From an uncultured Pseudokineococcus sp. (GTDB lineage Bacteria; Actinomycetota; Actinomycetes; Actinomycetales; Quadrisphaeraceae): a stretch of 64,000 nt of DNA. The number at the start of each line of letters is the position of its first letter. Position 1 is the stretch's first letter. The stretch is from NCBI RefSeq assembly GCF_947495735.1, contig NZ_CANMAA010000001.1, forward strand, positions 558,001-622,000, in the 5' to 3' direction. The notes beneath the pieces are model-generated. The model did not search any database and had not been told where the DNA came from. It saw nothing but the letters and a program-made list of their open reading frames with translations. Positions 1-64,000 of this stretch are shown piece by piece. The position numbers were made by a program, and so were the translations under genes.

Positions 1-153
1 CGGCGGCGGGTCGGCGGCGGGTCGGCGCAGCAGCAGCGCGTTGGCGCACGTGTGCGCCAGCAGCGCCGTCGAGACGGCCGACGTCGCGGCGACGAGCCCG
101 CGCCCGGCCCGGGGGAGCACGCCGAGCGAGCGCGTGCCGCGGACGCGGCTCAC
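1..153 (-). CDS. N-terminal fragment of probable carotenoid-locus glycosyltransferase (runs off window)
   Basis: Reading leftwards from a GTG at 153 there is an open frame to the window edge with strong G/C third positions. The 51 visible residues contain an Arg/Gly-rich start and then a hydrophobic stretch (GLVAATSAVSTALLAHTC), which looks like an N-terminal membrane segment or anchor. It follows the CruF-like gene at 57 nt on the same strand; carotenoid loci often carry a membrane-anchored family 2 glycosyltransferase there. The catalytic part is outside the window, so the glycosyltransferase call is inferred from position only. Upstream in-frame GTG codons are closed off quickly by stops, so 153 is the only usable start. 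Confidence 0.45.
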   Translation of the reverse strand, partial: MSRVRGTRSLGVLPRAGRGLVAATSAVSTALLAHTCANALLLRRPAADPPP

Positions 154-160
154 GAGCGGG

Positions 161-202
161 CGATCACGGACGGGCGCTCACGGACGGGCGATCACGGACG
201 GG
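161..202 (-). repeat. 14-bp tandem repeat, three copies, each containing GTGA
   Basis: Three head-to-tail copies of a 14-bp unit (plus strand cgatcacggacggg with one A/C variant) fill the gap between the CruF-like stop and the downstream start. A fourth, degenerate copy overlaps that start. Read on the coding strand, every copy contains GTGA. 14 is not a multiple of 3, so each copy presents GTG in a different frame. Confidence 0.8.
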
Positions 203-209
203 GGCGCGC

Positions 210-1118
210 TCATCGCCGGCGGCGCATCGGGCCGGCGGCCCACAGCCAGTGCGCGAGGGTCGGCGCGACGACGGCGCCCATGACGACGAAGCCCCACAGC
301 CCCGCCCACGGCCGGCCGGAGAAGACCACCGCGTCGACCGTCGAGCCGAGCCAGGTCCAGCCGAGCAGGAGGCTGGGGACGGCCAGCTCGGCCGAGCCGC
401 GCGCGCGCTCGGTGCCCGGGGCCGCGTGGCGCACCAGCCGGCGCGGGGCCGCCGGCTGCTCGCGCCGGCGGGGGGTCCGCCGCGGGTCCGGGACGACGCG
501 GTGCAGCACGGCGCTGATGACGAGCGCGACGAGCAGCCAGCCGAGGTAGTTCGTCAGCGGGATCCCGGGGACGCCGGGGAGGGCGGGGGTCGGGTCGGCC
601 CAGGCCCAGTGGCCCTCGGCGACCATCATCGGGTCGAGGAAGAGGTCCCAGGAGGCGAGCCCGACCGCGGCGACGGGGACGGCGGTCCAGCTGCCCGGAG
701 GGGCGAGCGTGCGCCCGGCGAGCAGCATCGGGTAGGCCATCATCGTCCAGGCCAGCGGCACGACGACGGGGACGTCGAGCACCTGGGGCCCCAGCGTCCC
801 GGCGTAGGAGTACTCCCCGAACGGCCACCCGGTCGCCGTCCCGACCGCCTCGGCCACGAGCCCGAGGCCGCCGGCGACCACGAGCACGGCGGCCGCGGCG
901 GGGACGCCGAAGCGCCGGGCGGCGTCGGCGAGGACGGCGGCGGCGAACAGCGCGACGGCCGCCATCGTGGTGGTGTGCAGCGCGGTGCCGGACAGCAGCG
1001 GGTGGGCCACCTGGGCCAGCACCGCGGCGCCGGCGAGGACGAGGGAGACCACGCCGAGGCGCGAGCGCGGGCGCCTGCCCGTCGCCGTCGGGCGCTCCGA
1101 GGACTTCGTCGTGACCAC
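210..1118 (-). CDS. Carotenoid biosynthesis membrane protein (CruF/DUF422-like)
   Basis: 302 residues with about seven hydrophobic segments. It contains the family-type patterns WPFGEYSYAGTLGPQV near residue 90 and SWDLFLDPMMVAEGHWAW near residue 150, and a hydrophobic C-terminus ending in a basic tail. CruF-type proteins are membrane-bound carotenoid hydratases (1',2'-hydratase of the psi end group); that activity is known for the family and inferred here. The longer 862-residue ORF in the track is an artefact of reading through the upstream genes. I chose the GTG at 1118 because TACTCT lies 7 nt before it, a likely leaderless promoter. It sits 23 nt behind the CrtA-like gene, consistent with a carotenoid operon. 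Confidence 0.8.
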   Translation of the reverse strand: MVTTKSSERPTATGRRPRSRLGVVSLVLAGAAVLAQVAHPLLSGTALHTTTMAAVALFAAAVLADAARRFGVPAAAAVLVVAGGLGLVAEAVGTATGWPFGEYSYAGTLGPQVLDVPVVVPLAWTMMAYPMLLAGRTLAPPGSWTAVPVAAVGLASWDLFLDPMMVAEGHWAWADPTPALPGVPGIPLTNYLGWLLVALVISAVLHRVVPDPRRTPRRREQPAAPRRLVRHAAPGTERARGSAELAVPSLLLGWTWLGSTVDAVVFSGRPWAGLWGFVVMGAVVAPTLAHWLWAAGPMRRRR

Positions 1119-1141
1119 CAGCCGAAGAGTAGGCGGCTCGG

Positions 1142-1882
1142 TCAGGGCTCGCGCCCGGCGAGCGTGCCCTCGAGCGACGTCACGGCGAAGCGGGCGAAGA
1201 GCTCCTCGGCGTACCAGTCCTCCCGCGGCGTCCGCTCGACGACGGCGCGGTGGGGCGCTCGGCCGTGCGCGAAGGCCGTCAGCGCGGCGCTGTCGCGCCA
1301 CAGGCTCACGGTGCCCTGCAGGCCCACGGGCGCCTCGCCGACGCCGATCGCCATCCGCAGGCCGTCCACCGCCGAGAGGTCGTCCGAGACCGGTGGCACG
1401 GCGCGGGTGAAGGTGCGCCACGAGCCCAGCCGCACGCGGGCCCGGGTGATGCTCACGACGGGCGCGTCCGCCGGGGGACGGCGCGGGGGCGGGTCGCCGA
1501 AGGGCGCGAGGCCGCCCCAGCGCCCGCGGCTGGCGACCGGCGTCATGGCCAGGCGGAGCCGCTCCTGCGCCAGGCGGCCCCACGCGCGGGCGGTCGCCGA
1601 GCGCTCGAACCAGGCGGCGTCGCCGGGGGAGTCCCAGGCGGCCAGGAGCCCCCAGTGCAGGGGGTCGGCGTCGCGCGCGGTGAAGGTGCGCCCCGACCCG
1701 GTGCCGAGCAGCTTCGTCCACCGGGCGCCGCTGCGGCGCAGCAGGGCGCGGTCCAGCGCCATCCGCCCGAGCGCGGCGGGGACCGCGGCCGGGCCCACCC
1801 CCCAGACGTGGAGCGTGACGAGCGCCGGGACGTCGTCCCGCGCTCCCGCTGCTCCGCCCACGGGGCGAGGGTAGGCGGACAC
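1142..1882 (-). CDS. Spheroidene monooxygenase-like (CrtA family) protein
   Basis: 246 residues. The pattern is that of CrtA-type monooxygenases: an N-terminal strand ([10 protein letters not shown]), a central [18 protein letters not shown] block, [12 protein letters not shown], and a C-terminal [14 protein letters not shown]. CrtA enzymes introduce keto groups into acyclic carotenoids. Position directly upstream of a CruF-like gene supports a carotenoid role, but the substrate is not determinable. The GTG start at 1882 has a GGAGGGG purine tract just upstream, so translation is by ribosome-binding site. It is probably the first visible gene of the carotenoid unit. Confidence 0.7.
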
Positions 1883-1942
1883 CCCTCCCGCCCCTCAGCG
1901 GGCCGGGGCCCCAGCGGGCGGGGACCTCAGCGGGCGGGGACC

Positions 1943-2614
1943 TCAGCGAGCGGGCCCCTCGGCGGGTGCGCCCGCCCCGTGGAGGACGACGGTGCCGCCG
2001 CTCGCCTCGACGGCCTGCAGCGTCCGCAGCTCCAGCAGCCCCGGGGAGCCGGCGACCAGCCGGGCCGCGTTGGCGAGCGCCCGCGTGGCGGCCACCTCCG
2101 CGCGCGCCCGCTCGAGGGAGGCCAGGCCGAGCGCGCGCGCGGTCACCGCCTCGGCGGCCGCCTGGCGGACCTCCGCCGGCGCCGAGAGGTCGCGCAGGGC
2201 CGCCCGCCGGCAGACGGCGCCGACCTCGGCCAGGGGGTCGGCGACGAGGGCGCGGACCTCCTCCCCGAGACCGGCGCGCGCGGCGAGGAGGTCGTCGTAC
2301 CCGCGGCTCGTCACGGCGTCCCGCAGGCCGAGCTGGAGGGTCACGTGGACGAGGTCGTCGGCGTCCTGGACCGCCTCGATCCAGCGCTGGGGGTCGACCA
2401 CGGCGACGTCGGCCACGAGGGAGCAGCGCACCGACAGCCCCTCGGCGGTGGCGACCTCCTGCGCGGAGAGCACGACGGAGCGGGGCCGGGTGTCCACGCG
2501 CTCCCACCGCGTGCGCCACCGGGGCCGCCGGTGCGCGCCGGGGCCGAGCACCTCGACGAGGGCGCCGTCGCGGTAGCGCAGCACCCGCTCCCAGCCGTGC
2601 ACGACGACCCGCAC
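1943..2614 (-). CDS. SPFH/band-7 domain protein
   Basis: 223 residues. The N-terminal strand-rich part ([15 protein letters not shown], then [18 protein letters not shown]) followed by a helical part rich in Ala, Arg and Glu ([21 protein letters not shown]) is typical of slipin/stomatin-like band-7 proteins. The usual N-terminal membrane anchor is missing, so this is a short soluble variant or is recruited to membranes otherwise. Members scaffold membrane microdomains; no specific client is suggested. The GTG at 2614 has a GGAGGGCGAGGA tract upstream. It stands alone between the carotenoid unit and the broken Csp gene. Confidence 0.7.
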
Positions 2615-2971
2615 GTCCTCGCCCTCCGCTCCTCCGGCGCCCCGGGGACGCGCAGGAGCCGGGCTCGGCCCGGGGTGCGACCGGTGCGGCGCGCCGGCGC
2701 GGGGGGCGCCCCTCGACGGGGACGCCGCTGACCGCGCCGCCGGGGGTGCCGCGCCGGCCGCACCGGTGGGAGTCGAACCCGTGCGTCCGTGAGCGCATCG
2801 CCTGGTGGCGGTCCGGGCCGACCTGCAGGACCCGCGGCGGCGACGCCGCCCGGCTGCTGCCCGGACGCGCCGGACGCTACGACCCCTCGCGCGGGTCGCG
2901 CACCGCCTTTCCCGGTCCGGCCGGGGGCCCGCCGTCCGACGTCCCCCGGACGGCGCAGGCGGCGAGGGCGC
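2615..2971. other. Gene-poor stretch with a tRNA T-arm-like sequence
   Basis: No convincing gene is seen. On the minus strand around 2764-2785 there is GGGTTCGACTCCCACC, which has the invariant TTCGA of a tRNA T-loop flanked by GGG/CCC. The outer stem pairs do not form, and I could not find matching acceptor, D-arm and anticodon elements upstream. It is best viewed as a tRNA-like fragment or chance. The rest of the stretch shows no recognisable signal. Confidence 0.4.
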
Positions 2972-3368
2972 TCAGACGAGCGTGTCGAGCAGCGCGCGGC
3001 ACGCCCGGGCGCACGCCCCGCACGCCTCGGCGCACAGCCGGCAGTGCCCGTGGTGGCCGGCGTGGGAGGCGCACTCCTCGCCGCAGGTGGTGGCGGCGGC
3101 GACGGTGGCCAGGAGCAGTGAGCGCACACCTCCGTGACGCGGGTGCTCTGGCGCGAGAGCACGCGGGCGGTCGCCGCGCAGACGTCGGCGCAGCCCAGGT
3201 CCGTGCTGACGCACCGTCTTCTGGGGCGTCGTCGGCCTCGGACAGGCAGGCGACGGCGCCCGCGGTGCAGGCCTGCGAGCAGTCGAGCACGGCCTGGACG
3301 GCGGCCGCGAGCAGGTCCAGCTGCGGTGAGGGGCTGGGGTGGGCGGCCAGGGCGGCGGCGACGGTCAC
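2972..3368 (-). pseudogene. Four-helix copper-storage protein (Csp/DUF326), split by two frameshifts
   Basis: Three adjacent reading frames together spell a complete DUF326/Csp protein. The first begins at GTG 3368 and holds [17 protein letters not shown]. The second holds [13 protein letters not shown]. The third holds [20 protein letters not shown] and ACGACARAC, and ends at 2972. Csp proteins are four-helix bundles whose inward-facing cysteines bind many Cu(I) ions. The Cys/His pattern (CxxxC, CxxEC, HCRxC, CxxC) is retained across all pieces. Each join needs one missing base (near 3220 and near 3133); restoring both gives about 132 residues, the normal family length. It is either a recent pseudogene or two sequencing errors; the intact motifs make error or very recent decay likely. 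Confidence 0.75.
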
Positions 3369-3498
3369 GGGCCCCCGGGCGTCGGGGCGCTCCGGCGGTG
3401 CGCCGGAGCCCGGCCAGGCCGGGGCGCGGGCGCCGGCGCGCACCCGCGGCCCGCGCCCGCGCGGGCGGGGTGTCGGCGCCGGCTGCCAGGATGCCGTC

Positions 3499-4173
3499 AT
3501 GACAGCCACCACGAGCGCCCTGGGCCGCGCGCAGATCGCCGCGATGGTCGACCACACGCTCCTCAAGCCCGAGGCCGCGCCCGCGGACGTCGCGGCGCTC
3601 GTCGCCGAGGCCCGCGCGCTCGGCGTCCTGGCCGTGTGCGTCTCGCCGTCCGCGCTGCCGCTGGAGGAGACCGGCGACCTCGTCGTCGCCACCGTCTGCG
3701 GCTTCCCCTCGGGCAAGCACGCCAGCGAGGTCAAGGCCGCCGAGGCGGCCCGCGCCGTCGCCGACGGCGCGCACGAGGTCGACATGGTCATCGACGTGGG
3801 CGCGGCCCGCGCGGGGCTGTGGGACGCCGTGCGCGCCGACATCGCTGCGGTGCGCGCCGCGGTGCCGGCGCCGGGCGTCCTCAAGGTCATCATCGAGTCC
3901 GCGGCGCTCGAGGACGACGCCGTCGTCGCGGCCTGCCGGGCGGCGGAGGAGGCGGGCGCCGACTTCGTGAAGACCTCCACCGGCTTCCACCCGAGCGGCG
4001 GGGCCAGCGAGCACGCCGTGCGGCTCATGGCCGAGACGGTCGGCGGGCGCCTCGGCGTCAAGGCCAGCGGCGGCATCCGCACGGCGGAGCAGGCGGCCGC
4101 GATGGTCGCCGCCGGCGCCACGCGGCTCGGGCTCTCGGCCAGCGCCGCGGTGCTCGACGGGACCCCGGCGTGA
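3499..4173 (+). CDS. deoC: Deoxyribose-phosphate aldolase
   Basis: 224 residues, normal for DeoC. The enzyme splits 2-deoxyribose-5-phosphate into acetaldehyde and glyceraldehyde-3-phosphate in deoxynucleoside catabolism. Visible motifs are DHTLLKPEA near the N-terminus, [18 protein letters not shown], the Schiff-base lysine in FVKTSTGF, and the second conserved lysine in VKASGGIR. The ATG at 3499 lies 6 nt after CAGGAT, a leaderless arrangement seen repeatedly in this window. The stop overlaps the GTG of the adenosine deaminase gene, so the two nucleoside-salvage enzymes are translationally coupled. Confidence 0.95.
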
Positions 4174-5318
4174 GCGCCGGGCCGTCCCGGGGCGGGCGGG
4201 AGCGGGGCCGCAGCGGCCAGGGCGTCGACGAGCGGGCGCTGCGGGCGATCCCGTCGCTGCCCAAGGTGGTCCTGCACGACCACCTCGACGGGGGCCTGCG
4301 GCCGCAGACGGTCCTGGACCTCGCCGCGGAGGTGGGCCACGAGCTCCCCGCCGCCACGGCCGACGCCCTCGGGCGCTGGTTCGAGGAGTCGGCGAGCTCG
4401 GGCACGCTCGTGCGCTACCTCGAGACCTTCGACCACACCACGGCGGTCATGCAGAGCGCCGACGCGCTGCGGCGGGTGGCGCGCGAGAGCGCGCTCGACC
4501 TGGCGGCGGACGGCGTCGTCTACGCCGAGCAGCGGTACGCCCCCGAGCAGCACCTCGCCGGCGGGCTCTCCCTCGACGAGGTCGTCGTCGCGGTGCAGGA
4601 GGGCTTCGCCGAGGGGGAGCGGGAGGCCGCCGAGCGGGGCACGCCCATCCGCACCGGCACCCTGCTGACGGCGATGCGGCACGCCGACCGCGGCGTCGAG
4701 ATCGCCGAGCTCACGGTGCGCCACCTCGGCTCGGCGTCCGGCGGGTCGGTCGTCGGCTTCGACATCGCCGGCGCCGAGGACGGCTTCCCGCCGGAGCGCC
4801 ACCGCGAGGCGTTCGACCTGCTCCACGCCGCCGGGGTGCCCGTGACCATCCACGCGGGCGAGGCCGCCGGGCTCGACTCGATCCACGGCGCGGTGCACGC
4901 GTGCTCGGCCCAGCGCATCGGCCACGGCGTGCGGCTGCTCGAGGACGTCGAGGGCGCCGGCACCCCGCAGGCCTCCCCGGGCCCGCTCGCGGCGTGGGTG
5001 CGCGACCGGCGCCTCCCGCTGGAGCTGTGCCCCAGCTCCAACGTGCAGACGGGTGCGGCCACGTCGGTCGCCGAGCACGGCATCAGCGCGCTGCGCGACC
5101 TCGGGGTCGTCGTCACCGTGAACACCGACAACCGGCTGATGTCGGCCACGACGATGAGCCGGGAGATGGAGCTGCTGGTCCGCGAGGCCGGCTGGACGCT
5201 CGAGGACCTGGAGGCGGCCACCGTCGCGGCGGCGCGGACGGCCTTCCTCCCGCACCCCGTGCGGGAGGTGCTCGTCGAGGAGCTCGTGCGCCCCGGCTTC
5301 GCCGCCGCCCGCGGCTGA
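4170..5318 (+). CDS. add: Adenosine deaminase
   Basis: 382 residues. It has the metal-binding [10 protein letters not shown] motif near residue 30, HAGEAAG with the third zinc histidine near residue 230, RIGHGVRL, and [10 protein letters not shown]. The late aspartate site is NTDNR rather than the common NTDDP, a small deviation in which the metal-binding Asp is kept. It converts (deoxy)adenosine to (deoxy)inosine. The GTG start overlaps the deoC stop by 4 nt (GTGA), giving a deoC-add salvage operon. Early residues (to about 20) are basic and low complexity, so a slightly later start cannot be excluded. Confidence 0.93.
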
Positions 5319-5338
5319 GCGACGGCGCGCGGGGGCTC

Positions 5339-5812
5339 GTGGACGTCCCGGACGCCGCGGCGGTGGCTGGACCGGCCGCTGCCGCGGCGGTGCACCTGGC
5401 CGCCGCCGCGGCGTACGCCGGCTTCCAGTGGACCGTGCGCGTCGTGGTCTACCCGCAGCTGGCCACCGCGGCCCTCGCCCCGGGGGGCGAGGCGCCCTTC
5501 CCGGCGCTCGAGGCCGCGCACAGCCGCCGGGTCTCCCGGCTCGTCGGCCCGCTCTTCCTGCTGCTCGTGGGCTCGACGGGCTGGCTCGTCGTGGCGGGGC
5601 ACGGCTCGGCGGACGCGCCGCTCGCCGTCACCGCGGCGGGCTGCACCGCCGTCGTGCTCGCCGCCACCGCGCTCGGCGCCGTCCCGCAGCACCGCGTCCT
5701 CGGGAGCCGCTGGGACCCCGCCGCGCACCGGCGCCTGGTGCGCTGGGACGGCGTCCGCGTCGCGGCGGCCACGCTGCAGCTGGGCCTCGCGCTCGTCCTC
5801 GTCCTGCGCTGA
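5339..5812 (+). CDS. Small integral membrane protein, function unknown
   Basis: 157 residues with about four hydrophobic helices: AVHLAAAAAYAGFQWTVRVV, LVGPLFLLLVGSTGWLVVAG, an Ala/Val-rich third (CTAVVLAATALGAV), and a C-terminal one (TLQLGLALVLVL). The layout (an early aromatic motif, VYPQL, then an Arg-rich turn before the second helix) resembles small DUF1772/anthrone-oxygenase-like membrane proteins, but I cannot assign a family firmly. It begins 20 nt after add and may be co-transcribed. Confidence 0.6.
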   Translation: MDVPDAAAVAGPAAAAAVHLAAAAAYAGFQWTVRVVVYPQLATAALAPGGEAPFPALEAAHSRRVSRLVGPLFLLLVGSTGWLVVAGHGSADAPLAVTAAGCTAVVLAATALGAVPQHRVLGSRWDPAAHRRLVRWDGVRVAAATLQLGLALVLVLR

Positions 5813-5868
5813 CCGCAGCGCCGGCCCGGCCCGCCCGCTCCGGCGGGAGGCGGCCCTACCGTCGGACC

Positions 5869-6060
5869 GTGCTGCGCAGACACCCCCAGCTCACGTCGTT
5901 CGCGGTGGTCGTCCTCACCGTCTTCGGGGTCCGCACCGTCCTCGACGCGGTGGCCCCCGACCTCCCCTGGTTCGCCGCGTCCGCGATCGCCGTGCTCACG
6001 GCCGCCGTGCTCGGCAGCGTCGTCGCGCGGCGGCTCGGAGCCGGCTCCGGCGACGACTGA
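5869..6060 (+). CDS. Two-helix small membrane protein
   Basis: 63 residues with two hydrophobic segments (LTSFAVVVLTVFGVRTVL and WFAASAIAVLTAAVLGSVVA) and a short charged tail. The GTG at 5869 is exactly 6 nt downstream of TACCGT, the same promoter-to-start geometry as several other genes here, which argues that this small ORF is expressed and fixes its start. No family is recognised. It converges on the kinase gene at 6103. Confidence 0.6.
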   Translation: MLRRHPQLTSFAVVVLTVFGVRTVLDAVAPDLPWFAASAIAVLTAAVLGSVVARRLGAGSGDD

Positions 6061-6102
6061 CCCCGCCCCCCTCCGACCCGACCGCCGAGCTCGCGCCCGG
6101 CG

Positions 6103-6798
6103 TCAGAGGAGGGAGCGGACGGCGGCCTCGGCGTCGGCGACGGGCAGCGGGCGGCAGCCGAGGTCGGTCCACCGGCGCACCAGGGCCGGCTCGGCGCGCG
6201 CCAGCGCCAGTCCGCGGCGCACCAGGACGTGCGGCGGCTTGCGGCTCTCGGCGACGTCGCGCAGGAGGCGGAAGGTGAAGCTGACCGCGACCGGCCGCTG
6301 CAGGCAGATGGCGTCGGCCAGCAGGGCGCGCTCGCGGCAGGCCGCCACCAGGTCGGCGGCGAAGATGCCCTCGGCGACGACGACGGGGGAGGTCCCGACG
6401 GACAGGTGGACGGTCCCGGTCCGCCTGCTGGAGGGGATGTCGTAGACGGGGACCTCGGCCTCGCCCTCGCGGCAGAGCCGCTCCAGCGCGGCGAGCGCGC
6501 GCCCGGCGTCCCAGCTGCCCGGGTCGTCCCAGTCGACGATGCCGAAGCGGTGCGGCAGCCCCGGCTCGTCGCCGTCCCGGTAGAAGTCGTCCAGGGCGAG
6601 CACCGGCAGGCCCAGCCGCCGCACCATCGACGTCTTGCCCGAGCCGCTGGGCCCCGTCAGGAGGACGACGCGGCGACCCGGCGGACGCCGGGCCCCCGCG
6701 GGCTCGGCGAAGAGGGCGTCCTGGGCGGCGCCGAGGGGGGCGCCGGTCGCGTCGACAGCTCGGCCGTGCCGCCCGCCGGGGGTCGTGGGCTCGCTCAC
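6103..6798 (-). CDS. Uridine kinase-like P-loop nucleoside kinase
   Basis: 231 residues. The P-loop is GPSGSGKTSMVRRL near residue 40, followed by ALDDFYRDGDEPGLP, DWDDPGSWD, and a lid-like region with SSRRTGTVHL and AEGIFAADLV. This order is typical of uridine/cytidine kinase-like proteins that phosphorylate nucleosides for salvage. The first 35 residues are a Pro/Ala-rich extension. The GTG at 6798 overlaps the stop of the phosphohexomutase gene (GTGA), and with the following PNP gene the operon order is PNP, mutase, kinase. Substrate specificity is inferred. Confidence 0.78.
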   Translation of the reverse strand: MSEPTTPGGRHGRAVDATGAPLGAAQDALFAEPAGARRPPGRRVVLLTGPSGSGKTSMVRRLGLPVLALDDFYRDGDEPGLPHRFGIVDWDDPGSWDAGRALAALERLCREGEAEVPVYDIPSSRRTGTVHLSVGTSPVVVAEGIFAADLVAACRERALLADAICLQRPVAVSFTFRLLRDVAESRKPPHVLVRRGLALARAEPALVRRWTDLGCRPLPVADAEAAVRSLL

Positions 6799-8603
6799 GC
6801 GGGGAGGGCGATGGCGCGACGCAGGTCGGACCGGACGGCGTCCAGGCGCAGCGCCGCCTCGCGCCGGGCCGCCGCCACGGCGAGGGCGTCCGCCCCGCGC
6901 TCCACGGGCACCACGACCTCGCAGTAGCACTTGAGCTTCGGCTCGGTCCCCGACGGCCGGACGACCACCCGGGCGCCGTCGGCGGTGCGGTACACGAGGC
7001 CGTCGGTGGGCGGCAGCTCCTCGTCGCCGGCGGACAGGTCGGTGACGGCGACGACCTCGCTGCCGGCCAGCGACGCGGGCGGCTCGGCGCGCAGGCGGGC
7101 CATCGCGTCGGAGATCAGGACGAGGTCGTCCACGCGCAGCGTCAGGGGCGCCGTCGCGTGCAAGCCGTGGGCGCGCGCGAGGTCGTCGAGGACGTCGAGC
7201 AGCCCTCTGCCCCGGGCCCTCTCGGCCGCCGCCAGCTCGGCGACGAGCACGGCGGCGCTGATCCCGTCCTTGTCGCGCACCGCGGCCGGGTCGACGCAGT
7301 AGCCGAGGGCCTCCTCGTACCCGTAGGCCAGGCCCGGCACGCGGCTGATCCACTTGAAGCCGGTCAGGGCGACGGCGCTCTCCAGCCCGTGGGCCTCGGC
7401 GACGCGCGCCAGCAGGTCCGAGGAGACCACCGAGCGGGCCAGGACGGAGCCCGGCGGCAGGCCCCGCTCGGCCAGGTGGTGGCCCAGCAGGGCACCCACC
7501 TCGTCGCCGGTGAGCTGGCGCCAGCCCCCGTCGCCGGAGCCGTCGGCCCCGTCGTCGACGCCCGGGCGCAGCGGCACGGCCACGGCGCAGCGGTCGGCGT
7601 CGGGGTCGTTCGCGATGACGACGTCGGCGCCGCTCTCGCGCGCCAGCGCCAGCGCGAGGTCGAGCGCGCCGGCCTCCTCGGGGTTCGGGAACGCCGTGGT
7701 GGGGAAGTCGGGGTCGGGCTCGGCCTGCTCGGCGACGGTCGTGAGGTCCTCGAAGCCGGCGGCGCGCAGCGCCCGCTCGACCAGGACGCCGCCGACGCCG
7801 TGCAGCGGCGTCAGGACCACGCGGAGGTCGCGCGGCCCGGTGCGCCCGGCGACGGCCGCGGCGCCGTCCACGTAGGCCTCGACGACGTCGTCGCCGAGCA
7901 CGTCCCAGCCGCCGGCGGCCAGGGGCACCTGCGCCGGGTCGGTGACGTCGCCGACCGCGGCGATGCGCGCGGCGATCTCGGCGTCCGCGGGGGGCACGAT
8001 CTGCGCGCCCTCCTCGCCGGGCCCGCCGAGGTAGACCTTGTAGCCGTTGTCCTGCGGCGGGTTGTGGCTGGCCGTGACCATGACGCCCGCGTCGGCGCCG
8101 AGGTGGCGGACGGCGGAGGCGAGCACGGGCGTGGGCAGCGGGCCCGGCAGCAGGGAGGCGCGCAGCCCGGCGCCCACGACGACGGCGACGGTGTCGAGCG
8201 CGAAGGGGCGCGAGCCGTGGCGGGCGTCGTACCCGACGACGACGTGCGGGGGGGACTCCGGCCCGCCCTCGCGGTCGACCAGGTAGCGGGCCAGGCCCGC
8301 GGCGGCCCGGCGCACGACGACGCGGTTCATCCGGTTCGGCCCGGGGCCGAGCCGGCCGCGCAGACCGGCCGTCCCGAAGGCCAGCGTCCCGGCGAAGGCG
8401 TCGTCCAGCTCGGCGACCGCCCCGGCGTCGCCCTCGTCGGCGCGCTGCACCAGCGCGCGGAGCTCGGCGGCGGTCGCCTCGTCCGGGTCGGCCGCGGCCC
8501 ACGCGAGGGCCTCCTCGTGCCGGCCGGCCCGGGCGCGGTCCAGGGCGCGCTCGCGGTCCGCGCCGTCGGGCACCCGCTCCTGCTGCTCGTCCGGGCCGCT
8601 CAC
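6795..8603 (-). CDS. Phospho-sugar mutase (phosphomannomutase/phosphoglucomutase or phosphopentomutase type)
   Basis: 602 residues, the length of the long alpha-D-phosphohexomutase group. It has the phosphoserine loop [15 protein letters not shown] near residue 175, the metal loop [11 protein letters not shown] near 340, a sugar-binding segment [10 protein letters not shown] near 430, and the phosphate-binding [12 protein letters not shown] near 555. Mutases of this group adjacent to purine nucleoside phosphorylase can act on (deoxy)ribose-1-phosphate, which would feed deoC. That pathway link is inference; mannose- or glucose-phosphate is the alternative. It is coupled to both neighbours by GTGA overlaps. 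Confidence 0.9.
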
Positions 8604-9472
8604 AGCCGCTCCACCACCTGGGCGAGCAGGGCGCCGATGCGGGGACCGGCGGCCCGGCCGGCCTCGACCACCTCCGCGTGGCTGAGGGCCTCGTCGCTGA
8701 TCCCGGCCGCCAGGTTGGTCACCAGCGACAGCCCGAGGACCTCGAGCCCGGCCGCGCGGGCGGCGATGGCCTCGAGCGCGGTGGACATGCCGACGAGGGA
8801 GGCGCCGAGGACGCCGGCCATCCGCACCTCCGCGGGGGTCTCGTAGTGCGGGCCGGGGAACTGGGCGTAGACGCCCTCGGCCAGCGACGGGTCCACCTCG
8901 CGGGCGACGTCCCGCCAGCGGCTGCTGTAGAGGTCCGTCAGGTCGACGAAGGTCGCGCCCTCGAGCGGCGAGCGACCGGTGAGGTTCAGGTGGTCGCTGA
9001 TGAGGACGGGCTGGCCGGGCGAGTAGGCGGGGTCCAGGCCGCCGCAGCCGTTGGTGAGCACGACGCCGCGGCACCCGGCCGCGGCGGCCGTGCGGGCGCC
9101 GTGGGCGACGGCGCGCACGCCGCGGCCCTCGTACAGGTGGGTGCGGCTGCCCAGGACGAGCGCCCGGCGGTCGCTGCTGCCGATGCGCACCGAGCGGAAG
9201 ACGGGCACGTGCCCGGCCACGGCCGGCGCGGTGAAGCCCGGGACCTCGTCGGCCGGGACCTCGGCCAGCACCTCGCCGAGGGCCTCGACCGCCGTGCCCC
9301 AGCCGGAGCCGAGCACCAGTGCGAGGTCGTGGCGCTCGGCGCCCGTGCGCTCGGCGAGGACCCGCGCCGCGCGCGCGGCGGCGTCGTGGGGGTCGGCGAG
9401 CACGTCGTCCGGAGCACTGGTGGGGGCGCTGGTCGGAGCGCTGGTCGGGGCACTGGGTGGGGTGCTGGCCAT
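8600..9472 (-). CDS. Purine-nucleoside phosphorylase
   Basis: 290 residues, trimeric PNP (MTAP/PNP family). Motifs: VLGSGWG phosphate-binding loop near 60, [40 protein letters not shown] and [12 protein letters not shown]. It cleaves purine nucleosides with phosphate to base plus ribose-1-phosphate. I chose the ATG at 9472 because TACCGT ends 6 nt upstream. The track's 303-residue version adds residues upstream of this promoter. Residues 6-18 are a TSAP tandem repeat. It heads the minus-strand salvage operon. Confidence 0.93.
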
Positions 9473-9692
9473 GGGCGCACGGTACCGGCGGCCCGCCGCC
9501 GTCCCGGGCACCCCGGCCCCGGGGTCCCGGTGCTGACCCGCCGTCCTGAGCGGCCGGGCGCCGGGCTCCGGCGCGCTCCTGCCGGACCTCGAGCGCCCGC
9601 TCGGGACGCCGCCGCGCCGCCGGTGCCCCAGGTCCCTCGGGCGTCGACGAACGCTCCGGCGCAGCCGGAGCCCTCAGGCGCGGCTGTCTCCC
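9473..9692. promoter_or_regulatory. Intergenic region carrying the PNP promoter
   Basis: The minus-strand TACCGT box at about 9479-9484 with a 6-nt spacer to the PNP ATG is the only clear signal. The remaining 200 bases are GC-rich and show no gene or strong hairpin. Confidence 0.45.
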
Positions 9693-10187
9693 TCAGGCGC
9701 CGCCGACGAGCCCGGTGGGCGGCGGGCCGCCGGCGGGGGAGGGGCGGCAGGGCCGGGCCCGCAGCGCCGTGACGTAGTCGCCGGGCGCACCGGCGGCCTC
9801 GGCCGCGTCCGCGACCATGCCGAGGTAGCGCGCGGCCGGCAGCCCGCCCTCGTAGGCGTCCAGGACGTAGACCCACGCGACGACCTGCCCGGAGAGGGTG
9901 TCCACGCGCACCCGCACCTTCCGGTAGAGACCCATCCCGGCGCCCTCGAGGTCGTCGAGCGCGCGGGCGTCGGGCTCGGTGAGGTCGTAGAGGCCGACGT
10001 AGACGGCGGCGTCGGCGGCGTCGTCCTGGACGACGGTGGCCAGGGCGCCCTCCCAGCCGCGGTCCTCGCCGCCGAAGGTCAGGCGCCAGCCGCGCAGCCA
10101 CCCCGTCTCGGCGAGCGGGGAGTGCGGGGCCCGCTCGGCCATGCGCGCCGGGTGCAGGTTGCTGCCGTAGGCGGCGTACTGGGGCAT
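9693..10187 (-). CDS. Gamma-glutamylcyclotransferase-fold protein
   Basis: 164 residues. The N-terminal YAAYGSNLHPARMAERAP is the substrate-loop signature (YGSN) of the gamma-glutamylcyclotransferase/AIG2-like fold, followed by LRGWRLTFGG and VYVGLYDLTEPDARALDDLEG. Members release 5-oxoproline from gamma-glutamyl compounds; in actinomycetes the physiological substrate is unclear. The ATG at 10187 lies 7 nt after TACAGT. The gene stands alone, divergent from the flavoprotein gene at 10338. Confidence 0.82.
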   Translation of the reverse strand: MPQYAAYGSNLHPARMAERAPHSPLAETGWLRGWRLTFGGEDRGWEGALATVVQDDAADAAVYVGLYDLTEPDARALDDLEGAGMGLYRKVRVRVDTLSGQVVAWVYVLDAYEGGLPAARYLGMVADAAEAAGAPGDYVTALRARPCRPSPAGGPPPTGLVGGA

Positions 10188-10337
10188 GATCGCGACTGTA
10201 TCCAGCCCGGGGGCCGCGCCCCCAGCGGCGGCAGCCGGTGGCGCGCCGACCCGCCCGAGCCGCGCGTGCGCGGGCGCGGCGGACGGCGGCGCAGCCGGCC
10301 CTCACCGCGGGCTGCCCGCGAGGCAGAATGGCGCGCG

Positions 10338-12008
10338 ATGCCTCCCTCCGCGCGCGACCCGCAGACCCCCGTCCCCGACGAGACCGCCGGCAGCGACGGC
10401 GCGTCCGCCTCCGTCGAGCCCTCGCCGGAGGAGGGCGCCGCCGGCGCGGAGGGCATGGGCGCCCCCGCCGAGCGCGCCCCGGAGGGCAGCGACGCGGACG
10501 GCGCCCCGGCACCGCCGCCCGGTGTGGCCGGTGACGCCGAGCGACGCGCCGCCGAGACCCCGCTGCCCCTGAGGTCGGCGGTCACCGACGTCGCCGGCAC
10601 GCGCGTCGTCGTCGTCGGCGGGGGCCCGGGCGGCTACGAGGCGGCGCTCGTCGCCGCGCAGCTCGGGGCCTCGGTCACCGTCGTCGAGCGCGACGGGCTG
10701 GGCGGCTCGACGGTGCTGACCGACGTCGTCCCCTCCAAGACGCTCATCGCCACGGCCGAGGTGATGGCGACGGTCACCGAGTCGACCGAGCTCGGCCTGC
10801 GCTTCCCCGGCGGCGGGCAGGGCGGGACGGACGCCCAGAGCGCCGTCACCGTGGACCTCGACCGGGTGAACACCCGCGTGCGGGGGCTGGCCCGGGCGCA
10901 GTCGGAGGACATCCGGGAGCGGCTCGAGCGCGAGGGCGTCGACGTGCTCGTGGGCCGCGGCACCGTGGTCGCCCCCGACCGGGTGCGCGTCGAGCTGGCG
11001 GGCGGCGAGACGCGCGACCTGCGCGCCGACGTCCTGCTGCTGGCCACGGGCTCCCACCCCCGCGAGCTGCCCGACGCGATGCCCGACGGCGAGCGCATCC
11101 TCACGTGGAAGCAGCTGTACGACCTCACCGAGCTGCCCGAGCGGATCATCGTCGTCGGGTCGGGCGTGACAGGGGCCGAGTTCGCCAACGCCTACGAGGC
11201 CCTCGGGTCCGACGTCGTCCTGGTCTCCAGCCGGGACCGCGTGCTGCCGGGCGAGGACGCGGACGCGGCGCAGGTCATCGACGACGTCTTCCGCCGCCGC
11301 GGCATGACCGTCATGGCCCGCTCGCGGGCGCAGTCGGTCGTGCGCGACGGCGACGGCGTCCTCGTGACCCTCTCCGACGGGCGCGAGGTGCGCGGCTCGC
11401 ACTGCCTGATGGCCGTGGGCTCCATCCCCAACACCGAGGGCCTCGGGCTCGAGGAGGCCGGGATCAGGACGTCGGAGTCCGGTCACGTCGTGGTGGACCG
11501 CGTCTCGCGCACGTCCATCCGCGGGGTCTACGCGGCGGGCGACTGCACCGGCGTCCTGCCGCTGGCCTCAGTGGCCGCCATGCAGGGCCGGATCGCCATG
11601 TGGCACGCCCTCGGTGACGCCGTCTCGCCCCTGAAGCTGCGCACCGTGGCGGCCAACGTCTTCACGGCGCCGGAGATCGCCACGGTGGGCTGGACGCAGG
11701 CGCAGATCGAGTCGGGCGAGGCGCAGGGCCAGGTGGTCAAGCTCCCCCTCGCCGGCAACGCGCGCGCCAAGATGCTGGGGATCCACGACGGCTTCGTGAA
11801 GCTGTTCTGCCGCACCGGCTCCGGCACGGTGATCGGCGGCGTCGTCGTCAGCCCGCGAGCCAGCGAGCTGGTCTTCCCGCTGACCCTCGCCGTCGAGCAC
11901 CGCCTCACCGTCGACCAGGTGGCCCACGCCTTCAGCGTCTACCCCTCGCTGTCCGGCTCCCTCGCCGAGGCCGCCCGGCGCCTGCACACCGCGCCCGAGG
12001 TCGACTGA
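10338..12008 (+). CDS. NAD(P)H-quinone dehydrogenase of the lipoamide-dehydrogenase fold
   Basis: 556 residues. It has an FAD-binding GGGPGGYEAALVAAQLGA motif near residue 90, an NAD(P)-binding GSGVTGAEFANAYEALGS near 275, YAAGDCTGVLPLAS near 395, and a C-terminal dimerisation domain. The redox-active CxxxxC of true Lpd is replaced: GLGGSTVLTDVVPSK has no cysteine. This matches the actinobacterial flavoprotein class represented by Rv3303c, which reduces quinones and not lipoamide. The first 80 or so residues are Ala/Pro/Glu-rich and not part of the fold, so the true start could be later. The chosen ATG is 8 nt after CAGAAT. A 41-bp repeat array begins immediately after the stop. Confidence 0.87.
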   Translation: MPPSARDPQTPVPDETAGSDGASASVEPSPEEGAAGAEGMGAPAERAPEGSDADGAPAPPPGVAGDAERRAAETPLPLRSAVTDVAGTRVVVVGGGPGGYEAALVAAQLGASVTVVERDGLGGSTVLTDVVPSKTLIATAEVMATVTESTELGLRFPGGGQGGTDAQSAVTVDLDRVNTRVRGLARAQSEDIRERLEREGVDVLVGRGTVVAPDRVRVELAGGETRDLRADVLLLATGSHPRELPDAMPDGERILTWKQLYDLTELPERIIVVGSGVTGAEFANAYEALGSDVVLVSSRDRVLPGEDADAAQVIDDVFRRRGMTVMARSRAQSVVRDGDGVLVTLSDGREVRGSHCLMAVGSIPNTEGLGLEEAGIRTSESGHVVVDRVSRTSIRGVYAAGDCTGVLPLASVAAMQGRIAMWHALGDAVSPLKLRTVAANVFTAPEIATVGWTQAQIESGEAQGQVVKLPLAGNARAKMLGIHDGFVKLFCRTGSGTVIGGVVVSPRASELVFPLTLAVEHRLTVDQVAHAFSVYPSLSGSLAEAARRLHTAPEVD

Positions 12009-12012
12009 CCCC

Positions 12013-12360
12013 TCGCCGGGAGCGCCTCTGAGGCGCACTGTGTCGACACCCTGTCGCCGAAGGCGCCCCTGAGGCGCACTGTGTCGCCACCCTGCCGCCG
12101 AAGGCGCCCCTGAGGCGCACTGTGTCGCCACCTTGCCGTTGTGGGTGCCACTGGAGCGCACTGCGTCGGCACCTTGCCGCCGAGGTGGCCCCTGGGGCGC
12201 ACTGTGTCGGCACTCTGCCGCCGAGGCTGCCCCTGGGGCGCACTGTGTCGGCACTTCGTCGCTCAGGGCGCCTGTGCGACGCACTGTGTCGCCACCTTGC
12301 CGCTGTGGGGGCCACTGGAGCGCACTGCGTCGTCATCGTGCCGGTGGCGCTGCCGCTGCT
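12013..12360 (+). repeat. 41-bp tandem repeat array A, eight units plus a partial
   Basis: The element GCGCACTG(T/C)GTCG recurs at 12033, 12074, 12115, 12156, 12197, 12238, 12279 (one base variant) and 12320, an exact 41-bp spacing over eight units. A partial unit begins about 5 nt after the flavoprotein stop. Units share CACTGTGTCGSCACYTYGCC followed by a variable GC-rich half. There are no unique spacers, so it is not CRISPR. It fills the gap between convergent genes and is in sense orientation to the upstream plus-strand gene. Confidence 0.95.
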
Positions 12361-12412
12361 GGGCGGCGCCGGCACTGCGACGTCCCCGGCGTCTCCTGCG
12401 TCCGAGGCGGTG

Positions 12413-13279
12413 TCACCGACGCGCCATCGCCGCGCGGACGAGCGCTACGGCACGGCCGGGCTCGGCCATGTCGGCGGCGGTGACGTGGACGACGATCCAG
12501 CCGGCCTCGCGCAGCCGGTTGAGCCGGGCCCGGTCCTCCTCGAACTGGTCGGGCGCCCCGTGCCAGCGCCCGTCGTACTCGACGGCGATCCGCAGGTCCG
12601 GCAGGGCGAGGTCGACGCGGGCCACGGCGCGGCCGCGGTCCCGGACGACGACCTGGGGGACGACGTCGATGCCGGCCCGGCGCAGGTGGACCCGCAGCGC
12701 CGACTCCGGGAGCGACTCGGCCAGCGGGTCGACCTCCTGCAGCGCCGTACGGACGCCCACGACGTCGTTGTCGTGCCGGCCCTCGAGCCAGGTGGCGAGG
12801 CGCTCCTGGGAGATGTCACCTCGGCGGAGCAGCTGGTCGAGGCGACCGACGGCGACCACGAGGGGCACGCGAGCGGCGGCGTCGAAGGCCATCCGCTCTG
12901 GGGCGGCGAGCGACGTCGTGCGCCAGGGCGTGCCGGGGGGCAGGGGGGCCGCCGCTCGCCGGGCCGTGACGCCGCGGATGGACGGATGGGGACCACCGGA
13001 GGGCAGCACGACCTCCACCGGGTCGCGAGGCCGGAGCCAGTCAGCACCCAGGACGGCAGCGGCGGACGCCCCCGTGATCTGCGCCGAGCCCGGGAGCAGC
13101 AGGCCGGCCGCCTCGCACATCAGCGCGTGCGTCACCTCGACGTCGCGTCGTGTGTACACGCCGTGCAGGAGCCGCACCCACGGCCCGTCCCTCAGCTGCC
13201 TCGGCGTCAGCGCTTCGGCGGCGATCGCGTCGCGGCCGCGGAAGACGAGGGGCAGGTCGACGTCCGGCGAGCTCCGCAT
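12413..13279 (-). CDS. DUF559-domain (Vsr-like endonuclease fold) protein
   Basis: 288 residues. The C-terminal 110 residues have the DUF559 core: RVDLALPDLRIAVEYDGRWHGAPDQFEEDRARLNRLREAGWIV, with the D...E.D..W pattern of Vsr/PD-(D/E)XK-like nucleases. The N-terminal half (LTPRQLRDGPWVRLLHGVY, later ITGASAAAVLG) resembles the winged-helix and AbiEi-like region often fused to DUF559 in actinomycetes. Biological role is unknown. I chose the ATG at 13279; the longer track version adds an Arg-rich shadow. It is flanked on both sides by 41-bp repeat arrays. Confidence 0.8.
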   Translation of the reverse strand: MRSSPDVDLPLVFRGRDAIAAEALTPRQLRDGPWVRLLHGVYTRRDVEVTHALMCEAAGLLLPGSAQITGASAAAVLGADWLRPRDPVEVVLPSGGPHPSIRGVTARRAAAPLPPGTPWRTTSLAAPERMAFDAAARVPLVVAVGRLDQLLRRGDISQERLATWLEGRHDNDVVGVRTALQEVDPLAESLPESALRVHLRRAGIDVVPQVVVRDRGRAVARVDLALPDLRIAVEYDGRWHGAPDQFEEDRARLNRLREAGWIVVHVTAADMAEPGRAVALVRAAMARR

Positions 13280-13388
13280 GGCGGGACGCTGCCGTCTCCA
13301 CGCGGGCGCCCGCTGGCGTCGTCCACAGGGGCGCGTGCTGCGGGACGGCGCCTCGTCGAGGTCGTGGCGCCGCACGACCGGCTCCGCC

Positions 13389-13553
13389 GGCGAAGTGCCG
13401 ACACAGTGCCGTCTGAACAGCGCCCTGACCGTCAGATTGTCGACAGAGTGCGCTGGGACGGGGCGCCGGACGTCAGAGTGCCGACAGAGTGCGGTGGAGG
13501 GGCGCCCCGGGCGCCCCGGGCGCCGTCGAGGTGCGGGGAGGGCGCCGTCCAGG
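13389..13553 (-). repeat. 41-bp tandem repeat array B, about four units
   Basis: On the plus strand the element CCGACA(C/G)AGTGC recurs at 13398, 13440 and 13481, and in degenerate form at 13523, with 41-42 bp spacing. On the minus strand it reads as the same CACTGTGTCGGCAC core as array A. The most degenerate unit abuts the stop codon of the carboxylase alpha-chain gene at 13554. The array lies upstream of the DUF559 gene. Confidence 0.85.
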
Positions 13554-15353
13554 TCAGGCGGGGTCGACGATCTCGCAGAGGACGGCGCCGGAGGCGACGG
13601 ACTGGCCCACCTCGGCCGCGAGGCCCCGGACGACGCCGGCGCGGTGGGCGGTCAGCGGCTGCTCCATCTTCATCGCCTCGAGGACGACGACGGTGTCCCC
13701 GGCCTCGACCGCGTCGCCGTCGGCCACCGAGACCGCGACGACGGTGGCCTGCATCGGCGAGGTGAGCGACTCGCTGCTGCTCGTCGCCTTCTGCGCCCGC
13801 CCGCGGCGGGTCTTCGCCCGCGCCGGTGCGCCGGTGGGAGCACCGCCGCCGCCGAGCCCGGCGGGCAGCACGACCTCGAGGCGCCGTCCGCCCACCTCGA
13901 CGACGACGCCCTCGCGCTCGCCCGCCTCCGGCGCGTCGGCCGCGGGGCCCGCGAAGGGCTCCACCTGGTTGTCGTACTCGGTCTCGATCCAGCGCGTGTG
14001 CACCGTGAAGGGGCCCTGCCCGCCCGAGACCTCGGGGGCGAAGGCCGGGTCGACGACGACGGCCCGGTGGAAGGGCAGGACCGTCGGCATGCCGTCGACG
14101 ACGAACTCCGCCAGGGCGCGACGGGCGCGCTCCAGCGCCTGTCGGCGGGTGGCGCCGGTGACGACGAGCTTGGCGAGCATCGAGTCGAAGGCCCCGGCCA
14201 CCGCGTCCCCGGCGACGACGCCGGAGTCCACGCGCACGCCCGGCCCGCTGGGGGCCTCGAAGCGCGTGGCCGTGCCGGGGGCGGGCAGGAAGCCGCGCCC
14301 GGCGTCCTCGGCGTTGACGCGGAACTCCAGCGAGTGCCCGCGCACGGGCGGGTCGTCGTAGCCGAGCGCCTCCCCGGCGGCGATGCGCAGCTGCTCGCGC
14401 ACGAGGTCGAGGCCGGTGACCTCCTCGGAGACCGGGTGCTCGACCTGCAGGCGGGTGTTCACCTCGAGGAAGGAGATGGTGCCGTCCTGGGCGACGAGGT
14501 ACTCGCAGGTGCCCGCCCCCACGTAGCCCGCGGCGCGCAGGATCTCCTTGGACGCCCGGTAGAGCTCGGCCTCCTGCGCCGGCGTCAGGTAGGGCGCCGG
14601 CGCCTCCTCGACGAGCTTCTGGTTGCGGCGCTGCAGGGAGCAGTCGCGGGTCGAGACCACGACGACGCCGCCGTGGGCGTCCGCCAGGCACTGGGTCTCG
14701 ACGTGGCGGGGGCGGTCGAGGAAGCGCTCGACGAAGCACTCGCCGCGGCCGAAGGCGGTCACGGCCTCGCGGACGGCGGAGTCGTAGGCGGCCACGACCT
14801 CCTCGCGCTCGCGCACGACCTTCAGCCCGCGCCCGCCGCCGCCGTGCGCGGCCTTGATGGCCACCGGCAGGCCGTGCTCGTCGACGAACGCGAGCACCTC
14901 GTCCGCGCCCGACACCGGGTCCTCGGTGCCGGCCACGAGCGGTGCTCCGGCGCGCTCGGCGATCTTGCGGGCGGCGACCTTGTCGCCGAGGGACCGGATC
15001 GCCGACGGCGGCGGGCCGACCCACACCAGGCCGGCGTCCAGCACGGCCTGGGCGAACTCGGCGTTCTCCGACAGGAAGCCGTAGCCCGGGTGGACGGCGT
15101 CGGCGCCCGAGCGCTGCGCGACGCCGAGCAGCAGGTCCTGGCGCAGGTAGGACTCGCCCGGCGTCGTCCCTCCCAGGGCGAAGGCCTCGTCCGCGGTGCG
15201 CACGTGCAGCGCGTCGCGGTCGGGCTCGGCGTAGACGGCCACCGAGGCGATCCCCGCGTCGGCGCAGGCCCGGGCCACGCGCACGGCGATCTCCCCGCGG
15301 TTCGCGATGAGGACCTTGGAGATCGTGCGCCTGCCGTCGTCCGCCGTCGCCAT
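13554..15353 (-). CDS. Acetyl/propionyl-CoA carboxylase, biotin carboxylase plus BCCP alpha subunit
   Basis: 599 residues. The biotin carboxylase domain spans about 1-450: [35 protein letters not shown]-grasp glycine loop [22 protein letters not shown]. After a linker there is a biotinyl domain with the biotinylation site EAMKMEQPL near residue 555. It carboxylates biotin and carries it to the beta subunit (23323-24963 here) to make malonyl- or methylmalonyl-CoA. BirA at 25.1 kb would attach the biotin. The ATG at 15353 is preceded by AGGAGG at good spacing. The gene is bracketed by repeat arrays B and C. Confidence 0.95.
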
Positions 15354-15540
15354 GCCGCGTCCCGCCTCCTGGTGCTCAGCTGCCGTCCGCGTCGCGCCCC
15401 AGCGCACCGCGGGTCCGCCTGACGGCGGGCCGCCGGGAGCCTAGTCCCGCACCGGAGGGGTGCCCCGGCGACGGGCCGCGGCAGCGACGGCCGCACGGGG
15501 GCGCCGGGAGGGCCCCCGACGTACCGGGGGAGAGGGGCCC

Positions 15541-15698
15541 GGACGGCGAAGTGGCGACCAGGTGCCCCGAGAGGGGGCGTGCGGACGGCGAAGTGGCGAC
15601 GAAGTGCCGGGAGAGCGGATGTGCAGACGGCGAAGTGGCGACCGAGTGCGGAAGGAGGGGCGGGTGCGGACGGCGGGTCGGCGACGACGCGCGGGCCT
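15541..15698 (-). repeat. 41-bp-class tandem repeat array C, about four units (42-43 bp)
   Basis: GGACGGCGAAGTGGCGAC recurs at 15541, 15583 and 15625 (one base variant), and as a degenerate copy at 15668. On the minus strand it reads GGTCGCCACTTCGCCG, matching the array A core TCGSCACYTYGCCG. The degenerate unit runs into the Maf stop codon. Between this array and the carboxylase start there is about 190 bp, containing the AGGAGG site but no gene. Confidence 0.85.
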
Positions 15699-16337
15699 TC
15701 AGGCCGGGCGGCGCAGGTCCGACCAGCGGACACCGGCGTCGTCGAGCAGGGAGCGCAGCGTGGCGAGGCCGAGCCCGACGACGGCCGAGGGCTCGCCGTC
15801 CACGGACTCGACGTAGGGGGCGCCCAGGCCGTCGAGGGTGAAGGCCCCCGCCACGCGCAGGGGCTCGCCGGTGGCGACGTAGGCCGCCACCTCCTCGTCG
15901 TCGAGGTCGGCGAAGCTCACCGTCGTGGAGGAGACGGCGCCGAGCGTCGCCCCGGAGCCGCCGTCCTCGCGGGCGTCGACGAGCCAGTGGCCCGTGTGCA
16001 GGACGCCGGAGCGGCCCCGCATCCGGCGCCAGCGCGCCGCGGCCTCGTCGGCGTCGGCGGGCTTGCCGTGGACCTCGCCGTCGAGCTCGAGGACGGAGTC
16101 GCAGCCCACGACGAGCGCGCCCTCGTCGGCGACGGCGTCGAGCTCCTCGAGGCGGCCCGCGACGTCCTCGGCCTTGGCGCGGGCCAGGACGAGGCAGACG
16201 TCGAGGGGGTCGGTGACGCCGTAGCGCTCGACGACGGCGGGCTCGTCGACACCGCTGACGAGCACCAGCGGGTCGACGCCGGCCGAGCGCAGCAGCGCGA
16301 GGCGGGCGGGGGAGGCGGAGGCGAGGACGAGGCGCAC
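15699..16337 (-). CDS. maf: Maf-family nucleoside-triphosphate pyrophosphatase
   Basis: 212 residues. The N-terminus RLVLASASPARLALLRSAGV is the Maf signature, followed by ARAKAEDVAGRL and VVGCDSVLELDGEVHGKP, and a C-terminal substrate loop (DGLGAPYVESVDGEPSAVVGL). Maf proteins hydrolyse non-canonical or methylated NTPs. I chose the GTG at 16337 because TACGGT lies exactly 6 nt upstream; the track's extra 12 residues lie within that promoter. Maf next to acyl-CoA carboxylase genes is common in actinomycetes. Confidence 0.9.
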   Translation of the reverse strand: MRLVLASASPARLALLRSAGVDPLVLVSGVDEPAVVERYGVTDPLDVCLVLARAKAEDVAGRLEELDAVADEGALVVGCDSVLELDGEVHGKPADADEAAARWRRMRGRSGVLHTGHWLVDAREDGGSGATLGAVSSTTVSFADLDDEEVAAYVATGEPLRVAGAFTLDGLGAPYVESVDGEPSAVVGLGLATLRSLLDDAGVRWSDLRRPA

Positions 16338-16369
16338 GCCGCGACCGTAGTCCGCCGCGCGCGACGCCA

Positions 16370-16417
16370 GCACGACGCAGGGCCCGCCCCCGGGTGGGGG
16401 CGGGCCCTGCGTCGTGC
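16370..16417. terminator. Perfect 22-bp-stem hairpin between symporter and maf
   Basis: The arms 16370-16391 and 16396-16417 are perfectly complementary over 22 bp with a 4-nt GGGT loop. It lies 25 nt after the symporter stop on the same strand. No U-tract follows, as is usual in high-GC actinomycetes. It would end symporter transcription before the leaderless maf promoter. Confidence 0.85.
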
Positions 16418-16442
16418 AGCGGGTGGAGCAGGTGCGGAGCGG

Positions 16443-17891
16443 TCAGACGGCGGCGGTGACCCGGGTGCCGTCGTGGCTGCCCTCGCGGGCGTCGTCGGCC
16501 TCGCCGGGGCGGACCCCGGCGTCGCCGCGCTCGTCCTCGCGGAAGGAGAGCGGGTCGCGCCCGCGGGGGGCGTGGTAGGCCTCGACGTCGAGGATGCCCT
16601 CGCGCTTGGCGACGATCGCCGGCACGAGCGCCTGCCCGGCGACGTTGGTCGCCGTGCGGATCATGTCGAGGATCGGGTCGATGGCCAGGAGCAGGCCGAC
16701 GCCCTCGAGGGGCAGGCCCAGCGTGGACAGCGTCAGCGTGAGCATGACGACGGCGCCGGTCAGGCCCGCGGTCGCCGCCGAGCCGACGACGGACACGAAG
16801 GCGATGAGCAGGTAGTCGGTGATGCCGAGCTGGATGCCGAAGAGCTGCGCCACGGTGATGGCGGCGAGCGCCGGGTAGATCGCGGCGCAGGAGTCCATCT
16901 TCGTCGTCGCGCCCAGCGGCACGGCGAAGGAGGCGTAGGAGGACGGCACGCCGAGGTTGCGCTCGGCCACCCGCTGGGTGACGGGCAGGGTGCCGACGGA
17001 GCTGCGCGAGACGAAGGCCAGCGTGATGGCCGGCCAGGCGCCGGAGAGGTACTTGCGGGCCGAGAGGCCGTGGGCCTTCGCCAGCAGCGGGTAGACGCCG
17101 AGCATGACGATCAGCGAGCCGATGTAGACGTCGGCGGTGAAGACGGCGAGCGGGGCCACCAGGTCCCAGCCGTAGCTGGCCACGGCGTTGCCGAGCAGGC
17201 CGGCGGTGCCGATCGGGGTGAGGCGGATGACCCACCACAGGACGGTCTGCGTGACGGCGAGCGCCGAGCGGACGAAGGCGAGGAAGGGCTCGGCCTTCTC
17301 GCCCGTCTTGAGCACCGCGGTGCCGATGGCGAGCGCGAGGACGACGAGCGAGAGCACGCCGAAGGAGAGGCTGGTCGAGGCGGTGTCGCCGTCGACGCTG
17401 GTGCTCGCGTTGAGCGACAGGATGTTCGAGGGCACCAGCTGGTCGAGGAAGTCGAGCCAGCCGCCCTGCGTGCCGGAGGCCTCGGCCCCCTCGGTGCTGA
17501 TGTCGGCGTTGGCGCCCGGGTTGGTGAGCAGGCCGAGCGTGATGCCGATGGTCACCGCGATGAGCGAGGTGATGGCGAACCACAGCAGCGTCTGGCCGGC
17601 GAGGCGGGCCGCGTTCGTCACCTCCCGCAGGTTCGCGATGGAGACGATGATCGCCGTCACCACGAGCGGCGGGACGACGACGCGCAGCAGCTGGACGAAG
17701 GTGCCGCCGATGGTGGCGAGCACGGTGGTCAGCGCGTTGGGGTCGTCGGCCGTCCCGCCGAGGGAGCGGGCCAGGATTCCCAGTCCGACGCCGGCCACGA
17801 GGCCGACGAGGATCTGGGCGCCGAAGGGGATGCGCGCGGCGCGCCGGAGGAGTCTCACGGACCAGGCAACCACCACCGTTGCCCGAGGCAT
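16443..17891 (-). CDS. Dicarboxylate/amino acid:cation symporter (DAACS family)
   Basis: 482 residues with eight or so membrane helices and two re-entrant loops. The serine-rich loop SRSSVGTLPVT near 275, ATTKMDSCAAIYPALA near 310, and the late DPILDMIRTATNVAGQ motif near 400 are the substrate and cation site signatures of glutamate/aspartate/C4-dicarboxylate symporters. The C-terminal 50 residues are polar and cytoplasmic. Start choice is uncertain: the ATG at 17891 lies inside an inverted repeat, while the GTG at 17858 begins a more family-like N-terminus (VRLLRRAARIPFGAQILVG). Confidence 0.9.
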   Translation of the reverse strand: MPRATVVVAWSVRLLRRAARIPFGAQILVGLVAGVGLGILARSLGGTADDPNALTTVLATIGGTFVQLLRVVVPPLVVTAIIVSIANLREVTNAARLAGQTLLWFAITSLIAVTIGITLGLLTNPGANADISTEGAEASGTQGGWLDFLDQLVPSNILSLNASTSVDGDTASTSLSFGVLSLVVLALAIGTAVLKTGEKAEPFLAFVRSALAVTQTVLWWVIRLTPIGTAGLLGNAVASYGWDLVAPLAVFTADVYIGSLIVMLGVYPLLAKAHGLSARKYLSGAWPAITLAFVSRSSVGTLPVTQRVAERNLGVPSSYASFAVPLGATTKMDSCAAIYPALAAITVAQLFGIQLGITDYLLIAFVSVVGSAATAGLTGAVVMLTLTLSTLGLPLEGVGLLLAIDPILDMIRTATNVAGQALVPAIVAKREGILDVEAYHAPRGRDPLSFREDERGDAGVRPGEADDAREGSHDGTRVTAAV

Positions 17892-17931
17892 TCCCCGCTA
17901 TCCCGACTCCATCGGTCGGGAATGCCCCGGG
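17882..17931 (-). promoter_or_regulatory. Nested inverted repeats overlapping the symporter start
   Basis: The arms cccgaggcattccc (17882-17895) and gggaatgccccggg (17918-17931) pair over 13 of 14 positions. A shorter internal hairpin (TCCCGAC/GTCGGGA) competes for the same arm. The proposed symporter ATG sits in one arm. This could be a regulator site or an RNA switch between two structures; no ligand is implied by sequence. Confidence 0.5.
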
Positions 17932-17988
17932 CGGCCGTGACCTGGTGCGGCGGCGCCGGTTCGGCAGCCAGACCGACGCGCGCGGCCG

Positions 17989-19701
17989 TCAGCGAGCCGG
18001 GACCAGCGCCTCGCGCAGCACGTCCAGGCCCACCGCGCCGAGGTCGAGCGCGCGCCGGTGGAAGTCGCGCAGGACGAAGTCGTCGCCCTCGCGGGCGCGG
18101 ACCTCCTCGCGCAGCGCCAGCCACAGGCGCTCGCCGACCTTGTACGACGGCGCCTGGCCCGGCCAGCCCAGGTAGCGCAGGTGCTCGAAGCGGCGCACCG
18201 GCTCGTCCTGGCGGGCGTGGGCGGTGAGGTAGTCCCAGACCCCGTCGGCGTCCCAGGTGCCGCCGCCGACCTCCGCGGGTGCCTCCAGGCGGCAGTGCAG
18301 GCCGATGTCGACGACGACGCGCACGGCCCGCAGCACCGAGCCCACGAGCATGCCCATCCGGTCGCCCGGGTCGTCCAGGTGCCCCAGGTCGGCCATGAGG
18401 CGCTCGGCGTAGAGCGCCCAGCCCTCGCCGTACCCGCTGCTCCAGGCCATGGTCCGGCGCCAGCGGTTCAGGACGTCGGAGCGCAGCAGGGCGTGGCCCA
18501 CCTGCAGGTGGTGGCCCGGGACGCCCTCGTGGTAGACGGTCGTCGTGTCCAGCCAGGTGGCGAAGGTGGTCTGCCCCGGCGGCACCGAGAACCACATGCG
18601 TCCAGGACGGGAGAGGTCCTCGCTGGGGCCCGTGTAGTAGATGGCCCCGGACGAGCTGGGCGCGATGCGGCACTCCAGCCGGCGCAGCGGCTCGGGGACG
18701 TCGAAGTGCGCAGCCCCCATCTCCTCCACGGCGCGGTCGGAGAGGTCCTGCATCCACGCGGTGAAGGCGGCGCTGTCGGGCAGGCGTCGCGCCGGGTCGG
18801 CGTCCAGCACCGCGATGGCCTCGTCGGGGGTGGCGCCGGGGCGGATGCGCTGGGCGACGTCGGCCATCTCGGCCTCGATGCGCGCGACCTCCTCCAGGCC
18901 CCAGGCGTAGGTCTCCTCGAGGTCGACCTCCGCCCCGAGGAAGAGCCGGCTGCGCAGCGCGTACTCCTGCCGGCCGCAGGCGTCGTCCTCCCGGGCGCGG
19001 GGGAGGACGTCCTCGGTCAGCACGCGCGCCAGGTCGGCGTAGGCCGACCGCGCCGCCTCGGCGCCGCGCGCCAGGTCGGCGGCCAGGCCCGCGGCCGGGG
19101 CGGTGCCGTCCGGACGGGCGCCGGCCGCGAGGCCCGGGAAGAAGCCGTCCGCGGCGGCGAACTCGAGGGCCTGCTCGGCCCCGGCCGCGACCTGCCGGGC
19201 GGCCGGGGGACGGCCCCGGTCGCACGCGGTGCGCAGCGACTCGGCGTAGCCCTCCAGCGCCCGCGGCACGAGGGCCAGGCGGCGGGCGATCGTCGCCCAG
19301 TCCCGCGCGGTGCCCGTCGCCATGAGGTCGAACACCTCGCGCACGTCCTGCAGCGGGGTGGCGAGCACCGTGATCTCGCCGGAGTCGAGGCCCGCGTCGG
19401 CCATCTCGACCTCGAGCGAGAGCCGCTCGCGCATCGCGGCGAGCGTGACGACGTCGACGTCGTCGGTGACCGACCCCGGCCCGAGGTCCTCGAGACCCGC
19501 CAGCGTGCGGCGGGCGAGGTCCGCGCGGCGCGCCGCGCCGGCGGGGCTGTAGTCGGTCATCTCGTCGTCGTGCCCGGGCAGGCCCATCGACGTCGCGGCG
19601 ACCGGGTCGAGGGCGGCGTAGGCCGCCACGTGGGCGTCCGCCAGGTCGTCGAGCGCCGAGCGGGCGCGGCGGGCGTCGGGGGCGGCGGTCGTCACGGGCA
19701 C
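17989..19701 (-). CDS. DUF885 family protein (putative M2/M32-like metallopeptidase)
   Basis: 570 residues. The DUF885 signature motifs are present: YHEGVPGHHLQVG near 375 (an HE..H-like zinc motif: EGxPGHH), then GYGEGWALYAERLMADLG near 415, and a C-terminal LRYLGWPGQAPSYKVG. DUF885 proteins have the fold of zinc carboxypeptidases; the substrate is unknown. I chose the GTG at 19701 because TAGGGT precedes it by 7 nt (leaderless). The track's additional N-terminal residues lie upstream of this promoter. Confidence 0.83.
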   Translation of the reverse strand: MPVTTAAPDARRARSALDDLADAHVAAYAALDPVAATSMGLPGHDDEMTDYSPAGAARRADLARRTLAGLEDLGPGSVTDDVDVVTLAAMRERLSLEVEMADAGLDSGEITVLATPLQDVREVFDLMATGTARDWATIARRLALVPRALEGYAESLRTACDRGRPPAARQVAAGAEQALEFAAADGFFPGLAAGARPDGTAPAAGLAADLARGAEAARSAYADLARVLTEDVLPRAREDDACGRQEYALRSRLFLGAEVDLEETYAWGLEEVARIEAEMADVAQRIRPGATPDEAIAVLDADPARRLPDSAAFTAWMQDLSDRAVEEMGAAHFDVPEPLRRLECRIAPSSSGAIYYTGPSEDLSRPGRMWFSVPPGQTTFATWLDTTTVYHEGVPGHHLQVGHALLRSDVLNRWRRTMAWSSGYGEGWALYAERLMADLGHLDDPGDRMGMLVGSVLRAVRVVVDIGLHCRLEAPAEVGGGTWDADGVWDYLTAHARQDEPVRRFEHLRYLGWPGQAPSYKVGERLWLALREEVRAREGDDFVLRDFHRRALDLGAVGLDVLREALVPAR

Positions 19702-19803
19702 CCGCACCACCCTAGGAGGACGTCGCCCTCCCGCACCGGCCTTCCACGACCCCGACCGCGGGGGGCGGGGAGGGGCGGTAGCCGCCACCCCTCCCCGCGC
19801 GGC

Positions 19804-20520
19804 TCAGACGCCGCCGGCCTTCAGCGCGGCCAGGCGGGCCTCGACCTCGAGGGAGTCGGAGTCGGCGTCGAGCTCCTCGAACTGGGCGTCGATCGAGGAC
19901 GCCGCCAGCTCGGCCCGGCCGGCGGCGCGAGCCTCCTCGCGGCGGACCTTCTCCTCGAAGCGGGAGACCTCGCTGGTCGGGTCCATGAGGTCGATGCCCC
20001 TGACCGCCTCGTGCATGCGGTTCTGCGCCTCGGCGACCTTGGCGCGCGAGGCGAGCTGGTCGCGCTTGGTGCGCAGGTCGGAGAGCTTGCCGCGCATGCC
20101 CTCCAGGCCCTTCTTCAGCTTGGCCACGACCTCGGTCTGGGCCGCGATCTGCGGCTCGAAGCCGCGCAGCTCGGCCTCGGCGGCGATCTGGCGCTGCAGC
20201 GCGACCTTCGCGAGGTTGTCGAAGCGGTCGGCCTCGGCGGGGGTGCCGGCCGAGCGCAGGTCGTCGGCGCGGCGGCTGGCGGCGAGCGCCTTGCCGCCCC
20301 ACTCCGACGCCGTCTGCCGGGCCTCCGCGGCGTCGGCCTCGAGCAGGCGCAGGTTGCCGATCGTCTGGGCGACCGCCTCCTCGGCCTCGCGGATGCTGCT
20401 CGTGTAGTCGCGGACCATCTGGTCGAGCATCAGCTCGGGGTCCTCCGCGGCGTCGATCGCCGCGTTGAGGTTGGCCCGGACCAGCTGCCCGACCCGTCCG
20501 AGCAGGGACTGCTGCGCCAT
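19804..20520 (-). CDS. pspA: PspA/IM30 family membrane-stress protein
   Basis: 238 residues, almost entirely helical. The N-terminal amphipathic helix (SLLGRVGQLVRANLNAAIDAAEDPELMLDQMVRDY) and long coiled-coil heptads with regular Ala/Arg/Glu match PspA/Vipp1. These proteins polymerise on membranes and protect them under envelope stress. The ATG at 20520 is preceded by a GGAAGGA site. It lies downstream of a TPM-domain protein with array D between; a PspA-TPM pair suggests a joint envelope-stress role, which is inference. Confidence 0.9.
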   Translation of the reverse strand: MAQQSLLGRVGQLVRANLNAAIDAAEDPELMLDQMVRDYTSSIREAEEAVAQTIGNLRLLEADAAEARQTASEWGGKALAASRRADDLRSAGTPAEADRFDNLAKVALQRQIAAEAELRGFEPQIAAQTEVVAKLKKGLEGMRGKLSDLRTKRDQLASRAKVAEAQNRMHEAVRGIDLMDPTSEVSRFEEKVRREEARAAGRAELAASSIDAQFEELDADSDSLEVEARLAALKAGGV

Positions 20521-20688
20521 GGTCGTCTGTCCTTCCGTCGTTCTCCGGTGGTCGCGGCCGCGCGCGATGGCGCCCGCCGCTCGCCCGCGAGCCTCCCACG
20601 ACGGCGCCCGCCGGGCCCGGTCCGACCGCCGCGCTCGACGTCCCGTCCAGGGACCTCGCCGACGACCGCCTGGAAAGGGGACCCCACG

Positions 20689-20927
20689 ACGGCACTGCGC
20701 CGTCGAAGTGCTGGGGAGAGCGCCTCACGGCGGCACTGTGCCGACACAGTGCGGGGAAGGGCGGCTTCCCGCGGCACTGTGCCGACACAGTGCGGGGAAG
20801 GGCGGCTCCCGGCGGCACTGTGTCGACAGAGTGCGGGGAAGGGCGGCTCCCCGCGGCACTGTGTCGACAGAGTGCGGGGAGGGGCGGCGACGGGCGGCAC
20901 GGGTCGCCGCAGTGCGCCGGGGGTGGG
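20689..20927 (-). repeat. 41-bp tandem repeat array D, six units, with palindromic cores
   Basis: The element GCACTG/GCACGG recurs at 20691, 20732, 20773, 20814, 20855 and 20896, exactly 41 bp apart. Middle units contain GCACTGTGYCGACACAGTGC, an 8-bp stem with a 4-nt loop, and a second small hairpin GGGAAG-GGCGG-CTTCCC. The last, degenerate unit abuts the TPM gene stop at 20928. On the minus strand it shares the core of arrays A-C. Confidence 0.95.
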
Positions 20928-23021
20928 CTAGAAGCGCCCGCCGCCGCCGGAGCCGCCGAAGCCGCCGCCCCCGAATCCGCCGCCGCCACCGCCGCCCCCG
21001 AAGCCGCCCCCGAACCCGCCGCCGCCACCGCCTCCGCCGAACCCGCCGCCGAACCCGCCCCCGCCGCGGGAACCGCCCCCGCCGGTCAGGACGGCGCCGA
21101 GGATGCCGCCGATGACGGCGGCCTCCATCGACCCGCCCTGGCGACCGCGGTAGCCGCCGCCGTAGCCCCCGCCGTCCCAGGGGCCGCGGCGGTCGAGGTC
21201 GTCCTGGACGCGCTGCTGGACGCGCTCGGCGAGGGCGTCGGCGCGGCGGGCCTCGGCCAGCGCCGTCACCGGGTCGGCGTCGGCCGAGCGCTCGGCCCGG
21301 TCCAGCGCCTGCTCCGCCTCGCGCAGCAGCGCGCGGGCCTCCTGGCCGACGCCGCCGCGGCGGACGGCGACGACCTGGCGCGCCATGTCGACCTCCGCGC
21401 GCGCGGCCACGAGGGCGTGGTCGACGCCGGCCCGGGCGCGGGAGGCGCGCTGGCGCTGCTCGCGCACCGAGGCCAGGGCGCCGTCGAGGGCCTCGTCGGC
21501 CTCCTCCAGGCGGCGCAGGGCGGTGAGCGGGTCCTGGCGGCCGGGCTCGCTGGCGGCCTCGGCCTCGGCCACCGCCGTCCGGGCGCGCGCCAGCAGGGGC
21601 GCCAGGTCGCGCACGGCGGCGTCGCCCCGGCTGCCCTCGAGCAGGGCCTGGGCCTCGGAGAGGTCCTGCTCGGTCTCCGCGCGGGCGTCGGAGAGGTGGC
21701 GCTCGGCCTCCTCCAGCTCCTGCTCGCGCGTGCCGACGGCGTCGAGCAGCTGCCGCGCCCGAGCGGCGGCCTGGTCGGCGCCGCGGGCGGCGAGCGCCGC
21801 GCGCCCGGTGTCCCCGGCCTCGACGGCGGCGCGTCCCTCGGCGATCTCCTCCTCGGCCAGGTCGAGCGACGCCTCCGCGTCGTCCGGCGCGCTGCGCACG
21901 GCGGTGACGGCCGAGTCGGCGTACTCGCGGTGCATCGCCACCAGGCGCGAGCGCTCCTGCGCCACGCGGGGGCGCAGCGCGGCGACGTCGTCCGCGCGCG
22001 CCGTCAGGACGCCGGGGGCCCGGCGTCCCAGGTCGCGCAGCTCGTCGAAGGCGTCGGACTGCTCGTCCAAGGCCGTGTCGGCGCGGCCGCAGCGGTCCAC
22101 GACCTCCTGCAGGGCGGCCCGGCGCGCCGTCTCGTCGATCTCGAGGCGGTCGCCGTCGGGACCCTCGCCGTCCGCGCGCCGGCGGGCGGCGAAGGCGGCC
22201 GCGAGGTCCTGCCGGGCCGCGGCCAGGGTCTGCTCGAAGCGCACCACGGCCTCGTCGCCGAACTCGGCGCGCGCGAACTCGACCTCGGTGGCCGAGGACA
22301 TGACCGCGTCGTCGACGGCGACCAGGGCCGAGCTGGCCCGGCGCTCCAGCTCCGGCAGCGGCTCGAGCGGCGCCGGAGCGGGTCCGCGGCGGCGCCGGGC
22401 GTCCGCGCGCTGCTCGCCCCGGCCCCGCACGAGGGCCACGACGACCGCGACGCCGACCCCGAGGAGCAGCAGGAGGACCAGGAGGCCCAGCCCCGAGCCG
22501 CCGGAGCTCGTGCTCGCCCCCGCACCCGGGTCGGTGCTGCTGCTCCCGCCGGCGGCGGCGCCGGCCGACGAGCCGGCCAGGGCGTCGGCGTACGCCTCGA
22601 CGGCGCCCGCCCAGTCGTCGTCGGCGAGCTCGGTCTCGGCGGCGCTGTTGGCCGCGGCGACGTCGACGTCGGCGTCCACCTGGCTGCCGTACGCGCGGTC
22701 GCCCACCGCCACGGCGAGGACGCCGTCGCCGTCGCCGAGCTGGGAGAGCGTGCCCGTCTGCTGCGCCCACTGCTGGCCGCCGAGCCCGTCGAAGCTGTCG
22801 ACGAAGACGACGAAGAGCTGGACGCCGGTCTCGGCGCGCAGGTCCGCCAGCGCGGCCTCGACCTGCGCCTCCTCGCCGGTGAGCGCGCCGACCTGGTCGG
22901 TGACCTGGTCGTCCAGGCGCAGGGGCTCGACCGCCGAGGCGGCCGGGGCCAGGAGCAGCAGCGGTGCGAGCGCCAGCGCGAGAGCGGTGGACGTCGCGGC
23001 GGTGGCCCGCCGGCGGCTCAC
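20928..23021 (-). CDS. Secreted or anchored TPM-domain protein with long coiled coil and Gly-rich tail
   Basis: 697 residues. A signal peptide (ALALALAPLLLLAPAASA) is followed by a TPM/YgcG domain (VTDQVGALTGEEAQVEAAL...GVQLFVVFVDSFDG), a Ser/Gly linker, and a membrane helix (GLLVLLLLLGVGVAVVVALV) near 190. A coiled-coil-like region of about 430 residues rich in Ala, Arg, Asp and Glu comes next. The C-terminus is a roughly 45-residue GGGGFGGG run. TPM proteins are linked to photosystem or membrane-protein maintenance in phototrophs, but in actinomycetes they are uncharacterised. The GTG start overlaps the stop of the carboxylase epsilon gene (GTGA). Confidence 0.8.
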   Translation of the reverse strand: MSRRRATAATSTALALALAPLLLLAPAASAVEPLRLDDQVTDQVGALTGEEAQVEAALADLRAETGVQLFVVFVDSFDGLGGQQWAQQTGTLSQLGDGDGVLAVAVGDRAYGSQVDADVDVAAANSAAETELADDDWAGAVEAYADALAGSSAGAAAGGSSSTDPGAGASTSSGGSGLGLLVLLLLLGVGVAVVVALVRGRGEQRADARRRRGPAPAPLEPLPELERRASSALVAVDDAVMSSATEVEFARAEFGDEAVVRFEQTLAAARQDLAAAFAARRRADGEGPDGDRLEIDETARRAALQEVVDRCGRADTALDEQSDAFDELRDLGRRAPGVLTARADDVAALRPRVAQERSRLVAMHREYADSAVTAVRSAPDDAEASLDLAEEEIAEGRAAVEAGDTGRAALAARGADQAAARARQLLDAVGTREQELEEAERHLSDARAETEQDLSEAQALLEGSRGDAAVRDLAPLLARARTAVAEAEAASEPGRQDPLTALRRLEEADEALDGALASVREQRQRASRARAGVDHALVAARAEVDMARQVVAVRRGGVGQEARALLREAEQALDRAERSADADPVTALAEARRADALAERVQQRVQDDLDRRGPWDGGGYGGGYRGRQGGSMEAAVIGGILGAVLTGGGGSRGGGGFGGGFGGGGGGGGFGGGFGGGGGGGGFGGGGFGGSGGGGRF

Positions 23022-23326
23022 CGGTGTCCCCAGCCGCGCGTGCGCCACGCGTCCGGGCCGAGCGCCGCGACTCCGAGCCGGTGCGCGGGGTCGCCCCACG
23101 CCGGGACGACCTCCGGCGCGGGCTCCGGCAGCGAGGAGCCCTGCCGCGCGGCGACGACGGCCACCAGCGCCGCCAGCTCGGCGTCGTCGGGGCGCCCGCG
23201 CAGCACGCGCAGCAGCGGGGGAGCGCCCTCCGTCCCGGTCGCCGTCGTCGCCCCGGTGGTCGTCGCCCCGGTGGTCGTCGCCCAGGTGGTCGTCGCCTCG
23301 GTGGTCGTCGCCTCGGTGGTCGTCAC
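23018..23326 (-). CDS. Acyl-CoA carboxylase epsilon subunit
   Basis: 102 residues. The C-terminal 70 residues show the epsilon pattern: [27 protein letters not shown], then WGDPAHRLG and PDAWRTRGW. Epsilon subunits are found only in actinomycetes and stabilise the alpha-beta carboxylase complex. The first 30 residues are a low-complexity run of TT(E/W/G)AT units encoded by a 15-bp tandem repeat. The GTG start overlaps the beta-subunit stop (GTGA), and its own stop overlaps the TPM gene start. Confidence 0.88.
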
Positions 23327-24963
23327 AGGGGGATGTTCCCGTGCTTCTTCGCGGGGAGCTGCTCGCGCTTGCCGCGCAGCGCCCGCAGGGCCTTGACGAC
23401 CTCGGCGCGCGTGCGCGAGGGCGCGATGACGGCGTCCACGTAGCCCCGCTCGGCGGCGATGTAGGGGTTGGCCAGGGTGTCCTCGTACTCGGCGACGAGG
23501 TCGGCCCGCAGCGCCTCGACGTCCTCGCCGGCCTCGGCGGCGGCCCCGAGGCGGCCCCGGTGGAGGATGTTGGCCGCGCCCTGCGCGCCCATGACGGCGA
23601 TCTGGGCGGTCGGCCAGGCGAGGTTCACGTCGGCCCCGAGGTGCTTGGAGGCCATGACGAGGTAGGCGCCCCCGTAGGCCTTGCGCGTGATGACGGTGAC
23701 CATCGGCACGGTCGCCTCGGCGTAGGCGTAGATGAGCTTGGCGCCGCGGCGGATGATGCCGTTCCACTCCTGGTCCGTGCCCGGCAGGAAGCCCGGCACG
23801 TCGACCAGGGTCAGCACGGGCACGTTGAAGGCGTCGCAGGTGCGGACGAAGCGGGCGGCCTTCTCGCCGGCGTCGATGTCCAGGCAGCCGGCCAGCTGCA
23901 TCGGCTGGTTGGCCACGACCCCGACCGCGTGGCCCTCGACCCGCCCGAACCCGCAGATGACGTTGGGGGCGAACAGCTCGGCGACCTCGAGGAAGTCGCC
24001 GTCGTCGAGCAGGTGCTCCACCACGCGGTGCATGTCGTAGGGCTCGGACGCCGCGTCGGGAACGAGGACGTCGAGCTCGAGGTCCTCCTCGGTGGTCCGC
24101 AGGCCCCGGACGTCCTCCGGCGGCACGACCGGCGCCTCGGCGAGGTTGTTGCTCGGCAGGTGCGCCAGGAGGTCCTTGGCGTACTCGATCGCCGCGTCCT
24201 CGTCCGCCGCCAGGTGGTGGGCCGCGCCGCTGCGGGTGTTGTGCGTGAGCGCCCCGCCGAGCTCCTCCATCGTCACGTCCTCGCCCGTGACGGCGCGGAT
24301 GACGTCGGGGCCCGTGATGAACATCTGCGACGTGCCCTCGACCATCACCGTGAAGTCGGTGAGCGCGGGGGAGTAGACGTGCCCCCCGGCCGCGGCGCCC
24401 ATGATGAGCGAGACCTGGGGCACGACGCCGGACAGGCGCGTGTTGCGGCGGAAGATCTCCCCGTAGAGGCCGAGCGAGACCACGCCCTCCTGGATGCGCG
24501 CGCCGCCGCCCTCGACGATGCCGACGACCGGGCAGCCCGTCTTGAGCGCGTGGTCGAGGACCTTGACGATCTTCTCGCCGTAGACCTCCCCGAGGGAGCC
24601 GCCGAAGACCGTCACGTCCTGGCTGAACACGGCCACGGGGCGCCCGTCGACCGTCCCGTAGCCGGTGACGACGCCGTCGCCGGGCGGGCGGCGGCGCTCC
24701 TGCCCGAACTGGGTGGAGCGGTGGCGGGCCAGCGCGTCGAGCTCGGTGAAGGAGTCCTCGTCGAGCAGCGCCTCGAGGCGCTCGCGCGCCGTCTTCTTGC
24801 CGCGGGCGTGCTGCCGCTCGACCATCCGGGCCGAGCCGGCGTGGACGGCCTCGTCGGAGCGGGCCTCGAGGTCGGCGAGCTTGGCGGCCGTGCCGTGCGG
24901 CGCCTCGTCCGGAGGTGGCGCGCTGCTCGTCTCGGCGGCTGCTGCGGACCCTGCTGCGGGCAA
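23323..24963 (-). CDS. Acyl-CoA carboxylase beta (carboxyltransferase) subunit
   Basis: 546 residues from the chosen start. It has [36 protein letters not shown], the N-terminal acyl-CoA-binding [30 protein letters not shown], and the C-terminal carboxybiotin-binding [20 protein letters not shown] and AYGGAYLVM. It transfers CO2 from biotin to acetyl- or propionyl-CoA. No ATG or GTG lies close to the conserved region; I chose a TTG at 24963 because GGAGG lies 6 nt upstream. A GTG at 25059, 11 nt after TAGAGT, is the alternative and adds 32 residues. Confidence 0.93.
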
Positions 24964-25059
24964 AGGAGGCCTCCAGGGGGCGGGCGCGGTGCCGCGGCCG
25001 CCCCGGGGGCGGCCGCGACCGGCGGGCGGTGCGCTCCGGGGCTGGTGCGCCTCGAGCAC

Positions 25060-25095
25060 GACGGTCCGCGACTCTAGTGCGCCTACGCTGGACGG
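25060..25095. promoter_or_regulatory. Compact divergent promoter, accD-like versus birA
   Basis: The plus strand has TACGCT at 25084-25089, 6 nt before the birA GTG. The minus strand has TAGAGT at about 25070-25075, facing the carboxylase beta gene. The two -10 boxes are within 20 bp, so the -35 regions overlap and the promoters should influence each other. This would couple biotin ligase to its biotin-dependent carboxylase. Confidence 0.6.
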
Positions 25096-26040
25096 GTGAG
25101 CAGCGCCGGGCCGTGGGCCGACCTCGCGCGCCCGCCGCTGCGAGCCGGTGCGCTCCGCGCGGCCCTCGAGAGCCCCTCCGGCCCGCTCGGCCGGCTCGTC
25201 GTCGAGCCGGAGCTGGCCTCCACGAGCACCGCGCTGGCCGAGCGCGCCCGTGCGCAGCCGCACCGCTGGCCGGACCTGTCGGTGCTCGTCGCCGAGCACC
25301 AGACGCAGGGCCGGGGTCGCCGCGGCCGGACCTTCACGACGGCGCCGCGGGCGGCGCTGACCGCCTCCGTCCTGCTGCGAACCCCCGCCGGGTCCGCGCG
25401 CCACCTGCCCTGGCTGCCCCTGCTGGCCGGGCTGGCCGTCGTCGAGGAGGTCCGGCGTCGCGCGGGGCTGCAGGCCGTCCTGAAGTGGCCGAACGACGTC
25501 CTGGTCCCGCCGCCCTCGGGAGGGGAGTCGCGGCCGGCCAAGGTCTGCGGCGTCCTGGCCGAGGTGCTGCCCCCCGAGCCCGGTGCCGCGGGAGGCGCCG
25601 ACGAGGGTCCGGTCGTCGTGGTCGGCCTCGGCCTCAACGTCGACGCCCGCGCGCAGGAGCTGCCCGCGGCCGGTGCGACGTCGCTGCGGCTGGCCGGGTC
25701 GGCGACGACCGACCGCGACGTCCTGCTGCGCGCGGTCCTGCGCCGCCTCGCCGACCTCTACGGGCGCTGGCGCGAGCTGGGCGGCGCCGGGGACGACGCC
25801 GCGGTCGCGCGCGCCCTGGCCGCGCTCACCGACCCCGTCCGCGAGGTCTGCTCGACGCTGGGCGAGCACGTGCGCGTGGAGCTGCCCGGGGGGAGCGCGC
25901 TGGAGGGCGTGGCCGAGTCGCTCGACGCCTCCGGGGCGCTCGTCGTGCGCACGCCCGCGGGAGCTCGCGCGGTGACCGCGGGCGACGTCGTGCACCTGCG
26001 TCCGCTGACCGCGGCGCCCCCCGCCGGCGAGCGGCGGTGA
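25096..26040 (+). CDS. birA: Biotin--[acetyl-CoA-carboxylase] ligase
   Basis: 314 residues, without an N-terminal DNA-binding domain (group I BirA). The biotin/ATP site is GRGRRGRTF near 75, and the catalytic KWPNDVLV motif is near 133. [12 protein letters not shown] strand and a small C-terminal beta domain ([22 protein letters not shown]) follow. It biotinylates the carboxylase alpha subunit encoded at 13.6-15.4 kb. The GTG start is 6 nt after TACGCT. The stop overlaps the GTG of the cyclase gene. Confidence 0.94.
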
Positions 26041-27251
26041 GCGAGCCCGCGCGCGCGCCCGGCGCGCCGGACCCCGACGGGGTGGACGGCGCGCCCGCTG
26101 CCCTGCCGGAGCGGGCCGAGAGGCTCGCCAGGCCCTCCGAGGACGTCGTCGGCCCTCCTGACGACGCCGCCGGCGCGCCGCAGCGGGACGCGCTCGGCAG
26201 CGCCGCGCTGGCGGCCGAGCGGGCCCTCCTGGGCGGTGAGCCCACCCTGTCCCGGCGCGAGGTGGCCACCGCGGCGGACGTGCGCCTGCGCGACGCCCGG
26301 GCCCTGTGGCGGGCGCTGGGCCTGCCGAACGTCGAGTCCTCCGTGCCGGCCTTCACCCAGCTCGACGTCGACGCCCTCGCGCAGGTGACGCACCTGGTGG
26401 AGGAGGTCCGGCTCGGCGAGGAGGTGGCGCTCGAGCTCGCCCGCGCCATCGGCCGGACCATGGACCGGCTCGCGTCCTGGCAGGTGCAGCTGCTGCTGGA
26501 GGAGACGGGCCGCGCCGAGGACGTGCCGCCGCTCCTGGTCGCGCTGGTGGAGGACCTGCGCCCGCTGCTCGACTACACCTGGCGGCGGCACCTCGCCTCG
26601 GCGCTGGACCAGCTCGCCGCCGACCGCCTCGCGCTCGACACCGCCACCACCGTGCAGCGGACGGTCGGCTTCGCCGACATCGTCGCCTTCACCTCGGTCG
26701 CCCGGCGGGTCTCCGAGGCCGAGCTGGCCCGGCTCGTGCAGCGCTTCGAGACCACGGCGGCGGACGTCGTCGCCCGCCACGGCGGCCGCGTCATCACGAT
26801 GATCGGCGACGAGGTGCTCTTCGCCTGCGCCCCCGGGCGGCCGGCGGCCGGCATCGCCCTCGACCTGGCCGAGGCCATGAGCGACGACGAGCTCCTGCCG
26901 CCCGTGCGGGTCGGCGTCGCGACCGGCAAGGTCGTCGCCCGCCTCGGCGACGTCTTCGGCACGCCCGTCAACCGCGCGTCGCGGCTGACGGCCATCGCGC
27001 GGCCGGGCACGGTGCTCCTCGACGGCGCCACCGCGCACCCGCTCGTCGGGACGCCGGGGCTCGACCTGCAGCCCCTGCGCGAGCGCGAGCTGCGCGGCCT
27101 CGGGCCGGTGCGTCCCTGGCTGCTGCGGCGCGCGGGTCCTGACGGCGAGGCCGGCCCCCTCGAGACCGAGGACCTCGAGGGCGTCGCGGCGCTGAGCGAC
27201 GACGCAGACCTCGTGCGCCTGGACGGTCTGGGCGACCGGTCGCGCCCCTGA
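26037..27251 (+). CDS. Class III adenylate cyclase, Rv1264-like with N-terminal regulatory domain
   Basis: 404 residues. Residues about 60-190 form a helical domain ([29 protein letters not shown], then [21 protein letters not shown]) like the autoinhibitory pH-sensing domain of mycobacterial Rv1264. The catalytic domain has [16 protein letters not shown] (first metal Asp) and [15 protein letters not shown] (second metal Asp), then [25 protein letters not shown] with the transition-state Asn and Arg. It makes cAMP. Translational coupling to birA by GTGA is unusual for function but repeated in actinomycetes. The first 50 residues are low complexity. Confidence 0.9.
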
Positions 27252-27611
27252 GGCCTGCGCCGCCGGGCGGGTGGGCACGTCCCGCGCGTCGCGCAGGCCC
27301 GTCTCGGGCGTGCCGCGAGTGCGACGGAGCTGCCTGAGTGCGACGAGGTCGGCCGCACGCGTCGGCGCACGGCTGCCGCGACGGGTGGTGACGGCACCCA
27401 CCAGCGCGGGGGCGGGCGTCCTCCGGGGGCACGTGAGGCGAGCGTCTCGAGCGGGGCGCAGGCCCCGCTCGAGCGCGTAGCCAGTGCCCCCGGAGGGCGC
27501 CCGGCTCCGCGCACTCGTCCCCGCGGGACGACACCCGCCCCGCTGGCGGGTGACGTCACCACTCGTCGCGGGGCGATGGGCAGCCGCTCGGGCCCGCGTC
27601 CCGGGAGCGAC
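27252..27611. terminator. Convergent intergenic region with a large nested hairpin
   Basis: The gap between convergent genes carries an imperfect outer inverted repeat (about 27414-27431 with 27484-27502: CTCCGGGGGCAC/GTGCCCCCGGAG). Within it lies an inner perfect 12-bp stem (27446-27457 with 27462-27473, CTCGAGCGGGGC, loop gcag). It should act as a bidirectional terminator. No gene is apparent in the remaining bases. Confidence 0.75.
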
Positions 27612-28337
27612 TCAGGCCCTCGCCGCGAGGCGCCGCCGCAGGTCCAGCAGCGCCCACCACGTGACGCGCACGACCGCCTCGCCGACGATGGCGGGCCCCA
27701 TCTTGGAGCGGCCGGCCGCGCGCTCGACGAACGTGATGGGCACCTCGACCACGCGCGCGCCGGCGGTGACGGCGCGCAGCGTGGTCTCCACCTGGAAGCA
27801 GTAGCCCGTCGAGCGCATCCGGGCGACGCCGATGCGCGCGAGCAGCGGGGCGCGGAAGGCGCGGAAGCCCGCCGTCGCGTCGCGGACGCCGAGGCGCAGC
27901 GCCGCGCCGATGTAGGCGTTGCCGCCCCGGGAGAGCAGGCGCCGGTGCAGGGGCCACCCGCGCGTGCCGCCGCCCTCGACGTAGCGCGAGCCGATGGCGA
28001 GGTCGGCGCCGCCCGGGCCGACGGCGCGGAGCAGGGCCGGCAGGCGGTCGGCGGGGTGGGAGAGGTCCGCGTCCATCTCCACGACGACGTCGTAGCGCCG
28101 CTCGCGGGCCCACGCGAAGCCGGCGCGGTAGGCGGCGCCGAGGCCGTCCTTGGTCGCCCGTCGCAGCAGGTGGACGCGCGGCTCGGGCCGGGCCGCGACG
28201 AGGTCGCCGGTGCCGTCCGGGCTGCCGTCGTCGACGACGAGGACGTCGACGTCCTCGTCGGCGGCCAGCACCCCGTCCAGGAGCGCGCCGATGGTGGCGG
28301 CCTCGTCGTAGACGGGGACGACGACGAGCGCCCTCAC
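27612..28337 (-). CDS. Polyprenol-monophosphomannose synthase-like GT2 glycosyltransferase
   Basis: 241 residues, the usual size of the Ppm1/DPM1 catalytic domain. Motifs: ALVVVPVYDEAATIG, VVDDGSPDGTGD, the DXD-type VEMDADLSHPADRLP near 88, GSRYVEGGGTRGWPLHRRLLSRG, and VPITFVERAAGRSKM. It would transfer mannose (or a related sugar) from GDP-mannose to polyprenyl phosphate at the inner membrane face. The N-acyltransferase domain seen in some mycobacterial Ppm1 is absent. The GTG at 28337 overlaps the stop of the GtrA-family gene. Confidence 0.88.
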   Translation of the reverse strand: MRALVVVPVYDEAATIGALLDGVLAADEDVDVLVVDDGSPDGTGDLVAARPEPRVHLLRRATKDGLGAAYRAGFAWARERRYDVVVEMDADLSHPADRLPALLRAVGPGGADLAIGSRYVEGGGTRGWPLHRRLLSRGGNAYIGAALRLGVRDATAGFRAFRAPLLARIGVARMRSTGYCFQVETTLRAVTAGARVVEVPITFVERAAGRSKMGPAIVGEAVVRVTWWALLDLRRRLAARA

Positions 28338-28873
28338 GCGCCGCGCTCCCGCGCGTCGGGAGCCCCGCCCGTGACGAGCACGCCGCCGTCCGCGGGCGGG
28401 CGCGGGGCGTCGCGGAACACGACCGTGCGGTAGGCCACGAAGCGGAACGCGGTGCCGAGCACCAGGCCGACCCCGTTGGCGGCGACGTTGTCCGCCAGCA
28501 GGCTGGTGAAGCCCAGGACGTAGTGCGAGACCGCCAGGCACCCGACCGCGATGCCCATCCCCACGACGTTCATGGCGACGAAGAGCACGAGCTCGCGGCG
28601 GGTGGACGCGGTGGTGCGGTGCCCCCAGGTCCACCACCTGTTGCCCTGCCACGTCACCGCCGTGGCCACCGCGGTCGAGGCGACCTTGGCCGTCAGGGGG
28701 TGGTCGTCGAGCAGGCCGAGCGCCTCGCTGCGCAGCGCGGTGAAGACGGCGACGTCGGTGACGAACCCCGCCCCGCCCACGAGCAGGAACCGCCACAGCT
28801 CCTCGGTGAGGCCGCGCGGGTGCCGGCGCAGGACCTCTGGCCAGCTGCGTCGTGCCCGCCTGGGTCCTGGCAC
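28334..28873 (-). CDS. GtrA-family four-helix membrane protein
   Basis: 179 residues with four membrane helices: LWRFLLVGGAGFVTDVAVFTAL, then an AV-rich segment ending WQGNRWWTWG, LVLFVAMNVVGMGIAVGCLAVSHYVLG, and a last helix ending in GTAFRFVAYRTVVF. GtrA proteins are thought to move polyprenyl-phosphate sugars across the membrane. Coupling to a Ppm-type synthase fits a synthase-flippase pair; the flippase role is inferred. A TAGATT box about 65 nt upstream of the GTG start is a plausible promoter. Confidence 0.85.
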   Translation of the reverse strand: MPGPRRARRSWPEVLRRHPRGLTEELWRFLLVGGAGFVTDVAVFTALRSEALGLLDDHPLTAKVASTAVATAVTWQGNRWWTWGHRTTASTRRELVLFVAMNVVGMGIAVGCLAVSHYVLGFTSLLADNVAANGVGLVLGTAFRFVAYRTVVFRDAPRPPADGGVLVTGGAPDARERGA

Positions 28874-29082
28874 GGGGTCCTCCTCCCGCTCGCTCCGGTG
28901 CGCGCGGTCGGTCCACGCCGGGCTGCCGACCTCGGCAATCTAGCCGGGGCCGCTGCGCCGTCCCGACCACCCCGTCCTGCGTCGGCACCCGGGGGCCGGG
29001 GCTGGAGCCGTCGGCGCGGCGACGACGGCGCGGCCCGGCTCCGCGGCCCGCGACGGGTGCGGGAGGAGCCTCGTCGCGTCGG

Positions 29083-29088
29083 TAGCCT
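29083..29088 (+). promoter_or_regulatory. -10 box of leaderless purK-operon transcript
   Basis: TAGCCT is followed by 6 nt and then GTG at 29095. This is the same spacing seen at deoC, maf, birA, PNP, rmlC and others, and predicts a transcript beginning at or near the GTG. Confidence 0.55.
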
Positions 29089-29094
29089 CCCCGC

Positions 29095-29208
29095 GTGCAC
29101 CTCCTCGAGCTGTTCCCGGTGCGGCCGGGCCGCGCCGCTGTCGTGGCCCCGGCAGGCCTCGTGGCCGTGGTGAGCGCCCCGGGCGCGGAGCCGGGGGGTG
29201 CGGCGTGA
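29095..29208 (+). CDS. 37-residue leaderless ORF upstream of purK
   Basis: The peptide begins VHLLELFPVRPGRAAVV, and nearly all its codons end in G or C, like true genes here. It starts 6 nt after a TAGCCT box and ends in a TGA that overlaps the purK GTG (GTGA). It is too short for the track. The peptide is hydrophobic and lacks recognisable motifs. It could be a real small protein, a translational entry site that couples ribosomes to purK, or a regulatory leader peptide. Function is unknown. Confidence 0.6.
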   Translation: MHLLELFPVRPGRAAVVAPAGLVAVVSAPGAEPGGAA

Positions 29209-30416
29209 GCCCGTCGGCGCCCGGCGAGCGCACGGGGGCCGGCCCCGGCTTCCCCGTCGTCGCCGTCGTCGGCGGGGGGCAGCTCGCCCGCATGATGCAG
29301 CCGGCCGCCGTCGAGCTCGGGGTCGGCCTGCGGGTGCTGGCGACCGCCCTCGACGAGAGCGCGGCGCTCGCGGTGCCGGACGTGCGCCTGGGCGCGCACA
29401 CCGACCTGGGCGCGCTGCGGTCGGTGGCCGAGGGGGCGGCGGCCCTGACCTTCGACCACGAGCACGTGCCGACCGAGCACCTGCGGGCCCTCGAGGCCGA
29501 GGGCGTCCCGGTCCGCCCGGGGCCGGCCGCGCTGGTGCACGCGCAGGACAAGGTCGTGATGCGCCGCCGGCTCACCGACCTCGGCGTGCCGTGCCCGCGC
29601 TGGGCCGCGGTGGACGACGTCGAGGCCCTGGTCGCCTTCGGCGAGGACGCCGGCTGGCCGGTCGTGCTCAAGACCCCGCGCGGGGGCTACGACGGCAAGG
29701 GCGTCCGCGTCCTGGCCGACCCCGGGGCCGCCCGCGGGGCGCAGGACTGGTTCGACGCCGCCGACGGGCCGCTGCTCGCCGAGGAGCGCGTCGACTTCGC
29801 CCGCGAGCTCGCCGTGCTCGTGGCGCGCAGCCCGAGCGGGCAGGTCGCCGCGTGGCCCGTGGTGGAGACGGTCCAGGTCGACGGGGTCTGCAGCCGGGTC
29901 ACCGCTCCCGCGCCGGGCCTGGACGAGGACCTGGCCGCCGAGGCGACCGGCGCGGCGCTGCGGGTGGCGGGCGAGCTGGGCGTGACCGGCGTCCTCGCGG
30001 TCGAGTGCTTCGAGACGGCCGACGGGCGGGTCCTGGTCAACGAGCTGGCCATGCGCCCGCACAACTCCGGCCACTGGACCCAGGACGGCGCGGCCACCTC
30101 GCAGTTCGAGCAGCACCTGCGCGCCGTCCTGGACCTGCCGCTGGGGTCCCCGCGGGCGCGGGCGCCGTGGACGGTCATGGTCAACGTGCTCGGCTCGTCC
30201 CGACCGGACCGCGCCGCGGAGGACCCGGCGCAGATGTACCGCTCCTACCTGCACGTGATGGCGCGCGACCCGGAGGTCAAGGTGCACCTGTACGGCAAGG
30301 GCGTCCGCACCGGGCGCAAGCTCGGCCACGTGACCGCCTGGGGCGAGGACCTCGACGACGTGCGCGCCCGCGCCCAGCACGCCGCCGACTTCGTGGCGGG
30401 GGACATCGATGAGTGA
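29205..30416 (+). CDS. purK: 5-(carboxyamino)imidazole ribonucleotide synthase
   Basis: 403 residues, ATP-grasp fold. Motifs: [19 protein letters not shown] near 20, [28 protein letters not shown] near 155, [27 protein letters not shown] near 275. It converts AIR plus bicarbonate and ATP to N5-CAIR in purine synthesis. The GTG start overlaps the short upstream ORF; its end overlaps purE by 8 nt, so leader ORF-purK-purE form one unit. Confidence 0.95.
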
Positions 30417-30972
30417 GGCGCCCGCGGGGCCCGGACCTCTGGGCGCGGTCGTCGGGGACGGCGACCCCGTCGTCGGCGTCGTCATGGGCTCGGACTCCGA
30501 CTGGCGCGTCATGGAGGCCGTCTCCACGGCGCTGCGCGAGTTCGACGTCCCCCACGCGGTGGACGTCGTCTCGGCGCACCGGATGCCCGAGCGGATGGTC
30601 GACTACGGCCGCGCGGCCGCCGCCCGTGGGCTGCGGGTCGTCGTCGCGGGCGCCGGGGGAGCGGCGCACCTGCCGGGCATGCTCGCGGCGCTGACGCCGC
30701 TGCCGGTGATCGGCGTGCCCGTGCCCCTGGCGCACCTGGACGGGATGGACTCGCTGCTCTCGATCGTGCAGATGCCGGCCGGCGTGCCGGTGGCCACGGT
30801 GTCGGTCGGCGGGGCGCGCAACGCGGGGCTGCTCGCGGTCCGCGTGCTGGCGGCCGGCGACGACGCCCGCGGGGTGGACCTGCGCGCGCGGATGGCTCGC
30901 TTCCAGGACGACCTGCGGGTCGCCGCCGAGGCGAAGGGCGCCGCCCTGCGCGAGGGGCTCGCCGGGGCCTGA
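30409..30972 (+). CDS. purE: N5-carboxyaminoimidazole ribonucleotide mutase
   Basis: 187 residues. The class I PurE signature is present: [14 protein letters not shown] near 25, [11 protein letters not shown] with the catalytic His, and [31 protein letters not shown] is followed by Met where Thr is common. It moves the carboxylate from N5 to C4 of the imidazole ring. The first 20 residues are a low-complexity lead. The ATG lies inside the end of purK. Confidence 0.95.
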
Positions 30973-30985
30973 GCCCCGGCGGCCG

Positions 30986-31024
30986 GGCGGCGTCCCGACG
31001 GCCCCGGGCGGTCGGGACGCCGCC
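30986..31024. terminator. 14-bp-stem hairpin between convergent purE and CoA-binding gene
   Basis: Arms 30986-30999 and 31011-31024 (GGCGGCGTCCCGAC and its complement) pair perfectly with an 11-nt loop. The hairpin begins 14 nt after the purE stop and ends 7 nt before the converging stop, so it probably serves both. Confidence 0.8.
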
Positions 31025-31030
31025 GGGCGG

Positions 31031-31474
31031 TCAGACGATGCCGAGCCGCGGCGCCTCGATCGCGGGGCAGGCGTCCATGACGACGTCGAGCCCGGCCTCC
31101 CGCGCTCGGGCGGCCGCCGCCTCGTCGACGACGCCCAGCTGCATCCACACCGCCTTCGCGCCGATCGCGATCGCCTGGTCGACGACGGCACCCACGCGCT
31201 CGCTGTTGACGAAGCAGTCCACGACGTCGATCGGGCCGTGCTCGTCGGCGGCGGCGAGGTCGGGGAAGCCCCGCTCGCCGTGCACGTCCACGGCGCGCGG
31301 GTGGACGGGGACGACCTCGACGCCCAGCTGCTCCTGCAGGAAGCGCGCCACCCCGTAGGCGGGGCGGTCGGTGTTGTCCGACAGCCCGACGACGGCCCAG
31401 CGGCCGGGCTCGGTGAGCAGGCGGCGCACGACCTCGGGGTCGTCGGCGGAGGAGGTGGTCGGCTCGGGGCTCAT
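31031..31474 (-). CDS. CoA-binding domain protein (YccU-like)
   Basis: 147 residues. A Rossmann-like fold is indicated by RWAVVGLSDNTDRPAYGVARFL near 25, VVPVHPRA, DVVDCFVNSERVGAVVDQAI, AVWMQLGVVDEAAAARAREAGLDVVMDACPAIE. This is the CoA_binding_2 family; the physiological role is unknown. The ATG at 31474 lies 6 nt after a weak CACCGT box. It converges with purE. Confidence 0.85.
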   Translation of the reverse strand: MSPEPTTSSADDPEVVRRLLTEPGRWAVVGLSDNTDRPAYGVARFLQEQLGVEVVPVHPRAVDVHGERGFPDLAAADEHGPIDVVDCFVNSERVGAVVDQAIAIGAKAVWMQLGVVDEAAAARAREAGLDVVMDACPAIEAPRLGIV

Positions 31475-31632
31475 GGGCCCACGGTGCCCGGCAGGGCGGG
31501 CCTCGCGCCAGGCGGAGCGCCCCGCACGGGCGGGACCGGTTCCACAACTCTTCGATCACGACGCCTGCGGCGCCGCGCGCGACGTGCTCGGCTCGCCGAG
31601 GGGGCAGGGCGCTCCCCAGGAGGAGGTCATCC
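31475..31632 (+). promoter_or_regulatory. Upstream region of repeat-protein gene 1, duplicated before gene 2
   Basis: From about 31540 the sequence matches that at about 32570: gttccacaa.., gatcac, then gacgtgct and a shared run of about 65 bp containing the strong ribosome-binding site CAGGAGGAGGTCATCC before ATG. The shared leader suggests the two genes are regulated alike. Confidence 0.65.
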
Positions 31633-32436
31633 ATGTCCCGCACCACGCGAGCCGTCACCACCGCCGTCGCTGCGCTGGCGCTCTCGGCGGGCGTCGTCCC
31701 CGCCGCCCAGGCGGCGGAGACCCCGGCGAACCCGCTGACCGCGACGATCTACTTCCGCGACGGCAAGGTCGCCGACGTCTTCCGGCCCTTCGACCGCGCC
31801 TTCTTCGCGGACACGGGAGAGGGCGTCGAGCTCCTCACCTTCCGCGGGGGCCGCTGGACCACGGCGGGCAACCTGCTCCAGAAGTCCTTCGACTTCGGGA
31901 GGGCCGGCGACGTCCCCGTCGTCGGTGACTGGGACGGAGACGGACTGGACGAGCCCGGGGTCGTCCGCGGCAACCGCTACTTCCTGGCCTCGGAGGCCGT
32001 GGACGGCGGAGGCGCGGTGCGCACCTTCAGCTTCGGCAGCTCGCGGATGCTCCACGGCGTGGCCGGTGACTGGGACGGCGACGGGGTGGAGGAGCCGGTC
32101 GCGGTGACGAGTGCGGGCAGGACCGGCCGCTTCTGGTTCGCCACCGAGCAGGTGGACGGCGGGGGGACCCCCTACGCGCGCGACTGGGGGCGGGCCCAGG
32201 GGGACGTCGTCGCCGCGGGGGACCTCGACGGCGACGGCGTGGACTCCGTCGTGCTCCAGCGGGCGTCGCAGGACGGGGGCGCGCCGACCTTCTTCGTCTC
32301 CGACGGGCCGCCCGCGGCGGGGCTGCGCGCCGACGAGGTGCTGCGCTACGGACGCAGCGGTGACCTGCCCCTGGTCGCGGAGAGCGGTCGCGCCGGCGGC
32401 GCCGACCTGCTCGGCGTCGTGCGCGAGCGCTGGTGA
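31633..32436 (+). CDS. Secreted FG-GAP/VCBS-like repeat protein 1 of tandem pair
   Basis: 267 residues. A signal peptide (AALALSAGVVPAAQAAE) is followed by repeats of about 50 residues, each with a Ca-binding-type loop: VVGDWDGDGLDEPGVVRGNRYF, VAGDWDGDGVEEPVAV, and AAGDLDGDGVDSVVL, alternating with an FxFG strand. FG-GAP/VCBS repeats form beta-propellers that bind ligands at the cell surface; here there is no enzymatic domain. The next gene is a paralogue starting 1,030 bp later with a matching 5' leader, so this is a tandem duplication. The ligand is unknown. Confidence 0.78.
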   Translation: MSRTTRAVTTAVAALALSAGVVPAAQAAETPANPLTATIYFRDGKVADVFRPFDRAFFADTGEGVELLTFRGGRWTTAGNLLQKSFDFGRAGDVPVVGDWDGDGLDEPGVVRGNRYFLASEAVDGGGAVRTFSFGSSRMLHGVAGDWDGDGVEEPVAVTSAGRTGRFWFATEQVDGGGTPYARDWGRAQGDVVAAGDLDGDGVDSVVLQRASQDGGAPTFFVSDGPPAAGLRADEVLRYGRSGDLPLVAESGRAGGADLLGVVRERW

Positions 32437-32529
32437 CCGGCACCCGCTGAGCCCAGCACGTCCGGAGGCCCCTGCGCGGTCGGCCCCGGGGGGGCCTGCG
32501 CACCAGCGCTCCCACCCGGTGGCCGGTCG

Positions 32530-32566
32530 GGCTCCGCGGGCGGGGCGGCCCCGCCCGCGCGGAGCC
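32530..32566 (+). terminator. Hairpin after repeat-protein gene 1
   Basis: GGCTCCGCGGGCGGGG (32530-32545) pairs with 32549-32566 with a 2-nt bulge and a short CGG loop. It lies between the two tandem paralogues, just upstream of the second gene's leader, and would separate their transcription. Confidence 0.65.
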
Positions 32567-32662
32567 GTTCCCACAACGTTCTGATCACTTCTCCTGCAGC
32601 GCCTCCCGCGACGTGCTTAGTTCGCCGAGGGGGGCAGGGCGCTCCCCAGGAGGAGGTCATCC

Positions 32663-33460
32663 ATGTCCCGCACCACGCGAGCCCTCACCACCGCGGTCGC
32701 CGCTGCGCTGGCGCTCTCGGCGGGCGTCGTCCCCGCCGCGCAGGCGGCGGACGAGTCGCTGACGGCGCAGCTGTTCTTCCGCGACGGCACCGTCGTCGAC
32801 GTCTTCCGGCCGTACGAGCGCCTCTTCATGGCGGACACCGGGCAGGGCGAGGAGCTCCTCACGTTCTACCGGGGTCGGTGGACGGCGGCGGGCGGTGCCT
32901 GGGAGCGGTCCTTCAGCTTCGGGCGGCCGGGCGACGTCGCGGTCGTCGGGGACTGGGACGGCGACGGCGTCGACGAGCCGGGCGTCGTGAGGGGCAACCG
33001 GTACCACCTGGCCTCGGAGGCCGTGGACGGCGGAGGAGGGGTGCGCAGCTTCACCTTCGGCAGTCCCTCGATGTACCACGGTGCGGTCGGCGACTGGGAC
33101 GGCGACGGGGTGGACGAGCCGATGGCCGTGACCGGCGCGGGACGGTCGATCCGCTTCTGGTTCGCCACGGAGCAGGCAGACGGCGGTGGGACGCCCTACG
33201 CCCGTGACTGGGGGCGGAACCTGGGCGACGGCTTCGCCGTCGGCGACGTCGACGGCGACGGCACGGACTCGATCACGCTCCAGCGGCCCAACCTCAGCGG
33301 AGGAGCTCCGACCTTCTACATCTCGACCACCTCACCCCGGGACGGCCTGCGCGCCGACGTGATCCTGAGCTACGGGCGCAACATCGACGCTCCCGTCCTC
33401 GCCGACGTCTCCGGCGACGAGAGGGACGAGGTGGGGGTGCTGCGCGAGTACCTCTGGTGA
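32663..33460 (+). CDS. Secreted FG-GAP/VCBS-like repeat protein 2 of tandem pair
   Basis: 265 residues. The signal peptide is almost identical to that of gene 1 (ALALSAGVVPAAQAAD). Repeats carry VVGDWDGDGVDEPGVVRGNRY, AVGDWDGDGVDEPMAV and AVGDVDGDGTDSITLQ. Mature regions have diverged more than the leader and signal peptide; for example TPYARDWGR is retained. The ribosome-binding site is AGGAGGAGG. Function is as for its neighbour: a probable surface or wall-binding propeller without a catalytic domain. Confidence 0.78.
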   Translation: MSRTTRALTTAVAAALALSAGVVPAAQAADESLTAQLFFRDGTVVDVFRPYERLFMADTGQGEELLTFYRGRWTAAGGAWERSFSFGRPGDVAVVGDWDGDGVDEPGVVRGNRYHLASEAVDGGGGVRSFTFGSPSMYHGAVGDWDGDGVDEPMAVTGAGRSIRFWFATEQADGGGTPYARDWGRNLGDGFAVGDVDGDGTDSITLQRPNLSGGAPTFYISTTSPRDGLRADVILSYGRNIDAPVLADVSGDERDEVGVLREYLW

Positions 33461-33525
33461 GCCCTTCCGGGACACCGGCCGTGACACGCCGGGCCCCGGT
33501 GGGCGGAGGTCGCCCTGACGTCTCC

Positions 33526-33556
33526 GCGCCTCCGAGCGAGGTCCGCTCGGGGGCGC
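33526..33556. terminator. 13-bp-stem hairpin between convergent genes
   Basis: GCGCCTCCGAGCG (33526-33538) pairs with 33544-33556 with one G-U pair and a 5-nt loop. It lies between repeat-protein 2 and the LCP gene, whose stop faces it. Confidence 0.75.
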
Positions 33557-33588
33557 GGAGAGCGCCGGGCGCGCCCGCCGGTGAACTC

Positions 33589-34875
33589 TCAGCTCGTCGC
33601 GGTGGCCTGCGCCTCCGCGATCGCCCGGACGGCCTCGGTGTCGTCCTGCCGCAGGGCCGACCACAGGGCCTCGGACTGCTCGGGGTCCCAGTCGACGACC
33701 TGCCCGGAGTTGGTCATGCGGTCGGTCCCGGCCACGGGCACCGCCATGGACACCCCGCCGGAGGACGAGGCGCTCCTCATGCCGCGGGCGAAGGTCACCA
33801 GGTCCCCCAGGCCGGTGGACTCGTCGACCGTCAGGGCCGAGCCCCCGGCGCGTGCGGTGGGGAAGGCGCGGAAGGGGTTGAGCAGCAGGGCGGGCGAGGC
33901 GCCCTCGTCGGCGATGGCGGCCATCAGCTCGCGCTGGCGGTCGGCGCGCCCCAGGTCCCCGCGGGGGTCCTCGTAGCGGGTGCGCGCGTAGCCGAGCGCC
34001 GTGTCGCCGTCCATCTCCTGGCAGCCGGCCTCGATGTCCAGGCGGGCCTTCGGGTCCTCGATCGCCGACGGCGGGCACATCTCGACCCCGCCGACGGCGT
34101 CGACGATCTCGGCGAAGCCGGTGAAGCCGGTCTCGACGTAGTCGTCGACGCGCAGGCCGGTCGCCTGCTCGACCGTGTCGACGAGCAGCGGCGCGCCGCC
34201 GAGGGCGAAGGCGGCGTTCACCTTCGTCTCGTAGTAGCCCGGCACCTCGAGGTAGGAGTCGCGGGGGATGCTCACCAGGACGCTCGGGCCCCCGCCGCGG
34301 GGGACGTGCAGCAGCAGGATCGAGTCGGTGCGCGCTCCCTCGGCGTCCCCGCCGATGGTGGTGCCCTCGCGGCTGTCCGAGCCGACCAGCAGGTAGGTGC
34401 TCCCCGGGGTGTTCTCGACGGTCGACGCGCCGAGGGCGTCGACGCGCTCGAGCGCGCCCAGCGCCGTCAGCCCCAGGGCGACGGGGTAGACGACGAGCGC
34501 CGCGACGAGCAGCGCCACGAGGACCGCGGCCGTCCGGCGGCGGCGCACGCGGGTCGAGCGCCTCCGGGGGCGGCCGTAGGTCGTCCCCGGTGCACCGGCG
34601 GGGGTCGCCGCCGGCCGCGCTGCGGAGGCGTTCGCGGGCGTCGCCGCCGGCCGCACCGCGGGGGCGACCGGGCCGGGCGCGGGCCGGCTCGGCGCCTCCG
34701 CGCGCGTCCCGGCGGGTCGGGAGGAGGACGGCGGCCGCTGCGGGCGCCGCCCGTCCTCGTCCGGGCGGCGCAGGCGGGGGCGCGGGCGGGCGCGGTAGGT
34801 CGTCGACGGTCCCCAGCGGGGGTCCTCGGTCCCCTCGGCGGACGTCTCCCGCCGGGGGTCGGGCTGGCTGGGCAT
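33589..34875 (-). CDS. LytR-CpsA-Psr (LCP) family glycopolymer-peptidoglycan ligase
   Basis: 428 residues. A Pro/Arg-rich cytoplasmic part of about 115 residues and one membrane helix (TAAVLVALLVAALVVYPVALGLTAL) are followed by the LCP domain: YLLVGSDSREG, ARTDSILLLHV, VSIPRDSYLEVPGY, KVNAAFALGG, and YARTRYEDPRGDLGRADRQREL with the catalytic Arg/Asp residues. LCP enzymes attach polyprenyl-linked wall polymers to peptidoglycan, which fits the rhamnose/ABC-export genes that follow. I chose the ATG at 34875, 7 nt after TATCCT. Confidence 0.92.
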   Translation of the reverse strand: MPSQPDPRRETSAEGTEDPRWGPSTTYRARPRPRLRRPDEDGRRPQRPPSSSRPAGTRAEAPSRPAPGPVAPAVRPAATPANASAARPAATPAGAPGTTYGRPRRRSTRVRRRRTAAVLVALLVAALVVYPVALGLTALGALERVDALGASTVENTPGSTYLLVGSDSREGTTIGGDAEGARTDSILLLHVPRGGGPSVLVSIPRDSYLEVPGYYETKVNAAFALGGAPLLVDTVEQATGLRVDDYVETGFTGFAEIVDAVGGVEMCPPSAIEDPKARLDIEAGCQEMDGDTALGYARTRYEDPRGDLGRADRQRELMAAIADEGASPALLLNPFRAFPTARAGGSALTVDESTGLGDLVTFARGMRSASSSGGVSMAVPVAGTDRMTNSGQVVDWDPEQSEALWSALRQDDTEAVRAIAEAQATATS

Positions 34876-35020
34876 GCCGGTGAGGATACGGGCGGGGGCT
34901 GGGCGCCCCCTGGGGCAGCGCGGCGCGTCGCGCCGGCCGTTCACCCCGTCGCGGCTCGCCCGTCACCCGTCGTGACCAGCGCGGACACCCCGTGGCCAGA
35001 GCCCCGCGAGGTGACGAGGA

Positions 35021-35641
35021 TCAGGGCCGGCGCAGCGAGGCGAGGTGCTCGGCGACCTGGTCGACCGTCGGCAGCAGGCCCTGCTCGCGGGCCTGCGCCA
35101 GGGTCGGTGCCGCCGTGTCCTTCTCGCTCAGCAGCGGCTCGAGCGGCTTCCCGTCGCGGTCCTGCGTCGGCCAGTCGACCGCGAGGTCGCCGTCTCGCGG
35201 GTCGATGCCGTGCTCGCGGCCGGGGGAGTAGCCCTCCGAGCACAGGTACACGACCGTGCTGCCCTCCGCGAGGGACATGAAGGCGTGGCCCAGGCCCTCG
35301 GCGAGGTAGACGGCGCAGCGGTCCACGTCGTCGAGGAGCACCGAGCGCCACTGCCCGAACGTCGGGGAGCCGACGCGGATGTCGACGACGACGTCGAGCA
35401 CGGCGCCCGCGGGGCAGAACACGTACTTGGCCTGGCCCGGCGGGACGTCGGCGAAGTGGATGCCGCGGACGACGCCGGCCGCCGAGACGCTGCAGTTCGC
35501 CTGCGCCAGCCGCAGGGGGTGCCCCGTCTGCTCGGCGAAGGCGCCCTCGGTGAACCACTCCATGAAGACGCCACGGGCGTCGCGGTGCTGGGTCGGGCGC
35601 ACGACGAACGCGCCCTCGATGTCCAGGGGCTCGACAGGCAT
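35021..35641 (-). CDS. rmlC: dTDP-4-dehydrorhamnose 3,5-epimerase
   Basis: 206 residues. The cupin-type epimerase motifs are visible: IEGAFVVRPTQHRDARGVFMEWF, QANCSVSAAGVVRGIHF with the catalytic His, KYVFCPAGAVLDVVVDIRVGSPTFG, LAEGLGHAFMSL. It epimerises C3 and C5 of dTDP-4-keto-6-deoxyglucose. The ATG at 35641 is exactly 6 nt downstream of TAGGGT, so it is leaderless. It is divergent from rmlD. Confidence 0.95.
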   Translation of the reverse strand: MPVEPLDIEGAFVVRPTQHRDARGVFMEWFTEGAFAEQTGHPLRLAQANCSVSAAGVVRGIHFADVPPGQAKYVFCPAGAVLDVVVDIRVGSPTFGQWRSVLLDDVDRCAVYLAEGLGHAFMSLAEGSTVVYLCSEGYSPGREHGIDPRDGDLAVDWPTQDRDGKPLEPLLSEKDTAAPTLAQAREQGLLPTVDQVAEHLASLRRP

Positions 35642-35702
35642 GGGGGAACCCTAGGAGCGCCGGCTCGTCGGCGCCGTCCCGCCGCGCTGAGAGCATGGGG
35701 CC

Positions 35703-36575
35703 ATGACGACGCGACGGTGGGCCGTGGTGGGCGCGGGCGGGATGCTCGGGCGCGAGGTGGTGGACGTGCTGCGGCAGGCGGGCGAGGACGTCACGGGGCT
35801 GGCGCGGGCGGACCTGGACGCCACCGACGCCGCGGCCTGCCGTGATCGGCTCGCGGGCGCTGACGTGGTGGTCAACGCCGCGGCGTGGACGGCTGTCGAC
35901 GACGCCGAGCAGCACGAGGGCGCGGCCTTCGCGGCCAACGCCCTCGCGCCGGCCAACCTCGGCCGGGCCGCGGCGGCGACCGGTGCGCGCCTCGTGCACG
36001 TCTCGACCGACTACGTCTTCGACGGCCGCGCGAGCGAGCCCTACGCGGAGGACGCCGTGACGGCGCCGCGGTCGGCCTACGGGCGCACGAAGCTGGCCGG
36101 GGAGTGGGCCGCCGCGGCCACCTGCCCCGACCACCTCCTCGTCCGCACGGCGTGGCTGTACGGCGACGGGAAGTGCTTCCCGCGCACCATCGCCCGGCTC
36201 CTGGGCCAGCGGGACACGGTCTCCGTCGTGGACGACCAGCTGGGGCAGCCGACGTGGACGAGGGACGTCGCCGACCTCGTCCTGCGGCTGGTGCGGGCCG
36301 AGGTGCCCACCGGGACCCACCACGCGACGTCCTCGGGACGCGCGAGCTGGCACGACCTGGCCCGTGCCGTGGCGACGTCCCTCGGGACGGACCCCGAGCG
36401 GGTCCGCCCCACGACGTCGGCGGACTTCCCGACGCCGGCCGAGCGGCCGGCGTGGAGCGTCCTCGGCCACGAGGGCCTGCGTGCCGCGGGCGTCGAGCCC
36501 GTCGGCGACTGGGCGGACCGGTGGACGGCGGCCGCTCCGCACGTCCTCGCGGAGACGGGGTCGGCCGGCGCCTGA
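35703..36575 (+). CDS. rmlD: dTDP-4-dehydrorhamnose reductase
   Basis: 290 residues, extended SDR. Motifs: VVGAGGMLGREVVDVL near the start, VVNAAAWTAVDDAE, HVSTDYVFDGRASEPYAEDA, and catalytic Tyr/Lys in SAYGRTKLAGEW. It carries out the last step to dTDP-L-rhamnose. It is divergent from rmlC with 61 bp between. rmlA is 5 kb away and rmlB is not in the window. Confidence 0.95.
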   Translation: MTTRRWAVVGAGGMLGREVVDVLRQAGEDVTGLARADLDATDAAACRDRLAGADVVVNAAAWTAVDDAEQHEGAAFAANALAPANLGRAAAATGARLVHVSTDYVFDGRASEPYAEDAVTAPRSAYGRTKLAGEWAAAATCPDHLLVRTAWLYGDGKCFPRTIARLLGQRDTVSVVDDQLGQPTWTRDVADLVLRLVRAEVPTGTHHATSSGRASWHDLARAVATSLGTDPERVRPTTSADFPTPAERPAWSVLGHEGLRAAGVEPVGDWADRWTAAAPHVLAETGSAGA

Positions 36576-36836
36576 CGGTGGCGCGGCGGGCTGAGCGCCC
36601 GCGGACGACGCGACGGGCGCGGCCCGCTCAGCCCCGAGGCCCGCGTGGTCTCCGTCGCCCGCCTCGACGCCGGCGCGTGAGCCCTCGAGGACGACGACGC
36701 CCCCGCTCGCCGTCGGGCGCTGGCGTCCGGGCGGCACAGGCGGCCTCGACCGGCCCCGGCAGCACGAGCCAGCCCGGAGGGCCACCGCTCACGACGGCCA
36801 CGGCGCAGGACGAGCGGCGTCCTAGAGTCCTCCCTC
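36576..36836 (+). promoter_or_regulatory. rmlD terminator and promoter of the GT-B gene
   Basis: GGGCTGAGCG (36588-36597) pairs with CGCTCAGCCC (36625-36634), a 10-bp stem after rmlD. Further on, TAGAGT at 36823-36828 lies 8 nt before the next GTG, a likely leaderless promoter. The stretch between shows no gene. Confidence 0.55.
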
Positions 36837-38429
36837 GTGAGCGGAGCCGGTCCCGAGGTCGGCCGGGGAGCGCCCCCGGCGGACGACGTCGACGTCCTCC
36901 GCGTCCTCGCCCCGGACGAGGACGCGGCGGTGGTGGCCGAGGAGCTGTCGCTGGTCGCGGAGACCGGCTCGCGCGGCGCCGTGCTGGCGTCGTCGCCGGG
37001 GCTGCCCGAGGAGGTCCTCGCCCTCGTCCGGCGAGGGGTCACGCGGGTCCTGCGTCCTGGGGAGCCGGTCCGAGCCGGTGCGGTCGTGGTCGGGACGCCC
37101 CGACCGGAGCACGACCTCCTGGCCGCGGTGGAGTCCCCCGTGGTCCTGGGCCGGGCGGAGCTCCCGGCGGGCGCCGCGGCCCTCCTCCGGGCTCTGGACG
37201 GGCGGCTGCCCGGGGGGCGCGGGAACGGTCCCGAGGGGCCGGACCCGGTCGGGCCCGGGCCGGTGGCCGCCGGGTCGTCGGGCCGGCGGCGGGTCCTGCT
37301 CGTGAGCTCCAACGGCTCGGGCCTCGGGCACCTCACCCGCCTGGTCGCCATGGGACGCCGCGCGTCGGCGGGCACGGACGTCCACGTCCTGTCGATGTCC
37401 TCGGCCGTCCCCCTGGCCGCCGAGGGCCTCCTCCCGTACGAGTACGTCCCCTCGGCGGGGGACCTCGGCATCTCCGCGCGCCGGTGGAACGTGCTGCTGC
37501 ACCGCCGCCTCGGCGAGGCCGTGCGCAGGTTCCGTCCCGACGTCCTCGTGTTCGACGGCACCTACCCCTACCGCGCCGTGGCCGAGCTGGGGGACCGGTT
37601 CCCCGGCGTCCGCCTCGTCTGGTCCCGCCGGCCGATGTGGAAGCCCCGCATGGGCGCCGTCCAGCTCGGGCTCGTGCCGCGGTTCGACCTCGTGCTCGAA
37701 CCGGGGGAGCTGGCGGCCGACCTCGACCGGGGCCTCACCGTCGGTCGAGGTGACGCGCTGCCGGTCCGCCCCATCACGCTGCTCGACCAGCACGAGCTCG
37801 TCGGCGCCGCGCAGGCCCGGACCGCCCTGGGCCTGGAGCAGGACGTGCCGACCGCCCTCGTGACGCTGGGAGCGGGCGCCTGGCACGACGTCGACTCCCA
37901 GCTCGGGGCCGTCGTGGCGGGGCTGCGGCGCGTGACCCCGGACGCCCAGATCTGCCTCGTGCGCCCGTCGATCGCCCGGTCCGGGGCCGACCCGGGCCAC
38001 GGGGTCCGCACGGTGAGCGCCTACCCGCTGAGCCGGTACCTGCGCGCGTTCGACGTCGTGGTCACCGCCGCCGGGTACAACACCTTCCACGAGGCCGTGG
38101 CCTTCGGGCGCGCCAGCGGCTTCGTCGGGGTGACGGCCCAGCTCGACGACCAGCCGCAGCGCGCGCGGTGGGCGCAGCGGGAGGGCGTGGGGGTGGACCT
38201 GGACCCGCTCGACCCCTCCTCCGTCGCGCGGGTGGCGGAGCTCCTCGTCGACGAGCGCGCCCGCGAGCGCTGCACCGCCCGCTGCGCGCAGGTGTGGCCC
38301 GGCAACGGCGCCGCGGAGGCCATGGCGGCCGTCGAGGCCGTGGCGGACGGGGCGAGCGGTCGTGAGCTGCTCGGGCGCGCCGGCGCCTCCGAGGGGCGCG
38401 GCGGCCGCGAGCGGGAGGCGTCGCGGTGA
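36837..38429 (+). CDS. MurG-like GT-B (family 28-type) glycosyltransferase
   Basis: 530 residues. The first 150 residues form an extra Ala/Val/Glu-rich alpha/beta region (DDVDVLRVLAPDEDAAVVAEELSLV, GVTRVLRPGEPVRAGAVVVG) of unknown role. The GT-B core begins at RRVLLVSSNGSGLGHLTRLVAMGRRA near 155, with LVTLGAGAW near 343, and ends with the donor-site segment DVVVTAAGYNTFHEAVAFGR near 405, typical of MurG/UGT-like proteins. Substrate is unknown; rhamnosyl or HexNAc transfer in the wall polymer is a guess from location. Its stop overlaps the next GTG. Confidence 0.78.
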   Translation: MSGAGPEVGRGAPPADDVDVLRVLAPDEDAAVVAEELSLVAETGSRGAVLASSPGLPEEVLALVRRGVTRVLRPGEPVRAGAVVVGTPRPEHDLLAAVESPVVLGRAELPAGAAALLRALDGRLPGGRGNGPEGPDPVGPGPVAAGSSGRRRVLLVSSNGSGLGHLTRLVAMGRRASAGTDVHVLSMSSAVPLAAEGLLPYEYVPSAGDLGISARRWNVLLHRRLGEAVRRFRPDVLVFDGTYPYRAVAELGDRFPGVRLVWSRRPMWKPRMGAVQLGLVPRFDLVLEPGELAADLDRGLTVGRGDALPVRPITLLDQHELVGAAQARTALGLEQDVPTALVTLGAGAWHDVDSQLGAVVAGLRRVTPDAQICLVRPSIARSGADPGHGVRTVSAYPLSRYLRAFDVVVTAAGYNTFHEAVAFGRASGFVGVTAQLDDQPQRARWAQREGVGVDLDPLDPSSVARVAELLVDERARERCTARCAQVWPGNGAAEAMAAVEAVADGASGRELLGRAGASEGRGGREREASR

Positions 38430-38920
38430 TCCGCCGGCAGCCGCCCGCGCTCGTGCGCCGCGCCGCCGGGCCCGTCCTGTACCGCCTGGCGCGCCTGGCC
38501 GGGGGGCCGCCCCCGGGGCTCCGGCGCGGGCGGGACTTCGCGCCCGCGGACCTCCCCACGGTCGTGGTCGTGGTGGCCGGGGCGGACGAGGGCTCCTGCG
38601 CCGAGGTGCTCGACGCCGTGTCCCGGGCGCAGTGGGCGTCCGACGCCTTCACCCCCGTCTTCGTCGTCGACGCCCCGGTGCTCTCCCCGTTCCGGCGCGC
38701 GGGCTACGTCGTCGAGCTGGCGGGGCCGGGGGGGCTGGGCGCGGCGGTCGCCGAGGCGCGTCGCAGCTACGCCGCCGACCTCGTGGTCGTCGCGGGCGGG
38801 AGGGGCCCCGAGGCCGCGGACGCCCTGACCGGCCTCCTGCTGGCCCAGCGACCCCCGATCGAGGGACCGGTGGGGCGCTCGCGCCGGTTCCTGCGCGCGG
38901 CGGAGGCGCGACTCCGCTAG
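38426..38920 (+). CDS. Unrecognised 164-residue protein coupled to the GT-B gene
   Basis: The start overlaps the upstream stop (GTGA). The protein is basic at the N-terminus (IRRQPPALVRRAAGPVLYRLARLA) and then alternates strands and helices: LPTVVVVVAGADEGSCAEVLDAVSR, TPVFVVDAPVLSPFRRAGYVVEL, YAADLVVVAGGRGPEAADALTGLLL. This resembles half of a nucleotide-binding or glycosyltransferase-A fold without a DXD. It may be an accessory or degenerate glycosyltransferase; no family was recognised. Confidence 0.6.
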   Translation: MIRRQPPALVRRAAGPVLYRLARLAGGPPPGLRRGRDFAPADLPTVVVVVAGADEGSCAEVLDAVSRAQWASDAFTPVFVVDAPVLSPFRRAGYVVELAGPGGLGAAVAEARRSYAADLVVVAGGRGPEAADALTGLLLAQRPPIEGPVGRSRRFLRAAEARLR

Positions 38921-39033
38921 GGCGCCGCTCCCATATGGGTGAGATGCGAGGTTCACCTGCGGAGACGGCCCACGATGGTGGAGCCTGGCGCGGCAGCTCG
39001 TCCGGGTTGCGCCACGCCCCCGAAGGGACACCC

Positions 39034-39837
39034 ATGCACCGCACCGCACCTCGTGTCGTCGTCGCCGCCACCGCAGCGGCCGTGGCGGCCGTCGTCACAG
39101 CGGGACCGGCCCTGGCCGCCCCTGGTGACCTCGACGTCTACCTCGCCGACCCCCAGGACCGCGGCCGCTCGGTCTCCGAGCTGGACGTCGGCAACGTCTA
39201 CGAGGGTGACGTCCCCCTGGTGTGCGACGCGATCGACGCCCCGGACGGCGCCGTGACGTTCATCTTCTCCGGCGGCTTCTGGTACGCGCCGTCGGCCGAC
39301 GGCGAGGTCTCCTTCGGTCGACCGGGCGACGTCCCGCTCTGCGGCGCCTGGGGCTTCGCCGAGGACGGCGCCCCGGCCCAGGACACGTTCGCCGTGCGCC
39401 GGGGGAACCGGTACCTGCTGTCGGCGGAGCCGGCGGTCTTCACCGGCGGTCGGGCCGCCCAGAGCTTCGTCTTCGGCCAGCCGAGCGACCAGGCGCTGGT
39501 CGGGGACTGGGACGGCGACGGGATCGACACGATCGCCGTGCGCCGGGGCAACACGACCTACTACGCCAACGACAACGTCGACGGCGGTGGCGGCGTCCGG
39601 GCCTCGTCCTTCGGCCGCGCGACCGACATCGCCGTGGCGGGTGACTTCGACGGGGACGGCCGCGACACGATCGCCGTGCGCCGCGGGAGCACCTTCTTCG
39701 TGAGCGCGGGCGAGCCCGGCGGGCGCCTGACCAACCCGCTGGCCTTCCAGTACGGGCGCTCGACGGACGTCCCCGTCGCCGGGTCGGTCCTCCGGGACGA
39801 GGGCGACTTCCTCGGCGTCGTCCGGATCGAGGGCTGA
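39034..39837 (+). CDS. Secreted FG-GAP/VCBS-like repeat protein 3 (second tandem pair)
   Basis: 267 residues. The signal peptide VVVAATAAAVAAVVTAGPALAAPG is followed by a region with two cysteines (DVPLVCDAID and DVPLCGAWGF) that could form a disulfide, then DWDGDG-type loops: LVGDWDGDGIDTIAVRRGNTTYY and VAGDFDGDGRDTIAVRRGSTFFV. Each repeat ends in the strand pattern FGRxxDxxVAGDxD. An AAGGGA ribosome-binding site precedes the ATG. Its paralogue begins 1,085 bp later. It is a probable extracellular carbohydrate- or wall-binding propeller. Confidence 0.77.
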   Translation: MHRTAPRVVVAATAAAVAAVVTAGPALAAPGDLDVYLADPQDRGRSVSELDVGNVYEGDVPLVCDAIDAPDGAVTFIFSGGFWYAPSADGEVSFGRPGDVPLCGAWGFAEDGAPAQDTFAVRRGNRYLLSAEPAVFTGGRAAQSFVFGQPSDQALVGDWDGDGIDTIAVRRGNTTYYANDNVDGGGGVRASSFGRATDIAVAGDFDGDGRDTIAVRRGSTFFVSAGEPGGRLTNPLAFQYGRSTDVPVAGSVLRDEGDFLGVVRIEG

Positions 39838-39859
39838 GGCGCCTCGAGCGCTGAGGTGA

Positions 39860-39889
39860 GGGGCGGGCCGGCGCGAGCCGGCCCGCCCC
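39860..39889 (+). terminator. 13-bp-stem hairpin after repeat protein 3
   Basis: GGGGCGGGCCGGC (39860-39872) and its complement (39877-39889) with a GCGA loop begin 23 nt after the stop. A related hairpin follows the next paralogue, so the terminator was duplicated with the gene. Confidence 0.8.
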
Positions 39890-40118
39890 GCACCTGCCGG
39901 GTGCTGACGCCCGCGGACGACGCCGGAGACGCCCCGCGGACCCCACCCCGGCGAGACCACCGGAGAGCTCCGGGGCCGGCGCGCGGCGCAGGCCCGGACC
40001 ACGAGGACGACCCACGTCTCCTCGGCGGGGTGCGAGTTCGCCGGTGAGCACCGACCGAGGTCGTGCATGCTGGCGCAGCGGCCCGTCCGGGCTGCGGCGA
40101 ACCCAGGAAGGGACACCC

Positions 40119-40922
40119 ATGCACCGCACCGCACCCCGCGTCGTCGTCGCGGCCACCACGGCGGCCGTGGCGGCCGTCGTCTCCGCGGGACCGGCCCTCG
40201 CCGCCCCCGGTTCCTACGACGTCTACCTGGCAGATCCCCAGGACCGCAGCCGGTCCGTCTTCGAGAACGACGTCGGCACCATCGACGATGACGCGGTGCC
40301 GCTCTTGTGCGACATCAGCGACCTGGACGACGGTGCGATCGTCTACGGCTTCTCGGAAGGCCGCTGGTTCGTCGCGTCCACCGACGGGGAGGTGTCCTTC
40401 GGCCGCGCGGGCGACGAGCCGCTCTGCGGCAGCTGGGGTCTCGCCGAGGACGGCGCCCCGGCCCAGGACACGTTCGCCGTGCGCCGGGGGAACCGGTTCT
40501 TCCTGTCCGCGGAGCCGTTCGCCGACACCCGGGGCCGCGCGGCCACGTCCTTCGCCTTCGGCCGGGCGAGCGACCAGGCGCTGGTCGGCGACTGGGACGG
40601 GGACGGGGTCGACACGATCGCCCTGCGCCGGGGGAACGAGATCCACTTCGCCTCCGACAACGTCGACGGCGGAGGTGGGGTCAGCGTCTCGAGCTTCGGT
40701 CGGGCGTCGGACGTCGCCGTGGCGGGTGACTTCACCGAGGCGGGCCGCGACACCGTCGCCGTGCGCCGGAGCAGCACCTTCTTCGTCAGTGCCGGCGAGC
40801 CGGGTGGGCGCCTGAGCAGCTCGCTCACCTTCCAGTACGGGCGCTCGACCGACATCCCCGTCGCCGGGGGCCCCTTCCGGGACGAGGGCGACTTCCTCGG
40901 CGTGGTCCGGGTCGAGAGATGA
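40119..40922 (+). CDS. Secreted FG-GAP/VCBS-like repeat protein 4 (second tandem pair)
   Basis: 267 residues, the same length as its neighbour. The signal peptide (VVVAATTAAVAAVVSAGPALAAPG) is nearly identical, the two cysteines are kept (VPLLCDISD, EPLCGSWGL), and the DWDGDG loop is present at LVGDWDGDGVDTIALRRGN. The next loop is altered to AGDFTEAGRDTVAVRRSSTFFV, so one Ca-type loop is lost. The preceding 280 bp carries a promoter-leader segment similar to that before protein 3. It converges with rmlA. Confidence 0.77.
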   Translation: MHRTAPRVVVAATTAAVAAVVSAGPALAAPGSYDVYLADPQDRSRSVFENDVGTIDDDAVPLLCDISDLDDGAIVYGFSEGRWFVASTDGEVSFGRAGDEPLCGSWGLAEDGAPAQDTFAVRRGNRFFLSAEPFADTRGRAATSFAFGRASDQALVGDWDGDGVDTIALRRGNEIHFASDNVDGGGGVSVSSFGRASDVAVAGDFTEAGRDTVAVRRSSTFFVSAGEPGGRLSSSLTFQYGRSTDIPVAGGPFRDEGDFLGVVRVER

Positions 40923-40927
40923 GGTGC

Positions 40928-40960
40928 AGGGGCGGGGCCGGCAGGAGCCGGCCCGCCCCT
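40928..40960. terminator. Bidirectional hairpin between repeat protein 4 and rmlA
   Basis: AGGGGCGGGGCCGGC (40928-40942) pairs with 40947-40960 with one bulged G and an AGGA loop. It fills the gap between two converging stop codons. Confidence 0.75.
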
Positions 40961-41826
40961 CACCGTCCGGCGACGACGCCCAGCAGGTACTCGCCGTACC
41001 CGCTCTTGCGCAGGGGCTCGGCGAGCGCCGTCAGCTGGGCGTCGTCGATCCACCCCTCGCGCCAGGCGATCTCCTCGATGCAGCCGATCTTGTAGCCCTG
41101 CCGGGCCTCGACCACCTGGACGAACTCCGAGGCCGACATCATGTCGGCCACCGTGCCCGTGTCGAGCCAGGCCGTCCCGCGCTCGAGCACCGACACCGTG
41201 AGGTCCCCGCGCTGCAGGTAGGCGTCGTTGACGGCGGTGATCTCGAGCTCGCCGCGGGCGCTGGGGCGGATGCCGCGGGCGATGTCGACGACGTCGGCGT
41301 CGTAGAAGTAGAGGCCGGGGACGGCGAAGGAGCTCTTGGGCTCCGAGGGCTTCTCCTCCAGGGACAGCACACGTCCGTCGTCGGCGAACTCGACGACGCC
41401 GTAGGCCCGCGGGTTGCTCACGTGGTAGGCGAAGACGTGCCCGCCGCGGACGTCCGTGAGCCGCTTGAGGGCGGTGCCCAGGCCGGTGCCGTAGAAGATG
41501 TTGTCGCCGAGGACGAGGGCGACGGGCTGGTCGCCGATGAAGTCCGCCCCGATGAGGAACGCCTGGGCCAGGCCCTCGGGCTTCGGCTGCACGGCGTAGG
41601 AGATCTCCATGCCGAGCTCGGAGCCGTCGCCGAGGAGCCGGCGGAAGGCGTCGGAGTCCTCCGGTGTGGTGATGACCAGCACCTCGCGGATCCCCGCCAT
41701 CATCAGCGTGGACAGCGGGTAGTAGATCATCGGCTTGTCGAACACGGGCATCAGCTGCTTGCTGATCGCACGGGTGATGGGCCACAGGCGCGTGCCGGTG
41801 CCACCGGCCAGGATGATCCCTCGCAT
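40960..41826 (-). CDS. rmlA: Glucose-1-phosphate thymidylyltransferase
   Basis: 288 residues. The nucleotidyltransferase signature [20 protein letters not shown] and [17 protein letters not shown] open the protein; [31 protein letters not shown] and [10 protein letters not shown] follow, with [11 protein letters not shown] at the end. It makes dTDP-glucose, the first step to dTDP-rhamnose. I chose the ATG at 41826; TAGCGT lies 8 nt upstream. It is divergent from a GT2 gene with overlapping -10 boxes. Confidence 0.96.
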
Positions 41827-41835
41827 GGGCTCGGA

Positions 41836-41844
41836 CGCTACCGT
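41836..41844. promoter_or_regulatory. Overlapping divergent -10 boxes of rmlA and the GT2 gene
   Basis: On the minus strand TAGCGT (41841-41836) precedes the rmlA ATG by 8-9 nt. On the plus strand TACCGT (41839-41844) precedes the GT2 ATG by 10 nt. The hexamers share three base pairs, so only one polymerase can melt this site at a time. Confidence 0.5.
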
Positions 41845-41854
41845 GAGCGCCGCC

Positions 41855-42901
41855 ATGGACCCCGCTGACACCGCCGAGCACCGCACCCGTCCTCGGGCCG
41901 CTGCGGCCCCCGCCGTCTCCGTCGTGATGACGGTGCTGGACGAGGCGCGCCACCTCGAGGAGAGCGTCGGCAGGGCGCTGGCCCAGGACTACGACGGCGA
42001 CCTCGAGGTCGTGGTCGCCGTCGGCCGCAGCTCCGACGGCACCCGCGAGGTCGCCGACCGCCTGGCCGCGGTCGGGGGAGGACGCGTCGTCGTCGTCGAG
42101 AACCCCGACCCCCGCGGCGCCACGCCGGCGGGGCTGAACGCCGCGGTCGCGCGCGCCCGCCACGACGTGCTCGTGCGCGTGGACGGCCACTCGATGCTCC
42201 CCCCGGGGTACGTGGCCTCCGCGGTCGAGTCGCTCCTCGCGACGGGCGCGGACAACGTCGGGGGGGTGATGGCGGCCGAGGGCAGCACGTGGTTCGAGGC
42301 CGTCGTCGCGCGCGCCATGACGACCAAGCTCGGCGTGGGCAGCGCGCCCTTCCACACCGGCGGGTCCGCCGGGCCGGCGGAGTCGGTCTACCTCGGCGTC
42401 TTCCGCCGGAGCGCGCTGGAGCGGGTGGGCGGCTACGACGAGCACTACCTGCGCGCGCAGGACTGGGAGCTCAACCACCGGCTGCGCAGCACCGGCGGGC
42501 TCGTGTGGTTCGACCCGCGGCTGCGCGTGTCCTACCGGCCCCGCTCGACGCCGCAGGCGCTGGCGCGGCAGTACTTCCACTACGGGCGCTGGCGCCGGGC
42601 CATCGTGCGGCGGGACGCGACCACCGTCTCGCCGCGGTACCTGGCGCCGCCGGTCGCCGTCCTCGGGGCGCTGGCCGGTGCGGTCGTGGGCGTGCGCTGG
42701 CGGCCCGCCCTGCTGCTCCCCGGCGGCTACGCGGCGCTGCTCGTGGGCGGCGGCGCGCTCCTCGGCGGCGGCCTCGGGGTGCGCGGGCGGCTCGCGCTCG
42801 CCGGGGTGTACGGCCTCATGCACGTGTCCTGGGGGACGGGCTTCCTCACGAGCCCGCGGCGGCTCGCGCGCGCCCCCGAGCCGGGGACCCGCACCGGCTG
42901 A
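41855..42901 (+). CDS. GT2 family glycosyltransferase with C-terminal membrane helices
   Basis: 348 residues. GT-A core: [59 protein letters not shown] (DXD-like VDGH), GGVMAAEG, and an acceptor region [16 protein letters not shown] (ED/QDWE-type). After 245 there are three hydrophobic segments ([49 protein letters not shown]). The arrangement is that of succinoglycan ExoA-type membrane glycosyltransferases. Acceptor unknown. The ATG at 41855 was preferred over GTG 41843, which lies within the -10 box. Confidence 0.85.
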
Positions 42902-42937
42902 GGCCGCCGCCCGGCGGACCCGCCGCCGCGCCCCGTC

Positions 42938-44044
42938 CTACCTGGCGTCGGCCCAGCGCCGGAGCTGGTCGACGAAGCGCGCGCCGTCCAGGCGCCAGTC
43001 GAGCTCGGCGAGGGCGTGCGCGCGCCCGGCCTGCGCCAGGGCGCTGCGCCGCACCGCGTCCCGCCGCAGGTCGCGCACCACCGCGGCCGCCGCGGCCGGG
43101 TCCTCGAAGGGGACGACGACGCCGCAGCCGGCGCGCTCGACGAGCTCCACGGCGGCGCGCGTCGGCGTCGTCACCACGGGCAGGCCGTGCGCCATGTACT
43201 CCATGACCTTCGTCGGTCGCGAGTGCGCGTAGTTGGGCTCGTCGTGGAGCAGCGACAGGCCCGCGAGCGCCCCGGGCAGCCCGGCCAGCGCCTCGTCGTT
43301 GGGGACGAAGCCCCGCCACCGGACGTGCCCGGCGTCGTGGGCCCGCTGCAGGTGCTCGCGCACGTCGCCGTCCGCCGGGCCCACGACCTCGACCTCGACC
43401 TCGCCCGCGAGCAGGCGCCCGAGCTCCACCAGGTCGAGCCCTCCCCGGGCCCCGGTGACGCGGCCCAGGTAGACCACCCGGTCCGCCCCCGGCGCGGGGA
43501 GGTCCTCGTGCGGCACGAGCACGCTGTTGGGCACCACCGGGTGCTCGCGCCCGAAGCGCTCCCGGTAGCCGGTCTCGGCGAGCGTCAGCCGCACGCCGCG
43601 CTCGGCCAGGCGCTCGGCGCCGCGGACGACCGCCGGCAGCAGCCGGCGCAGCGGCGCCGGCAGCCAGGCCTTCATCGACAGGGCGGCGGCCGTGTCCTCG
43701 TGCACGTCCCAGACGACGACCGTGCCCCGCGGCCGCGGGAGGACCGCGAGGAGGAGCTCGGGGTCGTGCAGGAGCACGACGTCGTGGTGCGGCCCCCGCT
43801 CGCGCAGGACGCGGCGGGCGGCCAGGGCGGCACGGGCGCGCCGACGCCCGACGGCCCGCGGCAGGTCCACGGGCTCGACCCCGGGTGGCGGGGTGCGCCC
43901 GTACGCGGTGAAGGGGGCTGCGTAGGTGACCTCGCAGCCGCCCTCGAGCAGGGACACCAGCTGGCGGTGCCGGACCCGCGCGTCCTCCGGGTCGTGCACC
44001 ACCGTGACGACGAGGACCCGCAGCGCCCGGGCGGCGGTCGTCAC
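42938..44044 (-). CDS. GT4-type glycosyltransferase
   Basis: 368 residues, GT-B fold. N-terminal domain: LRVLVVTVVHDPEDARVRHRQLVSLLEGG, and DVVLLHDPELLLAVL. C-terminal domain: RVVYLGRVTGARGGLDLV near 205, VRWRGFVPNDEALAGLPGALAGLSLLHDEPNYAHSRPTKVMEYMAHGLPVVTT near 265, which includes the donor-binding E-x7-E-like region. The GTG at 44044 overlaps the ABC ATPase stop. It is the last gene of a minus-strand operon of dehydrogenase, permease, ATPase and this transferase. Confidence 0.85.
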   Translation of the reverse strand: MTTAARALRVLVVTVVHDPEDARVRHRQLVSLLEGGCEVTYAAPFTAYGRTPPPGVEPVDLPRAVGRRRARAALAARRVLRERGPHHDVVLLHDPELLLAVLPRPRGTVVVWDVHEDTAAALSMKAWLPAPLRRLLPAVVRGAERLAERGVRLTLAETGYRERFGREHPVVPNSVLVPHEDLPAPGADRVVYLGRVTGARGGLDLVELGRLLAGEVEVEVVGPADGDVREHLQRAHDAGHVRWRGFVPNDEALAGLPGALAGLSLLHDEPNYAHSRPTKVMEYMAHGLPVVTTPTRAAVELVERAGCGVVVPFEDPAAAAAVVRDLRRDAVRRSALAQAGRAHALAELDWRLDGARFVDQLRRWADAR

Positions 44045-44814
44045 CGGGTCGAGTCCTTGTACGCGGGCAGCACCTCGTCGACGGGGCCGTCGGCCCGCAG
44101 CTGCCCGTGGTCGATCCACAGGGCCCGGTCGCACGTCTGCTGGATGGAGCCCATCGAGTGGCTGACGAGGAAGACGGTGCCCGCGCGCTCGCGGAGCTCG
44201 CGGATGCGCTGCTCGCTCCGCCGGCGGAACTCGGCGTCCCCCACGGCCAGCGCCTCGTCGACGAGGAGGACGCGGTGCTCCGCGGAGGCGGCGATCGCGA
44301 AGCGGAGCCTCGCGCCCATCCCGGACGAGTAGGTCGCCATCGGCAGGTCGATGGCCTCGCCGACGCCCGAGAACTCGACGATGTCGTCGTAGCGCTCGCG
44401 CACCTCGTCGGGGTCCATCCCGAGCGCGAGACCGCCCAGGATGACGTTCCGCTCGCCGGAGAGGTCGTTGATCAGGGCCGCGTTCACGCCGAGCAGGGTG
44501 GGCTGCCCGTCCGCGTAGACGGCGCCGCGGGTCGGCGTCGCGAGCCCGGCGACCGCCCGCAGCAGCGTGCTCTTGCCCGATCCGTTGTGGCCGACCACCC
44601 CGATGCTCTCGCCCTCGTGGGCGGTGAAGCTCACCCCGCGCAGGGCGTGGACGACGCGGGATCGGCGCAGCGCGCCGCGGCGCTGCGCGACCCCCCTCGC
44701 CCGGTCGGCGCGCCGGCCGCCCGCCAGGACGGTGTAGTCGACGTGCAGGTCGTCCACGACCACGGTCGGTCGCCGGCCGGCGACCTCCGGGGCCGGTGCC
44801 GTCGGCTCACTCAC
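44041..44814 (-). CDS. ABC transporter ATP-binding subunit for polysaccharide export (Wzt/TagH-like)
   Basis: 257 residues. Walker A GHNGSGKSTLL near 98, signature YSSGMGARLRFAIA near 170, Walker B VLLVDEALAVGD, and the H-loop VSHSMGSI. It belongs to the Wzt/TagH type that drives export of undecaprenyl-linked glycans. The protein ends soon after the nucleotide-binding domain, so there is no C-terminal carbohydrate-recognition domain. Before the NBD there is an Arg-rich insert. It overlaps the permease gene by 8 nt. Confidence 0.92.
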   Translation of the reverse strand: MSEPTAPAPEVAGRRPTVVVDDLHVDYTVLAGGRRADRARGVAQRRGALRRSRVVHALRGVSFTAHEGESIGVVGHNGSGKSTLLRAVAGLATPTRGAVYADGQPTLLGVNAALINDLSGERNVILGGLALGMDPDEVRERYDDIVEFSGVGEAIDLPMATYSSGMGARLRFAIAASAEHRVLLVDEALAVGDAEFRRRSEQRIRELRERAGTVFLVSHSMGSIQQTCDRALWIDHGQLRADGPVDEVLPAYKDSTR

Positions 44815-45667
44815 GGCCGTACCTCTCCTCGGCGCGCCAGAAGAACAGGTACCCGAGGACCAGGACGACGAGGGCCCAGCCGACCCCCAGCCACCACGTC
44901 GACCCGTCGACGGCCTGGCCCTCGACCAGAGCCCCTCTGGACAGCGCGATGTAGACGTGCACCGGGTTGAGCAGCGCCACCACCTCGACGGCACGGGGGA
45001 GGCCGACGCGGTCGACGGCGTAGAAGATCCCGCTCGTGTAGAAGAGCAGCCGGGTGACGAAGGGCAGCAGCTGGGTGATGTCGCGGATGTGCAGCGTCGC
45101 CCGCGCCGCGATCATCGCGACGCCCGCGCTGAAGGTGGCCAGCAGCAGCAGCGCCGGCAGCAGACCGAGCCAGCGCAGCCCCACCGGCTCGCCGAAGACG
45201 ACGCAGATGACGGCGGCGACCACCATCATCGGCCCGAGGGCGAGCAGCTGCTGGAGCACCGAGGCCAGGGGCAGGAGCGCCCTCGGGAACCGCAGGGTCC
45301 GCACGAGGCCGAGGTTGCCGGTGATCGCCTTGGCCCCGTCGTTGAGGCACCCGCTGAAGAACTGGAAGACGAAGATGCCCACGACGAGGAACGGCACGAA
45401 GTTGTCCGGCCGCGTGCCGGCCGGGAGCAGCAGGCCGAAGACCAGCCCGTAGACGGCGGCGTTGAGCAGGGGCCGGATGACGACCCAGGCCATGCCGAGC
45501 CGGGTGCCCTCGTTCGTCGCGCGGAAGCGCGACCGCGCGAGCTCCACGAGCAGCGCCCGCCGCTCCCACAGGTCCCGCGAGTAGTCGACGAGCGGGGGGC
45601 GACCGCCCAGGCGCGGCAGGCCCGCGCGCCGGGCGACCTCCGCGGCCGGGACCTGCTCACCCGTCAC
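44807..45667 (-). CDS. ABC transporter permease for polysaccharide export (Wzm/TagG-like)
   Basis: 286 residues, six membrane helices: MAWVVIRPLLNAAVYGLVFGLLL, FVPFLVVGIFVFQFFSGCLNDGAKAI, LLALGPMMVVAAVICVVFG, LLPALLLLATFSAGVAMIAA, then QLLPFVTRLLFYTSGIFYAVDRV and a last helix. The N-terminal RSRFRATNEGTRLGMAW matches the ABC-2 amphipathic helix and membrane entry. With the ATPase it exports a completed glycan across the membrane. The GTG start overlaps the dehydrogenase stop. Confidence 0.92.
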   Translation of the reverse strand: MTGEQVPAAEVARRAGLPRLGGRPPLVDYSRDLWERRALLVELARSRFRATNEGTRLGMAWVVIRPLLNAAVYGLVFGLLLPAGTRPDNFVPFLVVGIFVFQFFSGCLNDGAKAITGNLGLVRTLRFPRALLPLASVLQQLLALGPMMVVAAVICVVFGEPVGLRWLGLLPALLLLATFSAGVAMIAARATLHIRDITQLLPFVTRLLFYTSGIFYAVDRVGLPRAVEVVALLNPVHVYIALSRGALVEGQAVDGSTWWLGVGWALVVLVLGYLFFWRAEERYGRE

Positions 45668-46926
45668 AGGCGCACCACCGACGCCGCGGCGGGGGCCCTG
45701 CCGCTCGTGTCCAGCACGGTCCGCGCCGCGCGGCACAGCGCCGGCAGGTCCAGGCGGGAGTGCGGCTGCAGCAGGACGACGACGTCCGCGCTCGAGGCGG
45801 CCTCGAGGAGGTCGTCGTGGTGGGGGACGACGACGTCGCGCACCCGCAGGGTCGGGACCAGCGGGTCGTGGTGGGCCACGTCCGCGCCGAGCGCGAGCAG
45901 CGCAGCCGCCAGCCCGAGGGCCGGCGACTCGCGCTGGTCGGCGACGTCCGCCTTGTACGTGGTCCCCACGAGCAGGACCTTCGCGCCGCGCGCTGCTCGC
46001 GACCGGTCGTTGAGCAGGTCCTGGACCCGCCGGGCGACGTAGCCCGGCATCGACTGGTTGATCTCCTGCGCGAGCTCGACGGAGCGGAAGGGGTAGCCCA
46101 GCTGGGCGCGCACCGCGGACGACAGGTACGTGGGGTCGATCGGGATGCAGTGACCGCCGACGCCCGGGCCCGGGCGGAAGGCCTGGAAGCCGAACGGCTT
46201 GGTCGAGGCGCAGCGGACGACGTCCCAGATGTCGATGCCGAGCTCGTGGCAGAACTTGGCCGTCTCGTTGACCAGGGCGATGTTGACGTGCCGGTAGGTG
46301 TTCTCGAGCAGCTTGGACATCTCCGCCTCGCGGGTCGACCGCGCCACCACCACCTCGTCCACGAGACGGCCGTACAGGGCCTGCGCCCGCTCGGCGCAGG
46401 CGGGGGTGGACCCGCCGACGACCTTGGGGGTGTTGCGGAAGCGGTGGACGGCGTTGCCCGGGTCGATGCGCTCGGGCGAGAACGCCAGGTGGACGTCCTC
46501 GCCGACCACGAGGCCGGTCGCCTCGAGCCTGCTGCGCACCAGGGTGTCCGTCGTCCCGGGCGCGGTGGTCGACTCCAGCACCACGAGCTGGCCGCGGTGC
46601 AGGTGCTGCGCGACCGCGTCCACCGCGGCCTCGACGGCCCGCAGGTCCGGCCCGCCCTCCTCCGACAGCGGCGTCGGCACGCAGATCACGACGGCAGCGG
46701 CCCCGGACAGGACGGAGGCGTCCGACGTGGCGCGGAAGCCGCCCCGGAGCATCTCGGCGAGGTCGGCGTCGCTGAGGTCGTCGACGTGGGAGCGGCCGGC
46801 GGTGAGGCCCTCGACGACGGCCGGCGACGTGTCGAGCCCGACGACGCCGAGGCCGGCCCGCACCGCCTCCTGGGCGAGGGGCATCCCCACGTAGCCGAGG
46901 CCGATGACGGCCAGGTCGTCGCTCAC
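45664..46926 (-). CDS. Nucleotide-sugar 6-dehydrogenase (UDP-Glc/UDP-HexNAc type)
   Basis: 420 residues. N-terminal Rossmann AVIGLGYVGMPLAQEAVRAG, CVPTPLSEEGGPDL, LESTTAPGTTD, FSPERIDPGN, a central dimerisation helix with VNETAKFCHELGID, the catalytic cysteine in GPGVGGHCIPIDPTYL near 260, and a C-terminal domain GTTYKADVADQRESPAL. It oxidises a UDP-sugar to the uronate. The sequence is closer to the WecC/WbpA (UDP-HexNAc) style than to UDP-glucose enzymes, an impression only. A GAGAGGAAG tract precedes the GTG. It heads the exporter operon. Confidence 0.9.
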   Translation of the reverse strand: MSDDLAVIGLGYVGMPLAQEAVRAGLGVVGLDTSPAVVEGLTAGRSHVDDLSDADLAEMLRGGFRATSDASVLSGAAAVVICVPTPLSEEGGPDLRAVEAAVDAVAQHLHRGQLVVLESTTAPGTTDTLVRSRLEATGLVVGEDVHLAFSPERIDPGNAVHRFRNTPKVVGGSTPACAERAQALYGRLVDEVVVARSTREAEMSKLLENTYRHVNIALVNETAKFCHELGIDIWDVVRCASTKPFGFQAFRPGPGVGGHCIPIDPTYLSSAVRAQLGYPFRSVELAQEINQSMPGYVARRVQDLLNDRSRAARGAKVLLVGTTYKADVADQRESPALGLAAALLALGADVAHHDPLVPTLRVRDVVVPHHDDLLEAASSADVVVLLQPHSRLDLPALCRAARTVLDTSGRAPAAASVVRL

Positions 46927-47101
46927 TCGCTTCCTCTCCGCCGGGTCCCGGCGCCCGGGGACGCTCGTCGCATGGTGCTGGGGCGGTCCGCCCACGGCAG
47001 TGCGGGAGTCTGCCACCACGCCGCCACCACGAGGCGCACCGCCACCCGCGGCGACCTCGCCTACGATGCGTGGCCTCCCCTCACCCAGGTGGTGCTCCTC
47101 C
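46927..47101. promoter_or_regulatory. Divergent intergenic region, dehydrogenase/RgpF-like
   Basis: Besides the dehydrogenase ribosome-binding site at the left end, a TACGAT box at about 47062-47067 could drive the plus-strand RgpF-like gene. No other feature is seen. Confidence 0.4.
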
Positions 47102-47989
47102 ATGCCCTCAGCCGCGCTCCTCGCCCACAGCGACCCCCACGGCCTGGTCGCCCCCCACGTCCTGCGCCACCTGAGCGCGCTGGCGGAGGTGGTCGACCGC
47201 GTCGTCGTCGTCAGCTCCTCGCCGCTGCGCCCGGAGGCGGAGCGCGAGCTGGCGCTCCACGGCGAGCTCGTGCGGGACGTCGACGCCCTCGGGGAGTGGT
47301 CGCTGTGGCGCACCGGGATCGAGCACCTGGGCGACCAGCGCGCCCTGGACCGCGTCGTCCTCGCCGACGAGGGGCTGGTGGGCCCGCTGCGCCCCCTCCC
47401 GGACGTGCTCGGCCCCCCGCGCCCGGGGGCGCTGCGCGGGGTCACGGCGTCGGGCCCGCACCTGTCGCGCCACCTGCTCGACGTCGGCGGCGACGTCCTG
47501 CGCTCGGGGCCCCTCCGCGCGTTCTGGACCGGGGTCGGGAGCGGGCTGCGGGCCGCCGCGGCGCCGCAGCTGCTCGAGCGCAACCTCAGCCGCGCCGCAG
47601 CGGCGTCCGGCTGGCAGGTGGAGCCCCTGTTCCTCCCGAGCGGGCGGGACCGGCTGCGGACGCGGGGGCGCGCGCTGCGCCGCGAGCTGGGGCGCGCCGT
47701 CACCAGGACCGGCGAGAGGCGGGCCGAGGCCCTGAGGTCGGTGCGGCACCCGCCGGTGCGGCTGCTCGACCCGGCCGCGGTGTGCTGGTACCGAGCGCTG
47801 GACGGCGCGCTGCCCTACGTGCGGCTGGACGTCCTGGTCGAGGACCCCGAGGGGGTGGGGCGGCGGCGCATGCTGTCGGCCCTGGAGCAGGCCCAGCCCG
47901 GGGCCATGGCGGGAGTCCGCGCCCACCTGGCGCGCGTCGCGCCGGAGGACCCCGCGCGCCGGGGCGCACGCCGGGGGGTCGCGGCGTGA
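47102..47989 (+). CDS. RgpF-like (rhamnan synthesis F family) protein, divergent
   Basis: 295 residues. The N-terminus ALLAHSDPHGLVAPHVLRHLSALAEVVDRVVVVSSSPL and the later LDRVVLADEGLVGPLRPLPDVLG follow the RgpF layout (secreted-glycan assembly glycosyltransferase-like domain). The usual NxGYDFGSW motif is degenerate here (DVDALGEWSLWRTGIEHLG). RgpF proteins are needed for rhamnose-glucose polysaccharide assembly in streptococci. The gene is coupled by GTGA to the following giant glycosyltransferase, so both probably act on the same glycan. Confidence 0.65.
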   Translation: MPSAALLAHSDPHGLVAPHVLRHLSALAEVVDRVVVVSSSPLRPEAERELALHGELVRDVDALGEWSLWRTGIEHLGDQRALDRVVLADEGLVGPLRPLPDVLGPPRPGALRGVTASGPHLSRHLLDVGGDVLRSGPLRAFWTGVGSGLRAAAAPQLLERNLSRAAAASGWQVEPLFLPSGRDRLRTRGRALRRELGRAVTRTGERRAEALRSVRHPPVRLLDPAAVCWYRALDGALPYVRLDVLVEDPEGVGRRRMLSALEQAQPGAMAGVRAHLARVAPEDPARRGARRGVAA

Positions 47990-50900
47990 TCGACCTGCGC
48001 ACCGTCCTGCGACGGGCCGCCGCGGCGTCGGGCTCGGCGCGGCCCGCGGTCAAGGGCGCCTACCGCGCGAGCTCCGCCGCGGACGTCCTCCGCAGCGGCC
48101 TCGTCGACCGCGCCTGGTACCAGCTCCAGGCGGGCAGGACCTTCGACTCCGACGCCTCCGCCGCGGCGCACTACGTCCTGCGCGGGCGCTTCGCGGGGCT
48201 GAGCCCCTGCCCGCTGTTCGAGCCGGAGTGGTACCTGCCGCAGACCTGGCGGGAGGCGGACCGCGACCCGCTGGCCACCTACCTGCGGCACGGGGCCGGG
48301 GCGCGCGTGTCGCCGCACCCCCTGTTCGAGCCGGACGCCTGGCTCGCGGAGCACCCGGAGGCCGCGGAGCACCCGGTCGGGGCCCTGGGCCACTTCCTCG
48401 CGGTGGCCGACCGCGGGACCGAGCTGCCGGTGCCGGCCGAGGTGCGGCGCTCGCGCGAGCGCGCGGGCCTGCCGCCGCTGCGGTACGGCGACCTGCTGGA
48501 CCGCGTCGCGGGGGCGATGAGGGAGCGCGCCGCCGGGGAGCGGGTGCGCACGGCGCCGCGCGTCAGCTCCTCGCACGACTGGGCCGCGGACGCGGCGCAC
48601 GTGGCCGCGGCCGCGGCCGCCCCGCTGCCGAGCGCCCCTCCGGGCTCGCCGCTCGTGAGCGTGGTGATGCCGGTCTACGACCGGGCGACCACGGTGGTCG
48701 CCGCGATCGCCTCGCTGCAGGCGCAGACGACGGACGACTGGGAGCTCGTGGTCGTCGACGACGGCTCGACGGACGGCACCGGCGCCGTGCTCGCCGAGCT
48801 CGCCGCCGAGGACCCGCGGATCGTCGTCGTGCCGGGCGAGCACGTCGGGATCTCGGTGTCCCGCAACCTGGCCGCGTCCCGGGCCCGGGGCCGCTACCTC
48901 GCCTTCCTGGACTCCGACAACACCTGGACCCCGCACTTCCTGCGCACGGCCCTGGCCGACCTCGCCGCCGCCGGGGGCGCCGTCGGCTACGCGACGTCGG
49001 AGCTGCGCTCGGCGCGCGGCTCCACCTTCCGCGCCCTGGACGCGCAGGTCGACCACTTCGCGGTCCGCAACCACGTGGACCTCAACGTCCTCGTCGTGGA
49101 GCGCGCGCTCTTCGAGGAGGTCGGCGGGTTCGACGCCTCGCTGCGCCGCACGGTCGACTACGACCTCGTCTGGCGGCTCGGGAAGCGCTCACGCCTGCAC
49201 CACCTCCCCTTCGTCGGGGTGGTCTACGACGACGACGCCCAAGGAGCGGACCGGGTCACGGTGCGGGAGCTGCACTCGTGGAAGGACGTCGTGCGCAGCA
49301 AGCACCTGGTCGACTGGGAGGCGCTGTCGGCGGCCGACCGGGTCGCCGACCGGGTGTCCGCCGTCGTGGTCGTCAGCGGTGACTGGCTGGAGCCGCTCAC
49401 CGCCGCGCGCAGCCTGCTCGCCGCGGCCGACGCCGCGGCCGAGGCCGCTGGTCCCCGGGCCGGGGCCGAGGACGTCGCCGGGCGCCCGTGGCGCGGTGAC
49501 GCCGAGGTCGTCCTGGTCGAGTGGTCGACCCGGCCGTCGGTCGCCAGGCTGCTCGCCGCGGCCTCCCTGGCCGACCCGCGGATCGTCGTCGAGCCGGCGC
49601 CGGACGACGTCCACAGCGCCCTCGGCACCAACCTCGGCCTCGCGCGGGCCACCGGCGACCACGTGCTGCTCCTCGCCCCCGACGCCGTGGTGCCCCCGGG
49701 GGCCGTCGAGGACCTCCTCGGCGTGCTGGCGCAGCCGGGAGTGGCGGCCGCGCAGGCGCTGCTGCTGGAGTGGACCGAGGTGGTGCGCAGCGCGGGGTGG
49801 GTCTTCCCCGAGCGCGGCGTGCTGCCGTCCCCGCTGCTCCACGGGCACCCCCGCGAGGACGCCCGACGGCTCGGGCCCGTGCGGGAGGTGCCGTCCGTCG
49901 ACGGCGGCGCCCTGATGGCCCGGACCGCCGACCTCGTCGCCGTGCGCGGCGCGGACGCCCTCCTCGTCGACGTCCTCTGGGACGCCGACCTCGGGCTCCG
50001 GCTCGCCGCGAGCACGGGCGGGCGGACCGTCGTGGTCACCACCGCGGAGGTGGTCCGGCAGGTGCCGGCGAAGGTGGCGACGCCGGCCCGGCTCGCCGCG
50101 GGGCGGCGGGCCTTCCTCGACCGCTGGTCGGGCCGCGAGCCCGCGGACGGCCGGCCGCTGTGGGAGGCCGCGGGGCTGCGCGTCACCCACTACGCCCCCC
50201 GGTGGGTCAAGGGCGTGCCGCTCCCGCTGCGCGTCCCCGAGCCCGTGGTCAGCCGTCCTCGTGCGCTGGTGGGGTCGGTGCGGGAGGCGGCGCCCCGGCT
50301 GCGCTGGGCCGTGCGCACGGCCACGCCGCCGGGCGTCGAGGGCCTGCACTGGGGGGACCTGCACTTCGCCGAGGCCCTCCAGTCGGCGCTCACCGCCCTC
50401 GGCCAGGAGGTGGTGCTCGACGGGCGCGCCTCGCTGTGGCGCCCCAGCACGCCCCTGGACGACGTCACGCTCTCCATCCGGGGCAAGCTGCCGCTGCCCG
50501 CCCAGCCGGGCGCCGTCAACCTGCTGTGGGTGATCAGCCACCCCGAGATGGTCACCGCCGAGGACGTGGACGGCGTCGACGCCGCCTTCGCCGCCAGCGC
50601 CGTCTGGGCCCGGACGGCCACCGCGGCGTGGGGCCGCGAGGTGCTCCCGCTGCTGCAGGCCACCGACCCGAGCCGCTTCACCCCCGACGCCGCCGAGCCG
50701 GACACGGGCCACCCCGTGCTCTTCGTGGGCAACTCGCGGGGCGTGCACCGGCCGGTGGTCCGCCACCTCGTGGAGGCCGGCGAGGAGCTCGCCGTCTACG
50801 GCGGGGGATGGGAGGGGCGCGTGCCCGCCGGGTTCGTGCGCGGGCTCCGGGTGGCCAACGCCGAGGTACCGGCCTTCTACCGGTCGGCGGGGGTCGTCCT

Positions 50901-51213
50901 CAACGACCACTGGGACGACATGCGGCGCCTCGGCTTCGTCTCGAACCGCCTCTTCGACGCCGCCGCAGCGGGCGCGCGCGTCGTCAGCGACCACGTCGAG
51001 GGCGTCGAGGAGCTGTTCGGCGGCCTGGTGCGCACCTACCGCGAGCCCGCCGAGCTCGTGTCGCTCGTCCGGCAGGGGGCCTCCGCCTTCCCCGGCGAGG
51101 ACGAGCGCGTGCGCGTCGCCCGCGGGGTCGCGCGGGACCACTCCTTCCTGGCGCGGGCCGAGGTCCTCCTCGACGCCGCGGTCAGGGCGCACCGCCGACG
51201 CGCCCAGCCCTAG
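47986..51213 (+). CDS. Giant glycosyltransferase 1: N-terminal repeat region, GT2 domains and CgeB-like C-terminus
   Basis: 1,075 residues. Residues 25-170 hold short repeats with paired aromatic motifs (DRAWYQLQAG, PLFEPEWYLPQTW, PLFEPDAWLAEHPE) seen in actinobacterial glycan proteins. A GT2 domain starts near 220: SVVMPVYDRATTVVAAI, VVVDDGSTDGTG, AFLDSDNTWTP (DXD-like). A second, partial GT2-like region lies at about 460-690 (EVVLVEWSTRPSVA, LLLAPDAVVPPGAVEDLL). The C-terminal 300 residues are CgeB-like GT-B: NLLWVISHPEMV, HPVLFVGNSRGVHRP, VVLNDHWDDMRRLGFVSNRLFDA. It shares this module with the protein at 57163. A polymerase-like multi-activity enzyme for the exported glycan is inferred. 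Confidence 0.82.
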   Translation: MIDLRTVLRRAAAASGSARPAVKGAYRASSAADVLRSGLVDRAWYQLQAGRTFDSDASAAAHYVLRGRFAGLSPCPLFEPEWYLPQTWREADRDPLATYLRHGAGARVSPHPLFEPDAWLAEHPEAAEHPVGALGHFLAVADRGTELPVPAEVRRSRERAGLPPLRYGDLLDRVAGAMRERAAGERVRTAPRVSSSHDWAADAAHVAAAAAAPLPSAPPGSPLVSVVMPVYDRATTVVAAIASLQAQTTDDWELVVVDDGSTDGTGAVLAELAAEDPRIVVVPGEHVGISVSRNLAASRARGRYLAFLDSDNTWTPHFLRTALADLAAAGGAVGYATSELRSARGSTFRALDAQVDHFAVRNHVDLNVLVVERALFEEVGGFDASLRRTVDYDLVWRLGKRSRLHHLPFVGVVYDDDAQGADRVTVRELHSWKDVVRSKHLVDWEALSAADRVADRVSAVVVVSGDWLEPLTAARSLLAAADAAAEAAGPRAGAEDVAGRPWRGDAEVVLVEWSTRPSVARLLAAASLADPRIVVEPAPDDVHSALGTNLGLARATGDHVLLLAPDAVVPPGAVEDLLGVLAQPGVAAAQALLLEWTEVVRSAGWVFPERGVLPSPLLHGHPREDARRLGPVREVPSVDGGALMARTADLVAVRGADALLVDVLWDADLGLRLAASTGGRTVVVTTAEVVRQVPAKVATPARLAAGRRAFLDRWSGREPADGRPLWEAAGLRVTHYAPRWVKGVPLPLRVPEPVVSRPRALVGSVREAAPRLRWAVRTATPPGVEGLHWGDLHFAEALQSALTALGQEVVLDGRASLWRPSTPLDDVTLSIRGKLPLPAQPGAVNLLWVISHPEMVTAEDVDGVDAAFAASAVWARTATAAWGREVLPLLQATDPSRFTPDAAEPDTGHPVLFVGNSRGVHRPVVRHLVEAGEELAVYGGGWEGRVPAGFVRGLRVANAEVPAFYRSAGVVLNDHWDDMRRLGFVSNRLFDAAAAGARVVSDHVEGVEELFGGLVRTYREPAELVSLVRQGASAFPGEDERVRVARGVARDHSFLARAEVLLDAAVRAHRRRAQP

Positions 51214-51366
51214 CCCCCCCAGAGGCTCAGCTCCCCTGAGTCCTAGCCCTAGCACCGCCGGCCTCCCCGCCCGCCGGCAGCTTCGCGTGGGCTCGGCGCC
51301 TGCGCCGTCCCGGTCTCTCGCGGGAGGCGCCGTCCAGGCCGCCCCCTGATCTGCCGAACCAGCGCC
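51214..51366 (+). promoter_or_regulatory. Leader of the SpoIID-domain gene
   Basis: 153 bp with small inverted repeats (for example CTCAG-CTCC-CTGAG near 51230) but no box I can name with confidence. A cyclic-di-AMP riboswitch, sometimes found before wall-hydrolase genes in actinomycetes, was considered but its conserved core is not visible. Confidence 0.3.
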
Positions 51367-53427
51367 ATGCCCAGCGCGAAGCTCACCGGCCACCGTCCCC
51401 CCGTCCGCAGCGAGCGACCGGCCCGGGGCCGCGGCCCGGGGCCCCGCCGGGGAGCGGGGCGCTGGGGCGGCGTCCTGCTGGCGGTGCTGCTGGCCGTCCC
51501 CCTGGCGACGGCTGCCGGGAGCGGGACGGCCGAGGCCGCCTCGGGGTGCCCGGCCCCGGGCGGGACCCCGGCCGCCGACGCCGCCGGCTCGCCGGGCGCA
51601 GACCTGGTCGTCCACGGCCACGGGTACGGCCACGGCATGGGCATGAGCCAGTACGGGGCCCGCGGGGCGGCTCTGCTCGGGTGCTCCGCCGGCACCATCC
51701 TCCGGACGTACTACCCGGGCCTCGAGCCGCGCAGCAAGGCCCTCGCGGGTCGCGTGCAGGTCCAGATGCTCACCGGTGGCAGCCGCGCGGAGGTCCGGGC
51801 CGAGTCGGGAGCGGTCACCTGGAGGTCCGGCAGCTCCGCGGTGGTGCAGCCGGCGGGCTCGACGTGGACGGTGGCCCGCCAGGGGAGCGGCCTCCTCGTC
51901 CGCGCGGGGACGGGCGCCTCGGCGCCGGCGGTGCCGGCTCTGGCCGCGGCGGCGGGGGCGGCACTGGTGGCTGACCACCGCGGCGTGGTCACCCGCACGA
52001 GCACCTGGGCCGCGAGCGGCGCCGCGGGACTCGTCCGGCGCAGCAGCGGGGACACCACCCGCTTCACCGGCAGCTCCTCCGGCCTGGCCGTGGCGGAGCT
52101 GATGGTGGACGACGCCCGCGGCGCCGCCGTCCAGAAGTACCTGCGGGGCCTCGGGGAGATGCCCGTCTCCTGGCCCGTCGCGGCGCAGGCGGCGCAGGTG
52201 GTCGCCGCCCGCAGCTACCTGGTGGGCACGTGGCGCCCGGCGGAGGGGGCGTACGTCGTCCAGCCCACGACCACCGACCAGGTGTGGCTCGGGGCCGACC
52301 AGGAGGAGACCGACGCCCGCCACGGCGGGAACCTGGCCCGAGCCGTCGCGGAGACCTCGACGGGGACGTCGGGCACCGTCATGACCACGGCCTCCGGCGC
52401 CGTCGCGCGCGACCTCCTCTACGCCTCCTCCCACGGCGGGTGGTCGGAGGGCAACGCCTACGTCTGGGGCTCGTCCCCGGTGCCCCACCTGCGGCCCGTC
52501 GACGACAGCAGGTGGGACGCGGCCTCGAGCAACCCCTACCGGAGCTGGACCGTCGAGCTCAGCTGGGACCAGGTCGCCCGCGCCTTCGGCTTCACGGCCG
52601 TCGACGCGGTCGCGGTGGCGCCGCGCGGGAGCGCCGACCGGGCGCAGGGGGTCGTCGTCACCGGCGTGCGGGGCGGGGTGCGCACGCGCGCCGCCTTCAC
52701 CGGGCAGCAGGCCAGGGACCGGCTCGCGACCGTCGCGCCGGCGGTCCGCTCGAGCGGGTTCACCGTGAGCACCACGTCCCTCGAGCAGGGCGTCGCGCTC
52801 GCGGGCGACTGGGACGGCGACGGGCTCGACGAGGTCGGGTGGTGGCGCGACGGCGTGTTCACCCTGCGCGGGCGCGACGGCGACCTGCGGCGCGTCCGCT
52901 TCGGGCCGAGCGCCGGGGTGCCGGTGGTCGGGGACTGGGACGGCGACGGGCGGGACAGCATCGGCGTCGTCGCGTCCGGTCGCTGGTACCTGGGCGACGC
53001 CGGGTCGACGGGCGCGCTGCTGCGGACCTTCACCTACGGCAGCCCCGGGGACCGGCCGGTGGTCGGCCGGTGGGCCGGTGGGCCGGCGGACGGCATCGGC
53101 GTGGTCCAGGGCAGCCGCTGGCTGCTGCGGTCCGCGGCGTCGCCCGGGAGCCCGACCGCGAGCGCGGTCTTCGGGCGGGCCACGGACGTCCCCGCACCGG
53201 GTGACTGGGACGGCGACGGCACCGACGAGCCGGGGGTGCGCCGCGGGCGCACGGCGCACCTGTCGGGCGCCGGCTCCGTGGTGCTCGGGAGGGACTCGGA
53301 CAGCCCCGTCTCGGGCGCCTGGGTCGCACCCGGTCGCGACCTGCCGGGCGTGGGCCGGCAGGGCGTCGTGCACGTCGCCACGGCCGGTGGCGGGCGTGCG
53401 GTGCAGGCCTGGGGGCTGTCCCGGTGA
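51367..53427 (+). CDS. Secreted SpoIID/LytB-domain protein with C-terminal FG-GAP/VCBS-like repeats
   Basis: 686 residues. A basic N-terminus and signal segment (GVLLAVLLAVPLATAAGSGTAEA) precede VHGHGYGHGMGMSQYGARGAA near 80, the SpoIID/LytB opening motif. The core follows: VQKYLRGLGEMPVSWPVAAQAAQVVAARSYL with the catalytic Glu, and LLYASSHGGWSEGNAYVWG. From 480 there are DWDGDG repeats (LAGDWDGDGLDEVGWWRDG, VVGDWDGDGRDSIGVVASG, APGDWDGDGTDEPGVRRG). SpoIID is a lytic transglycosylase for denuded glycan strands, but LytB-type homologues in non-sporulating bacteria are unproven. The repeats probably localise the enzyme in the wall. Confidence 0.88.
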   Translation: MPSAKLTGHRPPVRSERPARGRGPGPRRGAGRWGGVLLAVLLAVPLATAAGSGTAEAASGCPAPGGTPAADAAGSPGADLVVHGHGYGHGMGMSQYGARGAALLGCSAGTILRTYYPGLEPRSKALAGRVQVQMLTGGSRAEVRAESGAVTWRSGSSAVVQPAGSTWTVARQGSGLLVRAGTGASAPAVPALAAAAGAALVADHRGVVTRTSTWAASGAAGLVRRSSGDTTRFTGSSSGLAVAELMVDDARGAAVQKYLRGLGEMPVSWPVAAQAAQVVAARSYLVGTWRPAEGAYVVQPTTTDQVWLGADQEETDARHGGNLARAVAETSTGTSGTVMTTASGAVARDLLYASSHGGWSEGNAYVWGSSPVPHLRPVDDSRWDAASSNPYRSWTVELSWDQVARAFGFTAVDAVAVAPRGSADRAQGVVVTGVRGGVRTRAAFTGQQARDRLATVAPAVRSSGFTVSTTSLEQGVALAGDWDGDGLDEVGWWRDGVFTLRGRDGDLRRVRFGPSAGVPVVGDWDGDGRDSIGVVASGRWYLGDAGSTGALLRTFTYGSPGDRPVVGRWAGGPADGIGVVQGSRWLLRSAASPGSPTASAVFGRATDVPAPGDWDGDGTDEPGVRRGRTAHLSGAGSVVLGRDSDSPVSGAWVAPGRDLPGVGRQGVVHVATAGGGRAVQAWGLSR

Positions 53428-53507
53428 CGCGCCTCAAGGGGCTCTCGGGGCGTGACGACATGTCGGAGGACGGACGAGCCCCCCTCCACGTGACAGGAGC
53501 ACCACCC

Positions 53508-55538
53508 ATGCATCCCACCTTCTCCCGCCGGCTGGTCGCGACCGCCGGGTGCGCCGCGGTCGCCCTGCCGATGGTCGTCCTGGCCGGCCCCGCGGTCGCC
53601 GCGGCACCGACCGCCGCGCCCACCACCGTGGAGACCGCCGCGGGCCGGGTCGCCGTCGAGACGGCTCCTGTGGAGACCACCGAGAGCACGGTCGACGTCG
53701 CCGGCGTGGACCGCGACGCGCTCGCCGAGCTGCGGGCCGCCGAGGGAGCCGCAGCGGCGCCCGAGCTGCTGACCGCCCCCACCCCCGTCGACGAGTTCAA
53801 CCTCGTCGGCGTCACCTGGGACCCGGCGACCTCCGGCGACGTCCAGGTCGAGGTGCGCGTGCGCGAGGCCGGCGGCTGGAGCGCGTGGGAGACCCTCGCG
53901 GTCGAGGACGGCGGCCCGACCCCGGGCACGGAGGAGTACGAGCGGTCCGCGAAGATCGCGGGCACCGAGCCCCTGCTCACCGACGGCGCCGACGCCGTGC
54001 AGGTCCGCATCGACTCGCCCACCGGGCGGGCTCCCGAGGACGTCCGCGTGGCGCTCGTCGACGGCGGCACCGGGGCGGCGGCCTCCGCGCGCGCCGGCTC
54101 CCTCTCCGCCGCGTCCGCCGGTACGGTCACGGCGGCCTCCGCCCGGCCCGCGGTCATCACGCGCGCGCAGTGGGGCGCCGACGAGTCCTACGCGCGGACG
54201 GCCTCGCAGAACAGCCGGGTCACGGCGATGACCGTGCACCACACCGCGTCGTCGAACTCCTACAGCACCGCCGCGGGGGCCATGGCCCAGCTGCGGTCGA
54301 TCTACGCCTACCACACGAAGACCCAGGGCTGGTCCGACATCGGCTACCACTTCGTCGTCGACAAGTTCGGCAACGTCTACGAGGGCCGTCGCGGCAGCAT
54401 CACGTCCATGCCGGTGGGCGCGCACGCGTCCGGCTTCAACACCAGCACGATGGGCGTCTCCGCCCTCGGCAACTACGAGACCGAGCGCCCGAGCTCGGCC
54501 ATGGTCAAGAGCATCGCCTCCGTCGTCGCCTGGAAGCTCGGCGAGCGCGGGCTCGACCCCGAGGGCACGACGACGCTGACGTCGGCCGGGGGGACGGCGA
54601 AGTACGCCAGCGGGCGCAGCGTGACGCTGCCGCGGGTCTTCCGCCATCTCGACGTCGGGTACACCTCCTGCCCCGGCATCTACCTCAGCTCGCAGATGGC
54701 CACGATCCGGTCGACCGCTGCCGGCCTGATCGAGGCGTCGTCGACCCCGACGCCGACCCCGACTCCCACGCCGACGCCGACGCCGACCCCGACTCCCACG
54801 CCGACCCCGACGCCGACGCCGACCCCGACCCCCAAGCCGACGCCGACGCCGACGCCGGTCGTGGCGGTGCCGACGACCGGTGTGCCGCTGGTGGGGGACT
54901 GGGACGGCAGTGGTGGGGACAAGGTGGGGTGGTACCGCGACGGGGTGGTCTCGCTGCGGATGGGTCCGACGACCGCGGTGACGTACCGCTTCGGCAAGGC
55001 GGGGGACCTGCCGGTGGTGGGGGACTTCGACGGTGACGGCAAGGACTCGGTGGGGATCTACCGGGCGGGTCAGTGGCACCTGCGGAACAGCCACTCCAGC
55101 GGTGGTGCGGACCACTACTTCGTGTTCGGCAACGCGAGCCAGGTCCCGGTGGTCGGTCGCTGGGGCGGCGGGCAGCTGGGTGTGGGCGTGGTGTCCGGGC
55201 GCCGGTGGCTGCTGCGGGGCTCCCTGAGCGGTGGGGGCTACGAGAAGGAGGTCAACTTCGGGGCTCCGGGGGACGTGCCCATGGCGGGGGACTGGGACGG
55301 TGACGGCAAGGACAGCCCGGGTGTGCGCCGCGAGCGGATGCGGTACCTGCTGAACGGGCAGGACCCGAGCGGTCCGGTGACGGCCGTCTCGTTCGGGAGC
55401 CCGTCGGACCGGGGCATCAGCGGGGACTTCAACCGTGACGGCTCCGACACGGTGGGGATCGAGCGCACCGGTCTGTTCGCCTGGCGCGACGACCTGCGCG
55501 GCGGCGGCGCCACCGCCTCCATCCGGTACGCCGGATGA
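53508..55538 (+). CDS. Secreted PGRP-type N-acetylmuramoyl-L-alanine amidase with FG-GAP/VCBS-like repeats
   Basis: 676 residues from ATG 53508, which has an AGGAG site; the track's longer version begins inside the previous gene. Signal segment AGCAAVALPMVVLAGPAVAAA; a beta-rich region to 210; then the PGRP/amidase_2 domain: VITRAQWGADES, MTVHHTASSNSY (first zinc His), SDIGYHFVVDKFGNVYEGR, MGVSALGNYE, VFRHLDVGYTSCPG (later zinc ligands). A TP-repeat linker of about 35 residues follows. The last 225 residues are four GDWDG/GDFDGDG repeats, encoded by DNA identical to the next gene's end. It cleaves the peptide stem from muramic acid. Confidence 0.92.
   Translation: MHPTFSRRLVATAGCAAVALPMVVLAGPAVAAAPTAAPTTVETAAGRVAVETAPVETTESTVDVAGVDRDALAELRAAEGAAAAPELLTAPTPVDEFNLVGVTWDPATSGDVQVEVRVREAGGWSAWETLAVEDGGPTPGTEEYERSAKIAGTEPLLTDGADAVQVRIDSPTGRAPEDVRVALVDGGTGAAASARAGSLSAASAGTVTAASARPAVITRAQWGADESYARTASQNSRVTAMTVHHTASSNSYSTAAGAMAQLRSIYAYHTKTQGWSDIGYHFVVDKFGNVYEGRRGSITSMPVGAHASGFNTSTMGVSALGNYETERPSSAMVKSIASVVAWKLGERGLDPEGTTTLTSAGGTAKYASGRSVTLPRVFRHLDVGYTSCPGIYLSSQMATIRSTAAGLIEASSTPTPTPTPTPTPTPTPTPTPTPTPTPTPTPKPTPTPTPVVAVPTTGVPLVGDWDGSGGDKVGWYRDGVVSLRMGPTTAVTYRFGKAGDLPVVGDFDGDGKDSVGIYRAGQWHLRNSHSSGGADHYFVFGNASQVPVVGRWGGGQLGVGVVSGRRWLLRGSLSGGGYEKEVNFGAPGDVPMAGDWDGDGKDSPGVRRERMRYLLNGQDPSGPVTAVSFGSPSDRGISGDFNRDGSDTVGIERTGLFAWRDDLRGGGATASIRYAG
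54836..55534 (+). repeat. 699-bp perfect direct repeat, copy 1
   Basis: This segment is identical base for base to 56296-56994, at an offset of 1,460 bp. It encodes the end of the TP linker and the whole repeat domain of the amidase. Codon use inside (many GGT, GTG and GGG) differs from the surrounding GGC/GTC-rich genes. Confidence 0.97.
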
Positions 55539-57004
55539 CCGCGCGGGGACGTCGCGGCCGCCGGCATCGCGTCGCCGCGGCGATGGCGACCCTCGTCGCC
55601 GCGTCGGTCGTCGCCCCCGCGGCGGCGTCCGCCGAGCCGCCGTCCGCGCCCCTGCCCGCGGTGGAGGTCGGGCAGCTCGAGGCGTCCACCACGGCGGCGG
55701 CCGCGGCTGCGGTCGTCCCCGCCCCGGTCTCGACGTACACCGCGGCGCCGGAGGAGCTGGGCCGCTACGTGCCGCAGGTCTCCTGCGACCCCGTGGAGCG
55801 CCCGGGGGCGCAGGCGTTCCGCGCGCTGCTCGACCGCACCTACGGGGCCAACGCGGGCGGCATCACGCGAGCCTGCTCCTCGTCCAGGACGGAGCACTCC
55901 GAGGGGCGCGCCTACGACTGGATGCGGGATGCGGGCGAGCCCGCCGAGGCGGCGCAGGTCGAGGCCTTCCTGGGGTGGCTGATCGGCCCGGACGCCGAGG
56001 GGGTCCCCGCCGGGAACGCGCGCCGGCTCGGGGTCATGTACGTGATCTGGGACCGCAAGATCTGGGGCAGCTACAACCAGACGTGGAAGGCGTACACGGG
56101 AGCCAGCCCCCACCGCGACCACGTGCACGTCTCGTTCACCTGGGACGGCGCCATGGGGCGCACCTCCTTCTGGAGGGGCAGGACGGCGACCGGGCAGGAC
56201 TACGGGCCCTGCCAGGTCTACGTGGGGGAGGCGGCGCCGGCCTACTCGGGGCGCAACACCTCGCCGTGCCCGCCGGCCGTCCCGCGCACCCCGACGCCGA
56301 CGCCGACGCCGACGCCGGTCGTGGCGGTGCCGACGACCGGTGTGCCGCTGGTGGGGGACTGGGACGGCAGTGGTGGGGACAAGGTGGGGTGGTACCGCGA
56401 CGGGGTGGTCTCGCTGCGGATGGGTCCGACGACCGCGGTGACGTACCGCTTCGGCAAGGCGGGGGACCTGCCGGTGGTGGGGGACTTCGACGGTGACGGC
56501 AAGGACTCGGTGGGGATCTACCGGGCGGGTCAGTGGCACCTGCGGAACAGCCACTCCAGCGGTGGTGCGGACCACTACTTCGTGTTCGGCAACGCGAGCC
56601 AGGTCCCGGTGGTCGGTCGCTGGGGCGGCGGGCAGCTGGGTGTGGGCGTGGTGTCCGGGCGCCGGTGGCTGCTGCGGGGCTCCCTGAGCGGTGGGGGCTA
56701 CGAGAAGGAGGTCAACTTCGGGGCTCCGGGGGACGTGCCCATGGCGGGGGACTGGGACGGTGACGGCAAGGACAGCCCGGGTGTGCGCCGCGAGCGGATG
56801 CGGTACCTGCTGAACGGGCAGGACCCGAGCGGTCCGGTGACGGCCGTCTCGTTCGGGAGCCCGTCGGACCGGGGCATCAGCGGGGACTTCAACCGTGACG
56901 GCTCCGACACGGTGGGGATCGAGCGCACCGGTCTGTTCGCCTGGCGCGACGACCTGCGCGGCGGCGGCGCCACCGCCTCCATCCGGTACGCCGGCCCGAG
57001 CTGA
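55535..57004 (+). CDS. Secreted peptidase-like protein (ARB_07466-like domain) with FG-GAP/VCBS-like repeats
   Basis: 489 residues. Signal segment RVAAAMATLVAASVVAPAAASAEP; then a domain at about 75-235 with SEGRAYDWMRD, NARRLGVMYVIWDRKIWGSY and SPHRDHVHVSFTWDGAMG. The paired H/D motifs (S-EGRAxDW and HRDHVHVS) are those of ARB_07466/M15-like zinc proteins that act on wall peptides. Enzymatic activity is inferred. A short TP linker and the repeat domain identical to that of the amidase follow. The ATG overlaps the amidase stop (ATGA), so the two enzymes are coupled. Confidence 0.8.
   Translation: MTARGRRGRRHRVAAAMATLVAASVVAPAAASAEPPSAPLPAVEVGQLEASTTAAAAAAVVPAPVSTYTAAPEELGRYVPQVSCDPVERPGAQAFRALLDRTYGANAGGITRACSSSRTEHSEGRAYDWMRDAGEPAEAAQVEAFLGWLIGPDAEGVPAGNARRLGVMYVIWDRKIWGSYNQTWKAYTGASPHRDHVHVSFTWDGAMGRTSFWRGRTATGQDYGPCQVYVGEAAPAYSGRNTSPCPPAVPRTPTPTPTPTPVVAVPTTGVPLVGDWDGSGGDKVGWYRDGVVSLRMGPTTAVTYRFGKAGDLPVVGDFDGDGKDSVGIYRAGQWHLRNSHSSGGADHYFVFGNASQVPVVGRWGGGQLGVGVVSGRRWLLRGSLSGGGYEKEVNFGAPGDVPMAGDWDGDGKDSPGVRRERMRYLLNGQDPSGPVTAVSFGSPSDRGISGDFNRDGSDTVGIERTGLFAWRDDLRGGGATASIRYAGPS
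56296..56994 (+). repeat. 699-bp perfect direct repeat, copy 2
   Basis: It is identical to 54836-55534. Identity stops within a few bases of both domain borders: at the last bases before the stop codon and at the start of the TP repeat tract. Confidence 0.97.
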
Positions 57005-57076
57005 GGCGAGCCCTCCGCAGGCGTGCGGGACGCCGCGCGACGGAGCCCGGGACGACCGCCCGACTATGCTCGAGCG

Positions 57077-57166
57077 GTGCTGATCCGCCCGGACCACCAG
57101 AGCAGCGGTGCCGCCCTCGCAGGCCTCTGCTCCACCACCTCGGACCCGCACCGGGGCTCGAGGTGA
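57077..57166 (+). CDS. 29-residue leaderless ORF upstream of giant glycosyltransferase 2
   Basis: TATGCT at 57065-57070 is followed by 6 nt and a GTG; the 29-residue ORF (starting VLIRPDHQSSG) ends in a TGA overlapping the GTG at 57163. Its codons are nearly all G/C-ending. The geometry is the same as the purK leader ORF: leaderless GTG, short ORF, GTGA coupling. It could be a translational entry peptide or a regulatory leader. It is too short for the ORF track. Confidence 0.5.
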   Translation: MLIRPDHQSSGAALAGLCSTTSDPHRGSR

Positions 57167-60100
57167 GGGGCGTCCGGGGGGTTTGGCAGCTGGCGGCGGC
57201 CGGGCGGCGCGCCACCTCGGGCCGGGGCGCGGCGGTGGTGACGAAGACGCCGGCGACGCCGCCGCCGCCCAGTGCGGCCGAGCGCCTGGTGGCTTCCCCG
57301 TTCTTCGACCACGACTGGTACAACGCCATCACGGGCGGGACGCGCTCCCGCGCCGCCGCGGCCCGGCACTACGTGCGACGCAGCGAGGACCTCCAGCACT
57401 CGCCGCACCCGCTGTTCGACGTCGGGCACGTGCGCGACCGGCTCGCCGAGCTCGCCGAGCTGGCCCGGCTCGCCGAGCTCGAGCGGCTCGCCGAGCTCGA
57501 GCGGCTCGCCGAGCTCGACCAGCCCGCCCCTCCGCTCGTGGCGGCGGCGGGGGAGCCCGAGGAGGCGGAGGAGACCCCGGCGGAGCTCTTCCTGCGGCTC
57601 GTCTCCGACGAGCTGCCGCGCGAGCTCTCCCCGCACCCGCTGCTGGACGCCGAGCTCTACGTCGCCGAGCACCCCGAGGCGCTGTCCCACCGGGCCGGCG
57701 TCTTCGGCCACTACGTCCAGGTGGGCGCCTCCGCCGGGCACCGCCCGAGCTCGTGGTTCTCCCCGGCCGAGCACGGCGACCTCGTGACCTGGCTCGGCGC
57801 GCAGGGCGCTCGGTGGGCGCACCGGCAGTCGCTGCGCCCGCAGCAGGACAGGGCCCCCCGTCCCGCCGTCGAGATCCCGGACCCGCCCCCGCGCACGGCG
57901 GCCCACCCGGCGGTCAGCGTCGTCGTGGTCGCCGACGGGGTCCTGCCCGAGCTGCTGCTCGACTCGCTCCGGTCCCTCGCGGCCCAGGTGGACCGCGACT
58001 TCGAGGTGGTGCTCGTCCACCACGACGACCTCCCCGAGGCGGTGGTGGAGGAGCTGGCGCCGGCGGCGGGGCGGGGCGGTCACCGGGTGGTCCGCTCGAG
58101 CCGGCCCGGCGCCGCCCGGCTCCGCAACCTCGGCCTCGCCGTGGCGACGGCGGACGCGGTGGCCTGGCTCGTCGACGGGGCGGCCTGGGGCCCCGACCAC
58201 CTGCGCACCTGCCGGTCCGTGCTCTCGACCGCGGTCGGGCCCGCCGTCCACGACGTGAGCGAGGTGCACCTGGGCCCGACGCCGAAGGCGGTCGCGGACC
58301 CGCCGACGCGCGCGACGCGGTACACGACCGGTCGCCTGACGCCCGAGGCCCTGGTGCAGGGGGCGACGGCCCCGCTGTCGAGCGTCCTCGTGCGGCGGTC
58401 GGCGGCCGTCGAGGCGGGCGCCTTCGACGAGGAGCTGCCCCTCGCCGCCGCTGCCGACGCCGACTGGCTCCTGCGCGTGGCCCTGGAGACGGGTGTGGAG
58501 CCGGTGCCGGCGGTCGGGACGCACGTCTGGTCCCCCCCGACGCCGCGCGGGCCGTACCGCGGCCGGACCCGGGAGGCCTCCGTGCGCGACCCGGGGGCGC
58601 TGAGCACCTGGGGCGACGTGGTCCTCAACCGCCGGGTGCTCGACTGGGACGAGCAGGTGACCCGCCCGCGGGCACCGGGCAGCGTCAGCGTCGTCATCCC
58701 GACGCACGACGACGTCGTCCTCACCGCGCGAGCCGTCGAGCGGGTCGTCGAGACGACGCGCGGCGGGGGCCGGGACGTCGAGGTGGTGGTCGTGGACAAC
58801 GGCACCCCCCTGTCGGTGGCCGTGCAGCTGGACGCCCTCCCGCTGCGCCACCCCGGCGCCGTGGTGCGCGTGGTGGCGCTGGCCACGAACCACGGCTTCG
58901 CGCTCGGCAACAACTTCGGCCTCGCGGCGGCCACCGGCGAGCACGTCGTCCTGCTCAACAACGACACCGAGGTCCTCGACGGCTGGCTCGACCCCCTGGT
59001 CGAGGCCCTGCGGGACCCGCAGGTGCTCGGGGCCCAGTCCCTCCTGCTCTACCCGACCGGGAGCATCCAGTCCGCGGGCGTCGCCTTCCCGGCCGTGGGC
59101 GGCGTCCCGCACGCCTTCCTGCAGGGCTTCCCCGCAGAGGACGGCGTCCGCGCCCTGCCCGGCGCCACCTTCTCGGCGCTGACGGCCGCCGCGATGGCGG
59201 TCCGGGCCGTCGACGTCGCGCGCGTGCAGGGCCTCGACCCCGTCTTCCGCAACGGGATGGAGGACGTCGACCTCGGACTGCGCCTGCAGCGCGCGTCCGG
59301 CGGCCACTTCGTGGTGCGCCCGGACTCCCGGGTGGTCCACTACGAGTCGCGGGCGACGGGCAGGTACGCCAAGGCCGTGCAGAACCGGCGCGTCTACCTC
59401 GAGCGGTGGCGCGACCAGGCCCCGCGGGACGACGTCGACCTCTGGGCCCGAGCAGGTCTGGAGGTCGCGGGGCACGCCGTGCGCCACCGCATGGGGGCGG
59501 ACGGCCCCGCCTCGCTCCCCGAGCCCCGCCTGTGGCGCAGGCCGAGGGTGGACGAGCCCGCGCCCCGCCTGCGCTGGGCCCTGAAGAACCCGGCGCCCGC
59601 GGGCGAGGAGGCCGAGCGCTGGGGCGACACCCACTTCCTGCGTGCGCTGGGAGCAGCTCTCGAGCGCCACGGGCAGGAGGTCGTCCACGACCACCGGGCC
59701 GAGTTCAACCGGGCCACGGGCGTCCACGACGACGTCGTGCTCGTGGTGCGGGGGCTGGCGCCGGAGTACGTGCCCGTCCCGGGCCAGGTGAACCTCCTCT
59801 GGCTCATCTCGCACCCGGAGATGGTCGGGCGCAGCGAGCTCGAGCAGTACGACGCCGTCTTCGCCGCGAGCGAGACCTGGGCGCAGCGCACGCGGCAGGG
59901 CTGGGGCGTCGACGTCGAGGCGCTCCTGCAGGCGTGCGACCCCAGCCGCTTCCACCCGGACGCCGGGGTGCCCGACACCGGCCACCCCGTGCTCTTCGTG
60001 GGCAACTCGCGGCTGCAGCGCCGGCTCATGGTGGGCCTGGCCGCCGACAGCGGCCTGCCGCTGTCGGTCTACGGGCCCGGGTGGGAGGGGCTCATCCCCG

Positions 60101-60528
60101 AGCGGTTCGTCAAGGGCGCGTACGTGCCCAACGAGGCCCTCGCCGCCGCCTACCGCTCCGCCGGTGTCGTCCTGAACGACCACTGGGAGGACATGCGCGC
60201 CGAGGGGTTCGTCTCCAACCGCCTCTTCGACGCCGTGGCCGCCGGCGCGCGCGTGGTCAGCGACGACGTCGCCGGGCTGCCGGCGGACTTCGGCCGCTCG
60301 GTCCGGGTCGCCCGCACCGCGGAGGAGCTGGGCGACCTGCTCCGCGGCGACCCCGACGAGGTGTTCGGCGACGACGCCGCGCGCCGTCGCGTCGCCGCGG
60401 CGGTGGCCGAGAGACACTCCTTCGACGCCCGCGCGGCGCGGCTGCTGGAGCGAGCGGTCCCGCTCTGGCGCGCCACGCACGCGCACACCCGCTCTGACAC
60501 GGACACGCCCAGGAGGCAGCTGACATGA
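57163..60528 (+). CDS. Giant glycosyltransferase 2: N-terminal repeat region, two GT2 regions, CgeB-like C-terminus
   Basis: 1,121 residues. The N-terminal FFDHDWYNAI and HPLLDAELYVAEHPE repeats match the paralogue at 47986. Residues about 105-125 are a LAELERLAELERL heptad run from an 18-bp tandem repeat. A degenerate GT2 region is at 245-420 and a full GT2 at about 505-770: SVVIPTHDDVVLTARAV, VVVVDNGTPLS, VVLLNNDTEVLDGWLDPL (NNDTE DXD-type), and RNGMEDVDLGLRL (acceptor ED). The C-terminal CgeB-like module has NLLWLISHPEMVG, HPVLFVGNSRLQRRL and VVLNDHWEDMRAEGFVSNRLFDA. It probably elongates or modifies the same glycan. Confidence 0.85.
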   Translation: MRGVRGVWQLAAAGRRATSGRGAAVVTKTPATPPPPSAAERLVASPFFDHDWYNAITGGTRSRAAAARHYVRRSEDLQHSPHPLFDVGHVRDRLAELAELARLAELERLAELERLAELDQPAPPLVAAAGEPEEAEETPAELFLRLVSDELPRELSPHPLLDAELYVAEHPEALSHRAGVFGHYVQVGASAGHRPSSWFSPAEHGDLVTWLGAQGARWAHRQSLRPQQDRAPRPAVEIPDPPPRTAAHPAVSVVVVADGVLPELLLDSLRSLAAQVDRDFEVVLVHHDDLPEAVVEELAPAAGRGGHRVVRSSRPGAARLRNLGLAVATADAVAWLVDGAAWGPDHLRTCRSVLSTAVGPAVHDVSEVHLGPTPKAVADPPTRATRYTTGRLTPEALVQGATAPLSSVLVRRSAAVEAGAFDEELPLAAAADADWLLRVALETGVEPVPAVGTHVWSPPTPRGPYRGRTREASVRDPGALSTWGDVVLNRRVLDWDEQVTRPRAPGSVSVVIPTHDDVVLTARAVERVVETTRGGGRDVEVVVVDNGTPLSVAVQLDALPLRHPGAVVRVVALATNHGFALGNNFGLAAATGEHVVLLNNDTEVLDGWLDPLVEALRDPQVLGAQSLLLYPTGSIQSAGVAFPAVGGVPHAFLQGFPAEDGVRALPGATFSALTAAAMAVRAVDVARVQGLDPVFRNGMEDVDLGLRLQRASGGHFVVRPDSRVVHYESRATGRYAKAVQNRRVYLERWRDQAPRDDVDLWARAGLEVAGHAVRHRMGADGPASLPEPRLWRRPRVDEPAPRLRWALKNPAPAGEEAERWGDTHFLRALGAALERHGQEVVHDHRAEFNRATGVHDDVVLVVRGLAPEYVPVPGQVNLLWLISHPEMVGRSELEQYDAVFAASETWAQRTRQGWGVDVEALLQACDPSRFHPDAGVPDTGHPVLFVGNSRLQRRLMVGLAADSGLPLSVYGPGWEGLIPERFVKGAYVPNEALAAAYRSAGVVLNDHWEDMRAEGFVSNRLFDAVAAGARVVSDDVAGLPADFGRSVRVARTAEELGDLLRGDPDEVFGDDAARRRVAAAVAERHSFDARAARLLERAVPLWRATHAHTRSDTDTPRRQLT

Positions 60529-61790
60529 GGATCGTCGCCACGCTCATGGTGCGTGACGAGGTCGACGTCGTCGCCGCCGTGGTGGAGCACCACCTCGGCC
60601 AGGGGATCGACGCGCTGGTCGTCACCGACAACGGCTCCGTCGACGGGACGGCCGAGGTGCTGCAGTCCTACGCCGACCGCGGCCTCGTCGAGCTGCACCG
60701 CGACCCGGTCCACCGCAAGCAGCAGAGCGAGGTCGTGACCCGCATGGCCCGGCGGGCGCGCACCCGCTTCGCCGCGGACTGGGTGCTCAACATCGACGCC
60801 GACGAGTTCTGGGTCCCGGTCGACCGGAGCCTGGACCTGCGCCAGGCCCTCGAGCGGACCCCGCTGTCCCTCAACGCGTTCACCGTGCCGGTGACCAACC
60901 TCGTCGGGAGCGCCTCGCAGCCGGGGTCCTGGGCGAAGCGCCTGCTCTACCGCGACCAGCGGTCGGCCGAGGAGCTGCTGGGCGTGGGCGTCCACGCCCA
61001 CCCGACGCCCGACGCGGTGCACCGCGGCGAGTCCGACGTCGTCGTCGCGCAGGGCAACCACTTCGTCAGCCTCGCGAGCAACGGGCAGCCGGACCCGGCC
61101 GTCGCGATCGAGGTGCTGCACGTCCCGTGGCGCTCCTGGGCGCAGGTGGAGCGCAAGGTGGTGCACGCGGGTCGGGCGTACGAGTCCAACCCCGACCTGC
61201 GGCCGAGCCCGCGGCACCACGGCATGGCCGACTACCGGCGCCACGCGGCGGGTCGCCTCCTCCACCTCTACGCGCTGCGCCTGCCGCCGCAGGAGAGCCT
61301 CGAGGAGGGCGTCGCGCGCGGCTCCTTCGTGGAGGACACCTGGCTGCGGGACCACCTCCGCGCGCTGGTCGAGGAGGGTCGCGCGCACCAGCCGGAGCTG
61401 CTGGCCCCTCTGCTCGCCGACGTCCCGGCGGACCTCGAGCCCGAGCGGCACGCCGACCTGGTGGAGACGGGCGCGCTGCTGACGGCCCTGGAGCGCGAGA
61501 CCGCGGACGCGCTGGAGCAGTCGCGGGAGACCATGCGGCTGGCCCGGCGGCTGGGCTCGGAGCGGGACAGCGCCCGGCGCGCCCTCGAGGAGGCCCGGTC
61601 GGAGCGCCGCGAGCTGGCGAGGCGCCTCGCGCGCCAGGAGAAGGCGTCCCCGCCGCCCGTCGCCGACGACGTCCGGAGGGTGGGGGCGCGGGTGCTCACG
61701 GGGGTCAGGCGGCGGGCGGGTCGCCTGCGGCGCGTCGTGCGCGCTCGAGCACGAGCAGCGACTGGCCGTCCGTCTCGCCCCCGCGGCTGA
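60525..61790 (+). CDS. GT2-type (Glyco_tranf_2_4/family 92-like) glycosyltransferase with coiled-coil tail
   Basis: 421 residues. The N-terminus [41 protein letters not shown] and the DXD-like [13 protein letters not shown] near 88 are typical of Glyco_tranf_2_4 proteins. A conserved histidine-rich segment [18 protein letters not shown] follows near 200. From 310 there is a charged coiled coil ([18 protein letters not shown]) and a very basic C-terminus. An AGGAGG site precedes the ATG, which overlaps the upstream stop. Its last 86 bp overlap the convergent methyltransferase gene. Confidence 0.82.
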
Positions 61791-62460
61791 GGTCGACCAC
61801 GGCCAGGCCGCTCGCCGCCACGAGGTCGGCGAAGAAGTCCTCGTCGTAGCGGACGCAGTGCAGCGGGCCCTCCCAGGCGAGCGGCCCGTAGCCGGGGGGG
61901 TTCACCGACCAGGAGGGGACGCCGCGCTCCACGAAGGCCGTGACGACAGCCCGTCCGGCCGGCGCCAGCACCCGGCAGACGCCCTCGAGGTACCGGGCGG
62001 TGTCGTCGGCCGTCATGTGGGAGAAGACGGAGTAGGCGTGCAGGACGTCGACGGAGGCGTCCTCGGCGGGCAGGTCGCGCACCGCCGTGCCCCCGGGGTT
62101 GTAGCGGGCGTTGGGGTCGTCGACCCGCACGAAGGAGATGCGGTCGGTCGCGAGGTTCGCCTGCGCCCAGGCGACGTGGTCCGCCTGGACGTCCACCCCC
62201 AGGTAGGACCCGAACTCCGCCCCGGTGGCCCGCAGGCCCACGGCCAGACGTCCTGCGCCGCAGCCCCAGTCCAGGAGCCTGCTGGCGGCGCCGAGGCCCG
62301 CGCGCTCCTGCAGCCCCCGCACGTCGCGGGCGGCGAGCCGCCGGTAGTCCTGGTCGTCCGTGAAGTGCGCACCACCGGTGCGCAGCTCCAGCGGGGGCAG
62401 GGGCACCTCGCCGGCGGGCGGTGCGGACGGGGGCCGGGCGTCGTCGTCCAAGTCCTGCAT
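61705..62460 (-). CDS. Class I SAM-dependent methyltransferase
   Basis: 251 residues. Motif [17 protein letters not shown] near 65, acidic [14 protein letters not shown], then [42 protein letters not shown]. It lies among glycan genes, so a sugar or glycan methyl group is likely but unproven. The gene is convergent with and overlaps the end of the preceding glycosyltransferase gene by 86 bp, and is divergent from the next methyltransferase. Confidence 0.85.
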
Positions 62461-62627
62461 GTCCCGATCCTAGGCGCCTCGCCCCCTCGGCCACCGGGAC
62501 GGACCACCGGTGGTGGGCCCGGCGCGGGAGCGACCCCGGTGCGCTCCCCAGGCCGGGCGTTGACGGCGGCTCGGCCATCGAGGATGGTCGCGGTCCGACG
62601 GACAGCAGCGCTCTCGAGGAGGTCGAC

Positions 62628-63839
62628 GTGCACAGCAGAGCCGGACGCGCGCTGCGGCGCCTCCTGCCCACACCGGTGCGGCGGCGGCTCTGGCGGGTGC
62701 GGCGCGATCTCGACCGGCGGGGGTGGCTGCCGCCAGTCCTGGTGCCACCACCCACCGGCGCGCCGGCTCGGCGGCGGCACCCCTCGCGGCCGCCGGGGGC
62801 GGACCCCGCAGGACGGGGAGGGCCTCCGGGACCTGCGGGCCCCTCAGGACGTGCGGGGCCTCGGGGACCGGCCGGACCTCCCGGACCTCCCGGCCCTCCG
62901 GGGCCTCCGGGGCCGCCGGGGCCTGCGGGACCTCCGGTGCAACCCGCGATGCCGGCGGGAGTCGCCTCGCCCGCGCCGTCCCGGACCCGGCAGGAGCTCC
63001 GGCGAGATGCGGCGTTCGCGGGGGCTCCTCGCGACGGTCTGGTGCTGGAGATCGGCCCCGCGCACAACGCGGTCCTCCCGAAGCGCGAGGGCTTCCGCAC
63101 GAGGACCGTCGACTACCTCGACCGCGCAAGACTCGTCGAGAAGTACCAGAGCTTCTCGCAGTACTCGCCGGACGACATCGAGGACGTCGACTACGTCCTG
63201 GCACCGGGCGCCCGCATGAGCGAGGTGATCACCGAGCGCTTCGACCTCGTCATGGCCTCGCACGTGCTCGAGCACACGACCTCGCTCGTGCACTTCGTCG
63301 AGGAGTGCACGAGCCTCCTGGCACCGAACGGCGTCTTGTGCCTCGTGGTGCCCGACAGCCGGTACTGCTTCGACAGGTTCCGGGAGCGGAGCTCTCTCGC
63401 CAGGGTGATCGACGCCGCGCTCAACCCCCCGGCGGTGCACACCCGGGGGACGCTCACCGAGTTCGGCATGAAGGCCGTCCGCCACCGCGGCACCACGTCC
63501 TGGGCGCCGCTCCACCGCGGGACGTACGAGTTCGTGCACGACATGTCCGCGGTGCACGAGCTGGCGGACGAAGCGGCGTCGGGGCAGTACGTCGACGTCC
63601 ACAACTGGGTCTTCACGCCGAACCACCTCCGGCTGCTGCTCGCAGACCTCGCCGACCTCGGGTACGTGCAGGTCCGCGAGTCCTGGTTCCACCCCACCGT
63701 GGGCCACGAGTTCTTCCTCAACCTCAGACCGGGTGCCGACGTCACCACGAGCAAGCGGGAGCTGCTCGGTCTCGCGACCGAGGAGCTGCGCACCCTCGAC
63801 GCGGCGGTGTTCTCCGGCGAGGACGGCGCGGAGGGCTGA
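62628..63839 (+). CDS. Methyltransferase with N-terminal basic region and collagen-like linker
   Basis: 403 residues. I chose the GTG at 62628 because GAGGAGG lies 7 nt upstream; the longer track ORF has no site. Residues 1-45 are Arg-rich; residues about 60-110 are Gly-X-Y triplets, including [20 protein letters not shown]; the methyltransferase domain begins near 130 ([19 protein letters not shown]) with [35 protein letters not shown]. The motif I (EIGP) variant is common in glycan-locus methyltransferases. The collagen-like section may trimerise the enzyme or act as a spacer. Confidence 0.85.
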
Positions 63840-63859
63840 CGCCGTCCTCGCCGGCGGCG

Positions 63860-64000
63860 GTGCCGGCCGGCCCGAGACGGCTGCTCGGCGACGTCGCCGT
63901 CGCCTGCGTCGTCGTCGACGAGATGCCCGACGCGCTGGTCCCGTCCGTCCGGACGACGCGCACGACCGAGGTCGCGGGCTCCCGTGTTGAAGGCCACCGG
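63860..64000 (+). CDS. Possible start of a further gene (runs off window)
   Basis: From a GTG at 63860 a frame with strong G/C third positions stays open to the window end (LLGDVAVACVVVDEMPDALV). It begins 20 nt after the methyltransferase stop. There is no ribosome-binding site or known motif, so this is a weak call; the antisense frames here are also open. Confidence 0.3.
   Translation, partial: MPAGPRRLLGDVAVACVVVDEMPDALVPSVRTTRTTEVAGSRVEGHR

Follow-up and report, generated by a model that had tools for sequence, protein, structure and literature searches.

A csp3 gene, encoding a cytosolic copper-storage protein of the DUF326 family and shared with a congener, has very probably been inactivated recently in the lineage that carries the window (the whole stretch of 64,000 nucleotides analysed here), leaving an ordinary pseudogene of a gene that is dispensable in the genus. 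The pseudogene is an inactivated member of an already known family. The evidence comes from the reading frames of the locus, its similarity to characterized Csp3 proteins, a survey of frame breaks in other genes, the substitution pattern, and the same locus in congeneric genomes.

A csp3 gene in three reading frames

A tblastn search with the intact protein of the congeneric genome G002 recovered exactly three csp3 pieces in the window, in three different frames (Table 1), and a DNA alignment found the window copy to be net two bases shorter than the G002 copy. These comparisons bore out the coordinates, strand, copper-storage family and two net one-base losses given in a preliminary description of this DNA. 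Of the break sites proposed there, the one at 3220 falls within the interval now obtained (about 3217–3230), while the one at 3133 has to be shifted to about 3124–3127; since the flanking bases also differ from G002, the comparison does not place the break bases exactly.

Table 1. Features of the csp3 locus and its neighbours, in window coordinates
Feature	Position	Strand	Description
csp3 pseudogene (DUF326 cytosolic copper-storage protein)	2972..3368	-	GTG start at 3368, TGA stop at 2972
csp3 piece 1	3231..3368	-	first frame; covers the N-terminus and the first Cys motif, with Gly in place of one conserved Cys
csp3 first frame break	3217..3230	-	net one base short relative to congener G002
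csp3 piece 2	3128..3219	-	second frame; middle block
csp3 second frame break	3124..3127 (approximate)	-	net one base short relative to G002
csp3 piece 3	2972..3124	-	third frame; last two helices, which include HAGHHGHC; Thr and Ala in place of two conserved Cys
deoC	3499..4173	+	divergent neighbour, intact; synteny marker with G002 and G003
SPFH/Band 7 gene	1943..2614	-	downstream of csp3, intact; common to G003, absent from the G002 locus
CrtA-like (spheroidene monooxygenase-like) gene	1142..1882	-	intact; synteny marker; score below the curated cut-off

Residues 1–46 of the product lie in the frame of the GTG at 3368, and piece 3 ends in LLDTLV followed by the stop codon. The continuous frame of about 110–135 aa typical of Csp3 was thus replaced by three frames, which identifies the locus as a pseudogene of the Csp3 family and not a working member. 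The AGGA that precedes the csp3 start in G002 is also absent here. Read in the frame of its start codon, the locus runs without a stop for 163 aa, as far as 2877; because stop codons are rarely met off-frame in a genome of 77% G+C, their absence is uninformative on csp3 function. Judged from the sequence, the two net one-base losses would put helices 2–4 out of frame, and a product translated from the GTG would change, after about 46 native residues, to an unrelated sequence rich in Arg and Pro. The Cys-lined four-helix bundle would then be unable to form, and the tetrameric Cu(I)-binding bundle would not be expected from the frameshifted gene. We infer that there is no functional csp3 product and that the loss was neutral.

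Rescue by programmed frameshifting is extremely improbable: the start-codon frame is open beyond the gene end and the other frames are open over the relevant stretches, but open off-frame stretches are to be expected at 77% G+C. The ribosome would also have to shift twice, at separate sites, neither break shows a classical slippery heptamer on inspection by eye, and intact relatives encode the protein in one frame. Scarcely more credible is a truncated C-terminal product that still binds copper (either the 80-aa ORF at 2972–3214 or the last 48 residues). Piece 3 by itself exceeds the Pfam DUF326 cut-off and retains CGEEC and a stretch that follows it, but a product of this kind would comprise only about two of the four helices, with 7 Cys. 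Two of the replaced conserved Cys fall inside it, and no relative of the short form was seen.

The family assignment is supported by structural homologues. The intact protein of G002, 132 aa long, shows homology to 6Q6B (E 1.6e-36), 5ARM and 5FIG, and the window pieces, joined by X at the junctions for the search only, matched the same set over nearly their full length, with a best E of 4e-24 (6Q6B). We take 6Q6B and 6EK9 to be Csp3 of Streptomyces lividans, 5ARM that of Methylosinus trichosporium and 5FIG that of Bacillus subtilis (organism names partly from PMC10155185). Like these proteins, the window copy retains the HAxHxHC-type motif of the alpha3-loop-alpha4 region of classical Csp3s, present as HAGHHGHC; unlike them, it occupies three frames where they use one and has 13 Cys as opposed to 16–19. 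TAT-exported Csp1 (TIGR04401) is matched weakly over the shared helices, but at 28–47 bits compared to a curated cut-off of 100, and inspection by eye revealed no TAT or Sec signal-like N-terminus on the window copy. A subgroup represented by RkCsp3 lacks three Cys (Cys38, 54 and 111 in MtCsp3 numbering, which are mouth Cys) and the His motif (PMC10155185). The window copy likewise has, by number, three Cys fewer than classical Csp3, but it differs from this subgroup in having the His motif.

Frame breaks, assembly errors and the age of decay

If both breaks were assembly or sequencing errors, the gene would be intact. Several features of the data could produce such errors: the assembly is a draft of 59 contigs, G+C reaches 77%, local hairpins are strong and the first break has a run of CCCC at 3223–3226. 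The codon-position pattern of csp3 also remains coding-like. We consider this explanation alongside a survey of frameshifts in 59 G003 orthologues (66 kb) and 111 G002 genes besides csp3 (123 kb), into which the G002 csp3, missed by the gene caller, was put by hand as the positive control. No further frame break was found in the window genome in either control set. Simulated one-base deletions were detected in 38 of the 59 (G003) and 72 of the 111 (G002) genes, so that the survey overlooks about one in three deletions. With the upper-bound error rate from the survey, the probability is about 1e-4 for two breaks in csp3 and about 1% for a pair of this kind anywhere in the window, making two errors in csp3 improbable. 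A reverse survey, with proteins of the window genome against G002 DNA, gave two frame-break candidates, both of which concern G002. Against an assembly error also stand three replaced conserved Cys, which indel errors do not explain, and the complete loss of csp3 from the corresponding locus of G003, the nearest relative compared. Overall, we regard an intact gene with two errors as unlikely, and real inactivation remains our preferred reading.

The window copy keeps 13 of the 16 Cys of G002, in contrast to the earlier claim that all cysteine motifs are conserved. The residues now replaced by Gly, Thr and Ala are conserved in 15/15, 14/15 and 14/15 classical Csp3-like relatives, respectively, and altered conserved columns number 8 in the window copy versus 3 in G002. 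Substitutions at three conserved Cu(I)-binding Cys point to relaxed constraint. Cys loss alone is no proof of decay, because some distant family members are Cys-poor: two Csp3-family relatives from Pseudonocardiales MAGs (L021 and L024) have only 5–6 Cys and share DCADI and HAGHHGHCR motifs. These two form a non-classical branch that may not store copper. Separately, a csp3-like gene of Pseudoroseicyclus aestuarii (L023:4001-4396) has an in-frame TGA at codon 56, past which homology goes on in frame, and is perhaps an independent csp3 pseudogene.

Differences between the window csp3 and G002 number 20, 13 and 35 at codon positions 1, 2 and 3, and 13 of the 16 differences in the middle piece are at the third position. 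The pN/pS against G002 is 0.46, compared to a median of 0.374 in 98 controls, 22 of which were as high or higher; the first and last pieces gave higher values (0.60 and 0.84) from small numbers. We dropped pN/pS as proof of relaxed selection on csp3, as 0.46 is indistinguishable from the controls. Third-position bias together with a control-range pN/pS suggests that much of the divergence arose under selection, and hence that inactivation came late in the time since the lineage parted from G002. From these substitution patterns the decay looks recent. Of the two options first proposed, very recent decay or two indel errors, recent inactivation is thus supported, while the roughly 110 controls, the Cys replacements and G003 make assembly indels unlikely.

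The csp3 locus and copper handling in the genus

The csp3 site is flanked by deoC (a putative name, given from its sequence), divergently oriented, on one side and the CrtA-like gene on the other in the window genome, G002 and G003. G002, of the same genus, carries its intact csp3 at this locus. G003 keeps the CrtA-like, SPFH and deoC genes at 83–90% DNA identity, but where csp3 would be expected it carries unrelated sequence of about 100 bp, in which no csp3 remnant was recognisable (the best local score equalled the shuffle median). The intact syntenic copy in G002 and the lack of any trace in G003 indicate ordinary recent gene loss, so that the comparison with related genomes called for at the outset favours a pseudogene. 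The comparison fits G003 loss and the window breaks as one event or as two. No Csp match was found in the congener G001, whose assembly is fragmented. Across the order, 11 of 59 searched genomes had a Csp match, suggesting that csp3 is patchy and accessory.

No second DUF326 gene was found in the assembly of the window, so that Csp3 storage is probably gone in this genome; the earlier statement that the strain, if the breaks are real, has lost one cytosolic copper store slightly understates the loss. The window genome and all three congeners have CopA-type Cu(I) ATPases and CsoR-type regulators, and the cells would presumably rely on Cu(I) export by this machinery, not on Csp3 storage. Tentatively, the genus may be discarding Csp3 storage repeatedly, as the gene is intact in one species, frameshifted here and not found in two. 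If so, the genus would be a small natural system for studying when cytosolic copper storage turns dispensable. A series of intact, broken and absent copies in one genus fits the view of Csp3 as an accessory copper buffer, which a lineage can give up and still retain copper export. The main value of the result lies in annotation, with the locus to be labelled a frameshifted csp3 pseudogene.

Two further observations concern the downstream side of csp3. In the window genome, csp3 and the CrtA-like gene are separated by the SPFH/Band 7 gene, which has its counterpart in G003 and whose absence from the G002 locus implies a gain or loss inside the genus. Between this gene and csp3, a stretch of 104 bases (2765–2868) is 96% identical in G003, compared to about 84% for the flanking block, and among 29 genomes was found at the 96% level nowhere besides G003. 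Searches of the interval between the two genes with ARAGORN and Rfam gave no tRNA or other known RNA. The stretch bears a tRNA T-arm-like sequence, GGGTTCGACTCCC, on the minus strand, and may be the remains of a tRNA or else a small conserved element.
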